From contig NZ_CABFVA020000066.1 of the NCBI RefSeq assembly GCF_902143375.2, positions 1 through 58,004 on the forward strand: a stretch of DNA of 58,004 bases, in the 5' to 3' direction. The notes beneath the pieces were generated by a model. It was not told where the DNA came from and made no database searches. It saw only the letters and a program-made list of their open reading frames with translations. The stretch comes from Methylacidimicrobium tartarophylax (GTDB lineage: Bacteria > Verrucomicrobiota > Verrucomicrobiia > Methylacidiphilales > Methylacidiphilaceae). Positions 1 to 58,004 of the stretch are shown in pieces; position 1 is the stretch's first letter, and each line of letters starts with the position of its first letter. The position numbers and the translations under genes are program-made.

Positions 1-1467
1 CCGCCAGCCCTCCGGCAGCTCCGCCAGCCGGAGGATCCTTCCGCCGCGGAGGGCGACATCCCACTCCCGCCGCATCCACTCCTCCTCCCACCACTTTCCG
101 GACAGGGGATAGGGTCCTTCGATCCCGCTGATCTTCCAGGCCCCTTCCGGGGTTTGCAGCTCCCTGGGTCTCCCTTTCCCGCACCGCACCGTTGCCGGAA
201 CAGGAGGACGAAAACGGCGCAGGGGAGCACCCAAGAGCGGAGGAGCCGTGGTCGAAGGGGGGGTAGGGCGAAGCAGGGGATCGAAAGGCTCCAAGAGAAA
301 GCCCTCCGGCCTCGGATCGGGAGAAGGAAGGGGAATCCCCACTCGGCCTTCTCCCAAGAGCGACAAGAGGCGTCCCAAGGTTGCCGAAAGGCGGTCGGGA
401 TCGGGAATCACCCCTCGTTCCCAGGTCGGCTGATGCCAAGGGGGGAGGGCGGGGGCGATTCGGAGACGGAAGCCCGTCAGGGGAGAAGGGGTGCGGCAGT
501 TCTCCAGGAAGGGATCGAGAAGCTCGAGGAGCTTTTGCGGCTCCGCGGTCGGGGCCGGCACCGAAAAGGGATATTCCCGCGCGGCCTCTCCTTCCAGGAG
601 GAGAGTCAGCCGAAGGGAGGCGGCGGCCTTGCCCTCCCGCTCCAGCCGTTCTCCCAGAGAGAACAAGGAGGAGCGCAAGGCTTCGCGCAGGGGGGTGAGC
701 TCCTCGATCGGCGCCTCCCACTCCCGCTCCGCCTCGAAGGGCTCCTCCGGGCGGAGAAGCTGCAGCAGCATGCCGTCTTTCCTTTGGGTCCGCTCCCAAA
801 GGGAGAGGCCCTCCCGGCCCAGCCGCTCGGCGACCCCTTCCCGGGGAAGGGCGGCCAGTTCGGAAGGGGTCCTCACCCCCCAGAGGCGGAGGAGCGAGGA
901 GAGTTCCGGATCGGGAGTCATCTCTTCGATCGGTAGCTCGCCCGCGATCTCCTCTGCCTTTTCGACGAGCCGGCAGGGACGGGCTACCCGGGCTGCCCAA
1001 AGGGCGAGATCGGGCGTGGGTCCGATCCCGACTTGGAGGACGAGGCCGTCGGCTTGGAAGCGTGCGGGAAGAGCCGTGGGATCGGAAGGATCAGCACCCG
1101 ATCCGAACCCTTCCGGTAACCCCTTTTGGAACTTCGGGTGGCAACGGAGATCGAGGAGGCAGAGCCCGGGAGCCCGCTCCTCGACCTGCCCCGAACAGCT
1201 GCAGGCCGATTCCCGGAGGAGCCGGCAAAGCGCTTCCTCCTCCCGCCGATTCCGGGAAAGAAAGAGCAGGCGAGGGCACCGGGCTTGCCCCTGGGCGGGG
1301 CTCATTCCGGGCTCGACCCCGCCCGCCCGGGCCTCCGGATTGACTTCCCGGATCTTGGCTTTCGGTCCATCGCCTTCCACGAGGGCAGCCGGTTCCCGCC
1401 CGGGCGCGGGTTGGGGACGGAGAGCGGCTTGGAGGGGAAATTGGGGCAGAAGGAGGGCGGCAAACAT
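1..1467 (-). CDS. imuB: ImuB-like Y-family DNA polymerase homologue (partial, C-terminus off the left edge)
   Basis: Reading the minus strand from the ATG at 1467 gives one open frame to the window edge, beginning MFAALLLPQFPLQAALR, the usual start of ImuB/DinB-like proteins. Further on it reads RLSATLGRLLSLLGEGRVG and, near the edge, PYPLSGKWWEEEWMRREWD, both typical of the ImuB C-terminal half. ImuB is a catalytically inactive Y-family polymerase that links the beta clamp to ImuA and DnaE2 in SOS mutagenesis (known for the family). It starts 12 bases after the imuA stop, so the two are probably co-transcribed. A dnaE2 gene would be expected just left of the window. The frame is easy to lose at a run of six G at 430-435 (plus strand); read with all six it stays open. 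Confidence 0.88.
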   Translation of the reverse strand, partial: MFAALLLPQFPLQAALRPQPAPGREPAALVEGDGPKAKIREVNPEARAGGVEPGMSPAQGQARCPRLLFLSRNRREEEALCRLLRESACSCSGQVEERAPGLCLLDLRCHPKFQKGLPEGFGSGADPSDPTALPARFQADGLVLQVGIGPTPDLALWAARVARPCRLVEKAEEIAGELPIEEMTPDPELSSLLRLWGVRTPSELAALPREGVAERLGREGLSLWERTQRKDGMLLQLLRPEEPFEAEREWEAPIEELTPLREALRSSLFSLGERLEREGKAAASLRLTLLLEGEAAREYPFSVPAPTAEPQKLLELLDPFLENCRTPSPLTGFRLRIAPALPPWHQPTWERGVIPDPDRLSATLGRLLSLLGEGRVGIPLPSPDPRPEGFLLEPFDPLLRPTPPSTTAPPLLGAPLRRFRPPVPATVRCGKGRPRELQTPEGAWKISGIEGPYPLSGKWWEEEWMRREWDVALRGGRILRLAELPEGWR

Positions 1468-1479
1468 GGAGTGAGCTCC

Positions 1480-2142
1480 CTATCCGGCGGCCGCCGCGAG
1501 GCGGGCAGGCGATCCGGGACTCCCGGAACCGGAGAGCCGCAAGGGGGCGAGCCGCAGCCGTTGCCAGAGAGCTTCCCTTGGTTCCTCCAGGCGGTCCAGG
1601 GAGAGGGAAGACTCGATCCGGTAGCGCTCCCGCGCCTCGGGAATCCAGGGGAGGGGGGTGATCAGGAGCGCTGCCGTCCCCTTCCTTTCGACCAAGCGCC
1701 CGAAGCGGTGCCAGGTCGTCGAGGGAATCCGGCGGAGTTCGGAAGGCGAAAGCCGGGAGAGGTCGATCCAGACCAGGGGAAAGCTCCCGTCCCGGAGCAG
1801 GAGGTCGGCGGCGCGGAGGATCTCCCGGAGAAGGCGGCAGCGGACCCAGAGAAGAGAGGGAGTCGGGCCGGCCAAGCCGCTCTTCGGATCGAACGAATCG
1901 GCCCCGTCGACCAGCGCCGCCGGGAGGCTGGTTCGGGCGCAAAAGCAGAGAGCGGCGGAAAGCAGGAGCCCCGCTCCCGGTCCGGGAGCGGCCAGCTCGG
2001 TAAGAGCGTGGGAGAGCACGCCCCGCCGCAGCCAGGGATCGGGACTCTCCTCCAAGAAAGAGAGCCGCTTGCCTCGCGGTCCCCGAGGGATGTCGAGGAG
2101 GCCCAATCGGCTGCTGAGTTGGACAAGCTGCGGCGGAAGCAC
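1480..2142 (-). CDS. imuA: ImuA-like RecA-related mutasome protein
   Basis: A 220-residue protein with the ImuA pattern: a short N-terminus, then AALVDGADSFDP, LLWVRCRLLREILRAADLLL, and LVWIDLSRL. These correspond to the Walker-B-like and DLL/DL segments of RecA-related ImuA proteins. ImuA is thought to bind RecA and ImuB and to take part in error-prone translesion synthesis with DnaE2. The chosen start is GTG at 2142; no clear ribosome site is seen, so the N-terminus is uncertain. It lies immediately upstream of imuB on the same strand and is divergent from the hydrogenase operon, with a small palindrome at 2154-2165 in the shared promoter region that could be an operator. Confidence 0.75.
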   Translation of the reverse strand: MLPPQLVQLSSRLGLLDIPRGPRGKRLSFLEESPDPWLRRGVLSHALTELAAPGPGAGLLLSAALCFCARTSLPAALVDGADSFDPKSGLAGPTPSLLWVRCRLLREILRAADLLLRDGSFPLVWIDLSRLSPSELRRIPSTTWHRFGRLVERKGTAALLITPLPWIPEARERYRIESSLSLDRLEEPREALWQRLRLAPLRLSGSGSPGSPARLAAAAG

Positions 2143-2153
2143 GGAAGTAGCAT

Positions 2154-2165
2154 ATACAAATGTAT
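2154..2165. promoter_or_regulatory. ATACA-AA-TGTAT palindrome between imuA and the hydrogenase operon
   Basis: A perfect 5-bp inverted repeat with a 2-base spacer sits 12 bases upstream of the imuA start, in the only AT-rich stretch of the divergent intergenic region. SOS genes such as imuA are normally controlled by LexA from such a position. The motif does not match a LexA box I can name with certainty, so the role is inference. Confidence 0.3.
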
Positions 2166-2234
2166 TATATTGGCAAGGAAGCTTGTTGCGATCGCCCCCG
2201 TGGGCTACTACGGAAGGCAGGGGAGGATTGTATC

Positions 2235-3383
2235 ATGCCCGAAGGCCATGTCCCAACCGCCGGCGAAGCGATCATCGATCGGGAAGGGCTGCAGGCGCTT
2301 CTCGACGCGCTGGGCGCCCGCGGCTTCTCCGTGATCGGTCCCCGGATCCGGGACGAGGCGATCGTCTACGCTCCCCTTCGAAACGTTGCCGATCTTCCCG
2401 AAGGGTGGACCGACCGGCAGGACGGGGGCCGCTACCGGCTCGAGCGGAGAGGAGATCGGGCGCTCTTCGGCTATGCGGTCGGGCCCCATTCCTGGAAGCA
2501 GTTCCTCTTTCCCCCGCGGCAGCGGCTCTGGCAGGCCCGGCGCACCGAGGCGGGCTTCGACCTCCTCGAAGAGCCTCCGCCCTCCGAGCGCTGGGCCTTC
2601 CTGGGGATTCGCGCCTGCGAGCTGCACGCCCTGGCGATCCAGGACCGGGTCTTCCTGGGGGGAAGCCACCCGGATCGTTCCTACGCGGAGCGCCGGCGGG
2701 ATCTCTTTCTTGTGGCTCTCCAGTGCGGAGAGCCCTCCGGCACCTGCTTTTGCGTCTCGATGGAAACAGGCCCGAAGGCCTCTTCGGGCTTCGACTTGGC
2801 GCTCACCGAACTGCTGGGCGACGGCTCCCATCGCTTCCTGGTCGAAGTCGGGAGCAGAGCCGGCGAGGAGATTCTTGCGGCGATTCCGCACCGCTCGGCC
2901 GGCGAAGCCGACCGGCGGGAGGCCGAGGCGGTCTTGGACTCCACGGCCTCCCGGATGGGCCGCACGCTCGACACCCGCGGGATCCGGGAGCTCCTCCAGG
3001 ACCATCCCGAGCATCCCCGGTGGGAGGAGGTGGCGACCCGCTGCCTCGCCTGTGCCAACTGCACGATGGTCTGCCCCACCTGCTTCTGCTCGACCGTCGA
3101 AGACCATACCGCGCTGACGGGCGAGAGCGCCGAGCGGACGCGGCTCTGGGACTCCTGCTTCAGCCTCGATTTCTCCTACCTCCACGGGGGCAGCGTCCGT
3201 AAGGAGATCCGCTCCCGCTACCGCCAGTGGATCACCCACAAGCTCTCCACCTGGTTCGACCAGTTCGGCAGCTCGGGCTGCGTCGGCTGCGGGCGCTGCA
3301 TCACCTGGTGCCCGGTGGGCATCGACATCACCGAGGAGGTTCGAGCGATCCGATCCTCCCTTTTGGAGCCAACGCATGCCTGA
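2235..3383 (+). CDS. hydB: Group 3b [NiFe] hydrogenase (sulfhydrogenase-type) beta subunit, iron-sulfur protein
   Basis: A 382-residue protein with two ferredoxin-type Cys clusters in its C-terminal half: [14 protein letters not shown] (about residue 275) and [14 protein letters not shown] (about residue 355). This is the layout of the beta subunit that passes electrons between the hydrogenase module and the FAD/NAD(P) gamma subunit. Start ATG 2235 is preceded by GGGGAGG (2219-2225); an in-frame ATG at 2160 lacks such a site. It is the first gene of the operon and overlaps the next gene by 8 bases. Group 3b enzymes are soluble, cytoplasmic and reversible, coupling H2 to NADP(H); some reduce polysulfide. 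The subunit assignment rests on gene order and cluster pattern. Confidence 0.9.
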
Positions 3384-3840
3384 TCCCAAGGTGGTACTCG
3401 TCCGGCACCCGTTCTTCGCCGGGATCGACCCCTCCATCAGCGAGACGCTCGCCGAGTGCGCGCACGAAGTCTCCTTCCCGGCCGGCCGGTTCCTGGCGAG
3501 GGAAGGGGAGCCCGCTTCCGGCTTCCTTCTCCTCGAATGCGGCACCGTTGCGCTCGAGCTCCACCGGCCCGGCCGGATGCCCATCGTGCTCGAGACCCTC
3601 CACGAGGGCGAGCTGGTCGGCACCTCCTGGGTGATTCCGCCCTACCGCTGGAGTTGCGACGTGCGCGCCCTCGATCCGGTCCGGGCGATCGTGGTCGACG
3701 CCCGCTGCCTCCGCGGCAAATCCGAATCCGACCCCAAACTCGGCTACGAGCTCCTCAAGCGCTTCCTGCCGCTCTTCGTCCAGCGCCTGGAGGCCGTCCG
3801 GCTCCAGCTCCTCGACGTCTACGGCGAAACTCCCACCTGA
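3376..3840 (+). CDS. Cyclic-nucleotide-binding domain protein in the hydrogenase operon
   Basis: A 154-residue protein made of a single cNMP-binding (Crp-like) beta-barrel domain. Visible are the [20 protein letters not shown] entry, the turn after GTVALEL, and [10 protein letters not shown] where the phosphate-binding cassette would lie. There is no C-terminal helix-turn-helix, so it is not a normal Crp/Fnr DNA-binding regulator. It overlaps the beta subunit gene by 8 bases and is followed 3 bases later by gamma, so it is almost certainly made with the enzyme. An accessory or ligand-sensing role for the complex is inference; the substrate or nucleotide bound cannot be told. Confidence 0.8.
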
Positions 3841-3843
3841 GTC

Positions 3844-4671
3844 ATGCGATCCCCCGATCCCTTCGTGCCGAGCCTCTTTCGGGTGGACCGCGTCCGGCGC
3901 GAGTCCGCCGACACCGTCACCCTCGGGCTGCTCCCCATTCAGGGCGAGATCCCCGCTTTCCGTTCCGGCCAGTTCTTCATGCTCTACGCGTTCGGGATCG
4001 GCGAAATCCCCGTCAGCGTGAGCGGGCTCTGGGGCCAAGGCCCCCTCCTTCACACCGTCCGGGCGGTCGGGCCGGTCAGCCAGGCCCTCTGCCGGCTCCG
4101 CCCGGGGGACACGCTGGGCGTTCGCGGCCCCTACGGTTCCCCCTGGCCCCTCCCGCAAGCGGAGGGAGGCGATCTTCTTCTGATCGCCGGAGGCCTCGGC
4201 CTGGCCCCCCTCCGCTCCGCCCTCCTCCCGGCCCTGGCCGAGCGGGAGCGCTATGGGCGGATCGCTCTCCTCTACGGCGCCCGCAGCCCCGCCGACCTCC
4301 TCTTCGGAGAGGAGAGGAGCGACTGGAGCAGCCGCGACGATCTCCAGGTCGAGGTGACCGTCGACCATGCTTCTCCCGCCTGGCGCGGCTCCGTCGGGGT
4401 GGTTCCCGCCCGGATCTCCCACACTCGCTTCGCGCCGGAGCGGACCCATGCCTTCGTCTGCGGACCCGAGGTGATGATGCGCTACAGCGCCGCCGCTCTT
4501 CTGGGTGCGGGAGTGCCGCCCGCGCGGATCTTCCTTTCGCTCGAGCGGAACATGAAATGCGCCTTCGCCGTCTGCGGCCGCTGCCAATTCGGATCAACCT
4601 TCATCTGCCGGGACGGACCGGTCTTTGCCTACGACCGGATCTCCCGTCTCCTTTCCCTCCGGGAACTCTGA
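3844..4671 (+). CDS. hydG: Group 3b hydrogenase gamma subunit, FAD/NAD(P)-binding reductase
   Basis: A 275-residue ferredoxin-NADP-reductase-type protein. The FAD domain shows [10 protein letters not shown] near residue 45, the NAD(P) domain begins at [15 protein letters not shown] (about residue 115), and the C-terminus carries the 2Fe-2S site [19 protein letters not shown] with four cysteines, as in HydG and dihydroorotate dehydrogenase electron-transfer subunits. It exchanges hydride with NAD(P)(H) and electrons with the beta subunit. Its stop is 2 bases before the delta subunit start, so the genes are translationally close. Confidence 0.92.
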
Positions 4672-4673
4672 TC

Positions 4674-5447
4674 ATGCCCGCCCGACCTCGCCTGGCCGTC
4701 TGGAAATTCGCCTCCTGCGACGGCTGTCAGCTCTCGCTCCTCGACTGCGAGGAGGAGCTGCTCTCGCTGGCGGAGGCGGTCGAGATCGGCTATTTCCTGG
4801 AAGCCTCCCGGAAGACGCTCCCGGGACCCTACGACCTGTCGCTGGTCGAAGGCTCGATCACCACCCCGGAGGATGCCGAGCGGATCCGGGAGGTGCGCCG
4901 CCTCTCTAAAAAACTCGTCACGATCGGTGCCTGCGCCACCGCGGGCGGGATCCAGGCCTTGCGCAACTTCGCCCGCATCGAGGAGTTCGTTTCGGCGGTC
5001 TATGCCTCCCCGGAGTATATCCGCACCCTGGACCGTTCGACCCCGATCGCGGCCCATGTCCCGGTCGACTTCGAGCTCCAGGGCTGCCCGGTCAACCGGC
5101 TCCAGCTCCTGGAGGTGATCTCGGCCTTCCTAACCGGCCGCACCCCGGCGATCCCCCGCTACAGCGTCTGCCTCGAATGCAAGCGGGCGGGCACTCCCTG
5201 TGTCCTGGTCGCCCGGGGGACCCCTTGCCTGGGTCCGGTCACCCATGCCGGCTGCGGGGCGATCTGCCCGGGCTATGGCCGGGGCTGCTACGGCTGCTAC
5301 GGGCCGATGGAGACCCCGAATCCCCCGAGCCTCGGGCGCCGCTGGCAGGCGCTCGGCGCCTCCGAACGCGATCTCCACCGGGTCTTCCGGACCTTCAACG
5401 CGGGGGCGGAGCCCTTCCGCCGGGAAAGCGAGGCTCATGGCGGTTAG
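4674..5447 (+). CDS. hydD: Group 3b [NiFe] hydrogenase small (delta) subunit
   Basis: A 257-residue small subunit. The proximal-cluster motif [17 protein letters not shown] lies at residues 12-28, followed by [22 protein letters not shown] and LQGCPVNR, all characteristic of hydrogenase and NuoB-like small subunits. A C-terminal Cys-rich region ([11 protein letters not shown] and [12 protein letters not shown]) would bind the medial and distal 4Fe-4S clusters. It has no twin-arginine signal, as expected for a cytoplasmic group 3 enzyme. Its 3' end overlaps the large-subunit gene by 11 bases. Confidence 0.93.
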
Positions 5448-6726
5448 AAAGCTCACCCTCGAAGCGCTGGCCCGAGTCGAAGGCGAGGGGAGCTTGGAGC
5501 TCTCCCTCCATGAGGGGAAAGTAGAGACCGCCCGGCTCAAGATCTTCGAGCCGCCCCGCTTCTTCGAAGCCTTCCTCCGGGGCCGGGCCCTTTCCGAGGT
5601 CCCCGACATCGTAGCCCGGATCTGCGGGATCTGTCCGGTCGCCTACCAGATGAGTGCGGTCCACGCGCTGGAGCAGGGGCTCGGGATCGCCCTGGGCGGC
5701 CCCCTCCGGCTCCTCCGTCGGCTGCTCTACTGCGGGGAGTGGATCGAGAGCCATGTCCTCCACATCGTGATGCTCCATGCCCCCGATTTCCTCGGGCTCC
5801 CCGACGCGATCGCGATCTCCCGGGATCACCGCGCGGAGGTCGAGCGGGCCTTGACGCTCAAGCGGGCGGGCAACGAGATCCTCCGCCTCCTGGGCGGCCG
5901 GGAGATCCACCCGATCAACATCCGGGTCGGGGGCTTCTACCGGCTGCCGACCCCCTCCGAGCTCTCCGCGCTTCGGGACAAGCTGGAGAAGGCCGGGCAG
6001 GAGGCGGTCGCTCTCCTCCGCTGGGTCGCGACCTTCCCGATGCCCGATTGCGAGCGCGACTACGAGTTCGTCTCGCTCCGCCACCCGTCCGAATATCCGA
6101 TGAACGAAGGGCGGCTGGTCTCGAGCCGGGGGCTCTCCTGCCTCCCGGAGGAGTTCGATGCCGAATTCGAGGAGAGCCATCTCCCGCACTCGACCGCCCT
6201 CTACTGCCGCCTCCGCCGGCGGGGCAGCTATCTGGCCGGCCCGTTGGCTCGGTACAACATCAACTTCGACCGCCTTTCCCCTCGGGTCCAATCCCTCGCC
6301 CGCGAGGCGGGCCTCGGGCCCTCCTGCCGGAACCCTTTCCGGAGCATCCTGGTCCGTTCGGTCGAAGTGCTCTTCGCCTGCGAGGAAGCCCTCCGGCTCC
6401 TCTCCCTCTACGAGCCGCCCGAAGCGCCGTCGGTGGCGCTCCCCGCGATCCCGGGCGAGGGCCACGCCGCGACCGAGGCCCCCCGCGGGCTGCTCTACCA
6501 CCGCTACCGCTTCGACCGCGAGGGGACGATCGAGGAAGCCCGAATCGTTCCCCCCACCTCCCAGAACCAGGCCTCGATCGAGGAGGATCTCAGGCTCTGG
6601 GCCGAGCGCCACCTCTCCGAGCCCGAGGAGAGCCTCCGCGACCGGTGCGAGCAGGCGATCCGCAACTACGATCCCTGCATCTCCTGCTCGACCCACTTCC
6701 TCCGGCTTCAGATTCGCAGGCGATGA
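5437..6726 (+). CDS. hydA: Group 3b [NiFe] hydrogenase large (alpha) subunit
   Basis: A 429-residue catalytic subunit. The four Ni-Fe ligands are visible as RICGICP (Cys63, Cys66) and DPCISCSTH near the C-terminus (Cys414, Cys417). The L0-like RVEGEGSL lies at residues 13-20. After His420 there is a 9-residue tail (FLRLQIRRR) that the dedicated endopeptidase would remove after nickel insertion; the protease gene overlaps this one by ATGA. The large subunit oxidises or produces H2. All four cysteines are present, so the enzyme is probably functional. Hyp maturation genes are not in the window. Confidence 0.95.
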
Positions 6727-7193
6727 GCACCTCTTGGGGCTCCTCCGGTCCGCGATCCGTCCTCCTCGCCGGCCTGGGCAATCCCGACCGGGGCGACGAC
6801 GGCTTCGGACCCGCGGTTCTCGCCCGCCTGGCGCGGCTCTCCCTTCCCGAAGCCGAGCGGATCGTCTGCGCCCGGCCGCTCGACCTGCTCGATCGCTGGC
6901 CGGGCAGGCGGCTTGCGATCGTCGTCGACGCCGCCATGGGCGAGGAGCCCGGCAGGCTCCGCCGGCTGGAGCCGCTCTGCCAAGGGCTTCCCCGGCCCAC
7001 TGCCTGTTCCACCCACGGGCTGGGACTCGCCGAGGCGATCGATCTGGGCCGCTCCTTGGGGCTGCTTCCCGCGCGGCTGATCGTCTATGCGGCCGAAGGG
7101 CTCGACTTCTCTCCGGGAGCCCCGCTTTCCCCGCGGGTCGCCGCGGCGGTGGAAGAGGCGGCGGCGCGAATCGCCGCAGAGTGCCGCGGATAG
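6723..7193 (+). CDS. Hydrogenase maturation endopeptidase (HycI/HyaD-type)
   Basis: A 156-residue protein starting [19 protein letters not shown], the hallmark of hydrogenase maturation proteases, in which the Asp in GDDGFG is a nickel ligand. A second candidate metal-ligand acidic residue is in VVDAAMGEE and a His is in CSTHGLG. It would cut the C-terminal tail from the large subunit encoded just upstream. Start ATG 6723 overlaps the large-subunit stop (ATGA). It ends the operon; the next gene, 86 bases on, is an unrelated and broken ATPase. Confidence 0.92.
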
Positions 7194-7278
7194 GCGGGAA
7201 GGGCGGTTGCAGCCTCGAAGCCCGCGAGCGGAGTTCCTTCGCAGGCGGCCTATCCGTGCAAAGCCGGCACGCCATGCC

Positions 7279-7719
7279 ATGAATACAAGGATGCTTCCTC
7301 GCTGGAAGGCGGACACCGTTCGCGCCCGGCTCGATCAATTTCCTGCCGTGGCTCTGCTCGGTCCCCGGCAGGTCGGGAAGACCACGCTCGCCGAGCAGAT
7401 CGGCCGAGAGAGGCCGAGCGTCTACCTCGATCTCGAGAATCCGGCCGACCGGGAAAAGCTATCCGATGCCGCTTTCTACCTAGGCAGCCAGGAAGAGAAA
7501 CTCGTGGTCCTCGACGAAGTCCATCGGATTTCCGAGCTCTTCCAGACGTTGCGGGGGCTCATCGATCGCGGGCGGCGCCGAGGATCCCGTGCCGGAAGGT
7601 TCCTCCTGCTTGGATCCGCCTCAATCGACCGGTTGAAACAGACGGGCGAAACCCTGGCGGGCCGCATCGCGTATGTGGAGCTGGAGCCGTTCGGCGTGCT
7701 GGAAGTCGAGTTCGGTTAA
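7279..7719 (+). pseudogene. Truncated AAA-type ATPase (ATPase + DUF4143 family, C-terminal part missing)
   Basis: The 146-residue frame has the N-terminal half of the common AAA_14/DUF4143 ATPase: VALLGPRQVGKTTL (Walker A), YLDLENPADR, KLVVLDEVHRI (Walker B), FLLLGSAS and GRIAYVELEPF. Family members usually run to about 380-400 residues with a DUF4143 domain; here a stop follows VEFG. The downstream sequence (7720-7857) has no continuation I can find, so the 3' half was lost. The 10-mer AGTTCGGTTA occurs at the truncation point and again about 50 bases later, perhaps marking the deletion. These ATPases are often found with toxin-antitoxin modules, as here. A short functional form cannot be excluded. 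Confidence 0.75.
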
Positions 7720-7857
7720 CGTTCTGTTGCCATCACTTGCGCATCAGCGAAGGGAAAGTTCGGTTAGGCGAGCTTCCGTATGCGCGGTCGCTATCATGCA
7801 GATCGACCAACCGCAGGGTAGATGTAATTAGAGGAATCCAGTCCATTATGGGCGGCC

Positions 7858-8247
7858 TTATGTCGAGCGATGGCCCCCGCCGGGTCTAAGCGGCGTTGAT
7901 TCCTGAAGTTCTCCCTGGATGCCGGTAACCTTGAGAAGGAAATCAGGGACAACTTTCTCCACGGTACTCCAGACGATTTCCAGGTTCACGGTCATATACC
8001 CGTGGATCAAGCGATTGCGCATGCCGGAAATCTCGCCCCAGGGCACATCACCGTGTTCGGTCTTCAAGTCAGCGCTGAGCTTCGAGACCGCCTCCCCGAT
8101 GATTTCTAGGTTGCGGATCACAGCATCTTGAAGAAGAGCGTCCGATAGGAAATCGGCTTCGCTTTTGCCAGCCGTAAATCGCTGGATCTTGCTGATCGCC
8201 TCTTGGATATGCTCCAAGTAATCCTGGTCGCGCCGGTCCTTGCTCAC
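7858..8247 (-). CDS. hepT: HepT-like HEPN toxin (DUF86)
   Basis: A 129-residue alpha-helical HEPN protein containing the family motif RxxxxHxY as RNRLIHGY near residue 77, preceded by AVIRNLEIIGEAVSKL. HepT is the ribonuclease-like toxin of the HepT/MntA pair; MntA neutralises it by adding AMP to the motif tyrosine (known for the family). The gene overlaps its partner mntA by 4 bases on the same strand. About 20 residues at the C-terminus after GIQGEL look disordered and may be a local extension. Confidence 0.88.
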   Translation of the reverse strand: MSKDRRDQDYLEHIQEAISKIQRFTAGKSEADFLSDALLQDAVIRNLEIIGEAVSKLSADLKTEHGDVPWGEISGMRNRLIHGYMTVNLEIVWSTVEKVVPDFLLKVTGIQGELQESTPLRPGGGHRST

Positions 8248-8534
8248 AGCGGCCTAGCCTCCCTGAGTACCCGATCCCGGAACTTGGCGGGCAGATCGCC
8301 GGCCGTGAGTACGTCCACCGACACGCCCAGCTCCTGCTCGATGGCATTCTGCAGCCGAACCATATCGAGCAGAGTGGTGCCCCTAGGCACGTCCACCAGG
8401 AGGTCCACATCGCTGCCTTCGTTGTCTTCACCGTGAAGCACGGAGCCGAAGACGCGGACATTACGGGCACCGAGGCTGGCTGCGATGCGCAACGCTGAGT
8501 CGCGGTGCCCCCGCAAAGTTTCAGACGGTCTCAT
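8244..8534 (-). CDS. mntA: MntA-like minimal nucleotidyltransferase antitoxin
   Basis: The nucleotidyltransferase signature GSVLHGEDNEGSDVDLLVD (G-S-x10-D-x-D) sits near residue 27, with a third acidic residue in VSVDVLTAGDL. It matches MntA, which AMPylates HepT. I chose the ATG at 8534 because the family starts close to the catalytic motif; the frame is open upstream to 8600 but those residues look unlike the family. Overlaps hepT by 4 bases, so toxin and antitoxin are made together. Confidence 0.87.
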   Translation of the reverse strand: MRPSETLRGHRDSALRIAASLGARNVRVFGSVLHGEDNEGSDVDLLVDVPRGTTLLDMVRLQNAIEQELGVSVDVLTAGDLPAKFRDRVLREARPL

Positions 8535-8824
8535 AAGACTCCCCGAGCTATCATGTAATCGCATTTCACTATCTATCAGCGTAATCGACAGATCAACCAC
8601 GGATTCTATTTGCAGTCTTATTGCGCCAGACCGTCTGCGGCAGGGGAATCAATCACCGATTCTGGATATCCCGCTTTTCTTAGCCCATAGGTCCGGGAAG
8701 ATCGTCTGAAATTGCCCAGGGGATCTCTCCGGCAACAAAACGGTCCCGATCTTGCAACGGCCCGGCTACCCAGTCACACGGCAGGGGGATCGAACATTCG
8801 ATGAGAGGGTTCCGACTGGGCAGC
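8535..8824. other. Intergenic stretch, no gene seen
   Basis: A spacer between mntA and the next minus-strand gene. I see no convincing reading frame, repeat or RNA fold. It is more AT-rich than the hydrogenase operon, in keeping with an acquired accessory patch. Confidence 0.4.
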
Positions 8825-9277
8825 TCAAAAGCGGTCCAGACGACCGATAATGTTCACGATCGGTTCGGGAATCTCGCCGAAGAACGGCTCCTCCCCATGC
8901 ATCCTGCTTGCACCCAACAAGGCGGAATAGTGCACCCTTCTTTCGGGATCGATACTCACGGAAAGCGTCCGATGCGCAGAGCGGTGCCATTCGAAAGTGA
9001 TCTGCCCATCCGGTTCCGCGCCCACTGTCGGCATCGAGCTTCCCAACGGTAGTGCCGCAAGAAAGGAGTGGGCGAGGCTATGCGTCGCGTCCGAGATCGG
9101 CTCCGCGCCGGATCCATCCCAATTCGGTTTGCGGCACTCCACGGCAATCGTGTAAAGCCGTTCTTCGACGTCTCTTCGCCCCAGGGAAACGGAATCTTGC
9201 AGATTGCTCCGACTTTCGGCCAACCGCTCCTCGATCAAGCGAGCTTCCGGGCTTACGCCACCACCAGTGCAGGTCAT
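8825..9277 (-). CDS. Conserved hypothetical protein, unnamed family
   Basis: A 150-residue soluble protein. The segment PNWDGSGAEPIS, then PTVGAEPDGQITFEWH, LSVSIDPERRVHYSALLGASR, and IPEPIVNIIGRL follow a pattern I know from short uncharacterised bacterial proteins in accessory regions: two beta-rich blocks with a conserved EPDG and a GxxRxxG-like turn. I cannot assign a function. The ATG at 9277 has GGGAG eight bases upstream; the frame is also open to a GTG at 9430 but that part is low-complexity and lacks a ribosome site. It points away from the DUF1778 antitoxin gene. Confidence 0.6.
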   Translation of the reverse strand: MTCTGGGVSPEARLIEERLAESRSNLQDSVSLGRRDVEERLYTIAVECRKPNWDGSGAEPISDATHSLAHSFLAALPLGSSMPTVGAEPDGQITFEWHRSAHRTLSVSIDPERRVHYSALLGASRMHGEEPFFGEIPEPIVNIIGRLDRF

Positions 9278-9512
9278 GGGAAGCGCTCCCTTGTCTTTTC
9301 CGTGATCCTGCCGAAGAAGAGCTTGTTTTTCAACCGGCGCATTTGCGCTAGTCTCGCCAAAACCGTCTATGCCCTCATTTTGTAGCCCCTCCGGCTTCCC
9401 ACTACCCAAGCAGTCACTTCCCGTGCTCACGACAAAAAGACAGGCGCGTGTTGCCGACAGTTATGCGCGCCTCTAGTTTTTTGTGTGCCTATTGTGTACA
9501 TGTGAGTAAGCG

Positions 9513-9779
9513 ATGCGAGACGCCGCCATTAACCTACGAGCATTGCCCGAGCAGTGCGATCTGATCGACCGAGCCGCTCAGCTCCTGGGCAAGAACCGTT
9601 CGGATTTCATGCTCGAGGCCGCCTGCGACAAGGCCCAGGCCGTGCTGCTCGATCAGGTCTACTTCAACCTAGACGCCGAGAAATTTCAGCAGTTCATCGA
9701 CCTGCTCGATGCGCCACCCGCGCCCAATCCGGGGGGTGAACGGCTCATGGCAGTGAAGGCTCCCTGGGCTAAGGAATGA
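9513..9779 (+). CDS. DUF1778 (TacA-like) antitoxin, toxin partner missing
   Basis: An 88-residue protein with an N-terminal ribbon-helix-helix typical of DUF1778: INLRALPEQCDLIDRAAQLLGKNRSDFMLEAA. The C-terminal part (YFNLDAEKFQQFIDLLDAPP) is the toxin-neutralising tail that normally wraps a GNAT acetyltransferase toxin. Such antitoxins repress their own operon; the palindrome TGTACA at 9495-9500, 12 bases before the start, is a possible operator. The usual GNAT gene should overlap or follow directly, but the next gene, 116 bases on, encodes a Uma2 protein. It is therefore an orphan antitoxin, either a remnant or an anti-addiction gene. Confidence 0.82.
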   Translation: MRDAAINLRALPEQCDLIDRAAQLLGKNRSDFMLEAACDKAQAVLLDQVYFNLDAEKFQQFIDLLDAPPAPNPGGERLMAVKAPWAKE

Positions 9780-9895
9780 CCCCCTCGTTTTTCGGAGCAA
9801 CTCGCAGGACTTCCCTCGCTTGCGACAGCCCCCGTGTCACCCTTGCCGTCCGCTGGGCGCGCTAGTAGCCTGGAGGGAGCAGGAAGGAACCGCCC

Positions 9896-10498
9896 ATGCC
9901 GACAGCCGCTTTCGGGCCGCACACGGTCAAGGGTTGGCTCGCGACTCCCGAGGGCGAGCATTGGGAGCTCATCCATGGGAACCTCATCCTGACCGAAGAA
10001 ACGGCGGACAACAGCGGTTTGGCGGGGGAAATCGAGCGGAGAATCGGAAATTATCTCGAGCAGTTTCCGCTGGGCATCGTGCGCCACGGCATCGCCTTTT
10101 CCTTTCCCGGGATCCTGGCCCCCGAGCGGGAAGAGGTGGTGCCCGACCTCTGCTACATCCCGAACGACCGGCTTGAAAAGTGGGATGGAGAGGCGAACTT
10201 CCAGGAAGGGGTTGTTCCGGCCTTTGTCATGGAGATGCTCTCGCCCTCGACCAGGGAGATCGACTGGAAGGACAAGGTCGAAATCTACCGCGAGGCGGGG
10301 ATTGGAGAATACTGGATCTTCGACCGCCACGAGGAGAGTGTGCGGATTTACCGCTTCGGTGAAAACCGGGAGAAGCCGGTCGCGATCATGAGCTTTGAGG
10401 ATTCGATCCCTACTCCGCTTTTACCGGGCTTCTCCTTGGAGATGCCGAGGATTCGGCAGGCCCTGACGATCGGAATGCAACGCTCGCGGACCCGCTAG
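9896..10498 (+). CDS. Uma2-family (DUF820) restriction-endonuclease-like protein
   Basis: A 200-residue protein matching the Uma2 family, which has a PD-(D/E)xK nuclease fold. It shows WELIHGNLIL near the N-terminus, VVPDLCYIPNDR (the catalytic Asp region), PAFVMEMLSPSTREID (the E-x-x-SPST segment), KVEIYREAGIGEYWIFD, and RIYRF. Proteins of this kind are abundant in cyanobacteria and Verrucomicrobiota; their biological job is unsettled. The start at 9896 is backed by a purine-rich GGAGGGAGCAGGAAGGA upstream. It stands alone between the orphan antitoxin and the convergent NlpC/P60 gene. Confidence 0.85.
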   Translation: MPTAAFGPHTVKGWLATPEGEHWELIHGNLILTEETADNSGLAGEIERRIGNYLEQFPLGIVRHGIAFSFPGILAPEREEVVPDLCYIPNDRLEKWDGEANFQEGVVPAFVMEMLSPSTREIDWKDKVEIYREAGIGEYWIFDRHEESVRIYRFGENREKPVAIMSFEDSIPTPLLPGFSLEMPRIRQALTIGMQRSRTR

Positions 10499-10555
10499 CG
10501 GTTGCCTCTCCTCCGGCGGCGGATCGAGAAACCTGGCTGTCTCCCCTTCAAGACA

Positions 10556-11359
10556 CTACTCCTCCCTCTCTCCCGTCGCCTGCCGATCGCTTGCGATCCC
10601 CAAACCCGGAATCTTCCCATACCCCACGAACCGGCTGCTGCCCGGAGCCGCCGCCTGCCCGGGAAACTTCGGCCAGAGGTCGAAGACGCTTGCCCCCCAT
10701 CGCTGCTTGCCGTGGTAGGTCCGGCCATCGCTCGATCCGACCATCACCCGCTCTCCGCTCGCCTTTTCCCGGCCCAGGTAGATCATCGAGTGGGTAATCG
10801 GCGGATCGTTCTTGGTCGCATAGGTCCCTTCCCAAAAGAGCAGATCTCCCGGCTGCAGCTCATCGAGCTCGAAGGTCTTGGGATCCCGGCTCACGACTGC
10901 CCGGAAGTTGCCCGCCTTCCGAACCCAGATGTATTGGCCGCTCGAGGTGCGGGGGACGTCCCGAATGCCACACTGCCGGAGCACAAAGTAGACGAAGCCC
11001 GAGCAGTCGATCCCGCCGACCGTGGGATCGGCGGAGCCGTACCGGTAGGTGAGGTCCATTGTGGTTAAGCGAAGCGCCTGGCGGATCACCTCCTGGACTG
11101 GCGCCGGCTGCCGGTCGAAGTCGGCGAGCTCCTCGGGCCGAAGCGAGGCGTCGGGCGCCATTCCGGCGGGGCGCTTCTCCTCCTCGGCCGCTTGCGGGGT
11201 GCCTTGCGCCCCGGCGGGACCGACCGAAAAGAGCAGGGCCAGCACGAGCGCGCACCCTTCGGCCGCGATCTTCTTCAGGACTTCCGCCGGTCGCAGCCGA
11301 GCGCCCGGCGGGGAGCGAAGGGAAGGCCCGGGCGGGTGCGGTTCCGACTTGGGCTTCAC
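10556..11359 (-). CDS. Secreted NlpC/P60-type cysteine peptidase
   Basis: An NlpC/P60 domain fills the C-terminal two thirds: the catalytic Cys in GGIDCSGFVYFVL, then GDLLFWEG, and the catalytic His in THSMIYLG, ending with FVGYGKIPGLG. Such enzymes cut stem peptides of peptidoglycan. An export signal precedes it: a basic stretch, a hydrophobic core LVLALLFSVGPAGA and a likely cut after AGAQ. No ATG is suitably placed; GTG 11359 is the nearest start in frame that keeps a plausible signal, but it lacks a good ribosome site, so the N-terminus is uncertain. The frame also runs open through the divergent neighbour, which I regard as a shadow. Confidence 0.8.
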   Translation of the reverse strand: MKPKSEPHPPGPSLRSPPGARLRPAEVLKKIAAEGCALVLALLFSVGPAGAQGTPQAAEEEKRPAGMAPDASLRPEELADFDRQPAPVQEVIRQALRLTTMDLTYRYGSADPTVGGIDCSGFVYFVLRQCGIRDVPRTSSGQYIWVRKAGNFRAVVSRDPKTFELDELQPGDLLFWEGTYATKNDPPITHSMIYLGREKASGERVMVGSSDGRTYHGKQRWGASVFDLWPKFPGQAAAPGSSRFVGYGKIPGLGIASDRQATGEREE

Positions 11360-11446
11360 AGGCGTCCACGATAGGCTGCTGCCGGAAGGAAAGCATTCCT
11401 TTCCCAGCGGAAAAAGACCAAACCAACCCTGAATAAGGAGAACACA

Positions 11447-11851
11447 ATGGAAAAGCGGACTCTTCTCTTGGCTTCGATGGTGCTGCTCGGCATCGGACTG
11501 GCGGCATCCCCTCTCTATTCCCAGGAGCGCCAGGCCGACAGCTCGATGCAACTCCACCACATGCACGCCGTGATCAACCATGCGGTCGAGATGGCGGCCG
11601 AAGGCTCCAATCTGGTGATGCTCGGCGAAATGCAGATGGCTCCCGGAACGGACGAGCTGGCGGCCGAGCATGGCAAAGGCGCGATTCGCGAAGCGAAGGC
11701 GCTGGTCAAAAGGGTCATGGAGAGCAAGGCGATGGCCGAGCTCCACAAGCAAGGGCAGAAAGAGAGCCGCGAAATGGCTTACACCCATAAGCTCGCGGAG
11801 GCGGCCAACGCCTACATCGATCTGCTGGCCGAGATGTACTCGATTAAATGA
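11447..11851 (+). CDS. Small exported helical protein, Met/His-rich, unknown function
   Basis: A 134-residue protein with a clear signal peptide (MEKRTLLLASMVLLGIGLAAS, cut near LYSQ) and a mature part predicted to be two or three helices. His and Met cluster near the mature N-terminus (MQLHHMHAVINHAVEM) and again at LGEMQM. AAGGAG lies eight bases before the ATG. The pattern recalls small periplasmic metal-handling or four-helix proteins, but I recognise no named family. It is divergent from the NlpC/P60 gene and ends 64 bases before the IS200/IS605 right-end hairpin. Confidence 0.7.
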   Translation: MEKRTLLLASMVLLGIGLAASPLYSQERQADSSMQLHHMHAVINHAVEMAAEGSNLVMLGEMQMAPGTDELAAEHGKGAIREAKALVKRVMESKAMAELHKQGQKESREMAYTHKLAEAANAYIDLLAEMYSIK

Positions 11852-11915
11852 TTCAGGTAAGATAAGGGAAGTCGGCGGCTTGCGCGCCTGTCGTCCGGTC
11901 GCTCCCCCTGAACCT

Positions 11916-11936
11916 CCCCATGGCTAAAGCCAGGGG
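11916..11936 (-). repeat. Right-end hairpin of the IS200/IS605 element
   Basis: CCCC/GGGG and TGGC/GCCA arms with a TAAA tetraloop and one bulged A. Identical copy at 13944-13964. TnpA binds such hairpins as single-stranded DNA. Confidence 0.88.
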
Positions 11937-12029
11937 GTTCTAGAGAATAGAGATCCGGCTCTCCGGGGCTCTCGCTTGCGCTACAACATCCCCGGCCTCG
12001 CCGGAACGGCTGCGAGGGCAGCCGCTTCC
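11916..12029 (-). ncRNA. Candidate omega RNA (TnpB guide scaffold) at the IS200/IS605 right end
   Basis: The tnpB 3' end and the right end fold strongly: a 7-bp stem CGGCTGC/GCAGCCG with a 4-base loop (12007-12024), extended outward by GGAA/TTCC past one bulge; a competing CCGGC/GCCGG stem (11992-12004); then the terminal hairpin 11916-11936. TnpB proteins use an RNA from exactly this place, with the guide reading into the flank. Here that flank would be the bases left of 11916 on the minus strand. The fold is seen; the RNA itself is inferred. Confidence 0.5.
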
Positions 12030-13502
12030 CTTTTTCCCCTTCGACGGACGACCGGCTCTGACGTTCCTGACGTGCGGTCGGGACAAGCCCTCCCGTCTCG
12101 CTGGTTCCTGCATCCTCGACATCGCCCGTCGCAGGAGCGGTTCCGCACCCGGCCAAGCCTTTCGGACCTGGCTGATGTCGAGGAAATCCTTCTCGGAGCA
12201 TTTTGCGAGGAAGGCGCTGTAGAGATCCCGCTGCACCGGCTCGGTGCGGCCGTCGCCGAAGACGTGCATCCTCTCCGAGAGCGGCTTCTTCGCATAGTGG
12301 CCCGTTGTGTGATCAAACTGGCTCAAGCGGGTCTTCCGGGGATCGATCTCGATGAGTCCGCCGCCGGCACTCTCAGCCTTGCGGCGAATCCTCTCCACCA
12401 GCATCCCCGGAGCGCGCACCTTCACGCTCCTTCCGAAATTTCTCTGAAAGCTCCTATAGCATAGCTTCTCCCCCTTGATGGTCTTTCCTTGGGCTAATAT
12501 CCGATTCGCAAGATTGCCGTGCGCGGTCTTCCGGGCTGCGGCGAGCCGCCGCTCGGTTTCTGCGAGATACCGTTGCCTGCGCTTGTAGCGTTCCGACCGG
12601 ATCCACCGCTTGACGCCGCGCTTCACCCGGCCCTCGGTGTCGTAATTTCTAGGATTGGTCGCCCGGCGGGACCGATCCATGGACCGCAGGATCCGCCGCG
12701 TCTCCCTCCAGGGCTGATCGACTTCCGGACAGAGCCTTTCGAGGCCGGCATCGGTGTCCGAGACGAAGGCTAGCGTGGACGGCCCCAGGTCGTAGCCGAC
12801 TACCCCCTCCCCCGCGGACCGAACCTGCGGGGCGACTCCTTCCTGGACGAGCTGCGCGTACCAGCGGGCCTTCCCACGGATGGTCCGGCGGACGATGCGC
12901 ACGTGCTTGGTCCTGGCCTCCAGCGCGATCCGCTGCCAGCCGCGCTTGTCCTTCGGATCGAGCCGAAGCGGCAAGGCCAACCCCGCCCAGTAAATCGCCG
13001 GAACCGGCTCTTTCCGGAACCGGATCACGGCATCGCCCTTGCCTTCGACCGAGTGGAACCGGCTGGCCGGCTTGAATCTCGGCCGGCCCCGGACGCCGAA
13101 GGCGTATTCCTTAACGGCTTGGAAAGCCCTTCGGCTCGTGGTCTGCGTATCGTGCGAACCCAGATGATCGGCAAGGAAGCAGGCATCCCGGCACGCCTGC
13201 GCAAACTTCTGCAGCGAGAAAGAGCTAAAGCCGAAGCTCTCCCGGATCTGGCGGAAAAGAGCGGTTCGTTCCCTGTTGCTGATCCGCTTCCCGCTCCGTT
13301 CGTCCTTGACCGTTTTCGGCATCTTGCAAGCCCGTTGCCAATCCTTGGATTGCCGCATCAAGGACAACCGTCGCAGAGTCTCGCCCAAGACGGCGTTGTA
13401 GAGCCGGCGGGCGGCATTGAGGCGCGTGGAGAGGGCAACCTCGTCCGCCGCGGTCGTCCGCAGCGGAAACTCGGCGATGAAGGATGGCGTCTTGGCTCGC
13501 AT
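11940..13502 (-). CDS. tnpB: TnpB RNA-guided nuclease homologue lacking zinc-ribbon cysteines
   Basis: A 520-residue OrfB/TnpB protein. RuvC motifs are present: VVGYDLGPSTL (Asp238), GEKLCYRSFQ (Glu345) and VQRDLYSAFL (Asp426). Where TnpB normally has two CxxC pairs of a zinc ribbon, this one reads TRLSQFDHTTGHYAKKPLSE with no cysteines at all. This ribbon-less form, with a QRDLYSAFL third motif, is a recurring TnpB branch rather than random decay, as far as I know. About 90 residues follow the third RuvC motif. The gene starts where tnpA ends (one shared base, 13502) and its 3' end lies in the probable guide RNA region. Confidence 0.88.
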   Translation of the reverse strand: MRAKTPSFIAEFPLRTTAADEVALSTRLNAARRLYNAVLGETLRRLSLMRQSKDWQRACKMPKTVKDERSGKRISNRERTALFRQIRESFGFSSFSLQKFAQACRDACFLADHLGSHDTQTTSRRAFQAVKEYAFGVRGRPRFKPASRFHSVEGKGDAVIRFRKEPVPAIYWAGLALPLRLDPKDKRGWQRIALEARTKHVRIVRRTIRGKARWYAQLVQEGVAPQVRSAGEGVVGYDLGPSTLAFVSDTDAGLERLCPEVDQPWRETRRILRSMDRSRRATNPRNYDTEGRVKRGVKRWIRSERYKRRQRYLAETERRLAAARKTAHGNLANRILAQGKTIKGEKLCYRSFQRNFGRSVKVRAPGMLVERIRRKAESAGGGLIEIDPRKTRLSQFDHTTGHYAKKPLSERMHVFGDGRTEPVQRDLYSAFLAKCSEKDFLDISQVRKAWPGAEPLLRRAMSRMQEPARREGLSRPHVRNVRAGRPSKGKKGSGCPRSRSGEAGDVVAQARAPESRISIL

Positions 13503-13900
13503 CAGATACGCTTCTGGTTCTCAATGTACTGCTTAACCATCGCCAGCGGAGCTCCGCCGACGGTCGCAACGAAGTAGCTGTTGGTCCACAAAGCTGGCAA
13601 CCTGCGGCGCAACTCCGGGAACTCGTGGCGGAGAATGGCTGACGTCCGTCCCTTGATCAGGCGCACGAGCCGATGAATATCATACTGAGGATCGCAGCCG
13701 ACAAGCAGGTGAACGTGATCGGGCATGACCTCCATCTCGATCGGATCGGCATTCTTCTCGACAAGAAGATCGAGAATCACCTGCTTCAGCCGCCGATCGA
13801 TTGGCTCCACCAACACCTTCCTCCGGTACTTCGGACACCATACGACATGGTATTTGCAGGAAAATACGACGTTCCTGTTGCTGCAATACCGCACCACCAC
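13502..13900 (-). CDS. tnpA: IS200-type Y1 HUH transposase TnpA
   Basis: A 132-residue Y1 transposase. It shows FSCKYHVVWCPKYRRKVL, the HUH metal site MPDHVHLLV, LIKGRTSAILR, and the catalytic tyrosine in MVKQYIENQK near the C-terminus. It excises and inserts single-stranded DNA by recognising the terminal hairpins. Length and motifs are complete, so it is probably active. Start at 13900, just inside the left-end hairpin. Confidence 0.93.
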   Translation of the reverse strand: MVVRYCSNRNVVFSCKYHVVWCPKYRRKVLVEPIDRRLKQVILDLLVEKNADPIEMEVMPDHVHLLVGCDPQYDIHRLVRLIKGRTSAILRHEFPELRRRLPALWTNSYFVATVGGAPLAMVKQYIENQKRI

Positions 13901-13943
13901 TCTTATACACTTGTTTCCCTACCTTGCAACCCTACGCCGCTCA

Positions 13944-13964
13944 CCCCATGGCTAAAGCCAGGGG
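13944..13964 (-). repeat. Left-end hairpin of the IS200/IS605 element
   Basis: Identical to the right-end hairpin, in the same orientation, 44 bases upstream of the tnpA start. It lies next to the 5' region of the AAA+ ATPase gene. Confidence 0.88.
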
Positions 13965-14102
13965 CTTGCGCGGCGATTTTCGGTCATCGAGCGTCGCTTC
14001 CGCTCCCTGCGCTCTCTCTGCCGCCTCTTCCAGGAAGTTTCCAGCGGCTTCGAGGGGGTGACGATCCGCTCCGACCGACACCAAGGAGCCCCGAAACTGG
14101 CG

Positions 14103-15137
14103 ATGGATCCCATCCTAGGACTCTATCCGACCGATTTGCAGCTCGAAGCCCGGAAAGGAGCGGCACTCTTCCGCTTCCGTTTCTTGGGTCAATCGCTCTC
14201 CGTGGAATGTGCCTGGGAGGCGGCTGCCGAAGTGCGGGAACTCTTGGAAGCGGCAGAGCCTCCGTCCGACGAAGAGGGGGCCGGCCCCTGTGCTGCGGTT
14301 CGGGTCTCGGGAGCGTCTTGGGAGGACCTCGGGGGAATGCCGGAGGTCGAGCGGACGATGCGGGAGCTGATCGAATATCCGCTCCGCAACCCCGAGCCCT
14401 ATCGGCGCATGGGCCTGGCTCCGCCGAAGGGAATCCTGCTCGTCGGTCCTCCCGGAACGGGAAAGACGACGATCGCCAAGATCTTGGCGACTCAGCTCGA
14501 TGCGCTCTTCCTTTCGGTTTCGGCAAGCGACATCAACTCGATGTGGCATGGGGAGAGCGAAAAGAACGTAGCTAGGCTCTTTGAGGATGCTCGTCGCATC
14601 GCCTCCGGCGGGTGGCTGGTCGTCCTCTTCTTCGATGAGATCGACGGTCTCTGCACGAATCGGGACGAAATGGGCGTCGAGGGCGTCATGCGCCGCACCT
14701 TCGGCGAACTCTGCCGGGAAATGGACGGTCTGCGCCAAAACACGGGGATTGCGGTGCTTGCGGCAACCAACCGGTTCGGGGATCTGGATCCCGCCCTGGT
14801 TCGGCCCGGGCGCTTCGATCGCAAGATCGAGATCGGCCTCCCCCCCGAAGCGGCTCGCGCCGCCATCCTCCGGATCCATCTGCGGAAGCTCCCCGGCAGC
14901 GATAAGCTGGCGATCGAGCCGCTGGCCGCAGCCACCGAGGGCCTTTCCGGAGCCGAGCTGGCGGCCATCTGCCAGCGGGCAGCTTTCCTGGCCATGCGCC
15001 GACATGCGGCTAAGCACGGAGTGTCCTTGGTCGACCTGCGGGGATCCTTTTTGGAAGGCCTCTTCCTTGAGCGGGAGGACCTCGTCTGCGCCGTAGAGGA
15101 GATTCGTCGGGAGAAGAATCCGGGGTCGATTCGCTAA
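14103..15137 (+). CDS. AAA+ ATPase, Cdc48/proteasome-regulatory-like
   Basis: A single AAA+ module after an about 70-residue N-terminal domain. Seen are the Walker A GPPGTGKTT, the pore-loop area before SMWHGESEKN, Walker B VVLFFDEIDG, sensor 1 AATNRF, the second region of homology RPGRFDRKI with its arginine fingers, and the C-terminal GLSGAELAAICQRAAFLAM. Such ATPases unfold or remodel proteins; the partner is unknown. ATG 14103 follows AAGGAG by about 14 bases. The same frame stays open back through a GTG at 14058 as far as the IS hairpin (stop at 13953 inside it), so the true N-terminus may have been cut off by the IS200/IS605 insertion. Confidence 0.85.
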   Translation: MDPILGLYPTDLQLEARKGAALFRFRFLGQSLSVECAWEAAAEVRELLEAAEPPSDEEGAGPCAAVRVSGASWEDLGGMPEVERTMRELIEYPLRNPEPYRRMGLAPPKGILLVGPPGTGKTTIAKILATQLDALFLSVSASDINSMWHGESEKNVARLFEDARRIASGGWLVVLFFDEIDGLCTNRDEMGVEGVMRRTFGELCREMDGLRQNTGIAVLAATNRFGDLDPALVRPGRFDRKIEIGLPPEAARAAILRIHLRKLPGSDKLAIEPLAAATEGLSGAELAAICQRAAFLAMRRHAAKHGVSLVDLRGSFLEGLFLEREDLVCAVEEIRREKNPGSIR

Positions 15138-15164
15138 AAAACGGGAAGGGCGGGAATCGGCGAC

Positions 15165-15182
15165 CGGAAGGCGTGACTTCCG
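15165..15182 (+). terminator. Hairpin after the AAA+ ATPase gene
   Basis: A 6-bp stem CGGAAG/CTTCCG with loop GCGTGA, 28 bases after the stop codon. It has no following T run, so a terminator role is weakly supported. Confidence 0.3.
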
Positions 15183-15316
15183 TCCCGTCCTTCGCGGCAA
15201 GCCCGATTCCGGAAACAAGGGGGATCTTCGAAAGCCGACCCAAGACGGCGGCGCTCGCCGGATTCCGGAGGTTGATAAGCAGCCCGGTCCAACCGCGGTT
15301 TGCGGCAGTCAAGAGG

Positions 15317-15490
15317 CTATCCCTGCTCGCCGCCTTCCTCGGGATGAGCGACCTCCCAATGGGAGATCCGATCGAAGATCGCCACCGCGATGCGACCGCC
15401 GGCCGCCTTCACGGCTTCCCATTTGTGCCAGCGCGAATCGAGTCCCTTGTATTCGGAAACGCAATCATCAAGTTGACGGATATTATCCAT
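15317..15490 (-). CDS. Small ORF (57 residues) reading out of the ISXO2-like element's left edge
   Basis: Starts MDNIRQLDDCVSEYKG and continues SRWHKWEAVKAAGG to a stop at 15317. Composition looks protein-like, and GAGGG lies about 10 bases before the ATG. The possible transposon terminus ATCAAGTTG (15467-15475) falls inside its first codons. It may therefore be the tail of a host gene cut by the insertion; a matching start (MIHRHLNHQR) reads toward the element on the other side, from 18084. No family recognised. Confidence 0.35.
   Translation of the reverse strand: MDNIRQLDDCVSEYKGLDSRWHKWEAVKAAGGRIAVAIFDRISHWEVAHPEEGGEQG
15467..15475 (+). repeat. Possible left inverted-repeat core ATCAAGTTG
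   Basis: Nine bases that recur inverted at 18039-18047 on the far side of the transposase-tnpB pair. Flanking bases match poorly. Short enough to be chance, but the position at both sides of the unit supports a terminal repeat. Confidence 0.4.
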
Positions 15491-15522
15491 AGGTGTAACA
15501 CCCTCAACATGAGTCGCCGGCG

Positions 15523-16477
15523 ATGTCTCTCCGTGAGTTTAACGAGATGTTTCCCGACGAGAATGCGGCGCGGGCGTGGTTCGAGAAGGCGCGCTGGCCG
15601 AATGGTCCCGTGTGCCCCCCAGTGTGGGCTTGTCGGGAGGGCATGGTGGATTTCCTCCAAGAAGTTCTGGTGCTGCTCGAGCTGCAACGAGCATTTCTCG
15701 GTGACGGCGGGCACGCCGATGCATCGCACCCACCTCTCTCTGCTCACATGGGCACAGGCCATCTATCGGATCGTGGCGTTCAGCAAGGGCAACTCGGACA
15801 GCAAACTGAGCGAGATGCTGGGCATCTCGTACCCGAGTGCATGGTATCTGGGGCATCGGGTGCGGGCGATGATGGCCGAAGCCAATCCCCTTCTTGCCGG
15901 TGTTGTGGAGTTGGATGAGATGTATGCGGGTGCGCCGTCCCGGAAACGGGCGAAATCATCCCGCGCTTCCGAGGAGTGCCAGACGCCGCCCGCCAACCCG
16001 AAGGGCCGGGGGACCAAGCGCTCGCTGCTCCGGATCGCCGCCGAGCGTGGCGGGAAGGTTGCCGCACGGGTCATCCCGACCCACGGCAAGGCCCCCATCG
16101 CGGAGGCCCTCGAAGGCAAGCTCGCCCCGGATGCGGTGGTCATGACAGACGGACGGCCGGCCTACAAACCCCTCGGCACCGAACGCACCCATCTGTACGT
16201 AATCCACTCCGACCGGGAGTATGCCCGCATCGACGCGGCCACCGGCCATCGGGGCCACGTCAACCGGGTCGAATCCTTCAACAGTTTCCTGCGCCGTGCG
16301 GTCCTCGGAGTCTGGCACCAGATCCGCGCGAAGCATCTCGGGCGCTACGCCGCTGAAACCGCCTTCCGATGGAACCGGAAGACCCAGTCCACAGTAGCCC
16401 GGATGGCAGAGCGGGTCCGGGACGGCGAAGGCCGTCTGCTCTGCTACGTCTTGCTGACGGCCAAGACCACCGCATGA
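15523..16477 (+). pseudogene. ISXO2-like (IS1595-family) DDE transposase, frameshifted in a C6 run
   Basis: Begins MSLREFNEMFPDENAARAWF then RWPNGPVCP, the standard N-terminus of this family. The second CxxC (QCGLVGRAW) and all the rest lie in the next frame: HFSVTAGTPMHRTHLSLLTW, YLGHRVRAMM, VVELDEMYAG, VVMTDGRPAY, and the family C-terminus HVNRVESFNSFLRRAV. Removing one C from the six at 15615-15620 restores a single frame of about 317 codons. The lesion may be a real indel, a sequencing error, or a slippage site. The acidic catalytic residues are otherwise in place. The stop overlaps the tnpB ATG (ATGA at 16474-16477), so tnpB translation could be coupled to it. Confidence 0.85.
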
Positions 16478-18036
16478 AGAAAAAGCCCGAACACCCGCCG
16501 GTTCTGCGTACCGACCTGCTGCCCTCCAACCTGACGGCGGGCAAGCGGGCCAAGGTCCTGGATCTGCTGGCGGCCTATCGCCGAGGGGCTGTGCTGCTCG
16601 GCCGCGAGCAATGGCGGCTGTTTTTCGAGACGGGCAGGTTCGACAAGATCCACGATGTGGACAAGAAGACCTTTGCTGCCGTGATGGGAGCGGCGAACCG
16701 GGTCCAGATGTGCCGTTACCAGGTCGTCGGCCAGCTGAAGGGATGGGTGAGCAACCGGGCGAACGAGTTCCGCGATGTGGTGAACCGCAGCAGTCTGCCA
16801 CCCGAAACCAAGCACAGGCTCCATGTCCTAAACCGCATGGGAGCATGGTTCGTCCGTGCGGATGTGGCGATGCGCGAGACGGGCGAGGTTATCCCTCGGG
16901 AAGTTAGGCGGCTGGCCCGGTCCATCATGCGGCATCTGATGAGTCGCCACCGACGGCCGGATCTTTCGCGGATCTCCCTGCGGCTCGACCACAGGGCGGC
17001 CTCTCTGGCCGCGCCGGTGAAGGCGACGCAAGGTGGCAGGGTGCGCTGGTGGCTGAAGCTATCCACGATGGAACCGGGCAAGAGGATCGCCATCCCGCTG
17101 CTGGACTACGAATATCACGCGCGTCGGGCGGGCCGCACAATCGACGGCATACAAATCCATTGCGACCGCGAGGGGCGGCTGAATTTCGGCGTCGTGACGG
17201 ACATCGGGGAGGCTTGTGCCAGGAGTCGCGCCGAATACGACGGTCGGGGCGTCCTTGCGTTGGATTTCGGCCTATCCACCCTCTTGGCCACATCCGAAGG
17301 CCAGCTGCTCGGGCGGGACTGGCTCAAGCGGCTGCGCCGCTACGACGCCCTGCTGACGATGATTGCCGCCAGCCAGCAGCGGGCAGGGAAGAAGCCGCGC
17401 CGGAGCCGGCGGTACCGGGCCTTCGTCGAGGATCTCCGCGGATTTCTCCGTACCGAGATCGGCCGCGTCCTCAACAAGCTGGTGGCCGACGGCCGGCCGG
17501 AGGAGCTGGTTCTCGAACGGCTCGACTTCTGTCATCCGGACCTGTCCCGCCGGATGAACTCCCTTTTGCACCGCTGCGGACGGGCAGTCCTGCGGTCGAA
17601 ACTAGCCGACCTGGCGGACCGGTTCGGAGTGGCGGCCGTCGAGGTCAATGCCGCCTACACGAGCCAGACCTGCTCTTCCTGCGGCTACGTGGACCGGCGG
17701 AACCGGGCCGGCCGAAGCCGGTTCCGCTGCCTATGGTGCGGGAAAGAATTGCATGCCGACCTCAATGCCGCATCGAACATCGGGGCGCGCCGTGCGCGTC
17801 CCATTGGTTCGGTGTTCGTGGGGAAGGCGGCGGTCCTTGCCGAACTCGTGCGCGAGTTCGGGGAGCGACGGATGCGGGCCTATGGCCCGCGTCGAACCGG
17901 GAGCAGGGGTGCCCCCGTCGACCCACGCGAGACGAATCCCTACTTCGGCGGGATGCCGTCGAGCGTGGTGAGGTCATCCGGACGCCGCAAGGCGTCCAGG
18001 AAATCAGTATCGGCTCCAGCCCCAGCGGCTGCATGA
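16474..18036 (+). CDS. tnpB: TnpB RNA-guided nuclease homologue with intact RuvC and zinc ribbon
   Basis: A 520-residue TnpB. RuvC-I is VLALDFGLSTLL (Asp264), RuvC-II ELVLERLDF (Glu348), and RuvC-III ELHADLNAASNI (Asp429). The zinc ribbon is TSQTCSSCGY plus FRCLWCG (Cys400, 403, 419, 422). All catalytic and metal residues are present. It shares less than RuvC-motif similarity with the TnpB at 11940-13502, so the two are different lineages. An 84-residue basic tail follows the ribbon; its DNA (17840-18036) is where the strong hairpins lie, as in known tnpB genes whose guide RNA overlaps the 3' coding end. The start overlaps the ISXO2-like transposase stop, an unusual partner: TnpB usually travels with Y1 or serine transposases. 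Confidence 0.9.
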   Translation: MKKKPEHPPVLRTDLLPSNLTAGKRAKVLDLLAAYRRGAVLLGREQWRLFFETGRFDKIHDVDKKTFAAVMGAANRVQMCRYQVVGQLKGWVSNRANEFRDVVNRSSLPPETKHRLHVLNRMGAWFVRADVAMRETGEVIPREVRRLARSIMRHLMSRHRRPDLSRISLRLDHRAASLAAPVKATQGGRVRWWLKLSTMEPGKRIAIPLLDYEYHARRAGRTIDGIQIHCDREGRLNFGVVTDIGEACARSRAEYDGRGVLALDFGLSTLLATSEGQLLGRDWLKRLRRYDALLTMIAASQQRAGKKPRRSRRYRAFVEDLRGFLRTEIGRVLNKLVADGRPEELVLERLDFCHPDLSRRMNSLLHRCGRAVLRSKLADLADRFGVAAVEVNAAYTSQTCSSCGYVDRRNRAGRSRFRCLWCGKELHADLNAASNIGARRARPIGSVFVGKAAVLAELVREFGERRMRAYGPRRTGSRGAPVDPRETNPYFGGMPSSVVRSSGRRKASRKSVSAPAPAAA

Positions 18037-18054
18037 GCCAACTTGATAGTACCC
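17840..18054 (+). ncRNA. Candidate omega RNA: five hairpins in the tnpB 3' end up to the element's right tip
   Basis: Seen in order: (1) a 9-bp perfect stem CCGAACTCG/CGAGTTCGG with a TGCG (UNCG-type) loop, 17840-17861; (2) a 7-bp stem GCGGGCC/GGCCCGC with loop TAT, 17874-17890, and outer CGAC/GTCG; (3) CGGG-A-GC/GC-C-CCCG with loop AGGGGT, 17898-17917, whose GGGT could pair with ACCC at 17921-17924; (4) a nested arm 17923-17968: CCACGC/GCGTGG, tandem GA/GA, GACG/CGTC, then ATCCC/GGGAT closing a loop that holds a C(TTCG)G tetraloop; (5) a 7-bp stem GGACGCC/GGCGTCC with a GCAA (GNRA) loop, 17980-17997. So many stable tetraloops in coding DNA point to selected RNA structure. The guide would begin past 18054. 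Confidence 0.68.
18039..18047 (-). repeat. Possible right inverted-repeat core CAACTTGAT
   Basis: Starts two bases after the tnpB stop codon. On the minus strand the end would read GGGTACTATCAAGTTGG, a plausible IS1595-type terminus starting with GG. Confidence 0.45.
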
Positions 18055-18131
18055 ACGCTGGTGGTTCAGATGGCGATGAATCATGGCCCCGCAGAGAACG
18101 TTTCTGCCTCCGGCGGAATCTTATGCGATCG

Positions 18132-18155
18132 CCGGCTCTCCGCAAGGAAAGCCGG
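18132..18155 (-). terminator. Hairpin downstream of rmuC
   Basis: Read on the minus strand, CCGGCT/AGCCGG plus four more pairs (one G-U) enclose a TTGC loop, about 35 bases after the rmuC stop. A second short stem (GCGGG/CCCGC) lies between. There is no T run, so this is a probable but not certain terminator. Confidence 0.45.
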
Positions 18156-18189
18156 AGCGGGAATCCGAACCCGCCCAATCGCAAAAGAG

Positions 18190-19674
18190 CTATCCCGTCC
18201 CGTCGTTCCCCAGGTCTTCCTCCAGCAGCTCCGGCTCCTGCAAGAGGCGGGCCGACTGGTCGATCGGCTCCGGCGTCTCGATGACCGCTCCTTCCGGGGC
18301 CGCCTGGAGGCCCGTGAAGCGCCTCGCCGTCACCAGCACCCGCGATTCGAGAGTGGCCGTTGCCTTGTTGTAGGCCTTGATCGCCTGCTCCATCCCCTTG
18401 CCGACCCCGGCCCAATGGTCGGCCAGGGTGGTGATCCGCTTGTAGAGGGTCCGGCCCAGCTCGCTGATCGCCCGGGCGTTTTCGGTGAGCGCTTCCTGTT
18501 GCCAGCCGTAGGCGACCGCTTGCAAAAGGGCGATCAAGGTCGTCGGCGTGGCCGGGATCACCCGCTTCCCGACCCCGTAGTCGAGGAGCCCCGGGTCCTG
18601 CTGGAGGGCCGCCGAGAAGAACATCTCCCCCGGCAGGAAGAGGACGACGAACTCCGGCGTCGGCGCGAACTGCTCCCAGTAAGCCTTCTTGCTCAGATTG
18701 GCGATATGCTCCCGGACCTGCCGGGCATGGTCGGCCAGCCGGGCGATCCTCGCCGGCTCGTCGGACGCCTCGACCGCTTCCAGGTAGGCGGCGATCGGCG
18801 CCTTCGCATCGATGACGATCTGCTTTCCCCCGGGCAGCCGGATGATCAGGTCCGGCCGCAGCCGGCCCTCTTCCCCCTCCACGCTCGTCTGCTCGAGGAA
18901 GTCGCAGCGCTCGACCATCCCCGCCATCTCGACGACCCGCCGGAGCTGCATCTCCCCCCACCGCCCGCGCGCCACCGGCTGCCGGAGGGCCTTGACCAGG
19001 TTGGCGGTCTCGCTGCGAAGCTGGGGCAGGTGGGTCTCCACCAGCGCCTTGAGCTGCTCGTGAAGCGCGCTGTAGGCCCCGATCCGGTTCCGCTCGATCT
19101 CTCCCAGCTTCCCGTCGACCTTCTGGAGCGATTCGCGGATCGGCTGCGTCAAGGCCTCCACCGCCGTCTTCCGGGCCTCGAGTTCGGCCTTCGCCCCTTC
19201 CTGGAACTGGGCGAAGTTTTCCCGGGCGAGCGTCAGGAAAGCCTCGTTGTTCTGCCGGAGCGCTTCCGCGGAAAGCCCGCGGAATGCCTCTCCGAGCTTG
19301 GCCCGAGCCTCCTCCAGGATTTGGAGCTTTTCCTGGGCTGCTTTTTCCGTTTGGGAAAGCCGGCTTTGCAGCTCGGCAACCCGCATCCGAGCTTCCCCGA
19401 GCTCACCCCGGCTTTCCTGAAGCTCGGCTTCCAAGCCGGGAAGGCGGCTCGCCTTCGCCTCCGCCGCCGCCCGCCGTTCGGTCTCCTCTCGCAGGGCGGC
19501 CGTGGCTTCCTCCCCGGCCCGCCGACTCTCCGCAAGCTCTGCTTCCCATCGGCCGCGGCTGCTCTCCCATTCCCCGAGCTTGGCGCGCAGCGCGGCCCCG
19601 CTCCCCCGTCCCAAAAGCCAGACGACCGCCGCCCCGACCGCCGCCCCGAGCAGCCCAATTCCCAAGCTTTCCAT
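18190..19674 (-). CDS. rmuC: RmuC family protein (DNA recombination-limiting)
   Basis: A 494-residue protein with an N-terminal membrane segment (IGLLGAAVGAAVVWLLG), a long coiled coil to about residue 170, then the RmuC core: GRWGEMQLRRVVEMAGM, LRPDLIIRLPGGKQIVIDAKAP, FVVLFLPGEMFFSAALQQDP, VIPATPTTLIALLQAVAYGWQQEAL. The DAK and E residues fit the PD-(D/E)xK nuclease fold proposed for the family. RmuC limits inversions at short repeats in E. coli; mechanism not settled. Length is normal and the gene looks intact. It is transcribed toward the IS element. Confidence 0.94.
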   Translation of the reverse strand: MESLGIGLLGAAVGAAVVWLLGRGSGAALRAKLGEWESSRGRWEAELAESRRAGEEATAALREETERRAAAEAKASRLPGLEAELQESRGELGEARMRVAELQSRLSQTEKAAQEKLQILEEARAKLGEAFRGLSAEALRQNNEAFLTLARENFAQFQEGAKAELEARKTAVEALTQPIRESLQKVDGKLGEIERNRIGAYSALHEQLKALVETHLPQLRSETANLVKALRQPVARGRWGEMQLRRVVEMAGMVERCDFLEQTSVEGEEGRLRPDLIIRLPGGKQIVIDAKAPIAAYLEAVEASDEPARIARLADHARQVREHIANLSKKAYWEQFAPTPEFVVLFLPGEMFFSAALQQDPGLLDYGVGKRVIPATPTTLIALLQAVAYGWQQEALTENARAISELGRTLYKRITTLADHWAGVGKGMEQAIKAYNKATATLESRVLVTARRFTGLQAAPEGAVIETPEPIDQSARLLQEPELLEEDLGNDGTG

Positions 19675-19914
19675 TCTCTTTTGCCCTTTCCGAGAAGAGG
19701 GTTCCTGCTCTGCCGCAGCCGGTCAACGGAAAACTCGCGAAGGAATTGCCCTCTGGGGAGACCGCCACTCCATCCCCTTTTGCTTCTCGCCGCTTTCTCC
19801 CCGTCGCCGGCGCCTGCACTAGGCGGGTGTCGCTGGCCCCGGTCGCTTCACTTGCTTGCGACACGGCTGCGGCGGTCCGTTGCCCTTCCCGACCTTTGCG
19901 GCTACAGTCGAGCC

Positions 19915-20805
19915 GTGAGCATTCCGATCCGGTCCAGCGACGAGCTCCTTGCCGCGCTCCGGGAGCATCCGGAGTGGAGGGAGGCGATCCGCCGGGAAAT
20001 CCTCACCGGGGAGCTGCTCGGGCTTCCGGCCAAGCTCGAAAAGGCCGAGCTCGAACGGAGGGAGGATTCCCGGGAGATCCGGGAGTCGATGCAGGGGCTA
20101 GCCGAAACAACCCGGGCGCTGGCGCAACAGCAGGAAAAGACCGAGGACACGCTTCAGTCCTTCATGGACTCCACGGAAAGGCGGTTTATCGCGGTCGAGA
20201 ACCTGCTGACCGGCATGAGTATCAAGCTGGACGAGCTGGACGGGAAGGTGACGCAGCGCGATGCCGTGGAGAAGCTGGATAACTATCTGCACAAGCAGAT
20301 CGATCCGCTCGAGGTTCTGGCGCGGCTGCTGCTCAGCCGCATGTTCGCCGCCGCCCGCGGAGCTGGCGCGATCACCGAAGAAGAGCGCGATCAACTGGGC
20401 GATGCCGATGCTCTCGCGGTAGGAGAGGACAAGAAGACCGGCGAGCTTGCATGCGCCGCGGCGGAGGTCTCGACGACGGTGAACGTGGACGATGTGGAAA
20501 GAGCCGGCCTCCGCTCGGAGCTCTTTCTCAAGGCGCTGAGAGCGGCGGTGGAGGCCAAGCCCAAGCAGTGGGAGAAGCTCCTGCCTCGCCTCCCCGCTAA
20601 ATCTTACGCCCTGGTGATCGGGCGGCGGATCACCGAGGAGGCGCGCCGGGAAGCGGAACGGCGGGGCGTCCTCTTCGCGAACTACCGCAACGGCCAGCCT
20701 GCATGTCTCACAAAGTTCGTACCCGAGGCGCGGCGGATGGGCCTGGATGCAAGGCGCAACGAAGCAGGCAGGTCCATTTCGCAAGCCGCAGGAGATCGCT
20801 TGTGA
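19915..20805 (+). CDS. Hypothetical coiled-coil protein, possibly PD-(D/E)xK-like C-terminus
   Basis: About 296 residues from GTG 19915. The N-terminal 120 residues are strongly helical and coiled-coil (LAALREHPEWREAIRREIL, then heptads through MQGLAETTRALAQQQEKTEDTL and a second helix at FIAVENLLTGMSIKLDELDGKV). The C-terminal half has ELACAAAEVSTTVNVDDVERAGLRSELF and GVLFANYRNG, reminiscent of cyanobacterial-type proteins with a restriction-nuclease-like fold. I would not name a function. A long open frame extends upstream but is antisense to rmuC and is not used. Confidence 0.6.
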   Translation: MSIPIRSSDELLAALREHPEWREAIRREILTGELLGLPAKLEKAELERREDSREIRESMQGLAETTRALAQQQEKTEDTLQSFMDSTERRFIAVENLLTGMSIKLDELDGKVTQRDAVEKLDNYLHKQIDPLEVLARLLLSRMFAAARGAGAITEEERDQLGDADALAVGEDKKTGELACAAAEVSTTVNVDDVERAGLRSELFLKALRAAVEAKPKQWEKLLPRLPAKSYALVIGRRITEEARREAERRGVLFANYRNGQPACLTKFVPEARRMGLDARRNEAGRSISQAAGDRL

Positions 20806-21165
20806 GATATGCAGGCTAGGACCGGCAGGCGCGGTGAGGGCCTGGGGCCGGCGGGCGCCTTCCCGCCTGAGAGGAGCCCCGGGCGGTATAATAAGAAGCT
20901 TTAGATACCTTAAGGCAATAAAGCCAACGGCTGCGGATTGGGCTTGCCCATGCCCCTTTAGTCTTGGTACAAGCCTGAGCGGAAGTAAGAGGGCGGCCGG
21001 TAACAGGGCAGGCCGTTGGAGACGTTGCGCCGGTTTGGCCGCAAGGCCAATGTCCGTGACTTATTTTTACAGGTCACAAAAGAGGAGTCTGGCGTTTCCG
21101 AGAGCGGAGCGGCCAAGGGCGGCAGCTTCTCCTCAAACATTCGGACTCGTGGGGATCCGGCGGCC
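20806..21165 (+). promoter_or_regulatory. 360-base leader upstream of the EPS operon, with a TATAAT box at 20887-20892
   Basis: No gene is seen here. TATAAT at 20887 is a perfect -10 box, but the -35 position (CGCCTG) is poor. If it is the promoter, the first EPS gene has a leader of about 270 bases, long enough to hold regulatory RNA. I checked by eye for a cyclic-di-GMP riboswitch and did not find the conserved core. Confidence 0.35.
20850..20867 (+). terminator. GC hairpin after the coiled-coil gene
   Basis: Perfect 6-bp stem GGCGGG/CCCGCC with loop CGCCTT, 45 bases after the stop. No T tract follows. Confidence 0.35.
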
Positions 21166-22626
21166 ATGACCTCCCCCAATCTGCCTCTGATCGCGGGAAG
21201 GGGAGCGGCCCGGGAAGTCTGGACGGGCAGCCAGGGCCATCGTCGGGACCTCCTGGCAATCGTGGTCGACAGCGCCTGCATCCTTGCCGCCGGGGTCGTG
21301 GTCTTTTGGCTGCGCAGCTCTTTTGAAGGCGAAGCGGTCACCTGGGCGCGAAGCTACCGCCACCTCGGCTTCCTCTTGCTCTATCTGGCCTTGGTCCTCC
21401 TCTTCCTTCAGCGAGAAGGGGTCTATACGCTCGCCTGGGCCAGGGGCGAGAGCCGGGAGCTCTGGGCGGTCGCCAAAGGCGTCTTGCAAGGGACGGTTCT
21501 GCTCATGGTGGTCTTCTATCTGGCGCGGATGCCGATCAGCCGCCTCATGGTCCTCTGGCTCTGCGGGATTTCCCTGGTTGCCTTGCCTGCCTGGCGGGTC
21601 TTGTTCTGGAATCTTGCCCGGCGGGATGTCGACGCGGGCAACGGTTGGCGCCACGTGCTCATCGTCGGAGCCGATGCCCGCGGACGGGAGCTTGCGGGCG
21701 CTCTTTCGGCTTCCTCCCACCTGGGCGTCTTCGTCAGAGGCTTCCTGGATGATGGCGAGCCCGGCGAAGGAGTGCTCGGCCGAATCGCCGATCTCCCCCG
21801 GGTCCTCGATCGCTACCTCGTCGACGAGGTCTTCATCGCCAGCCGCTTGGACAGAGCAGAGTGGGAGACCGTGCTGACCGAAATTCGTCAGCGGCGCAAG
21901 AATGTCTGGCTCCTACCTATGCCCCCGGTGGAAGGCATGACCACCAAGCCCGACTGGCGTGCGCTCGAGCTGGTCGGCGGCCGGCCGATCGTTCCCCTCC
22001 ATTGGGAGCCGGTTCCCGTGCTCTATCTCCTCCTCAAGCGGGGCATCGACTTCGTGGGTGCGCTTACCGGTCTCCTCCTGCTCTCCCCCTTCCTGCTCGG
22101 TCTCGCGATCGCGATCAAGCTCCAGGATGGTGGACCCGTCTTCTACCGTTCGACCCGGATCGGGCGCAAAGGCCGATCCTTTTCCTGCTGGAAGTTTCGC
22201 ACGATGGTTCCGGACGCCGAGGCTAGGAAGGCCGATCTGGTCGATCGCAACGAGCGCCAGGGCCCGATGTTCAAGGTGGCCGACGATCCGCGGATCACCC
22301 CCATCGGGCGCACACTTCGCAAGTACAGCCTGGATGAATTCCCGCAGCTCTGGAATGTGCTCAAAGGTGAGATGAGCCTCGTGGGTCCCCGGCCTCCGAC
22401 CCCGGACGAGGTCGAGCGCTACGAGGGACTGAGCGTCGGCTATTACCGAAGGCTCGACGCGAAGCCGGGGATGACGAGCCTCTGGGCCGTCGAAGCCCGG
22501 AGCGATCCCCGCTTCGAGCGGGCGGTCGAGCTCGACCGCTACTACATCGAGCACTGGAGTCCCTGGCTCGATTTGCAGATCCTTTTCCGGACGATTCCCG
22601 CGGTCTTCGGCGGAAAGGGGAAGTAA
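21166..22626 (+). CDS. Undecaprenyl-phosphate sugar phosphotransferase (WbaP/EpsL-type)
   Basis: A 486-residue polyprenyl glycosylphosphotransferase. Four membrane helices lie in the first 140 residues (for example SACILAAGVVVFWL, LGFLLLYLALVLLFL), followed by a Rossmann-like CoA-binding domain (VLIVGADARGRELAGAL). A further membrane helix (LLLLSPFLLGLAIAIKL) leads into the bacterial sugar transferase domain: GPVFYRSTRIGRKGRSFSC, KFRTMVPDAE, LRKYSLDEFPQLWNVLKGEMS, VGPRPP. It loads the first sugar-1-phosphate onto the lipid carrier, starting EPS repeat synthesis. Start ATG 21166 is supported by GGGG upstream. It heads the locus. Confidence 0.93.
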   Translation: MTSPNLPLIAGRGAAREVWTGSQGHRRDLLAIVVDSACILAAGVVVFWLRSSFEGEAVTWARSYRHLGFLLLYLALVLLFLQREGVYTLAWARGESRELWAVAKGVLQGTVLLMVVFYLARMPISRLMVLWLCGISLVALPAWRVLFWNLARRDVDAGNGWRHVLIVGADARGRELAGALSASSHLGVFVRGFLDDGEPGEGVLGRIADLPRVLDRYLVDEVFIASRLDRAEWETVLTEIRQRRKNVWLLPMPPVEGMTTKPDWRALELVGGRPIVPLHWEPVPVLYLLLKRGIDFVGALTGLLLLSPFLLGLAIAIKLQDGGPVFYRSTRIGRKGRSFSCWKFRTMVPDAEARKADLVDRNERQGPMFKVADDPRITPIGRTLRKYSLDEFPQLWNVLKGEMSLVGPRPPTPDEVERYEGLSVGYYRRLDAKPGMTSLWAVEARSDPRFERAVELDRYYIEHWSPWLDLQILFRTIPAVFGGKGK

Positions 22627-22665
22627 TCGCTTCCCAGGGGGGCAAACGTTTGGACAACAAAAGCG

Positions 22666-22693
22666 TTGACGCAAGTAAGAAATGTAGTAAAAG
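22666..22693 (+). promoter_or_regulatory. Sigma-70-like promoter before the FecR-like gene
   Basis: TTGACG at 22666-22671 followed 16 bases later by TAAAAG, in an AT-rich gap. The downstream gene has a strong GGGGAGGAACG ribosome site. The -10 box is imperfect. Confidence 0.45.
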
Positions 22694-22750
22694 ATCCTGA
22701 GTATTAGGGTACCAGGGGAGAAACATAGCCAGAAACAACGGGGAGGAACG

Positions 22751-23776
22751 ATGAACTATAGGAAAGAGGATTCGGTGGGACGGCTTCGTTCGAAGAAGCT
22801 GTCTCGATTCTGGACGGCAACGTCCTTGGCAGGCACGGCGGCGATCCTGATGGCGACCGCCCCGCTTTCGCCCGCGCTCTGGGCGGCATCGGTGGCGGCT
22901 GCCTCCGTGGGCAACGTTACTGGTGCGGGAATTTTGGCCCAAAACGGGATCCATCTTCCGCTCAGAAGTGGCAACATGCCGGTGGCGAACGGCGCTCGGA
23001 TCGAGACCCAAGACGGCTCCGCCCGGGTCGATCTCTTGAGCGGCGGCTCGCTCGTGCTTGGGCCCTACGGGTCGATGGTCCTCCAGAAAACCGGGACGGG
23101 TGTCGTAGCCAAGGTGGAGTCGGGAATCGTTCACTTCCGTCTGCCCGCCGGCTCGCGCCTCGCCTTCGAGAGTGAGAAGTTCCATGCCACTTCGACCGGA
23201 AAGGAGCTTCGCGAAGGAGAGATCCTTCTGGGCGCTTATGGCAACACGGCGATCTACATGACCAAGGGGACCCTGCCGGTCAAGGATCTGGCCAGCCACA
23301 AGGTGACGCTTGCCACCGCCGGGAATCCGGTCGATGTGGGGACCGGGGCCGTCGCGAAGATCAAGCGTACCCAAGCGCCGGCGGGCCTCGAAGAAGGGGA
23401 TACAACCCTTCCCTCCGGAGCAAAGCCGATCTACGGCATGAACGGCCAGTCGCTCGGATATGTGCCGCAGGAAGGCGGCTTCGCTTATCAGAAAGGGGTC
23501 GTGCCGCCGATTAACAAGACGTTCACCACGTCCGACATCCCGGCCGATGCGAATCAGCCGGAGGGAGCGACCGCAGGTTTCGCCAAAAACGGAAGCTACA
23601 AGGGCTATCTGTATAAGAATGTCTGGTACCCGTACAGCCGTGATAAGGGTGGTGCGGGATTGCCCTGGTGGGTCTGGGTCGCAACCCTGGCAGCCGTGGG
23701 TGCCGGCGTTGGCGCTGCAGCGGCCTTTACGACCACGCCCTCGACAGCTGTTCCGGTGACGTCGACGAGCCCATAA
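22751..23776 (+). CDS. Exported FecR-domain protein with C-terminal membrane anchor
   Basis: A 341-residue protein with a signal-like N-terminus (FWTATSLAGTAAILMATAPL, cut near LWAAS). A FecR-type beta domain follows: LRSGNMPVANGARIETQDGSARVDLLSGGSLVLGPYG and VVAKVESGIVHFRLPAG. After a proline- and glycine-rich linker a C-terminal helix WWVWVATLAAVGAGVGAAAAF could anchor it. FecR domains of this kind occur in EPS loci, where they may sense or bind polysaccharide or peptidoglycan. It has its own promoter and precedes the export lipoprotein. Confidence 0.75.
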   Translation: MNYRKEDSVGRLRSKKLSRFWTATSLAGTAAILMATAPLSPALWAASVAAASVGNVTGAGILAQNGIHLPLRSGNMPVANGARIETQDGSARVDLLSGGSLVLGPYGSMVLQKTGTGVVAKVESGIVHFRLPAGSRLAFESEKFHATSTGKELREGEILLGAYGNTAIYMTKGTLPVKDLASHKVTLATAGNPVDVGTGAVAKIKRTQAPAGLEEGDTTLPSGAKPIYGMNGQSLGYVPQEGGFAYQKGVVPPINKTFTTSDIPADANQPEGATAGFAKNGSYKGYLYKNVWYPYSRDKGGAGLPWWVWVATLAAVGAGVGAAAAFTTTPSTAVPVTSTSP

Positions 23777-23830
23777 GGGCGCGAACGGGTGTGGAGGTTA
23801 GATCCACACGGTTTACTCCTGCCTTACCGC

Positions 23831-24943
23831 ATGAAGAGCCGCTTGCGCAAGTTGACCGTGCGAGCGGCTCTCTCGCGTGGAATGCTCGCCCTCGTGGCCG
23901 CGCTCGCCCTCGGAGCTTGCTCCAGCACCAAGGGGCCGGTGCCTCCCCTGGTCACTACCTATCCGGGAGGCAGCCTCGACTCCCCGAACAGCCGGATCAA
24001 TCATGTCGTCTTGGGACAGGCGACCCAGGAGCCCGACCGTAACGAGGCTCCCTTGGGGGGAGGAGACCTTCTTGAGATCCAGGTTGCCGACGTCCCGGAG
24101 CTGAAGAATCTTAAAACGCGGGTGACGCCTGCCGGGACCATCTTGTTGCCGCTCCTCGGCCAGCTCCGGGTGGAGGGGATGACGGCCGAGGAGCTTCACG
24201 AAAAGCTGCGAACGTTGCTCGCTGAAAAGTATGTGAGGAATCCCCAGGTTTCCGTCTCGGTGGCCGAGATGCGGAGCCACAAGGTCGCCGTGATGGGCCA
24301 AGTTAACAAACCCGGCCTCTACGACATGAGCACTCGCATGCGCGTTGCCGACGCCATCGGGATGGCCGGGGGCCTCAAGGATGAGGCTTCGCCCAGAGTC
24401 TACTTGTTGCGGCGCCTGCCGGAGCGGTCTTCCGCCGCGGGCAAAAAGGGAGTCGCCTCTACCGCTTCGGAAGAGGGAACGAAAACGAGTCCCGCGAGCG
24501 GGCTCGCTCCGGGCATCGTGGAAATCGACTTGCGGGAGCTGTTGGATGGGAAGGCGGATCGCGGAAATCTCCTCCTGCGTCCTGGCGATATCGTGGAAGT
24601 GCCGCGCGCGGGAATGGTCTACGTGGGCGGCGACGTCAAAAATCCAAAGGCGGTCGACATCCTGGGAGGAAAAATGACGGCGCAGCAGGCGATCATCGCC
24701 GCCGGCGGGCCGAGTCAGGTCGCGGAGATGGGCAAGGTTAGGGTCTATCGGCTGCTGCCCAACGGACAGCGGCAGGAGATCAAGCTCGACCTCAGTAAAA
24801 AGAACAGTGCGCGAATCGACTTTCCGCTTCAGAAGGACGATGTGGTGATGGTGGGGTCGAATCCCGGGCTGGTGGCCTGGAGCGTCGTGAAGGACCTCCT
24901 CTATCCGGGAATCATGGCCGCCTGGCTCCTCGGGGGCGCGTAG
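23831..24943 (+). CDS. Wza-like outer-membrane polysaccharide export lipoprotein
   Basis: A 370-residue lipoprotein: signal with lipobox LALGAC, then the polysaccharide-export domain (GGGDLLEIQVADVPEL, TRVTPAGTILLPLLGQLRVEGMTAEEL, NPQVSVSVAEMRS) and two SLBB domains (KVAVMGQVNKPGLYDM and MVYVGGDVKNPKAVDI). A C-terminal hydrophobic stretch could cross the outer membrane as in Wza. It forms the exit channel for the EPS. ATG 23831 was chosen because the signal follows at once; a GTG at 23789 is in frame. Wzc follows 14 bases later. Confidence 0.9.
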   Translation: MKSRLRKLTVRAALSRGMLALVAALALGACSSTKGPVPPLVTTYPGGSLDSPNSRINHVVLGQATQEPDRNEAPLGGGDLLEIQVADVPELKNLKTRVTPAGTILLPLLGQLRVEGMTAEELHEKLRTLLAEKYVRNPQVSVSVAEMRSHKVAVMGQVNKPGLYDMSTRMRVADAIGMAGGLKDEASPRVYLLRRLPERSSAAGKKGVASTASEEGTKTSPASGLAPGIVEIDLRELLDGKADRGNLLLRPGDIVEVPRAGMVYVGGDVKNPKAVDILGGKMTAQQAIIAAGGPSQVAEMGKVRVYRLLPNGQRQEIKLDLSKKNSARIDFPLQKDDVVMVGSNPGLVAWSVVKDLLYPGIMAAWLLGGA

Positions 24944-24957
24944 TCTCCTATTCCTAT

Positions 24958-27200
24958 ATGGATGAAATTCAACCAAGGCCGCGGGAAAGCCTTGGGCCTT
25001 TAGCTTCGGGAACGCCGGGTCCGGCCGAGTCTTTCGAGGAAGAGGGGGGTTGGGAGAGCGTCCGCAGCCTCCTCTCTGATGTCAACCGCTACCGGGGAGC
25101 CGCTCTCACCTTCTTTGCCAGTGTCTTCGTGTTGACGGTCGTGGCGACCTTCACGCAGAAGCCGGTCTACGAAGCGGCCGCCGTGATGAAGATCGGAACC
25201 GGGGCGGGGAACTCGATCCTCCCCTATCGGCAGGTCGGCGACGAGTCGGCCAACGCCTTCGAGTATGACACCTTTTACAAAACCGAACTTGAAATTTTGA
25301 AGAGCCGGGGGTTGGCCGCCCGCGTGTCGAGCGGCTCGATCTGGAGGAGCACCCGGACTGGTTCGGCCTCAAGCCAAGCTGGCTGCAGGCGGCCCGGAAA
25401 GCCGAGGCGGATGGGGAGGTCCACTCGTCTCCCTTAACCGGCATCCTCATGGGATCTCTCAAGGTCGAGCCGATCAGGAATACGCGGCTCGTCCGGATAC
25501 GCTGCGAAAGCCGCCAGCCGATTGTCGCCGCACAGGTCGCCAACGGGTATGCCGAGTCGTTCATCAACTTCGGCCTCGACCGGAAGCTCGAGGCGAACCG
25601 CCATGCCCGGAAGTTTCTGGCGGGTCAGATGGATGCCCTGCGCAAGAAGATGGCCCAGAGCGAGGAGCGGCTCGCCGATTTCATGGCTGAGGCGGGGATC
25701 GCCCACCTCTCCCCCCAGGAAAAGGCCCCGGCCGAGAAGGAGTCAGTCCAGATTAGGGATTCGCTCTTGCGCGCCCGGCTCCTGATGCTGCAGAAGCAGA
25801 TCCGGCTCGAGCGGGCGAAGGCCGCACTCGCTGACGGAAGGGCAGGCGTGCCGGAAAATCCCTACACGCTGGAAATCAAGAAGCTTCTTCTCAAGGAGGT
25901 CGCCAGGTACCAACAGATGGAGGAGACCTACAAGCCCGAGTATCCGGGCATGACGCGGCTCCACGCGGAGATCGAAGGGCTGAAGGGCGAGCTCGCCCAG
26001 GAAAAGGAGGGGAGCGTGGCCGATCTCGAGGCCGACTTCGAAGCGGCGAAGGCGAACTACGAAGGTCTTGAGCAGGAGTTCCAACACTCAATGGAAAAGG
26101 TACGCGGGGAGAGCAAGGCCTTGGCTCATTATGCCCTGCTCAAGCGGGAGGCCGACACCGACCGGGAGATGTATTCGAGCGTCATGAGGCGGATGCGGGA
26201 GACCGACATCACCTCGGCCCTCAATGCGAGCAACGTCGAGGTGGTTGAGAGCGCCGAGGTCCCGAACATGCCATCGCGTCCCAAGAAAGCCCGCAACCTG
26301 CTGCTTGGCTTTCTGGGCGGGGGAATGGGCGGAATCGGGTTGGCGATCGGCTTGGCGAAGTTTGACACTCGGCTCCGCGGGAAGGAAGAGGTCGAGCGGG
26401 CCTTGGGTCTTCCCGTCCTGGGCATGGTTCCCGACACCGAAAAGCTCCGGGCCAAAGGGATCGACGAGATCCCCGCCGACCTTCCGATGGCTCTCGCGAC
26501 GCACGTGTCACCCGACTCCGCGATAAGCAACTCCTTTCGGCAGATCCGGACGCTTCTCCACTACAGCATTCCCGACGGCCGCCCCCAGGTGATGATGTTC
26601 ACGAGTTCCCAGATGGGCGAAGGCAAGAGCTCGACCTGTGTGAATACGGCCACGGTCCTAGGCCAGCAGGGGACGGTCCTCCTGATCGATGCCGATCTGC
26701 GCCGGCCCTCTCTCCACAAGACGTTGGGCTTGCGTCCCCATCCCGGGCTTTCGGAGCTCTTGACCAACCAGGCACCCTTGGAACAGGCCGTCCAGGCAAC
26801 CGCTCTGCCGAACGTCTGGGCGATCGGCGCAGGCCGCACCCCCTGCCACCCCGCCGACCTTCTCGGTGCGGCGGCCATGGCCTACCTCTGCCAGTGGGCC
26901 CGCTCCCACTTTGGCTACGTTCTTCTCGATTGTCCTCCCTTGACCGGCATGCCCGACGCCGCAGTCGTTGGCACCCTGGCCGACGGAGCGGTCCTAGTGA
27001 TCCGGGACGGCTATGTCGACCGCTCCGAGGCCCGCCGTGTCGTCGAAACCCTTTTGGGCGTCAACACCCGGATCCTCGGCGCCGTCCTCAACCGGGTACA
27101 GACATCGGCCCGATCCTACTACGCCTATCATTACGCCTACCGGCTTCCCGAGGAGCAGAAAAGAGAGCAGTCGCTCAAGGCTCCTTCCCAGCCCTCCTGA
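24958..27200 (+). pseudogene. Wzc-like chain-length determinant / tyrosine kinase, broken by a 1-base frameshift near 25321
   Basis: The first frame (from 24958) encodes the Wzz start: the membrane helix ALTFFASVFVLTVVATF and AVMKIGTGAG to ILKSRGLAARV. After about 25321 the Wzz sequence (VERLDLEEHPDWFGLKP) is in the next frame and continues to 27200. That part holds coiled coils, a second membrane segment (LLLGFLGGGMGGIGLAI), Walker A SSQMGEGKSS, Walker A' VLLIDADLRRP, Walker B YVLLDCPPL and a C-terminal tyrosine cluster YYAYHYAY. One missing base at CGCGTGTCGAG explains it. Either a real lesion, a sequencing error, or two proteins (a restart at ATG 25449) are possible. The kinase drives EPS polymerisation and export with the Wza-like protein. 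Confidence 0.85.
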
Positions 27201-27244
27201 CTCCTTTGCCTGCCCCAGCGCCCTTTAGGAGACTAGGAGACCCG

Positions 27245-28399
27245 ATGGAGCCAGCAATCGGAGAAACCAGCGAAGTTCGTGGGAGATCGCTCCAGTGGCT
27301 CGCAGCAGGTTCCCTTCTTTTCCTGGTCGCTCTCCGCCTCCTCGATTCGCAGAGCCCTAGGGAGCGCCTCCTCGTGGCACCGCTCCAGCCAGAGCGGTGG
27401 CTGGCCCTCGCCCAGAAGCGGGCGAACCAAGGAAGGCTCGAGGAGGCCAAGGCGATGCTCGCCGAATGTCGAAGGGAAGCGGGGCCGATCAGCTCGATTC
27501 GCCTGAAGACGGCATCCCTGGCAATCGAACTGGGCGAACTTCGGACGGCTTTCCGCGATCTCCGGCTTGTCTTCCGCTACGATCCTGATCTGCGCCGCCA
27601 AGCGGCCTACGTCGCGAAGGCGACCTGGGGAGAGGATGGCGGGCTTCGGCTCGTTCCGGCAAAAGACCCCCGGCTGCTCGCCGCCTACTTCGACCTGGCG
27701 TTGAAAGAGCAGTGGCTAGGCGAGGCGGGCCGTCTCTGGGCGCGAGCGGAGCGGGAAGGGAAGCCGTTCGACCCCACCCTTTGCCGCCGCTACGTGGAAG
27801 CGCTCTGGGAAGCCGATCAACTCTCCGATGCGAGAAAGGCCTGGGAGACTCTCTATCCCAGGGGAGGCATCGTCTGGAACGGGGGATTCGAGGAGGATCT
27901 GGTGGGATGGGGCTTCGGATGGCGAACCAAGCCGCAGGTCGGGGTGGGCATCCGTCGGGACCAGAAGAAGGTTTCGTCGGGGCAGAACTCCCTCCGGATC
28001 CGCCTGAGCGGTCTTGCGGTCGAAAGCGACCATGTCTTCGCCGAACAGACGGTCCTCCTCTCTCCCGGTCATCGTTACGAGTTGCACGGGAAGGGCAAGG
28101 CGGAGGAGATCACGAGCAGCTCGGGGCTGGTCCTCGAAGTCTGCGACGCACAAACCGGCGCCGTCTGGGCGACCACTCCCGTGCTAGGGGGCACGACCGA
28201 CTGGACCGAGCTGGCGGCCCCGATCGATGTACCTTCGGACGGCGGCCCGGCACTCGTGCAGATCAAATGGAAAGGAACCTCCGAGTGGGAAATCCCCACC
28301 TACGGGATGGCGTGGTTCGATGAGCTGGAGATCGTCGACGCAGCACCGGAAATCGACTTCCGAGGAGCCTCGGCCGCACCCGGAATCCGCGCCCCCTAG
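27245..28399 (+). CDS. Membrane-anchored TPR-like protein with C-terminal CBM-like domain, EPS locus
   Basis: A 384-residue protein: N-terminal membrane segment WLAAGSLLFLVALRLL, TPR-like helices (RWLALAQKRANQGRLEEAKAML and ELGELRTAFRDL), and from about residue 210 a beta-sandwich like carbohydrate-binding module 4/9 (NGGFEEDLVGWGF, KVSSGQNSLRIRLSG, GTTDWTELAAPIDVP). It probably faces the periplasm and touches the polysaccharide or the Wzy/Wza machinery; this is inference. AGGAGACCCG precedes the start. Its 3' end overlaps the polymerase gene. Confidence 0.7.
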   Translation: MEPAIGETSEVRGRSLQWLAAGSLLFLVALRLLDSQSPRERLLVAPLQPERWLALAQKRANQGRLEEAKAMLAECRREAGPISSIRLKTASLAIELGELRTAFRDLRLVFRYDPDLRRQAAYVAKATWGEDGGLRLVPAKDPRLLAAYFDLALKEQWLGEAGRLWARAEREGKPFDPTLCRRYVEALWEADQLSDARKAWETLYPRGGIVWNGGFEEDLVGWGFGWRTKPQVGVGIRRDQKKVSSGQNSLRIRLSGLAVESDHVFAEQTVLLSPGHRYELHGKGKAEEITSSSGLVLEVCDAQTGAVWATTPVLGGTTDWTELAAPIDVPSDGGPALVQIKWKGTSEWEIPTYGMAWFDELEIVDAAPEIDFRGASAAPGIRAP

Positions 28400-29843
28400 C
28401 GCGCTCCTCCGATGGACCGACGGAATCGTCGAGGGGGGGACGCTCGGGGTCCTCGTGCTGGCTCCCTGGCTCTTCGGCTCGGTCGAACCCTGGGCGCAGG
28501 CTGCGGTCTTCTCGGCCACGGTACTCATCCTGTCGGTCTGGATGGTCCGAGCGTCCGCCACGGGCAGGCCGCTCGATCTCCCGCCGGGGTGGATTCCGGC
28601 CGTCTGCTTCCTGGTTTGGGTGGGGTTCCAGGCGATGCCTATCCCCTCGGGCCTCGTTGCGTTGCTCTCCCCGGAGCGTCTTCGGCTGGAGCAGCAAGCG
28701 GCACACCTTCTGGGAATCTCGTCCCCGAAATGGTTTGCGCTCTCAGTCGATCCTGGATTGACCCGGCGGTACCTGTGGGAATTTGGAGGAATAGGCCTGT
28801 ATGCCCTTCTTCTCTGGAACGTGATCGCCAACAGAAACCAGTTCCGCCGGCTTCTTCTCGCGATCATCGCCAACGGAGCCGCCTTGACCCTCTTTGCCCT
28901 CATTCAGAGGGCCACCTGGAAAGGGGCCATCTACTGGGTGCGGCCGATTTACGCAGGCGATCCATTCGGTCCTTACGTGAATCGCACCCACATGGGAGGT
29001 CTGCTCTTGCTGATCATTCCGATGGGCCTAGGCTTCCTTTTGGCCGAAGCAACCCGCCGGCGGAATGGCGAACGCTTCGACTGGCGCATCTGGGTCCGGC
29101 TGCCTCCGGAGGAGCTCTTCGAGCGGCTCTTGCTTCCGCTCTTACTCCTCATCATGGCCGGGGGTGTGCTGACCTCGAAATCCCGGGGAGCGATGACCTC
29201 GCTTCTCCTGGCCCTCTCTCTCATGGCGCTCTGGTATGCTTCCCGCGGAAAGGAAGGGAGAAGCGGGTTTCTCGGCATTGCGGCCTTCCTGATCGCTGGT
29301 CTTGCAATGGCCCTTTGGGTCGCGGCAGACCTGTTTTTCGGGGCGACCGAGCGGCTGGTCACAGAGGCCATGGATACGAAGGAGAGCGGCCGCCTGGCGT
29401 TGTGGAGCGAAGCGCGAGATCTTTGGAGGCGGTTTCCTCTTGCGGGAAGTGGCTTGGGGACTTTTGAGCCGGCCTTCGGCCTTGTGCGAACGGTCTTTCC
29501 GGGGAACCATGCGGTTACCCATGCCGAGAGCAACTACGTCCAGCTTCTCTGCGATACGGGTGTCCTGGGACTTGGGCTGACGCTCTGGCTAATGTCGGCG
29601 CTTTTGACTGTAGGATGGCGGGCGCTGGCGCAAGCAAGACGCCATTCGCAGGAGAGGATCGTCCTTGGAGCTCTTGTTGCGGTGGTCGGTGCCTGCTTGC
29701 AAGGCGTGGCGAATTTTGATCTAAGCATCATGGCGAACTGGCTTTACGTGGCAGCGGCCGTGGTCGTCATGGGGAAAGCGGAGAGAGTGTGGATGGGTAG
29801 CAGGGACCGCGACACCCAAGAACGACAGCAGGCAGCTTATTAA
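28320..29843 (+). CDS. O-antigen ligase / Wzy-type polymerase family membrane protein
   Basis: About 507 residues with ten or more hydrophobic helices, for example GTLGVLVLAPWLFG, WIPAVCFLVWVGFQ, LLLLIIPMGLGFLL and GIAAFLIAGLAMAL. The long periplasmic loop contains the Wzy_C/WaaL-type GAMTSLLLALSLM and the loop LAGSGLGTFEPAF with HAESNYVQLLCDTG, a typical O-antigen ligase motif. It polymerises or transfers the lipid-linked repeat. The start is uncertain: ATG 28320 overlaps the preceding gene by 80 bases, and no later ATG precedes the first helix. Confidence 0.82.
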   Translation: MSWRSSTQHRKSTSEEPRPHPESAPPSALLRWTDGIVEGGTLGVLVLAPWLFGSVEPWAQAAVFSATVLILSVWMVRASATGRPLDLPPGWIPAVCFLVWVGFQAMPIPSGLVALLSPERLRLEQQAAHLLGISSPKWFALSVDPGLTRRYLWEFGGIGLYALLLWNVIANRNQFRRLLLAIIANGAALTLFALIQRATWKGAIYWVRPIYAGDPFGPYVNRTHMGGLLLLIIPMGLGFLLAEATRRRNGERFDWRIWVRLPPEELFERLLLPLLLLIMAGGVLTSKSRGAMTSLLLALSLMALWYASRGKEGRSGFLGIAAFLIAGLAMALWVAADLFFGATERLVTEAMDTKESGRLALWSEARDLWRRFPLAGSGLGTFEPAFGLVRTVFPGNHAVTHAESNYVQLLCDTGVLGLGLTLWLMSALLTVGWRALAQARRHSQERIVLGALVAVVGACLQGVANFDLSIMANWLYVAAAVVVMGKAERVWMGSRDRDTQERQQAAY

Positions 29844-29915
29844 AAATGGGATGGGAGGACGTGCGGAGCGAACCTCACCGATCGCAAAGTGGGCGTGGAA
29901 GGAAAGGAACCGGAG

Positions 29916-30779
29916 ATGGCTCGAGTAGCTTTTGCAGTCTCTTGCTTTAGAAAGCGCCTAGCAGGGACGCAGGATCGAAGCTGTCCCTTTTGCGAATCTC
30001 GGCAGACAACTCTTATGGAGCGAAAGTATCTCCTATTGGAACTCCGTCGCTGCCTGAATTGTGAACTCCTGTTCCGGTACCCGAAGGATACGGATTCCGA
30101 TAACGACTGCTTTTATCAAAGCGATTATGATCAAGGGGCCGTCACAGCCATGCCCAACCCGGAAGAAATCGCCCTCCTGCGCAAAACAAACTTTTCGGGT
30201 TCCCCGATGGATTTTTCTGAACGGATTATACCTATCCTTTCGAGCCTGCTGCCAAGCGGTAAGGTGCTAGATTACGGTTCGTCCTGGGGATACGGCGTCT
30301 ATCAATTGATCCGCTCGGGTTATGATGCGGTCGGATGGGAGATCTCCCGGCCGAGGGCGGAGTTCGGGAGAAGGATGCTGGACGTCCCCGTAGAGTCGGA
30401 TTGGTCTGCGATCGAGCAGCGGGCTCCCTTTGATTGTATTGTTTCGTCCCATGTGCTGGAGCATCTCCCGAGCCCGAAGATTGCCTTTGAGGCATTTTCA
30501 GACCTTCTTGGCCCAGGAGGCTGGGTGTTGATTCTGGTTCCGAATGGGGGAGGTAAGAATGCCAGAGAGTTAGGAGTCCGCTGGGGACCAATGATCGGGG
30601 AAAAACATTGCTCGGCCCTTACCCCTTCGTTCTTTGCAAAAAACTTGGTTACCTTCGGCTTCGAGTCTCTTCGATTTGCGAGCCGTTTCGATAGGGAAGT
30701 CGTCTCCTTGCTTCCCTGGGATGGTGATCCTCGAAGGCTCGAAGGAGATGAACTTCTTGTAGCCGCGCGAAGGAGATGA
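29916..30779 (+). CDS. Class I SAM-dependent methyltransferase with N-terminal zinc-ribbon-like motif
   Basis: 287 residues. An N-terminal CPFC...CLNC pair (zinc-ribbon-like) precedes a Methyltransf_23-type core: VLDYGSSWGYGVYQLIRSGYD (SAM motif I), PFDCIVSSHVLEHLPSP (motif II region) and LLGPGGWVLILVPN. This two-part layout is common for sugar methyltransferases in surface polysaccharide clusters. ATG 29916 is chosen over GTG 29889 because AAGGAACCGGAG lies directly upstream. It lies in the EPS core. Confidence 0.8.
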   Translation: MARVAFAVSCFRKRLAGTQDRSCPFCESRQTTLMERKYLLLELRRCLNCELLFRYPKDTDSDNDCFYQSDYDQGAVTAMPNPEEIALLRKTNFSGSPMDFSERIIPILSSLLPSGKVLDYGSSWGYGVYQLIRSGYDAVGWEISRPRAEFGRRMLDVPVESDWSAIEQRAPFDCIVSSHVLEHLPSPKIAFEAFSDLLGPGGWVLILVPNGGGKNARELGVRWGPMIGEKHCSALTPSFFAKNLVTFGFESLRFASRFDREVVSLLPWDGDPRRLEGDELLVAARRR

Positions 30780-30915
30780 TGGGTCGAATCCAAAGTATAT
30801 CGCCTAGGAAAAAGCACTTGCGACGAATAGCCGATGCCTTTCCAGGCAGTGCCGAGTAGATGGAATAGGAATGCAGTCCAGTACTCTGTGAGAGCGAGGA
30901 GAGGAACTCTGGAGC

Positions 30916-31980
30916 GTGGCGTCGAATTCGATCGGTAACTGTCCAGTATGCGGTGGCAAGCCGTGTGAAACCATGAGCGATTGCCGGGACCTTGTCCTCA
31001 AGCTCCCCGGAAGCTGGACCTATCGGCGATGCGGCGGTTGCGGCTCCCTCTGGATGGAGCCGCTTCCTCGACCGGAAGCGATTCCTGGGTTTTATCCCGA
31101 GAACTACTATACGCACGACGCTTCGGTCTCTTCGGGCCCTATTCCCCGCCATGCGATCGGGAGGCTGCGCCTTTCGATCCAGCTGGCTATCCTCGAAGCT
31201 CGCTTCGGCTACCGGATTCCGGAGCAATGGTGGGAACGGGCGGTCGGGCGTGGCTGGGCAAAGAGCGTCCAGGCGCTCCTCCCAGGGTTTCCTGCCGGAC
31301 GGATGGTGCGTTTCCTTCCTTTCCGGAAGGGAGGCAAACTGCTCGACGTGGGCAGCGGCAGCGGAGAGTTTCTTACCCGGATGCGAGAGTTGGGATGGAA
31401 GGTCGAAGGAATCGAGCCCGATGGACGGGCGGCGGGGCAATCGACCAAGCTTGGGCTTCCCGTGCGGCAGGGTGGAATCGAGGACGCAGAGCTGAGGCCA
31501 GGCTCCTATGATGCGATCACGCTCAGCCATGTCATCGAGCATCTTCTCGATCCGCGAGCGGCGCTGGAGCGTTGTATCGCCGCCCTCCGTCCCGGAGGCG
31601 TCCTGGTGAGCCTTTCTCCGAATCCGACGGGTTGGAACGCGCGGTGCCTCCGGGAAATTTGGCGGGGGTTGGAGCCTCCCCGTCATCTGATCCTGCCGAG
31701 CCCCTCGGGTTACCAGGCGATCCTGAGCGGTTTGCCCGTAAGGGCCGTGGTCAGCACGAGCCCGCTGGATATGGGTTTTTTTTGGCACTGGAGCCGGAAA
31801 AATGCGGGGTGCTCGACCAGTGAAGCGTTCGAAACCTTCTGGGCGCGTGTCATGAATTGGATCGTCGGACCCCTCCTGGTTCGACTCCGGCCGCAGGCCG
31901 GGGAGGAGATCGTCTGCATTGCCACGAAAAATGCGGGATCCCCGGAGAGTGCAGAAGGGGAGACGAAAAGGCGGGAATAG
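30916..31980 (+). CDS. Class I SAM-dependent methyltransferase, zinc-ribbon type
   Basis: 354 residues from GTG 30916 (GGAG just before it). The N-terminus carries NCPVCGGKPC and CGGCGSLWMEPLP, then a Methyltransf_23 core: GGKLLDVGSGSGEFLTRMRELGW (motif I), YDAITLSHVIEHLLDP, LRPGGVLVSLSPN. It is a paralogue in layout to the preceding gene, with low sequence identity. It likely O-methylates a sugar of the EPS repeat; substrate unknown. Confidence 0.83.
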   Translation: MASNSIGNCPVCGGKPCETMSDCRDLVLKLPGSWTYRRCGGCGSLWMEPLPRPEAIPGFYPENYYTHDASVSSGPIPRHAIGRLRLSIQLAILEARFGYRIPEQWWERAVGRGWAKSVQALLPGFPAGRMVRFLPFRKGGKLLDVGSGSGEFLTRMRELGWKVEGIEPDGRAAGQSTKLGLPVRQGGIEDAELRPGSYDAITLSHVIEHLLDPRAALERCIAALRPGGVLVSLSPNPTGWNARCLREIWRGLEPPRHLILPSPSGYQAILSGLPVRAVVSTSPLDMGFFWHWSRKNAGCSTSEAFETFWARVMNWIVGPLLVRLRPQAGEEIVCIATKNAGSPESAEGETKRRE

Positions 31981-32203
31981 ATCTCACCCATTCCTGCTTC
32001 GATTCCCTCGAGACGACTGGTGCTTTTGTTGCAATACGAATCGGCCGGTGATTTTCTGGGAGACGGAAAAGGAAGGGAGCTTGAGATGTGTCTCGTATGG
32101 GCAACCGCCGCATGGGGGATGGCGCAACGCCGCTCCCGGACATTTTTAGATGCCGACGGGAGGCGGGGAGCGGGGCGGTTTGCGACGATGCGGACGAACC
32201 GAC

Positions 32204-33862
32204 ATGGAAGCTGACCTGGAGAAACCGGAGTCGATGCCCGGAGTGGCTGCGACTGCAGAGGGAGCAGGAGCAGATGCTCTCTCATACCGAAGGCCGTCGG
32301 GCCCACACCGGATCGCCCGCAGTGCGATCGGCCTCAGCATTCTCTCGTTCTTGGGCCCGCTCTCCGGATTTCTTGTCGAGCTCGCCTTGGGATGGCGTTA
32401 CGGGATCGGACCGCTGGTCGACGGGTATCGGGTAGGGCTTGTCTTTTTCCTCTTTGCTCAATCGATCGCTTGGGGCATTCTGCCCAATCTGGTAGTCCCT
32501 TTTTTTTCCGAGGTTTCTCGGGACAAACGAACCGAGGAAGCCTGGAAGGCAATTTCCGGACTTGGGTTTTTTTTTCTGGCGCTCGGCATCGGCTTTGCGG
32601 CGGCGGGGAGTCTTTTTGCCTCGTCCCTTGCACGCTGGTTCGCCCCCGGACTCGATCCGGCGGGGTTTGCGACCGCGACTTCCTTCGTGCGCTCCTTTTC
32701 TCTGGCGGTTCTCCCGCTTGCTTGGTTCGGGATCATGACCGGGCTTTTCCAATGTCATGGAATTTTCTGGGTGCAGCCATTCGCTCAAGGCCTGTACAAT
32801 CTCCTCCTTCTTGGCGCGATCCTTTGGACCGGGTCGAACGGGCTGATCCTCGCCCCGATCCTTGGATGTTTCCTGATCGGCCTGCTATTTATGGGTAGAC
32901 TCTTGCCTCTGGCGAAACAGGAAGGATGGCCGCTCTGGTCCGCAGGAAGGCTCTCTCTCCAGATCCTGGGTCGATTTCTTAAGAATGGCTTGCCCCTTTT
33001 TCTGACATTGGGCGCAGGCTATGCTGCCGTGATTTTCGTGACTCGGGCGACTTCCCTCCTTGCTTCGGGTTCAGTCGCCAGCTTTGGATACGCCTGGAAG
33101 GTTCTGCAACTAGGACTGATCGTTCCGGGAGCTCTCGCGACCGTTCTCTTTCCCCGAATGTCGGATGCTTGGAGTGCCAAGGAGGGGGTGGAATTCGGGC
33201 GACTCTGGCGGGAGGGATTGCGGTTGATGCTCTTTTTCTCGGCTCCAGTGGTGCTGCTTTGCACCATCTTCAGTCGGGATCTGATCTCGGTGCTTCTGGC
33301 TCGCGGCGCTTTTTCCGGTGCTGCGGTTGAAGAAACAGGTCTTGTGTTGGCCATCCTGACCTTCTCGGTTCCGGCCACGGCAGGAACGGCCTTCTTGCAA
33401 AAAGCTTTCTATTCTCGAAATGAGACCCTGTTCCCTAGTGCGGTCTCCGTGATCGGCGCAATCCTGGTGATGACCTGCTCTGAGATAACGGCACGGCGCT
33501 TCGGTCTAGCCGGCTTGGCATGGCTGACTCCCGGGATCGGTTGGATAAGCTTTCTCTGGCTAGCCGCCGCCTCGCGCAGCATCGGCGCGAACGGATGGCG
33601 CTCCTGGAGTCGTTTCGTGGCAAGCCTCCTTGTTGCGAGCGCCGTTGCGGGCTGGGTCGCTTATGGGATCAAAGAATGGCTTTGTTATAGTTCGCAGGCC
33701 GGTGCCTTGCTTCGCCTGGGAGTCGCTTCCGTACTTTCTCTGGCGACTTTTGTTCTCTTGCTCCGGATGTTGGGCCTTCCGGAGGCGACGCGTGTGCTTG
33801 CCTACGCCGGATGGCAGTTACAATCCATAAAAAGAAAAGATAGCTGCCAAAGGAATGATTGA
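32204..33862 (+). CDS. MurJ/Wzx-type lipid-linked oligosaccharide flippase
   Basis: A 552-residue integral membrane protein with about 14 hydrophobic helices in the MviN/MurJ pattern: LSILSFLGPLSGFLVELAL, a conserved LGWRYGIGPLVDGYRVG, NLVVPFFSEV, SFGYAWKVLQLGLIVPGALATVLFPRMSD, VLLARGAFSGAAVEETGLVL and AGTAFLQKAFYSRNETLFP. In this setting it most likely flips the lipid-linked EPS repeat rather than lipid II. Start is uncertain between 32150, 32204 and 32234; none has a strong ribosome site. It is the last gene of the uninterrupted EPS core. Confidence 0.85.
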   Translation: MEADLEKPESMPGVAATAEGAGADALSYRRPSGPHRIARSAIGLSILSFLGPLSGFLVELALGWRYGIGPLVDGYRVGLVFFLFAQSIAWGILPNLVVPFFSEVSRDKRTEEAWKAISGLGFFFLALGIGFAAAGSLFASSLARWFAPGLDPAGFATATSFVRSFSLAVLPLAWFGIMTGLFQCHGIFWVQPFAQGLYNLLLLGAILWTGSNGLILAPILGCFLIGLLFMGRLLPLAKQEGWPLWSAGRLSLQILGRFLKNGLPLFLTLGAGYAAVIFVTRATSLLASGSVASFGYAWKVLQLGLIVPGALATVLFPRMSDAWSAKEGVEFGRLWREGLRLMLFFSAPVVLLCTIFSRDLISVLLARGAFSGAAVEETGLVLAILTFSVPATAGTAFLQKAFYSRNETLFPSAVSVIGAILVMTCSEITARRFGLAGLAWLTPGIGWISFLWLAAASRSIGANGWRSWSRFVASLLVASAVAGWVAYGIKEWLCYSSQAGALLRLGVASVLSLATFVLLLRMLGLPEATRVLAYAGWQLQSIKRKDSCQRND

Positions 33863-33889
33863 TACGATGGACGAGCGAAGGTCGGGACA

Positions 33890-33967
33890 GGCTCCTTGCT
33901 GAAGGGAATGGGAAGAGGGAGCGGATTTGCTATTGAGGGATGGCAAGAAACGGTGTTCTTGCCATCC
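33890..33967 (+). repeat. IS-end repeat copy A with 12-bp hairpin
   Basis: Starts GGCTCCTTGCTGAAGGGAATGG and ends with a perfect 12-bp inverted repeat GGATGGCAAGAA/TTCTTGCCATCC around ACGGTG (33938-33967). Three more copies occur at 51966, 53734 and 55759, all in the same orientation. The GGCTCTTCGCTG-type start resembles ISL3-family ends, and copy A runs straight into an ISL3 transposase remnant. Confidence 0.75.
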
Positions 33968-33968
33968 G

Positions 33969-34190
33969 GCTTGCTCCCTTCCGAAAACTTTCCAGGACGA
34001 TCAAGGAGCACCGGGATGGCGTGCTTGCTTTCCTCCAGAGCCGGGTGACCAACGATTTCATCGAGGCGAAAGGCGGCCTTATCCAGCTCGTCAAAAGGAT
34101 GCCCAGAGGCTTCCGAAGCTTCCGGTAGCTGCGGATCGCCGCTTTCCTCAAAACCGGAAAACTGACGTGGGATCTTGCCGTCGTGGCCAC
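33969..34190 (+). pseudogene. ISL3-family transposase C-terminal remnant, copy 1
   Basis: Encodes LAPFRKLSRTIKEHRDGVLAF, FLQSRVTNDFIEAKGG and GFRSFR followed by a stop (34126) and LRIAAFLKTGKL. This is the conserved C-terminal end of ISL3 (IS204/IS1096-type) transposases. A close second copy lies at 38428-38651 in the same direction. An in-frame TAG and the missing N-terminus show it is dead. Confidence 0.8.
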
Positions 34191-34287
34191 AAAATCCAAG
34201 AAACACAACGAAAAGGCCGGATATCGTTGCCTTCGTCGCAATCCGCGTCTATTCGCTTCCGGTCATTCGATAAACAAAGATTGAGGT

Positions 34288-35586
34288 ATGCAGAGGGGGA
34301 AAGACGGCCGGGAACGGGGAGTGATCGTGGCGCACCCGGGTACCCAGCATTCCTATTGGACTGCGAAGGCCTTGGAAGACACTGGCTTATTGGCCGAATA
34401 CTATACTGGATGGTATTACAAGCCGGAATCCTTTCTAGGGCGGCTACTCCAGGTCGTGCCGCGCGTGGTTCGCGGGAGAGTCGAAAGGCAGCTGCGTCGG
34501 CGGCATCACTCGGGTCTTCCCCCGAGGCGGGTGCGATGCTTCGCGCACGGCGAAATTCTTGCTGTTGCCGCGAGCCGCCTTGGCGTGGACGGGTGGTTGG
34601 GAGATGAGATCCTGCACTGGAGAAACACTGGTTTTGATCGATGGGTCGCGAAGCGGGTTGCGACGCTTCGTCCGGCAGCGGTTGTTGCTTACAATTCGGC
34701 TGCCTTGAAGACGCTGTCTGCGGCTCGGAAGGTGGGCTCGCTTGGGATTCTGGACCAGACGATTGCGTTTCCGACGGCAGCTCAAGAACTGCTCGATCTG
34801 GAGGCTGAGTGCAATCCGGAATTTGCGGATAGCCTGCCGGTGATTCCTCGTTGGTGGATCGATCAGAACCGCGAGGAGGCCCTCCTTGCCGATCTTATCC
34901 TGACACCATCGGAATATGTGAGGGAGTCGCTGATGGAGATCGGCGTGCCCGGTGAAAAGGTCGTGGTGTTGCCCTACGGAGTGGATCTGGAACTTTTCCA
35001 ACCCACAGCCAAGGCAACGGATGGGATATTTCGCGTTTGCTTCGTAGGCCAATTGAGTCAACGCAAAGGCATCAAGTACCTCTTGGAAGCGATGAAACGG
35101 CTCTGCTTGCCGAAATCGGAAGTGGTTCTAGTGGGAGGCATCGTGGGATCGGGCTTGGCGCTTCGAGGGTATGCAGACGTTTTCTCCCATGTGCCAAACG
35201 TTCCCAGAAGTGAGGTTGTTGGCTACATGCAGCGAGCAGACGTGTTCGTCTATCCTTCCCTTTGGGAAGGTTCCGCGCTGGCGATATATGAAGCGCTTGC
35301 GTGCGGCGTTCCCGTCGTCACGACACCGAATGCCGGCTCAGTCGTTCGGGACGGAATGGATGGTTTTGTCGTTCCTGCCAGAGATGTCGAGGCTCTGGCG
35401 CAGAAGATCGCTTTGCTGTACGGAGACGTGAACCTGCGAAAGTGGTTAGGGCAGAACGCTCGGAAGAGAGCGGAACAGTTCGGGTGGAACTCGTATGCAG
35501 CGAGGATCGCGGATCTTCTGCGGAAGCGGATGCCAGAACAAGAACGGAGAGGAGTTGCATCGAGGCAGCAGGATGCCCGCTCTTAA
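34288..35586 (+). CDS. Glycosyltransferase family 4 protein
   Basis: 432 residues of GT-B type. N-terminal domain: GVIVAHPGTQHSYWTAKAL. C-terminal donor domain: RVCFVGQLSQRKGIKYLLEAMK, EVVLVGGIVGSG, DVFVYPSLWEGSALAIYEALACGVPVVTTPNAG, the E-x7-E site of retaining GT4 enzymes. It transfers a sugar from a nucleotide donor to the growing repeat. It overlaps the next GT gene by 14 bases. It begins the block that lies between two directly repeated ISL3 remnants. Confidence 0.88.
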   Translation: MQRGKDGRERGVIVAHPGTQHSYWTAKALEDTGLLAEYYTGWYYKPESFLGRLLQVVPRVVRGRVERQLRRRHHSGLPPRRVRCFAHGEILAVAASRLGVDGWLGDEILHWRNTGFDRWVAKRVATLRPAAVVAYNSAALKTLSAARKVGSLGILDQTIAFPTAAQELLDLEAECNPEFADSLPVIPRWWIDQNREEALLADLILTPSEYVRESLMEIGVPGEKVVVLPYGVDLELFQPTAKATDGIFRVCFVGQLSQRKGIKYLLEAMKRLCLPKSEVVLVGGIVGSGLALRGYADVFSHVPNVPRSEVVGYMQRADVFVYPSLWEGSALAIYEALACGVPVVTTPNAGSVVRDGMDGFVVPARDVEALAQKIALLYGDVNLRKWLGQNARKRAEQFGWNSYAARIADLLRKRMPEQERRGVASRQQDARS

Positions 35587-36730
35587 GGTCATTGTCTGCT
35601 ATCTCCATTGGGGACCCTATCATCTGGCACGGGCGCGAGCGCTCCTCCAAGTGGATGGCATACAGCCTTATTTTCTGGAAGTGGCACGATATCAGACGGA
35701 CCATCTTTGGCTCCGTGATCCGGAGCGCGGGGTCGCGATCGAGACATTATGGTCCGGGGCGTTGCAGGATATTCCAGCGGCCAAGGTCGTACGAAGGCTG
35801 AAAGAAGTACTGGAGAGGATTTCTCCGGACGTCGTTGTCACCTGCGGATACGGTGACCCCGTGATGCGAGCCGCTGCTGCTTGGGCTCGAAAGTCTTCTC
35901 GTGGATCGCTGCTCTGGCACGAAACAACTCGGAAGGACCGGCGTCGTTGGGCACTGAAAGAATTTGCAAAAGGAATCCTCGTCCGTCGGCTTTACCATGC
36001 GGCGCTGGTAAGTGGAAAGGCCCATCGCGAATATCTGGTAGAATTGGGAATGGACCCGGAGTGGATCATGGAGCTCGACCCCGCTGTCGACAACGCCTTC
36101 TTTCAGACTGAAACCGAGGCAGTGCGCAGAGATTTCCGAAAATGGAGGGAGCGGCTGGAATTACCCGATCGGTATTTTCTCTATGTCGGCAGGTTGGCGG
36201 CGGACAAAAACGTAGAAAGCCTGTTGCGTGCCTATGAGTTATATCGTGAGCGGACGAACGGAGAATGCGGTTTGGTGTTGGTAGGCGACGGACCCGAAAA
36301 GCCTCGTCTCTTAACGCTGGCGCAGCGGCCCGCGTTGCGGGACGTCGTCTTTGCCGGATACCGGCCCACCAGCGATCTGCCGCCCTATTATGCCATGGCT
36401 GAGTGGTTTGTCTTGCCAAGCGTGATAGAGCCCTGGGGCTTGGTCGTGAATGAGGCAATGGCCGGCGGCCTGCCGCTGCTCCTCTCTCGGAACTGCGGCT
36501 GCGCTCCCGATCTTCTGAGTGAAGAAGTGAATGGGTTTTCCTTCGCTCCGCGGGATATAGAGGCACTTGCGGAGTTGCTGTGCAAGGTAAGCGCCCTTTC
36601 GGCGACCGAGCGGGCGAGAATGGGGGCAGCCTCCAAAGCGATCATCTCCGCGTACACACCCGAGCGTTGGGCGCAGGGCCTGGTTCGCGGCGCCCGCCTT
36701 GCTATGACGCGGGCGGGGAAACTTGGCTGA
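35573..36730 (+). CDS. Glycosyltransferase family 4 protein
   Basis: 385 residues. N-terminal KVIVCYLHWGPYHLARARALLQ; donor domain YFLYVGRLAADKNVESLLRAYELY, GLVLVGDGPEKPRL, VVFAGYRPTSDLPPYYAMAEWFVLPSVIEPWGLVVNEAMAGGLPLL, which includes the E-x7-E motif of GT4. Start ATG 35573 is chosen from AGGCAGCAGG upstream. It overlaps the previous GT4 and touches the following polymerase gene, so the three form one unit. Confidence 0.88.
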   Translation: MPALKVIVCYLHWGPYHLARARALLQVDGIQPYFLEVARYQTDHLWLRDPERGVAIETLWSGALQDIPAAKVVRRLKEVLERISPDVVVTCGYGDPVMRAAAAWARKSSRGSLLWHETTRKDRRRWALKEFAKGILVRRLYHAALVSGKAHREYLVELGMDPEWIMELDPAVDNAFFQTETEAVRRDFRKWRERLELPDRYFLYVGRLAADKNVESLLRAYELYRERTNGECGLVLVGDGPEKPRLLTLAQRPALRDVVFAGYRPTSDLPPYYAMAEWFVLPSVIEPWGLVVNEAMAGGLPLLLSRNCGCAPDLLSEEVNGFSFAPRDIEALAELLCKVSALSATERARMGAASKAIISAYTPERWAQGLVRGARLAMTRAGKLG

Positions 36731-36743
36731 GGCGGGGAAGGCG

Positions 36744-38234
36744 ATGGAGACGACGATCGCACAGGCCGGGAGACGGATCCGCTTGACACCCGTTTGCACT
36801 AGACCAGCGATCATTGGGTGTCTAACGGCTGTGCTCGCTGCGACGTTCGTCGTTTGGCTATGGGAAGGTCTCTTTGGTGCCTCACTCGGATTGGCGCAGA
36901 TCTTTGGGGGCGCGCTCGCGGCGCTCCTTGTTTTACCGGTCGCAACGGCTGCTCTTCGAGATCCCGCGCTCCTTGCGGAGCCGATCCACGTCTTTCTCGT
37001 CGGTTGCGTCTACTTCTTGGTGCTCGACATGGCCACTCTCCGTGACGTGGAAGAGTTTCCGCCTCTCTCGATTCTGCTCGGGGAGACCGCGTTCGTGGTC
37101 TTTCTTGTGCCGGCGCTTGCTCTTTGGCTATTGGTGAAAGCCCGGCGAAGCCCGCTGACTCCGATCCTGCGATGGGGGGCAGGGACGATTTCGGCCAACA
37201 CGCTTTTTTGGATGGCGTTCGCGGTCTTCTCGTTGGAGGTGTTCAAACGGTTCGCGCTCGTGGGATGGAGCGTCTCTCAATTTTGGTACCTATTGTTGCA
37301 ATCGCGGGCAGGAGGCGTAGAAGGCGATGCGATGCATTTCGGAGTAAATGGGGATTGGCGGGTGATCCTACAACCGATCGGCGTCGTCTTTCCCGCAACC
37401 CTGTTCCTTGCAGACCGCGCCTGGAAAAAAGGGGTTCGTCCACTGAAAAAAACAGTGCTTTTGTTGATCTCCATCGCCCAGTTGGGAATCCTCGTTTTGG
37501 ACGGAGCTCGGTCCCTTGTGGTCATGTCGCTTGTGCTTCCTTTCCTTGCCCGTGCGCTAGAAAGAGATCCGAGTATTCGTCGTTGGCTGTGGGGAATCGT
37601 CGCTGGCTCCTTTCTACTGGCTCCGCTGTTCGACACCATGGTGCAAGTTCGTGCATCCGGATGGTCGAACATGGACCGGGTGGACAAGGTGGCGTGGAAC
37701 GCGGCAGAGGCCCATCGCGATGACAATTTTCACTGGGTGGTGAACATCGTGGACGTGCTTCGGAGCAGGGGGCCTCTCCTTCAGCAGGACCACCAGGGAC
37801 CGCTTGGCTTTATTGATGGCTTAGCGGAAGAGGGTGGCTCGTTCGCGATCTCTCTGATCCCGCGAATCTTTTGGCCGGAAAAACCAATGGCGATCGACAA
37901 TGGAGATGACTTGCGTTCGTGGAACGTGACAACTTCCATCGTTGGAGATCTATTGCGCATGGGCGGCATCTCGTTCCTATTGGTGGGAGGCCTGCTCTTC
38001 GGCCTGGGAGTGCGCATCTTGGAGCCGATCTATTGGACGCGCATGAGGGGAGAGGGAGAACTTCTGGGTTATGCGTTATTGATGTATTTGCTGCTGCACG
38101 AGGTGCGCGGAATCATGGCATATCACGTTTGGGGGTTCGTTTTTCTCATTTTGATGGGGGGGTTTCGAGCACAACGCTGGATGGCCGAACATTTCGGGTC
38201 CAAGCGAAGATCGCGTCAATTATCGGTGGGATGA
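36744..38234 (+). CDS. Wzy-like membrane protein (oligosaccharide repeat-unit polymerase candidate)
   Basis: 496 residues with about ten membrane helices (for example IIGCLTAVLAATFVVWLW, LGLAQIFGGALAALLVLPV, TAFVVFLVPALALWLLV) and a large periplasmic loop with VRASGWSNMDRVDKVAWNAAEAHRDD and SLIPRIFWPEKPMAIDNGDDL. The RIFWPEKP segment is typical of Wzy-like polymerases and related EPS membrane proteins. ATG 36744 follows GGGGAAGG; a TTG at 36723 also fits. It would polymerise the repeat made by the neighbouring GT4 enzymes. Confidence 0.72.
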   Translation: METTIAQAGRRIRLTPVCTRPAIIGCLTAVLAATFVVWLWEGLFGASLGLAQIFGGALAALLVLPVATAALRDPALLAEPIHVFLVGCVYFLVLDMATLRDVEEFPPLSILLGETAFVVFLVPALALWLLVKARRSPLTPILRWGAGTISANTLFWMAFAVFSLEVFKRFALVGWSVSQFWYLLLQSRAGGVEGDAMHFGVNGDWRVILQPIGVVFPATLFLADRAWKKGVRPLKKTVLLLISIAQLGILVLDGARSLVVMSLVLPFLARALERDPSIRRWLWGIVAGSFLLAPLFDTMVQVRASGWSNMDRVDKVAWNAAEAHRDDNFHWVVNIVDVLRSRGPLLQQDHQGPLGFIDGLAEEGGSFAISLIPRIFWPEKPMAIDNGDDLRSWNVTTSIVGDLLRMGGISFLLVGGLLFGLGVRILEPIYWTRMRGEGELLGYALLMYLLLHEVRGIMAYHVWGFVFLILMGGFRAQRWMAEHFGSKRRSRQLSVG

Positions 38235-38427
38235 GACGTCTGCGGATTGCGCTCATTTGAAGTGCTTCCTAAAAATGCGACCCATGCTTAAGCTAAGAAC
38301 GAAGCTACTGGAATGACAGACAAGACAAGCCGACGGACGCGCCGACGGCGCACACGGAGTTCAAGGCGCTCTTCGCTGAAGAGCCAAGTGTTATGCTTTT
38401 GTCTCCAGTGGGCCGCCCGCAGCCGGC

Positions 38428-38651
38428 TTGCTCCCTTTCGAAAACTTTCCAAGACAATCAAAAAGCACGTGGACGGCGTTCTTCCTTTCCTCCAGAGCCG
38501 GGTGACCCATGGTCTCATCGAGGCAATCAACGGCCTTATCCAGCTCGCCAAAAGGATGGCGAGAGAGTTCCGAAGCTTCCGGTACCTGCGGATCGCCGCT
38601 TTCCTCAAAGCCGGAAAGCTGAGATTGGATCTACCCGTCGTAACCTCATAA
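38428..38651 (+). pseudogene. ISL3-family transposase C-terminal remnant, copy 2
   Basis: LAPFRKLSKTIKKHVDGVLPF, FLQSRVTHGLIEAINGLIQLAKRM, REFRSFRYLRIAAFLKAG: the same ISL3 tail as at 33969-34190 but without the internal stop. Upstream (38365-38385) is a short palindromic piece with CTCTTCGCTGAAGAG. Together the two copies bracket the GT4-GT4-Wzy block in direct orientation. Confidence 0.8.
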
Positions 38652-38762
38652 CTTATGAAAAACAGCGAACAGGCGGTTTTTGGGGCCGCGTCTGTCTCCA
38701 ATCAGCATATCACAGTACAAGGGATTGTCTATGAAGAGATGTAGGTGTTAGGGCACGACAAA

Positions 38763-39740
38763 ATGCGCGAACCCTTCCACGCAATTAAAAGGCGGATCAA
38801 ACTTTCCTTAAAGCGGATGCTGTTTGGCATAAGTTGGATTGCCCGACGGCTTTTCCACGTCCATATAGTACCCGTTCATTATTATTCACCGGTGGCAGAT
38901 CCTATCGAGCTGCAAAAGAGTCGAAACAGATGGGCTCGGCCATCGCGGATGCACGGAATCGATGTCGATCTCGATCAGCAGGCGGAAAGCCTGCGATTAA
39001 TCTGCTTGCCCTTCCAAAAGGAATATCAGGGAAATGAGACGTACCGACAAGCAGTGAGCAGAGGATTCGGTCCTGGTTATGGATATATCGAAGCGCAGGC
39101 TCTGCACGGTGTGATTCGCTACTTGCAGCCAAGACGCGTTATCGAGGTTGGATCAGGAACGTCAACCTACTGCACACGTGAGGCGGCTCGCAGGAATGAA
39201 GCGGAGGGCGGCGCTCGGACCGAGATAACCGCAATCGAGCCTTTTCCATCGGCACCACTCCGTGCGATGGAGGAAGTTAGAGTGATTCGCTCAAAAGTCC
39301 AAGAAACCGGAGTCGAGACCTTCGACTGCCTGAGGGAGAAAGATGTCTTGTTCATCGATTCATCTCATGCGGTAAAGCCCGGAGGAGATGTCAATTTTCT
39401 CATTTTGGAGGTGCTTCCCAGGCTCCGGGAAGGCGTGGTCGTGCATTTCCATGATATTTACTTTCCCTATGATTACTCTCGAGTTTTGCTGAAGAGCTTT
39501 TTCCCAGGTACGGAATCCTCGCTGCTGCAGGCCTTTCTCATATTTAATAAAAGATTTAAGATTTTGTTTTGTCTGAGTCAGCTTCATTATGGGCGACCCG
39601 AGGTGCTTGCCGAGGTTTTTCCAGAATACCGGCCGCAAGGAGGCAAAGATGGGTTGGTAGAAGACCGCCTTGCTCCATTCGAAACCCCCGCTGGGCATTT
39701 TCCGTCTTCCATCTATCTGCAGGTGCAGCCCGGCCAGTGA
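38763..39740 (+). CDS. SAM-dependent methyltransferase-like protein (Methyltransf_24 type)
   Basis: 325 residues. A basic amphipathic N-terminus (IKRRIKLSLKRMLFGISWIARRL) may hold it at the membrane. The core shows RRVIEVGSGTSTYCTREAARR (SAM motif I), ITAIEPFPSAPLRAME, KDVLFIDSSHAVKPGGDVNFLILEVLPRLREGVVVHFHDIYFPYDY, the class I pattern with an HDI motif seen in sugar and lipid methyltransferases of EPS loci. ATG 38763; GTG 38745 is an alternative. Confidence 0.8.
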   Translation: MREPFHAIKRRIKLSLKRMLFGISWIARRLFHVHIVPVHYYSPVADPIELQKSRNRWARPSRMHGIDVDLDQQAESLRLICLPFQKEYQGNETYRQAVSRGFGPGYGYIEAQALHGVIRYLQPRRVIEVGSGTSTYCTREAARRNEAEGGARTEITAIEPFPSAPLRAMEEVRVIRSKVQETGVETFDCLREKDVLFIDSSHAVKPGGDVNFLILEVLPRLREGVVVHFHDIYFPYDYSRVLLKSFFPGTESSLLQAFLIFNKRFKILFCLSQLHYGRPEVLAEVFPEYRPQGGKDGLVEDRLAPFETPAGHFPSSIYLQVQPGQ

Positions 39741-39999
39741 GAGGGCTTGTCAATAGGCAAGCGTGTGACGCTCGGTGGAAGCCGGAATCATCGGGCGATG
39801 GAGACTGCGAGTTTTGATCTTCCCATTCGGAAGGAAAGGGCGGCGATCGTGGTGCCGTCACCGGCGCGCAAGGCAACGGGACCGGTGATTTTGTTGAGCG
39901 CATAGTTGCCGGACGCAGGAGGCGATTGCGAACAGCTCGCACGACCCGTTGGGGAAGAAGTGGGCGTAAGGCAGAGGAGCAAGAGCTTCAGGTGTTGGG

Positions 40000-40602
40000 G
40001 CAGAGTGGAATGTCACAATCCTGCGCTCTTACCTGTCGGAAGGGGGCAGCGTATTGGATTTTGGCTGCGGAGAGGGGTATTTGCTCCAACATCTTGGAGC
40101 CAAACGTCGTGTGGGCGTCGAAGTGAATTCCGTGGCATTAGAGCATGCTTGGGATCTAGAGTTTGAGATGTATTCCAGCTTGAAGATGCTAGAAGGCCAG
40201 AGCTTTTCTCGAATCATCTCCCAGCATGTATTGGAACACATTCCGAGTCCGTAGCATTGTCTCCGAGGTCTAAGAGGACTGCTCCGGCCGTACGGCCTTT
40301 TGGTATTGCTTCTGTTCCTAGACGATTGGCGGGCACGGGCGCAACGGACCGCGATTGTGGGTGATAGCGACATGCATCTCTATGCATGGACACCGCGTAC
40401 TCTGGGGAATCTCCTTTGTGCGACGGGGTTCGAATCGAGAGAGGTGCATGTTCATTCCAACTGCTGGCGGCCTTGGGACGGCACGGCTTTGGAAAATTCA
40501 TCCGTCGCTCTTGGAGTTGGCAGGGAAGCTTACAGCAGCGTTGCTTCGCAGACGGCAACTCGTTGCGGTCGCTTCCCCTGGAAAGGGGCGAAAACTTTTT
40601 GA
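40000..40602 (+). pseudogene. Decayed class I methyltransferase gene
   Basis: One frame reads SVLDFGCGEGYLLQHLG (SAM motif I), FSRIISQHVLEHIPSP, then a TAG at 40252-40254, then continues in the same frame with HCLRGLRGLLRPYGLLVLLL, LYAWTPRTLGNLLCATGFESREV. The nonsense codon breaks the gene and the N-terminal part upstream of 40000 is out of frame. The gap 39741-40000 and the stretch 40603-40884 hold no gene I can support. Confidence 0.72.
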
Positions 40603-40884
40603 AGAGGCTTAAAAGGAAGTGCGGACGTGCCCGTCTCCTCACATCTCTCCGGGCGCTCGTCTTTGCGACGCATTCTGGTCGGCGCATGGTCGCCCGGCAG
40701 CGGTTCGATTAGCTCCATGGGCGCAGGTGGGGTATAAAGCGCGGGCCGAGGTCGACCAAAGCGGCAAACGGGTTGGAGCAACTAGGTGAACGGAGTCGGA
40801 AGGGACGGATGGCGAGGCGGATAAGATCACATGGGTGTGGAACGTGAAGTGCATCGTGCTGTCGGATGCGCGATCGGAGAGTCA

Positions 40885-42072
40885 ATGGGTTGTTTACGGG
40901 TAGCACTGGTGATTCCCGGCATTCCGAAGATCAGCGGAGGGCCGGGCGTATCCGTGGCTGCGATGGCCGGTCGTCTTGTCGCGAACGGGTGGGAAGTGAC
41001 CGTCCTTACTTCGAATCAGGGCATTTCCGAAGGGCTGGTGCCGATTGAGAAAAACGTCGAGCTGAAAATCTTTCCTCTTTCGGGGAAATGGAATCGGCGT
41101 TTCTTGCGCTGCCCCGAGCTCATCGAATGGTTGTATCGGGAAGGATCTCGTTTTGACGTCGTGGATATCCAGGGAATATGGTCGTTTATTTGCTCCGATA
41201 TGGCCAAAGCCTGCCAAGCCCTGCGAATTCCCTACGTCATAACGCCCCATGGCCAAGCGTCGAAATGGGACGTTGGCAAAGCTCCGGTACGAAAGCGGAT
41301 CTTCGCATCGCTCTGGCTGTCGGGCGCGTGGAAGGGAGCAAGCGGCTATCGCTTTCTATCCGAAGAAGAGAGAAGAGGATGCTGGTTTCCGGAAGCCGGT
41401 AAAGGGGTTATAACTCCCAATTGGCTCGAGCCGGCACAGAAACCGGAGGATCACTCATCAACGGAAGCTCTCAGGAGCCTCGAGCTCCGAGGAGACGGTC
41501 AAACGGTTTTATTTTTGGGACGGCTGGATCCGCAGAAGGGCGTCTTGGAGCTTTTGCATGTCTTCGAGCAGCTTTGGCGCAGAAGGCCTGAAACCGTGCT
41601 GCTTCTCGTCGGTCCGGGTAGAACCAGATACGCTGAGCAGGTGCGGCGACGAGTCGATTCGATGACGGGCTCAAGGAATATACGGCTGTTAGGGCCGCTC
41701 TACGGTGTTGAGAAACAAGCGGTGCTCGGCGCTGCGAGCGTATTTGTAGCCCTCTCGAAGAGCGAAGGACTTCCCACTGCAGTGCTGGAAGCCTTGCGCG
41801 CGAGCATTCCGGTCATCGTGACCCCGGGAGCGAATATTCCGGAGGTAGAAGAGTACGGGGCGGGCTTTGTGGTCCATGGAAGGGAGGACGCGGTAACGAA
41901 GATAGAGACCATCCTGCAGGACTCGGGACTCCGGAGCAGAATGGCCGAGAACGCCAAGAGGCTTTTTGAGCAGCGCTTCTCTCCGGAAAATGTTTTTCCG
42001 AATCTCATCGCTTTCTATCGAGCTATTGTCGGCAAGAGCCGCGATCAAAGCACGCGGACAAACATCGCATAA
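40885..42072 (+). CDS. Glycosyltransferase family 4 protein
   Basis: 395 residues. N-terminal LRVALVIPGIPKISGGPGVSVAAMAGRL (GT-B with a glycine loop for the acceptor side). Donor domain: QTVLFLGRLDPQKGVLELLHVFEQLW, VLLLVGPGRTRY, SVFVALSKSEGLPTAVLEALRASIPVIVTPGANIPE, with the E-x7-E motif. ATG 40885 has GGAGAG five bases upstream; the frame continues upstream to 40831. Intact and likely active. Confidence 0.88.
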   Translation: MGCLRVALVIPGIPKISGGPGVSVAAMAGRLVANGWEVTVLTSNQGISEGLVPIEKNVELKIFPLSGKWNRRFLRCPELIEWLYREGSRFDVVDIQGIWSFICSDMAKACQALRIPYVITPHGQASKWDVGKAPVRKRIFASLWLSGAWKGASGYRFLSEEERRGCWFPEAGKGVITPNWLEPAQKPEDHSSTEALRSLELRGDGQTVLFLGRLDPQKGVLELLHVFEQLWRRRPETVLLLVGPGRTRYAEQVRRRVDSMTGSRNIRLLGPLYGVEKQAVLGAASVFVALSKSEGLPTAVLEALRASIPVIVTPGANIPEVEEYGAGFVVHGREDAVTKIETILQDSGLRSRMAENAKRLFEQRFSPENVFPNLIAFYRAIVGKSRDQSTRTNIA

Positions 42073-42205
42073 TGCATTCTTGCGGCGCAGAAGGAACGGC
42101 GCAGACTTTTCTGGTCATCGCCTGCGCGGTTATTCGTTGCCTCTCAGCGCCCAGTATAGTGGGCCCCGATTGAGACAGGGATATAAGCTACCGATCTTGG
42201 GAGGG

Positions 42206-42790
42206 TGATGGCACAAGCGAAGGCGATCCGCGGGTTTTTGTGAGACGGCTGGGATATGTCGCAAACCGCAAGGGGGTGCAGCGGTTGATGCGCCATATGG
42301 AGTTGGCAGGGGTGGCGCCGGGGTCTTCGACGAACGTAGGACATCCTATGCAGGCAGTTTATCCCAACCTGCTGCGCGGCGTGGAGGTCAGCCGGCCCGA
42401 TCCGGTTTGGAGCACCGACATTACGTTGCATCCCACTCCTGCGAGGTTTCGTTTATCTGGTGGCGATCATCGACTGGTGCTCGTGGCGGGTACCGGGTTG
42501 GCGGATCCGCAACAGCCTGGACACCTCGTTCTGCGTTGACAGCCTAGAGGACGCCTTGGCTTTGCACGGGGAACCGAAGATCTCCAACAGCGATCAGGAC
42601 TCGCAGTTCACCAGCGCTACGTTCACGGCCATGCTCAAACGCGCAGGCATTGCGATGAGCATGGATGGAAGGGCTTGAGCGTTGGACAATAATGAGGACG
42701 TGTATCTGAAAGGGGTACGGCACGATAGCCGAACTGACGAACGGGCTGGCGGAATATTTCGCATTCTCAACGGCCAGCGTCCGTTAGGGG
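42206..42790 (+). pseudogene. IS3-family OrfB (DDE transposase) remnant, copy 1
   Basis: Pieces in shifting frames: GVQRLMRHMELAGVAP, YPNLLRGVEVSRPDPVWSTDIT, then AIIDWCSWRVPGW, NSLDTSFCVDSLEDAL, KISNSDQDSQFTSATFTAMLKRAGIAMSMDG, and a garbled VYLKGV segment. These are the DDE core of IS3-group OrfB with several frameshifts. A homologous copy lies at 44330-44776. Confidence 0.85.
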
Positions 42791-43063
42791 GAGCGGCGGG
42801 GGACGTAAAGAATGGAGCGGAAAAGCAACGGAACAAAAGGAGGGCATGAGTAATGAGTAATTCGTTGGAAACGACGTGGAAGGCCTCATGGATTCGAAAG
42901 ACTCGACGGGCGCGCATCCCGCTCGCAGCGAGAGCGCGGTTGAAGGAGCGGGAATCTTCCTGGGCGATGAGCGCGGCAAAGCTCGAAACCGCCACTGGAG
43001 CCGCTCAGCGCCTTGATGGCGACAGTTCATATACCCTGTTCTAGCGGGATGACGAGATTGCCC

Positions 43064-43984
43064 ATGCGCTCAATCCCACTTTTCATCGCCCACTGGAATG
43101 CTCCCGAGGCCTGCCTCAAGTCGGTCGACTGCTTGCAGAAATTGGAAGTGCCCTTGCGCATCGTGATCGCGGACAACGCGTCAGACCCGGAGAAGCGAGC
43201 GCAGCTCTGCCAGGGATTGCCAAAAGAGGTGGAGGTTGTCGCGCTTGCCGAAAACCGGGGATTTGGGGGCGCCCTCAACGTTTTGCTTCGCCGCTGGCTT
43301 GCAGAATCGCCCGAGGACGAGATCTGCTTTTTGGCATCGCATGATGTCATTCCCCGTAAAGACTGTTTGGCATTGCTCGCGAAAGCTCTCCTTTCGGATC
43401 CGACCATCGGGATCGCTTGCCCGGATCAAGATGCCGAGGTTGCTCCTGTCTATCCGCACTTTACGCCGATTCGTGGGCCGAGAAGCGTTCGCTGCCAGCC
43501 CGGAAAGAAGGGGGAATGGAAAGATGTGGTTTTCGCAAACGCAACCCTATTTGCCGTGCGAAAACGGTGCATACGCGAACTCAACCTCTTTTTCGACGAG
43601 CGCTTCTTTTGCTACGGGGAGGAGTACGATTTCGGGTTGCGCGTGAGTCGGGCCGGCTGGCGCGTTATCCTTGTCTGGGGCGCGACGGTCGACAACCCGG
43701 GGCGGGCGGCTCCTTCTCTCCTATATTCCTATTTGCATGGAAGAAACTCGCTCTTTCTTGCCTTGCGGTACGGTGGATCGCCTGCGGCGGCGGTTCGTGC
43801 GCTTCTCTTTGCGCTGAACACCGTGCGCTTTCTTTGCCTCGACGCCAAGAATCACCGGATTGATGAATTCGGCCTTGGGCGGGCGTGTGCGCTGATCGAT
43901 TTCTTTCGGGGTCGGTATGGACCTCCCCCGTCTTTCCTCCTGCGGCGGAGCGGAAAAATACGGTGGCTTCCTTACAGCATGTAG
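43064..43984 (+). CDS. Glycosyltransferase family 2 protein
   Basis: 306 residues. GT-A fold: SIPLFIAHWNAPEACLKSV, LRIVIADNASDPEKRAQL, VVALAENRGFGGALNVLLRRWL, CFLASHDVIPRKD in place of the usual DDD/DxD segment, and a C-terminal SLLYSYLHGRNSLFLALRY as in rhamnosyl-like transferases. The start could be 43049 or 43064; neither has a strong ribosome site. It sits alone between two IS3 remnants. Confidence 0.82.
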   Translation: MRSIPLFIAHWNAPEACLKSVDCLQKLEVPLRIVIADNASDPEKRAQLCQGLPKEVEVVALAENRGFGGALNVLLRRWLAESPEDEICFLASHDVIPRKDCLALLAKALLSDPTIGIACPDQDAEVAPVYPHFTPIRGPRSVRCQPGKKGEWKDVVFANATLFAVRKRCIRELNLFFDERFFCYGEEYDFGLRVSRAGWRVILVWGATVDNPGRAAPSLLYSYLHGRNSLFLALRYGGSPAAAVRALLFALNTVRFLCLDAKNHRIDEFGLGRACALIDFFRGRYGPPPSFLLRRSGKIRWLPYSM

Positions 43985-44059
43985 GGAGAATGGAAGGCGC
44001 GCGTTCCGCGCGACTGGGCAGGCAGTTCTCTGAGACAGCAAAGGAAGAATCCAGTATCG

Positions 44060-44329
44060 ATGCGCATAGACCGTCATCTCTTGTTTCGCATTCTTGAGCA
44101 CCGGGCTGGGTTGCTGCACGGAGACACGCTGGGGACCGGTGGCGCTGGCTGTGCAAACCGCTTCCTAGACGCTGCGGCTACGCGCGCAGAGTTTTCGAGA
44201 ACCAAAGACGCGAAATTCGTTCGGTTGGATGTACGGCTGCTTCAGGAGCAAAAGCAGTGGCATGGGTATTTCGACGTCGCACTCTGCCTGAAGGCCGAAG
44301 AACATCTCCTCGATGATGCGGCTCTCCTG
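44060..44329 (+). pseudogene. Dead partial copy of the methyltransferase at 47479-48375
   Basis: Begins MRIDRHLLFRILEHRAGLLHGDTL and later QEQKQWHGYFDVALCL, nearly the same as the intact gene. About 37 codons holding the SAM-binding motif (LLDVGCGSGAFTIG in the intact copy) are missing, and the gene breaks off at DDAALL where an IS3 remnant begins. The upstream bases of the two genes also match. Confidence 0.85.
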
Positions 44330-44776
44330 GCGGATCAGCAACAGCCTGGACACCTCGGTCTTCGTCGATTGCCTGGAGGATTCGTTGGCACTGCACGGGA
44401 AACCCGGAATCTTCAACAGTGATCAGGGCTCATAGTTCACCGGCGCTAGGTTCACGGGCATGCTCAAGGGCGCAGGCATGGCGATTAGCATGAATGGATC
44501 GACTGTTGGATAATATTTTTGTCGAGCGGCTCTGGCGCAGCCTAAAGCACGACGAGGTTGTATTTAAAGGGATATGGCACGGTGGCCGAGTTGACGCACG
44601 GGCTGGCGGAGTATTTCGCCTCCAACAACGGCGAGCGTCCGCACCAGTCAGCCGGCTACCGAACACCGGATGCCGTTCATGCGGTGGCAGTGGAGGAGGG
44701 GCCGGCGTCCCGGCCATTTCCGGTCAACATAGGACGGCGCCGGTTCGCTGCGAGTGAAGTAATAGATAGAGCTTAA
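44330..44776 (+). pseudogene. IS3-family OrfB remnant, copy 2
   Basis: Homologous to 42506-42790: NSLDTS-like start, NSDQGS followed by a stop, then DNIFVERLWRSLKHDEVV, MYLKGYGTVAELTHGLAEYF and NGERPHQSAGYRTPDAVH, the end of IS3 OrfB. Frames change at least twice. It replaces the 3' part of the preceding methyltransferase copy. Confidence 0.86.
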
Positions 44777-44841
44777 ATTCGGAGGCAATCTGCCTTGCCA
44801 CCGGGGACCGCTGAAACGCCGGTAAGAGCTGGTAAGCGAAC

Positions 44842-45520
44842 GTGAGCGTCCAAGAACTAATAAAACAATCGCGGAAATTCCCGGCGTTTTCGCTGCGATC
44901 CGCATATCGCCGCGCGCTGCTTCAAGGCATCGCCGCTGGGATCGAGCACGAGTCGGCGCTGCCACCTCTTGGCTGCGGGACACTGGTCGATATTGGAGCG
45001 AATCGGAGTCGGCTTGCCCTGGCGGCCCATCGCTGTTTGCCGGAGGAGCACATCTTTCCTTTGAACCTTTCGTAAACCCTGGCAACCCCTTCGAAGACCT
45101 TTTTTCAGGGATACCCGAATCCGGCTTACGCGGGCAGCAATCGCCCCAACGAATGGCCTCGCTATCATGCCCTTCTTGTCATGGGACGAGTCCTCATCCC
45201 TTCTGGGGATCGGCCCGCTTCAGGATAAGTGTTTCCCCGGAACTGGAGAGAAAGCGAGGGTGAGTGTGGGAGAGGGATGCGAGCGGAAAGCTTTGCGCGG
45301 CTGCGAAGACCTCCTGGCTCTCTTTGAATTCGCGTACGCCGAATGCTCCTTCCGAGAGCTTTACTGTCGACAGGCTCTCGCGGACGAGGCGCTCCGATTT
45401 CCCGACCGTTCTGGCTTTCGCTTGAACGGCGTCTACAACGTCGCTTGCGATACTGAGGGACAAAGCATCCAAGCCGACTTCTTTTTTCGCCATTCGCCGG
45501 GGCAGAAACTGGAGCGTTGA
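44842..45520 (+). pseudogene. FkbM-family methyltransferase, frameshifted
   Basis: The N-terminal piece reads SAYRRALLQGIAAGIEHE and GTLVDIGANRSRLALAAH (the FkbM SAM motif). After a stop near 45073 the next frame carries FEPFVNPGNPFEDLF, and a third frame from 45167 has DESSSLLGIGPLQDKCFPGTGE, ALRGCEDLLALFEFAYAECSF, GFRLNGVYNVACD. The normal link including the KLDVQGFE segment is largely lost. At least two frameshifts and a deletion, so not functional. Confidence 0.8.
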
Positions 45521-45551
45521 AAGGCGAGCCGACCTTCCGTGGGAATGACAA

Positions 45552-46460
45552 ATGAACGTTTCCATTGTGATTCTTACGTATAACTCAGAGAAGACAATCG
45601 GAGCCACGGTCGAAAAAGCCTTAGCAGCTTCCGACGATGTGCATGTAGTCGATTCGTACAGTACGGATCGGACGATGGAACTCCTTCGGTCATGGCCGGT
45701 GCATGTCGTTCAGCACCCATTTGAGGATTACGCCCGACAGAGGAATTGGGCCATGCGTGAATTGCCTATCCGGCATCCCTGGGAGCTTCATCTTGACGCC
45801 GACGAGATGCTTTCTCCCGAGCTCGTGCGGGAGATTCTGGCGCCCGATCCCGTCGAAGGGGTGGACGGATACTTCATCCCAAGATTGGTCTGTTTTTTAG
45901 GAAGAGTACTGCGCCACGGCGGCATATCGCCTACATGGCACATGCGATTATTTCGGCGCGGCAAGGGCAAGTGCGAAGACCGCCTCTACGATCAACACTT
46001 TTTCGTTCGTGGCCCAACCGGCAGGTTCCATAGTCCGATCATCGACAACATCGGGTTGGACCTGAGCGAGTGGACGATCCGACATAACCGCTGGTCAGAT
46101 GCCGAAGTATTGGAACTGCAAAGATCTACTGAGGGAGAACGGATCTCCGGGCAGTGGTTCGGGAATCCAGTGGAGCGGAAGAGAGCATTGCGGACGGGTT
46201 ACGACCGATTGCCGATTTTCGTCCGACCATTTCTTCTCTTTGGATATCGCTACTTCATCCGTGCAGGCATTTTAGACGGAATCGAGGGTTTCATCTTCTA
46301 CGTCTTGCAAACATTCTGGTTCCGTTTTCTCATCGATGCCAAGCAGTGGGAGGCAAGACGATGCATAAACGGATTACCGGCGGAATCCTTTGGGTGCGCT
46401 CGTTCTGCCGATCAAAGAAGAAGCCGAGCGCAGCCTGCAGACAGGAGATCGGTACGATGA
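45552..46460 (+). CDS. Glycosyltransferase family 2 protein (WaaE/KdtX-like)
   Basis: 302 residues. MNVSIVILTYNSEKTIGATVEKAL, VHVVDSYSTDRTMELL, and the DxD segment HLDADEMLSPELV, followed by FIPRLVCFLGRVLRHGGISPTWHMRLFRRGKG as in lipopolysaccharide core beta-glucosyltransferases. A C-terminal hydrophobic region (GFIFYVLQTFWFRFLI) is normal for the group. Its last codons overlap the next gene by ATGA, so the two are translated together. Confidence 0.87.
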   Translation: MNVSIVILTYNSEKTIGATVEKALAASDDVHVVDSYSTDRTMELLRSWPVHVVQHPFEDYARQRNWAMRELPIRHPWELHLDADEMLSPELVREILAPDPVEGVDGYFIPRLVCFLGRVLRHGGISPTWHMRLFRRGKGKCEDRLYDQHFFVRGPTGRFHSPIIDNIGLDLSEWTIRHNRWSDAEVLELQRSTEGERISGQWFGNPVERKRALRTGYDRLPIFVRPFLLFGYRYFIRAGILDGIEGFIFYVLQTFWFRFLIDAKQWEARRCINGLPAESFGCARSADQRRSRAQPADRRSVR

Positions 46461-47281
46461 AAGACGCTCATTCTCATTCGGTGGCGGAGGCCAACTCTCG
46501 CTCGTACAACCAGTTGGCGCGTGAAAGGTACATCCAGGGCGCGCCGCATATTGGCCACCGCAAGCTGGCGGAGCTTTACGATAGATTGCTCAGCCGAGTG
46601 TTTTCGTGTGCCGCGGAGCACACGACGAGTCCCTCGGTCTTGGATCTCGGGGCGGGCGAGGGTTCTGTCACTCGAAAAGCATTGGCATTCGGAGCTAGGG
46701 TCACAGCAGTGGATGTCGCCCAGGCTCGTCTGGATCAGCTCCGGCAGGAGTGCTCGAAGCATTCGGCTATGCTGGAAACCATCCAATCCGACGCGATGCC
46801 TGCTCTCGAGTCACTTCGGAGTCAAGGCAAGCGCTTTGATGTCGTGATGACTGTTGCCTTCCTGCACCATGTGCCCGATTACCTCGGGCTCCTCCGCCAG
46901 GCGATAGGAATCCTAGGAACGCACGGCCAAATTCTGACATACGAGGATCCTCTGCGGTACGATTCGTTGCCATCGTGGAGCAGGCTGGTCAGCCGGGTCG
47001 GCTATCTTGCCTGGAGACTGGGACAGGGAGATATCCTTGGCGGAGCAACGAGGTATCTGAAAAGAAGACGCGGCATCTACGGCAGGGAAGATGCGGACAA
47101 TGTGGAGTATCATGTTGTCCGTAATGGAGTTGATCAGGACGCAATTCAACGTCTCTTCACCGAGATGGGGCTGCGTTCTGAGCTGACTCGATATTTCAGC
47201 ACGCAATCCCCATTTTGGCAACGCCTGGGAGAGCGCGTGGGGGCGGTGAACGCATTCAGCGTGCGAGGCTGGAAGCCTTGA
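46457..47281 (+). CDS. Class I SAM-dependent methyltransferase
   Basis: 274 residues. Motif I is SVLDLGAGEGSVTRKALAFGARVTAVD, then FDVVMTVAFLHHVPDYLGLLRQAIGILGTHGQILTYEDP, a Methyltransf_11/25 pattern. AGGAGATCGGTACG precedes the ATG, which overlaps the stop of the GT2 gene. Likely decorates the sugar added by that GT2; substrate unknown. Confidence 0.85.
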   Translation: MKDAHSHSVAEANSRSYNQLARERYIQGAPHIGHRKLAELYDRLLSRVFSCAAEHTTSPSVLDLGAGEGSVTRKALAFGARVTAVDVAQARLDQLRQECSKHSAMLETIQSDAMPALESLRSQGKRFDVVMTVAFLHHVPDYLGLLRQAIGILGTHGQILTYEDPLRYDSLPSWSRLVSRVGYLAWRLGQGDILGGATRYLKRRRGIYGREDADNVEYHVVRNGVDQDAIQRLFTEMGLRSELTRYFSTQSPFWQRLGERVGAVNAFSVRGWKP

Positions 47282-47478
47282 AGGCCTCGTAGTGACTTTA
47301 TGCAGAAGGAAGATGCAAACACGAGTGTCACGATTTTACTCGGGACTAAGAGCGATCTGCTCGCTCCTTCTCTTGATGTGGAGGCGCAATGCTCAATTGC
47401 GGCCCTTTGAAACGGGATAGAAGACGGGCGCTTCGCCAACTGGACGAACAGTTCCATAGAAAAACAAAGGAAGGATTG

Positions 47479-48375
47479 ATGTCGATGCACATAGACCGTC
47501 ATCTCTTATTTCGCATTCTTGGGTATCGGGCCGGTCTATTGCACGGAGACACTCTCCTCTGGGATCGGTGGAGCTGGCTGTGCAAACGCCTTCCTCGAAC
47601 CGCTAATGGAGAGAAGCTACTCGATGTGGGTTGCGGAAGCGGAGCGTTTACCATCGGCGCCAGCTTGCGCGGATACGATTCGGTCGGAACTAGCTGGAGT
47701 CACGCGGATCTGGAAGCGGCGACCATAAGGGCTGAGCTTTCGGGAGCCAAGAGGGCAAAATTCCTCCAGTTGGACGCGCGGCTTCTTCACGAGCAAAAGC
47801 AGTGGAGTCAGCATTTCGATGTCCTGCTCTGCTTGGAGACTGTCGAGCATCTCCTGGACGACGCGGCTCTCTTCCGGTCGATGGCGGCATGTCTGATTCC
47901 CGGAGGCCGTCTCTTGCTTACCACTCCTAATTTCCTCTACCGGGCAATCAGCAAAGAAGATAATGGGCCTTTCCAGAGGGAGGAGCTTGGCTGGCATGTG
48001 CGCAGGGGATACACCCCCTCTATGTTGTGGGAACTCTGCCGCGAGGCGGGTCTTTGGATCGAGGAGATCTCTTACTGCAGTGGATGGTTCAGTCAAAAGG
48101 TGACGGGTCTGATGCGGCGAGTCAGTGTTCTTCATCCATGGCTCGGATGGGGGGTTTCTCTCCCATTTCGTCCGGGGATTGCACTTCTGGATCGATGGAT
48201 AACCCGCTTCTTGGATTGGCCTTCCTTCAGCATCGGCCTGGTCGCATACAAGCCGCGAAATCTGGCTCGCGCCACTCCGCCCTTACAGGGGTTTCCGGAG
48301 GATGGCGCTGCAAGCCTGACTGGTCTGGGCCGACAGGAAAAGGCGAAGGGCGGTATGGCCGAAACGGCATTTTAG
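47479..48375 (+). CDS. Class I SAM-dependent methyltransferase (intact parent of the 44060 fragment)
   Basis: 298 residues. EKLLDVGCGSGAFTIGASLRGYDSVG (SAM motif I), FDVLLCLETVEHLLDDAALF, LIPGGRLLLTTPNFLYR, the Methyltransf_23 pattern. AAGGAAGG lies four bases before ATG 47479; a second ATG two codons later is possible. Intact, whereas its duplicate at 44060 lacks the SAM site. Confidence 0.86.
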   Translation: MSMHIDRHLLFRILGYRAGLLHGDTLLWDRWSWLCKRLPRTANGEKLLDVGCGSGAFTIGASLRGYDSVGTSWSHADLEAATIRAELSGAKRAKFLQLDARLLHEQKQWSQHFDVLLCLETVEHLLDDAALFRSMAACLIPGGRLLLTTPNFLYRAISKEDNGPFQREELGWHVRRGYTPSMLWELCREAGLWIEEISYCSGWFSQKVTGLMRRVSVLHPWLGWGVSLPFRPGIALLDRWITRFLDWPSFSIGLVAYKPRNLARATPPLQGFPEDGAASLTGLGRQEKAKGGMAETAF

Positions 48376-48505
48376 CCCCTTCGGAGTGATCGGCGCCGGT
48401 AGGTCGCCTTGGGTGCGGATTCGCGGTGCCGAACTTTCGAGCAAAAGTTTGAGAACAACGACGGGAAGAGTCGTGCGTCGACGAGGTAAGAAAATCGCTC
48501 GGCGA

Positions 48506-51500
48506 ATGGCGATGCCCTTGCGCACTCGGGCCGTCGCTACCGCGCTTCTGCGCTATGTCGCGTTGGGATGTGGAGTTCTCTTGCTTTTGAGCGGGCGGCT
48601 CGCCGCCGAGGCTTCCATTCGAATCGAGCCTCTGCCTCAATTGGCGAATGTCGAGAGTTGGCAAGCGCCCAACCGGACTAAGGGGTTTGCCGTTGATCAG
48701 CAGGCAGATCGTCTGCATCTTGTCTTTTCGTGCCGACCGGGGAATGCGCAGACACTTCTTCTGAAGCATCCGCTCGAGATCCCACGTTGGGCCAACAGCC
48801 TTACTTTTTTAGGTATCAAAGACATCCCACACGGAACCCAACTTAAGCTCGACTTCCTGGTTCGGGATAGCGCGGGTAGGGAATATCGTTTTTACACGGA
48901 ATCGATCGGGTCGGGACCCGAAGGGGTCTATCGGGGAAGTTGCTACACGACATCATGGACTCCTGTGGGAGCTGTTCGGTTCAGTGTGCCTGCATTCGGA
49001 TCCCGGGCACGAGGCGGATATGCCTCATCCCTTCCGGGAAATCCCGCTCCCCAGCCTCCCTACACCTTGTTGGGATTCTTTTTAGAAGGACAGTACGAAA
49101 GCGCGGACCAGCCGACCAACCTTCTGTTCTGGGGCTTTGCGCTGGCCCGTCTCAATCCCATCGACTCCGAGTTCTATTACCTGTTTAACGATCAGGAATA
49201 TTTCGGAGAATTAGACCCGGTCCCTTCCCTGACGTTGGCGGACTTCAGCTATTCGGCACGAAAGCTTCAAGTGAGCTGGGAGGTTCGAGACGATTATGCG
49301 GGCATGCCGGTCCTCGCGGGTGGAGCAACCTACGATCTAGCGCCGAGCAAGGAAGAGCCCGGCGTGAATCTGCTCCAACTGACCGAGCCCCTGCCCATCC
49401 CCATTCGGAATCCGGGTACGTATTGGATCTCGGTCCGTGTTCGGCAATCCAACGTGGAGAGCATTCTGCCCGACAAGATTGAAGAAAAAGAGTATCGGCT
49501 CTTCATCCCCGGGCGGTCCAAAGAAAAGATGACCACCTGGCCATTGTCTCGGCCGATCCCGAATCAATATGTCAGGATCGGCTCGGCGGCTCGGGATGGA
49601 TCCTATATCTATGGCGTGCGGGAGCCTTTTTTGGTCCCCGTAGCCTTTTTCCGTCCTCCGGGCGAGTTCCTCTACAAGATTCATGTTCGGCGGTACCCAT
49701 GGAGAGAAGAAGTCCGCTCGATCGACGTTCAACCTGCGTGGCCGGGAGATGCTCCTTTTGTTTATACGCTAGATCTGCGGACGTTGCCCGCCGGCCTTTA
49801 CGAGATCGAAGCCGAGATCGCCACGGAACTACGGCCTTTTGATCGTGTCACACGGCTGGTCGCAAAAAGGGAAAACACAAGCCGACTGACGGAGAATCCC
49901 GACCCGATTCCTGCGGAGGTTCCCTCGTTTCAAGACGAACTGGCTCGAAAAACTCCACTGCTCTCGGTTACCCCAGTGTTCGACCGCACGGCGGACGTGG
50001 ACCACCGATGGAAAATCTTTACGGAAGCGGTGAAAACGCTGCCTCCCATGTTTCCGACGATCGAATGGATTGTCCCCTGGGCTCTGCTCGAGCCCTATCC
50101 CGGAGTATACGATTGGAGCGAGCTGGATCGCATCTTGAACTTTGCGAAGGAGAAGAGAATCGGCATCTACCTTTGGATTGGCTTTGAAGCGGGATCGCTC
50201 CCGGAATGGATGCCCTCCTCCTACGCGGAGGACGAGGATCATAGGATTTTCGGCATTACGCCGCTCTATCTCTTTCATGGTGGCCGGCTCAACTATTTGG
50301 CTCCGCCGCTAAAGGCCCACATCGAAACCCTCATGTCCAGGTTGGCTGCCCGATACCGTGGCTCTCCGGCCCTGCACGGATATTTTATCATGGATGAGAG
50401 CTATGGCCGGACGCCGGGAGGTTACGAGCCGGAAACGCAGGCGGAGTTCCGGGCGTATTGTCAGAAGCGGTGGGCTACCCTTCAGGAACTCAATAATCGG
50501 TGGGAGGCAAAGTTCATCGATTGGAGGGAGGTAGGCTCTCCGCCACGCGACTCTTCGGACTCCTGGAAAGCGGACTGGTGGGATTTCTATCGCCTGCGTT
50601 TGGGCTCCTTTCACAAGGAGATCGTCGAGGCAATTCGTGGACAGGATTCCAGGCGACTGATCTTCGTGGAAGGATGGTATTCCTGGGAGTTGGAGCAGTG
50701 GATGAGGGACCATGGCTGTGCCATGGCCAATGGTGGAGCACAGGATCCGGCAACCCTCGGCGGCGGCATGATCGAGCGAGCGGAGGTGGAATTTCAGGAA
50801 CGAAGTGAATCGGTTTCGTTGATGTGGGGAGACGATCCTACTCGGATCGAGGACACGGTCTTTACGGCGACATTGGGCGGGGGCGGGAACTGCATTGGCC
50901 TGAGGACGTATCTCCCCATGGAGCCGAATCATCCGGACGCCTGGGATAAACCGCCGGTTTCCCTTGATCGCCTGCGGAAGTTCGTTCCGATCCTCGGTGA
51001 ATTGCGACAAACGATCGCAATGCCTTTTGACGCCTACCTCTTCTGCGAAAATTTTCAGAATCCGACGCCCTGGGCTATGATGACCCTGGCTCAATCGGCA
51101 CTTACCTTTGGCGTTGGCTCTCTGCCCAAGGCTTTTCGGAGCAAGATGCTCTTCGTCATCCAGTCGGAGCAGCAGTTGCGGGAAAGAGTGATTGAGCAGT
51201 TGGTAGAGTACGTCAGGAAGGGAGGCACCCTTGTCATGTGCGCAACAGCCGGACGGAAGAGCCCGGATCATCCGGGCGAGGACTGGATTCTCCTGCGCCA
51301 GTTTGGCTTTGGACCGCCAACCAGCGAAGAAGTTCGCTATTATGTACGAGCCAGGGCGGTTCCGGGAACAGTCTTCCCCTCGGGCGCGGGTGTCTTTGAG
51401 CTCTATACCTGCGGACGGGGGCAATCAACCCCTCCGGGGGCACAAACGGCGGCATCGTTTGTTGAGGATCCGCGAGAGCCGGCGATTAGCTGGAGGACCT

Positions 51501-51919
51501 TTGAAAAGGGGAAGGTCGTAGTGATCTGGGCGTCCGAGATCGTGCCTCCCATGGTGAGCGAAGGGCATGGGGAAGGCCATCCTTCCTACCCTTTTCTTCG
51601 CGACATCGCCTCGTGGGGAGGGGTGCCCCTCTTCCTGGAAAACATGAATGTGCACTTATGGGCGAACCTGCTCAAGCGAAGATCGGAAGGAGTCTACTAT
51701 TGTCTCGTGGGTCGGCTGATGTGGTACGACCAGCCGGAAAGAAGCGGTGAGGGAGTTATTCGCTTTCCCTTGCTTCCCGATGGGCGTTACCGGGTTTCCG
51801 AACTTGTTTCCCAAGCTGAGCGCGGCGTCATGACCGCCGATCGGCTCAAAAAGGAGGGACTCCCAGTTGCCCTGTCGCCCCGAGAAGTCACAATTCTACG
51901 GCTGGAGCGGGTAGACTGA
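48506..51919 (+). CDS. Large secreted glycoside-hydrolase-like protein (GH42-type clan A fold)
   Basis: About 1137 residues. A signal-like helix (ALLRYVALGCGVLLLLSGRLAAEAS) leads into about 450 residues of beta-rich sequence with no clear family, then a TIM-barrel region: IEWIVPWALLEPYPGVYDWSELDRILNFAKEKRIGIYLWIG, LHGYFIMDESYGRTPGG (probable acid/base Glu at the end of strand 4), LNNRWEAKFIDWREV, RRLIFVEGWYSWE (a candidate nucleophile Glu). A glutamine-amidotransferase-like domain follows (VIEQLVEYVRKGGTLVMCA), the order found in GH42 beta-galactosidases. It may trim or release EPS in the periplasm or outside. ATG 48506 is a compromise; the frame is open to 48386. Confidence 0.68.
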   Translation: MAMPLRTRAVATALLRYVALGCGVLLLLSGRLAAEASIRIEPLPQLANVESWQAPNRTKGFAVDQQADRLHLVFSCRPGNAQTLLLKHPLEIPRWANSLTFLGIKDIPHGTQLKLDFLVRDSAGREYRFYTESIGSGPEGVYRGSCYTTSWTPVGAVRFSVPAFGSRARGGYASSLPGNPAPQPPYTLLGFFLEGQYESADQPTNLLFWGFALARLNPIDSEFYYLFNDQEYFGELDPVPSLTLADFSYSARKLQVSWEVRDDYAGMPVLAGGATYDLAPSKEEPGVNLLQLTEPLPIPIRNPGTYWISVRVRQSNVESILPDKIEEKEYRLFIPGRSKEKMTTWPLSRPIPNQYVRIGSAARDGSYIYGVREPFLVPVAFFRPPGEFLYKIHVRRYPWREEVRSIDVQPAWPGDAPFVYTLDLRTLPAGLYEIEAEIATELRPFDRVTRLVAKRENTSRLTENPDPIPAEVPSFQDELARKTPLLSVTPVFDRTADVDHRWKIFTEAVKTLPPMFPTIEWIVPWALLEPYPGVYDWSELDRILNFAKEKRIGIYLWIGFEAGSLPEWMPSSYAEDEDHRIFGITPLYLFHGGRLNYLAPPLKAHIETLMSRLAARYRGSPALHGYFIMDESYGRTPGGYEPETQAEFRAYCQKRWATLQELNNRWEAKFIDWREVGSPPRDSSDSWKADWWDFYRLRLGSFHKEIVEAIRGQDSRRLIFVEGWYSWELEQWMRDHGCAMANGGAQDPATLGGGMIERAEVEFQERSESVSLMWGDDPTRIEDTVFTATLGGGGNCIGLRTYLPMEPNHPDAWDKPPVSLDRLRKFVPILGELRQTIAMPFDAYLFCENFQNPTPWAMMTLAQSALTFGVGSLPKAFRSKMLFVIQSEQQLRERVIEQLVEYVRKGGTLVMCATAGRKSPDHPGEDWILLRQFGFGPPTSEEVRYYVRARAVPGTVFPSGAGVFELYTCGRGQSTPPGAQTAASFVEDPREPAISWRTFEKGKVVVIWASEIVPPMVSEGHGEGHPSYPFLRDIASWGGVPLFLENMNVHLWANLLKRRSEGVYYCLVGRLMWYDQPERSGEGVIRFPLLPDGRYRVSELVSQAERGVMTADRLKKEGLPVALSPREVTILRLERVD

Positions 51920-51965
51920 CTCCTGTTTCGCCTCTAAAAACTGGGAAAGGTCTACTGGAATTTAA

Positions 51966-52041
51966 GGCTCTTCGCTGTATGGAGTGGTGGTGGGCTGGAT
52001 TCGTATTGGAGGAATGGCAAGGAACGGAATTCTTGCCATCC
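51966..52041 (+). repeat. IS-end repeat copy B
   Basis: GGCTCTTCGCTGTATGGAGT start, then ATGGCAAG/CTTGCCAT hairpin with diverged flanks. A second small hairpin ATCCGTC/GACGGAT follows, as in copy C. Confidence 0.72.
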
Positions 52042-52143
52042 GTCGTCGACGGATTCTGGGGAGGGAGGAGGGCGTCAAGGGCACATCAGAGTTTCTTCAA
52101 TTTTGCGGCGTGGGGCTTTGGGAGATAGAAAGAAAAGCTCCAA

Positions 52144-52338
52144 ATGAAAGAGGAAAAGAGCAGCAGCAAGTTCGCACTGCGCTATGGCCGCGAGTTCAAA
52201 GAAAACGCAGCGGCTCTGGTTCAAACGGGCCGTTCGATCCCTGAGGCGGTCGGGCTTTTAGCGATTCGAAGCCTCTGGCCGCCGAATCGCCTGAACAGTA
52301 CGAGATGCGATGGGTGCTCCAGGAGAACGCTAGAATAA
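52144..52338 (+). pseudogene. IS3-type OrfA N-terminal remnant, copy 1
   Basis: MKEEKSSSKFALRYGREFKENAAALVQTG matches the intact-looking start at 53915, then the frame runs into unrelated sequence (PEAVGLLAIRSLWPP). Only the helix-turn-helix start survives. It follows repeat copy B exactly as the second copy follows repeat C. Confidence 0.75.
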
Positions 52339-52433
52339 GTCTACCGCGCATGGGAAGCCCTGTGGACCATATGTTGTGGCCAATGCGAATGCAGCACACT
52401 AGCCAGGCGCCAGGCTAGGCCCGGTCACGAACG

Positions 52434-53708
52434 ATGACGACGAGATTGCGGACATTGCTACGCAGGATTTTGTGGCACTACATCCCCTGGCTTCGCCCTC
52501 TCTACCTTTTTGCCCAATATCGCATCATTAGGCCAGCGCGAATCCGCATCGCGCGGTGCATCGCCGCAATCGCTAAGACCCCAGTTGATGAGAAACCACC
52601 CCGGGGAGTGATTGAGGACGTGCGAGTCTCCTTCGCGGAGCAGCCCGATATGGGAGCGCTGCTACTCACCAAGAACTTCGATTGGGTGACCGGAGATCCC
52701 ACTGTTTTCGGCCTCGGCTCCAGAGATGAGCTATGGTTGAAAAAGGCACGGCCTATCGATGTGTTTTCCTTGCAAGGAGCAAGGGTCTGCTCCTTTTGGG
52801 GGGTAATCATCAGTAATGACAATCGCCTCGTCGCTGAGGCAACCCCGAAACTCGCACCCACTCACTCCGAGCATTCCTTGTTCATGCGGGCGAGGTTGCC
52901 GAGGGTGACCAGATGCATTGATAGAGCAGCGGTAGTTTTCACGGATTACATTAATGCGCGCAATTATGCTCACTGGCTATTTGAAATTACCTATAGGCTG
53001 ACTCTTCTCAAGAGCCTGTCGGACTGGCCCGCTCTGGACGCAATCATCGTCAACGTAATCGACCTGCCATTTCAGGAAGAATTGTTCGAGTTAGCGGAGG
53101 TACCCAAGGCGAAGATTGTGCAGCTTAGCCCGGACCTAAATCTAAAGATCAATACGCTATATATTTGCTCGCACGAGTCGCTTGGAGTGCAACCAATACC
53201 CAAGTGGGTGGCTCATTCTGTAAGAAGCCTAGTTCTTGGGCAATCTGATAGCGGCAAGGAACGACTCAATACAAAAACAAAACGCATTTATATTTCTCGT
53301 GGAGGCAGGGCGAGACGAGCCTTAGTGAACGAGACCGAAGTGATGGAGCTGCTTTCGAAACGCGGGTTTGAAGTCATCTACCCCGAAAAGTGGACCGTGA
53401 AAGAACAGGCTAGAATATTTCAGGACGCCGATTGTGTCGCGGCGGCTCACGGGGCTGGGCTCGCCAATGTTGTGTTTTGCAGGCGTGGCGCACGCGTTCT
53501 GGAGTTCCGGGCGCCGTTTCTACCACAATATGCGATGTATGGCTACTTAGCGGCACAGTGCGAGGTCAAGTATCACTGGCTTGATTGCAAGGTTTGGAAG
53601 CCGGAGCGGATTAGGAACACTATAGATCCCGAGTTGTGGGTGGACACAAAGGAGCTGGAAGGAAAGCTTCAAGAGCTATTTGCGGATAGGGACACTTCGC
53701 TGATGTGA
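52434..53708 (+). CDS. Glycosyltransferase family 61 protein
   Basis: 424 residues. The DUF563/GT61 core is clear: NYAHWLFEITYRLTLLKSL, then RIYISRGGRARRALVNETEVMELL, GFEVIYPEKWTVKEQARIFQDADCVAAAHGAGLANVVFC and ARVLEFRAPF. Members add xylose or related sugars. An N-terminal basic/hydrophobic stretch (IPWLRPLYLFAQYRII) could associate with the membrane. Codon and base use look lower in GC than the operons on the left. It stands alone, bracketed by repeat copies B and C. Confidence 0.88.
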   Translation: MTTRLRTLLRRILWHYIPWLRPLYLFAQYRIIRPARIRIARCIAAIAKTPVDEKPPRGVIEDVRVSFAEQPDMGALLLTKNFDWVTGDPTVFGLGSRDELWLKKARPIDVFSLQGARVCSFWGVIISNDNRLVAEATPKLAPTHSEHSLFMRARLPRVTRCIDRAAVVFTDYINARNYAHWLFEITYRLTLLKSLSDWPALDAIIVNVIDLPFQEELFELAEVPKAKIVQLSPDLNLKINTLYICSHESLGVQPIPKWVAHSVRSLVLGQSDSGKERLNTKTKRIYISRGGRARRALVNETEVMELLSKRGFEVIYPEKWTVKEQARIFQDADCVAAAHGAGLANVVFCRRGARVLEFRAPFLPQYAMYGYLAAQCEVKYHWLDCKVWKPERIRNTIDPELWVDTKELEGKLQELFADRDTSLM

Positions 53709-53733
53709 GGGGGAACGTGTCATGTTCCGTAGC

Positions 53734-53823
53734 GGCTCTTCGCTGTATGGAGTAGTGGAGGGAGCGGATTTGCCATTGAGGGATGGCAAGAAAGGGTGTT
53801 CTTGCCATCCGTCTTCGACGGAT
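53734..53823 (+). repeat. IS-end repeat copy C, best preserved
   Basis: GGCTCTTCGCTGTATGGAGT, then the perfect 12-bp hairpin GGATGGCAAGAA/TTCTTGCCATCC around AGGGTG (53781-53810), then a second hairpin ATCCGTC/GACGGAT with loop TTC. Confidence 0.8.
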
Positions 53824-53914
53824 TTTGTGACCGGGCGATTTGCCGTCAAGGACACTTTGAAGTTTCTTCGATTTTGCGGACAAGGGCTTTGGGGGATAGA
53901 AAGGAAAACCCCAA

Positions 53915-54165
53915 ATGAACAACGGAAAGAGCAGCAGCAAGTTCGCGCGGCGTTATGACCGCGAGTTCAAAGAGAATGCGGTGGCCCTGGTGCGAGGGGG
54001 GTGTTCGATTCTCGAGGTAGCTCGCGATCTCGGCGTTTCCCATTGGTCGTTGAATCTGTGGATCAAGGATGCCCAAGGCGGTCGGGCTTTCAGCGATCCC
54101 AAGACTGTAGCGGCCGAATCGCCCGAGCAGCGCGAGCTGCGAAGAGCGGAGGGCGCTCTCTCCGC
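53915..54165 (+). pseudogene. IS3-type OrfA fragment, copy 2
   Basis: MNNGKSSSKFARRYDREFKENAVALVRGG, SILEVARDLGVSHWSLNLWIKDAQGG: the HTH_Tnp_1 domain of IS3-group OrfA. After QRELRRAEG the leucine-zipper part is replaced by an IS21 fragment in the same frame. Without OrfB it cannot transpose. Confidence 0.8.
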
Positions 54166-54189
54166 TGGGGGCCGGCCTTCGTATGAGTT

Positions 54190-54525
54190 GACACGGGAGC
54201 TGATCCGGCTGGTCAGCAGCGACGCCTGCGTTGAGGTTGACGCTAACTACTACTCGGTGCTCTGGAGGCTGATCGGCGAGACGGTCCGGGTCCACCTCGA
54301 AAAGGAGGTCATCGCGATCAGCCGCGGGGCGGCCGAAGTGGCCCGCCACGCCCGGCTTCCCGCCAGCCCGGAGCGCTCGAGCGGCCCCTGGGCACTTCGA
54401 GGGCCTTACCGGGCTGGGCTTTGCTCGACGACCGACCGCGGCGGTTCTGGAGACGCCCGCCGGAAGCGGCGAGTTGGCTCGACCGCTGGCCGAGTACGAA
54501 ACGGTTATTGGGGGAGAGCTTCCGA
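54190..54525 (+). pseudogene. IS21-family IstA C-terminal fragment
   Basis: CVEVDANYYSVLWRLIGETVRV followed, after a frame change, by LARPLAEYETVIGGEL, the C-terminus of IstA. It is fused downstream of the OrfA fragment. Confidence 0.75.
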
Positions 54526-54709
54526 TGACCGACCACGAACCGCTCCTAGCGATGCTGACCCGCCTCAAATTAACGGCGATCCTCAATCGGATCCTCCGCC
54601 ACAGCCATGGGATCACGATCCGTGGGGAGAGCTATCGGCTCAAGGAGAAACGGCGCGCTGGGGTGCTGCTGGAGCAGCACCCTAGCCTTTTTGCCGCAAC
54701 CGTTCAGAA
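54524..54709 (+). pseudogene. IS21-family IstB with the whole ATPase core deleted
   Basis: MTDHEPLLAMLTRLKLTAI (normal IstB start) is joined in frame to LNRILRHSHGITIRGESYRL KEKRRAG (normal IstB end). The Walker motifs and everything between are gone. The junction is clean, as from recombination or replication slippage. Confidence 0.8.
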
Positions 54710-54844
54710 ACCAGCAGAAAGGGTTCAATTCCACAATATCGCCAGGGGATCAGTTCCTGATGTCGGTCGACAGAAATGGCCTTGAGAGAGCGGTCTGGGA
54801 AAAAACGCTTGGCGCATGAAGCTTTCCAAGCTACGGAGCGAGAG

Positions 54845-55756
54845 ATGCCAAAAGAAGCATTGGAAGGAGGGTCTGGATGGCGAGAAAGGGCTAAGCGATG
54901 GCTTGCGGATCGCGACATCCAGATCTTTTCACATCTGTTGGCCTTGCGCGGGCTTTACCGGGGAGCGGAGCTTCCCGGTCTTTCAAAGGCAGCGATCCTC
55001 GTGGATTACATGCGGATAAAAGCGTCTGTGGGACATGGCAAAGAGGACGATGGTGTTGTCCGAATCGCCGGTCGGACCTGGGCTTGCCGAAAAAGAGCGG
55101 CGCTGGCGCTGTTGCAGGAAATTTTTGTCGCGCGCGGTTACGAGTTTGTCTCGGCCAATCCGGCTCCGCGCATCCTCGACTGTGGGGCCAACGTCGGGCT
55201 GGCGACCCTCTTTTTCAAGGTCAGCTACCCGCGTAGCCGTATTGATGCCTTCGAAGCCGATCCGAATCTGGTAACCCTTCTCGAGCGCAATATTCGAGGT
55301 AACGAACTTTCTGACGTGAACGTCCATTGCTGCGCCCTGGCGAGAGGAGAGGGTGAGATCGACTTTTATCGGAACGAAACTTATACTACCTGCGGGAGCG
55401 TTCAGGCGGACTTATGGGGAGGCGGCAAGTCCGTACGCGTAAAGGCGCGTCGGCTCTCGGAATGGATCGGAGATGAGGTCGATTTTCTAAAGATGGATAT
55501 CGCAGGGGGCGAAACCGAGGTTATCGCCGAGTTGTTCAAATCGGGAGCGCTCGCCAGGGTTCGGGAAGCCGTGGTCGAGTATCACCATAATCACCAGAAC
55601 CTCGAAGGATCGCAGCCGGGCCTAGCGCGGTTCTTGGATTTCTGGGAGCGAGCCGGCTTTTCCTATCAGCTGTCGGCGGATGGGCGGGCGATCCGTTGGC
55701 CCCGGATTCAATGCATTTTGATTCGATTTAGGCGGATTTCGGACTTACAAGGTTAA
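54845..55756 (+). CDS. FkbM-family SAM-dependent methyltransferase
   Basis: 303 residues. RILDCGANVGLATLFFKVSYPRSRIDAFEADPNLVTLLERNI is the FkbM SAM motif, then VHCCALARGEGEIDFYRNE, WIGDEVDFLKMDIAGGETEVIAEL (the LKMDIxGxE signature) and VVEYHHNHQ. ATG 54845 follows GGAG by seven bases; upstream codons from 54776 belong to IS debris. It is bracketed by repeat copies C and D. Probably O-methylates an EPS sugar. Confidence 0.87.
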   Translation: MPKEALEGGSGWRERAKRWLADRDIQIFSHLLALRGLYRGAELPGLSKAAILVDYMRIKASVGHGKEDDGVVRIAGRTWACRKRAALALLQEIFVARGYEFVSANPAPRILDCGANVGLATLFFKVSYPRSRIDAFEADPNLVTLLERNIRGNELSDVNVHCCALARGEGEIDFYRNETYTTCGSVQADLWGGGKSVRVKARRLSEWIGDEVDFLKMDIAGGETEVIAELFKSGALARVREAVVEYHHNHQNLEGSQPGLARFLDFWERAGFSYQLSADGRAIRWPRIQCILIRFRRISDLQG

Positions 55757-55758
55757 GA

Positions 55759-55883
55759 GGCTCTTCGCTGAATGGAATGGACGGAGGGAGCGGATTTGCC
55801 ATTGAGGGATGGCAAGAAACGGTGTTCTTGCGATCCGTCTTCAACGGATTTTGTGTCCGGGCGATTTGCCGTCAAGGACACTT
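55759..55883 (+). repeat. IS-end repeat copy D
   Basis: GGCTCTTCGCTGAATGGAATGG, then GGATGGCAAGAA/TTCTTGCGATCC (one mismatch, 55807-55836), then the same 60 bases as copy C through GGGCGATTTGCCGTCAAGGACAC. After this point it differs: CCGTCAAGG recurs inverted (CCTTGACGG) about 30 bases on. Confidence 0.78.
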
Positions 55884-56058
55884 CGACTTCGTCGATCTTC
55901 CTTGACGGCGGATTGGGAAGCCCGCCTCGTTCTCCGATCCTCGGCGTATGGAGGCGAACAAGCTTTTTGCGAGGGCCTTACCGTTGGGCCCGGAATGGAA
56001 GATGACCTAGCTTAGTCCTCTAAAGCCTGCTTAAACCATTTAAAGGATGGCAACGCTC

Positions 56059-56603
56059 TCACCCCGATCTATTTCCCAAAAAGCAGTACGCAATGATCTG
56101 GGCCCTGACCCAACGGGCGGCTCGATCGATGGCGACGAAGACATAACGGCGAGAAGTCTCGTCGGCCATCTGGGGCAGGTATTTGAGGTCCACATGAAAA
56201 TAGCCCGGCAGATAAACTTTAAAGGGTTTCGTGGGATTGGCCGGTTTTTCCGGTTGAGGCAGTCGGGAGTGGCCTCGACGCCGCAGGAGCCGACCCAAGG
56301 CCGAGCGGGTCATGGAGGGTTCGATAAATTCGCGGATGACGGCCAGCAGATCGTCCAGCGGCAGCCGGAGCTGCGTGCGCAAGTAGACCACCAGCTCTTC
56401 CTGTCCCGAGTTGAGTGTTGTCGGAAGACGATGCGGCGTGTGGCTGGCGTCCGCGGGCGTTATCCCGCTTCCGCCACCGACGACTCGTCTCCCGAGTCAC
56501 GCGAAACGCCGTCGCCAACTCGTAATCGCTACCCGTTGCCCGCCCGAATCGCCGCGCGGATTGCCGGCGTAGTCGTCGCATTCTTGTGCAGGGTGATTCT
56601 CAT
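56059..56603 (-). pseudogene. IS481-family transposase, 5' part, frameshifted and truncated
   Basis: From the ATG at 56603: MRITLHKNATTTPAIRAAIR then a TAG; the next frame has FRVTRETSRRWRKRDNARGR; a third has VVYLRTQLRLPLDDLLAVIREFI, SALGRLLRRRGHSRL, FHVDLKYLPQMADETSRRYVFVAIDRAARWV. This is the IS481 N-terminus and the first DDE segment; the rest of the catalytic core is absent to the left of 56059. Confidence 0.85.
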
Positions 56604-56677
56604 ATCTTTACCTCGGCTTTCCAGCCTGCCACAACCTCGCGCAGCACCGCATGCCCGATCAGCAACGGATGGCGATT

Positions 56678-56825
56678 TTCTAGTGCCCTGTATTCGACTT
56701 GACCTAACATACTGTCAGCAAGGCTTCCCATGCGCGGTAGACCTTTTCTAGTATCTTCTCCGCATAACAAGCACTGCCAGAATGCTGCGCACGTGTCATG
56801 CCATTTAGCATGCAGGGCACTAGAA
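56678..56825. repeat. 148-base unit bounded by perfect 13-bp inverted repeats
   Basis: TTCTAGTGCCCTG at 56678-56690 and its exact complement CAGGGCACTAGAA at 56813-56825. No gene inside. The size and termini fit a miniature inverted-repeat element, perhaps derived from the IS481-type element whose remnant ends 75 bases to the left. Confidence 0.65.
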
Positions 56826-56914
56826 GGTAATCATGCGAACCCCGACAGCTATGAGCCTCACCGAAGAGACAAAGTCTTATTGAAAACGACATTTGCAAGA
56901 GGAAGAAAACCATT

Positions 56915-57658
56915 ATGGAAGGTTTCTTAAAAAGCGTTCTTACAGGCGGCAACGATAGAGGGGGAAGATTTCATAACTGGGATGGGAAGTTTATTGGATG
57001 GCGGGAGATGGGCCGTTTGCCTGAGAATATATTCTACTTCATTCAGTCAAAATGCCTCGGCGAACGACCGGAATTGCCGTGGTGGCCGTTTCCGGCAGTC
57101 GATGCAGTTAACGCGGTCATCAGACCCGAGTCAATGGTCATTGAATTCGGATCGGGCAGTTCAACGCTGTGGCTTGCGAGACGTGCACGCGAAGTGGTTT
57201 CCATTGAAAGCGATCCCAATTGGCACGAACGAGTAGACGGTCGTTTAAGAAAATGTCGGATAAGCAATGTTACGCTATTGCTTAGAGATCCGAAAACTTA
57301 TTCATGTTTAGATGATTTTGCTGAACGATACTTGGATCTGGCAGTAGTGGACGGGTATGATCGGAAGACATGCGTCCGAAACGTCTTGTCAAAACTCAAG
57401 AAGGGTGGATACTTGTATTTGGATAATAGCGATGCGGATGAGGATTGTGCTCTGAACGGTCAGGGCGAAGCGAAGGAGGCACAGAAGCTAATTAAAGCGT
57501 ATTGTGCGACTCATCCAGGCGCTAGATTGCAGTGCCTTAGCGGTCTCATGATCGGCAACCTTCAGTCTAGCGAAGGGATGCTCTTGCAGTTATCCGAACT
57601 TCCCGACGACAAGTCAGCGAGACAAGACACGAACGGGAAAGAGCGAAAAGAGCTGTAG
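56915..57658 (+). CDS. SAM-dependent methyltransferase-like protein
   Basis: 247 residues. SMVIEFGSGSSTLWLARRAREVVSIESDPNWHERV is a class I SAM motif, followed by DLAVVDGYDRKTCVRNVLSKLKKGGYLYLDNSD. The pattern suits small methyltransferases of surface-sugar loci. Base use is distinctly AT-rich compared with the left of the window, a sign of transfer. ATG 56915 has AAGAGGAAGAAAA upstream. Confidence 0.8.
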   Translation: MEGFLKSVLTGGNDRGGRFHNWDGKFIGWREMGRLPENIFYFIQSKCLGERPELPWWPFPAVDAVNAVIRPESMVIEFGSGSSTLWLARRAREVVSIESDPNWHERVDGRLRKCRISNVTLLLRDPKTYSCLDDFAERYLDLAVVDGYDRKTCVRNVLSKLKKGGYLYLDNSDADEDCALNGQGEAKEAQKLIKAYCATHPGARLQCLSGLMIGNLQSSEGMLLQLSELPDDKSARQDTNGKERKEL

Positions 57659-57795
57659 CCAGAATATAAATGGTGTTTATTTATTTTTTATTTTCTGATT
57701 GATATATAGCGATCTGGTGCATATTCTCTTGCTTGACTTCCTTTGAGTAGCGGCACAACTCATTGATGCGGAAGGACAGGCCTTTTCGCTACTGG

Positions 57796-58004
57796 CTACA
57801 TGGCTGCCCAGGCCGACGGCTGGGCGAAGAGCGGGAGCAGACGAAGTTTTCCCAGGAGCCGATTCAGTTCCCGAGGAATCTTGCTCAAAAGACGAACGAT
57901 CGGCTTGCCTTCGACGGAGAGAATACCGAGGCGGATTGCTTGAAGGCGCCGCAAGAGCGCAGGAACGCATTTAAAAACGCCGCGCTTGCTCCACTCGGCG
58001 GCCA
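57796..58004 (-). CDS. Partial gene entering from the right edge, unrecognised
   Basis: The minus strand is open for 68 codons from the edge: AEWSKRGVFKCVPALLRRLQ, AIRLGILSVEGKPIVRLLSK and IPRELNRLLGKLRLLPLFAQ, ending with TAG at 57796-57798. High GC and helical, basic composition suggest a real C-terminus, possibly of a transposase, but I cannot name it. Overlapping frames on the same strand (57677-57970) look like shadows. Confidence 0.45.
   Translation of the reverse strand, partial: AAEWSKRGVFKCVPALLRRLQAIRLGILSVEGKPIVRLLSKIPRELNRLLGKLRLLPLFAQPSAWAAM

What the first reader, a model, noticed from the sequence alone, without database searches (positions are those of the whole stretch)
15523..18036. 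A full zinc-ribbon TnpB translationally coupled to an ISXO2/IS1595-type DDE transposase
The DDE transposase stop and the tnpB start share ATGA (16474-16477), and the tnpB stop lies two bases before the likely element end. TnpB nucleases are well known with Y1 (IS200/IS605) and serine (IS607) transposases or alone; a cut-and-paste DDE partner with an operon overlap is unusual as far as I know. All RuvC (Asp264, Glu348, Asp429) and zinc-ribbon residues are intact. Unlike single-strand 'peel and paste' elements, a DDE element leaves a double-strand gap, so an RNA-guided nuclease could act in homing or in element retention. The mode is inference.
Basis: partly seen in the sequence, partly recalled or inferred. 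Interest (0 to 1): 0.88.

Follow-up and report, generated by a model that had tools for sequence, protein, structure and literature searches.

The report
DDE insertion sequence carrying guided TnpB
This is a cut-and-paste bacterial jumping gene (IS1595 type) that carries an intact TnpB gene and a conserved guide-RNA-like region, and its copies sit only where TnpB could re-cut the empty site, which suggests that RNA-guided homing, known from two other transposase types in bacteria, was also adopted by a DDE transposase.

Summary
The junction is real and not a chance insertion. In two same-genus genomes, 13 copies of a 72%-identical element share ends enclosing both genes: ~24-bp inverted repeats and 8-bp target duplications; empty sites exist in sister genomes. 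The window element is 15460-18054. Its tnpB (16474-18036) is intact; its tnpA has a window-specific frameshift at C6 (15615-15620), but relatives have intact tnpA. The same unit occurs in Indioceanicola, Salipiger and an IMG/VR contig; the linked TnpBs form one clade nested among IS607-linked TnpBs. The last 300 nt hold a strongly folded, covarying RNA overlapping tnpB's end, the place and shape of an omegaRNA. In 21 of 21 insertions RTA lies directly 5' of the left duplication and TA never lies on the right, whereas TnpB-less IS1595 insertions have TA on either side: what a TnpB TAM (guide = right flank) predicts. Derivatives keep tnpB after in-frame tnpA deletions, or only ends plus RNA (351-bp copy). 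Best reading: an IS1595 element using TnpB-omegaRNA for retention/homing. Cleavage is untested. No description of bacterial TnpB with a DDE partner was found in the papers searched.

The parts
15449..15451 (+). GTA directly 5' of the left 8-nt site: candidate TAM (RTA)
   Evidence: Same place reads RTA in 21/21 mapped insertions
15452..15459 (+). left 8-nt target-duplication position (TTCGGAAA); does not match the right 8 nt in this copy
15460..15483 (+). left terminal inverted repeat (CGCAATCATCAAGTTGAC...)
   Evidence: Identical 20-nt end in the 351-bp relative L047 with perfect duplication; alignment to mapped copies
15509..16477 (+). tnpA, IS1595/ISXO2 DDE transposase; frame shifted near the start relative to relatives; DDE triad residues present
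   Evidence: PF12762, NF033547; alignment A4; ORF
15615..15620 (+). C6 run with one extra base that splits zinc ribbon (frame 1) and DDE domain (frame 2)
   Evidence: PF12760 hit in the 15523-15633 frame, PF12762 in the other frame; relatives unbroken there
16474..18036 (+). tnpB, 520 aa, RuvC D264/E348/D429 and TNB zinc ribbon intact; ATGA overlap with tnpA
17755..18054 (+). predicted omegaRNA scaffold overlapping the tnpB 3' end and running to the element end
   Evidence: third-position conservation, MFE z -5.5, covariation with controls, only region of the element that stands out, retained alone in the 351-bp relative
18031..18054 (+). right terminal inverted repeat (...CAACTTGATAGTACCC)
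18055..18074 (+). right flank: predicted guide segment of the omegaRNA transcript (inference)
   Evidence: position rule known for TnpB elements (PMC8612924, PMC11061315); not tested here

Best explanation
It is an IS1595-type (ISXO2-like) insertion sequence in which a DDE transposase and an RNA-guided TnpB nuclease are expressed from overlapping genes. The DDE transposase moves the element as duplex DNA and makes an 8-bp target duplication (shown by ends, duplications and empty sites; duplex chemistry from the known family). The last ~300 nt of the element form an omegaRNA scaffold overlapping the tnpB 3' end (shown as a conserved, covarying fold; its transcription is inferred). The RNA would read past the right end into the target duplication and flank, which become the guide (inferred). 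TnpB then recognises RTA plus that target in any unoccupied allele (TAM inferred from 21/21 insertions) and cuts it, so that repair from an element-bearing copy restores or spreads the element (inferred from IS605/IS607 work). Because RTA lies outside the left duplication, only a site with one copy of the duplication is a target: the pre-insertion allele or a precise excision product, not a two-duplication scar. This favours homing/retention against empty sister or plasmid alleles. Copies lacking a full tnpA, and RNA-only copies, are probably mobilised in trans.
For: 13 copies in G001/G005, mapped ends and 8-bp duplications; empty sites; same unit in Indioceanicola, Salipiger and IMG/VR L195; one TnpB clade nested among IS607 TnpBs; RuvC triad and zinc ribbon intact; fold matches to Cas12f and to IS607/ISDra2 TnpB structures; omegaRNA-like region; RTA 21/21 on the left, TA 0/20 on the right, against TnpB-less controls 9 left, 5 right, 2 both, 4 none; five distinct tnpA deletions all keep the frame into tnpB, and tnpB dN/dS is 0.30-0.35; 351-bp derivative keeping only ends plus RNA region, with perfect duplication and ATA.
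Against: No RNA, cleavage or transposition data. The left-only TA could be a property of this transposase rather than of TnpB; the controls are mostly one IS (ISRm32) whose transposase is only ~32% identical, and nearer TnpB-less relatives mostly gave no clean duplications. The window copy itself has a frameshifted tnpA and unmatched flanks, so it may be an old or recombined copy. TnpB scores below the NCBIfam guided_TnpB cut-off (74.8 against 100).
Confidence: 0.78

Rival explanations
1. The one-sided RTA is a target preference built into this subgroup's DDE transposase or its unequal ends; TnpB is carried and may be active, but does not shape which insertions persist.
For: TnpB-less ISRm32 also prefers TA beside the duplication, so TA recognition is at least partly a transposase trait; the inverted repeats of most TnpB elements are imperfect (15-17 of 24).
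Against: ISRm32 uses either orientation at the same repeated target, and a two-fold symmetric DDE complex is not expected to give 21:0; Salipiger has 22/24 symmetric ends and still RTA left only. RTA extends the TA by a purine seen in only 4/20 controls.
Confidence: 0.25
2. TnpB is a regulatory or otherwise non-cleaving passenger (TldR-like) using the same RNA.
For: No cleavage data; some TnpB relatives have been turned into RNA-guided regulators (TldR family, PMC13418256, seen as title and abstract start only).
Against: RuvC D-E-D and zinc ligands intact; tnpB under purifying selection even in copies without a full tnpA.
Confidence: 0.07
3. Chance nesting: a TnpB element inserted next to an unrelated IS1595, giving an accidental overlap.
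For: An IS200/IS605 element lies 1.5 kb upstream in this window, and G001 has an unrelated TnpB near an IS1595 gene (L055).
Against: Shared ends and duplications enclose both genes in many copies and four separate sources; copies transpose as one unit.
Confidence: 0.01

Closest known systems
IS607 family TnpB elements (TnpB-reRNA, e.g. ISFba1)
   Same: Nearest TnpB relatives in the tree (Thermus, Bifidobacterium and two IMG/VR TnpBs) lie next to IS607 serine recombinases; guide RNA at the right end and a TAM beside the left end (PMC11061315).
   Different: Serine recombinase replaced by a DDE transposase; terminal inverted repeats and 8-bp duplications; RNA overlaps tnpB, unlike RAGATH-18 reRNAs (PMC11061315); candidate TAM RTA rather than AGGAG or GAGGG.
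IS200/IS605 TnpB-omegaRNA elements (ISDra2)
   Same: TnpB with overlapping right-end omegaRNA (PMC11061315, PMC8612924); retention role proposed (PMC10278001, PMC11870625). TnpB kept in TnpA-less derivatives (own knowledge).
   Different: No Y1 transposase and no single-strand peel-and-paste; transposition with target duplication, so the TAM lies outside the duplication.
IS1595 family (ISXO2, ISRm32, ISPepr2)
   Same: PF12762/NF033547 transposase with PF12760 zinc ribbon, inverted repeats, 8-bp direct repeats (ISApl4 paper PMC12561309).
   Different: Carries tnpB plus omegaRNA-like region; target TA on one side only.
Fanzor1 in eukaryotic DDE transposons
   Same: TnpB-related nuclease inside DDE-transposase elements (hAT, Mariner, Sola, MuDr, IS4; PMC3627910, PMC10711439).
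   Different: Eukaryotic, divergent Fanzor active site; here a bacterial TnpB with the RuvC residues at the usual places and a bacterial IS1595 transposase.

Membership tests
IS1595 family | IS1595/ISXO2 DDE transposase domain | tested here: met
   PF12762 90 bits, NF033547 137 bits over cut-off; triad positions conserved
IS1595 family | N-terminal zinc ribbon in frame | tested here: inconclusive
   PF12760 present but split from the DDE domain by a frameshift in the window; in frame in G001 and Salipiger relatives
IS1595 family | terminal inverted repeats | tested here: met
   15-22 of 24 matched in copies with mapped duplications; window ends homologous
IS1595 family | 8-bp target duplication | tested here: met
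   12 of 20 copies with both flanks perfect, empty sites single-copy; not matched in the window copy
TnpB RNA-guided nuclease | RuvC D-E-D triad and TNB zinc ribbon | tested here: met
   PF07282 63 bits; D264, E348, D429 and four Cys; fold matches
TnpB RNA-guided nuclease | NCBIfam guided_TnpB score above cut-off | tested here: not met
   74.8 bits against 100: divergent subfamily; best match all the same
TnpB RNA-guided nuclease | omegaRNA at the right end | tested here: met
   computational only: z -5.5, covariation beyond shuffles and slides
TnpB RNA-guided nuclease | conserved TAM-like motif 5' of the target at the left flank | tested here: met
   RTA 21/21; functional TAM not tested
TnpB RNA-guided nuclease | RNA-guided DNA cleavage | not testable with these tools
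   needs biochemistry
IS607 family | serine recombinase TnpA | tested here: not met
   partner is an IS1595 DDE transposase
IS200/IS605 family | Y1 HUH transposase | tested here: not met
   none inside the element; a separate Y1 gene lies at 13502-13900

The most novel reading that the evidence does not exclude
A bacterial DDE cut-and-paste transposon family took over an IS607-lineage TnpB-omegaRNA and uses it as a homing/retention drive whose TAM fixes the orientation in which insertions persist; it supports three tiers of copies: autonomous, tnpB-only, and guide-RNA-only miniature elements that could be moved by TnpA and defended by TnpB supplied in trans.
Probability: 0.6. Interest if true: 0.88.

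Novelty: new variant of a known kind. Interest (0 to 1): 0.82.

Why it matters
TnpB is thought to keep single-strand (Y1) and serine-recombinase elements from being lost. Finding the same module stably joined to a DDE transposase would show that RNA-guided homing is a portable strategy independent of the transposition chemistry, provide a bacterial parallel to Fanzor1 in eukaryotic DDE transposons, and offer a system in which transposase target choice and nuclease TAM choice can be separated. It also offers a clean genomic test: orientation bias of insertions as a footprint of nuclease selection.

Tried and rejected
Chance insertion of a TnpB element: rejected, shared ends enclose both genes. 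First guess for the left end (AGGTGTAAC near 15490): rejected after aligning to mapped copies and finding the 351-bp relative. Programmed frameshift in tnpA: rejected, relatives read through that place in one frame (one G001 copy is broken elsewhere). Rfam: no match. Own genome: single copy, so no within-genome replicate. A first control reading from loci on minus strands was redone after reorienting them. Most TnpB-less IS1595 singletons gave no resolvable duplication; one weak control (L087, 16/24, one mismatch) is kept in the 20. The genome-collection scan with one TnpB found only decayed fragments in an Acidiphilium MAG and one short match. L277: IS1595 transposase (50%) followed by a different, IS200/605-type TnpB start in a gapped scaffold; a single sighting, kept as a lead. 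Alignment A1 had three sequences on the wrong strand and was replaced by A2 and A5.

Full report
Observation. The ISXO2-type DDE domain and tnpB overlap by ATGA at 16474-16477. The domain is PF12762/NF033547, and TnpB is a 520-aa ORF with PF07282 and an intact RuvC triad and zinc ligands. Two points were wrong. The element ends are 15460 and 18054, and the tnpA reading is split by one extra C in a C6 run at 15615-15620. An ORF from 15509 to 16477 remains open with an off-frame start.

The unit. The window genome has one copy. Two same-genus genomes (G001, G005) carry 12 copies with TnpB at 71-72% identity plus one cut by a contig end. Aligning copies fixed the ends: CGGG..TATC.. and ..GATAGTACCC with 8-bp duplications. 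Empty sites in the sister genomes contain a single duplication and, in most, the native RTA. The same arrangement occurs in Indioceanicola profundi plasmids, a Salipiger profundus plasmid (IS1595 transposase directly followed by the TnpB gene; duplication ACGGCAGG, inverted repeats 22/24) and IMG/VR contig L195, where tnpA (69-70% to the G001 and window proteins) and tnpB (76%) are both intact with a perfect duplication. TnpA and TnpB diverge in parallel (Salipiger 45% and 42%).

Origin. In a maximum-likelihood tree the six IS1595-linked TnpBs form one clade (99/98) placed among IS607-linked TnpBs (Thermus, Bifidobacterium, L196, L197). A single capture from an IS607-type element is the simplest reading (inference).

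Guide RNA. In three pairwise comparisons third codon positions are about 40-75% identical (mostly ~50%) over most of tnpB but 62-80% over the last ~110 codons, as expected for an overlapping RNA. The last 300 nt of the window element fold with z -5.5; the nine other 300-nt windows of the element give -1.3 to +0.6. On 12 sequences the consensus fold has 17 pairs with compensatory changes; 51 both-side changes against 18.5 +- 2.7 in shuffles (0 of 500) and 3-8 in slid versions. Relatedness inflates the shuffle test; the slid control keeps relatedness, but the structure was derived from the same alignment. Rfam has no match.

TAM-like footprint. In all 21 mapped insertions (13 in G001/G005, window, two Indioceanicola, Salipiger, one in G003, L195, L198, L278) the three bases directly 5' of the left duplication are RTA (A 11, G 10), the next base is T or A in 20, and TA never follows the right duplication (0 of 20). 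In TnpB-less IS1595 insertions (20, mainly ISRm32) TA is left only 9, right only 5, both 2, none 4; RTA left 4 of 20. Fisher for left-only: p = 5e-5; for side among one-sided cases p = 0.006. ISRm32 inserts in both orientations into the same repeated target. So TA preference belongs to the transposase family, but the one-sidedness and the purine belong to the TnpB-bearing group. This is the side on which a TAM must lie if the guide is the right flank; the same logic was used for IS607 TnpB (PMC11061315). In G005 the paralogous repeats near one insertion lack both RTA and a matching guide target, so no intact self-target is seen there (one case).

Derivatives. Six G001/G005 copies carry four distinct internal tnpA deletions, and Indioceanicola a fifth; all keep tnpA's frame so that its stop overlaps the tnpB start (TGATG), which by chance would be about 1 in 243. 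The 1922-bp form sits at two sites with perfect duplications. tnpB has no internal stop in any of the 12 and dN/dS 0.30-0.35 against 0.60 for tnpA (tnpA from three copies only). A 351-bp copy in G003 (L047 4185-4535) consists of the left end, exactly the RNA region and the right end, with perfect duplication TCTACCGT and ATA upstream. L198 and L278 are further derivatives that keep parts of the RNA region.

Mechanism. Shown: the unit transposes with an 8-bp duplication; a conserved RNA fold at the right end; intact nuclease residues; one-sided RTA. Inferred: transcription past the right end, cleavage, repair-coupled retention. A consequence specific to an element with a target duplication: with RTA outside the left duplication and the guide starting at the right duplication, only a site with a single duplication copy is a target, i.e. 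an unoccupied sister chromosome, plasmid or exact excision product. This points to homing/drive against empty alleles, as shown for TnpB on plasmids (PMC11870625), more than to cutting of excision scars.

Known work. Open-access papers held here describe TnpB with Y1 and serine transposases (PMC8612924, PMC11061315, PMC9956272) and Fanzor1 with eukaryotic DDE transposons (PMC3627910, PMC10711439); the five papers holding both 'TnpB' and 'IS1595' did not look from titles and abstracts to describe this pairing. Subscription papers, ISfinder and most preprints could not be searched, so priority is not certain.

Structure. AlphaFold2 from 14 sequences gave pLDDT 73, pTM 0.44; Foldseek's best PDB matches are Cas12f, with ISFba1 IS607 TnpB and ISDra2 TnpB also significant. 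TM-scores are low (about 0.2-0.3), so this only supports membership in the TnpB/Cas12 superfamily.

Verdict. A real, recurrent and apparently undescribed association; strong genomic support for a guide-RNA locus and for TAM-shaped insertion sites; biochemical activity unproven.

Noticed in passing
window 11940-13900 (-): A separate IS200/IS605 pair: Y1 TnpA (13502-13900, PF01797) overlapping a 520-aa TnpB-like gene (NCBIfam guided_TnpB 78.7 bits, below cut-off) with no PF07282 zinc ribbon found, possibly a ribbon-less variant or dead TnpB.
   Followed up: partly
L277 3001-4462 (IMGVR_UViG_2840042175_000011): An IS1595 transposase (50% to L195's) followed immediately by the start of a different, IS200/605-type TnpB before a scaffold gap: possibly a second independent TnpB-IS1595 pairing.
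   Followed up: partly
L047 4185-4535 (G003 contig 58): 351-bp miniature element made of the two ends plus only the predicted omegaRNA region, with perfect 8-bp duplication.
   Followed up: yes
L195 and L198 (IMG/VR contigs from one metagenome, 3300025534): TnpB-IS1595 elements lie on contigs classed as viral (148 kb and 86 kb), suggesting phage or prophage carriage.
   Followed up: no
ISRm32 loci L095-L097, L100, L107, L114, L115: TnpB-less ISRm32 repeatedly inserts, in both orientations, into copies of one repeated target (cgcata ATGTATC).
   Followed up: partly
L079 7371-8312: A second, different IS1595 family transposase gene about 2 kb from the TnpB element on the Indioceanicola plasmid.
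   Followed up: no
window 14058-15137 (+) and 18190-19674 (-): The element lies between an AAA ATPase gene and an rmuC gene.
   Followed up: partly
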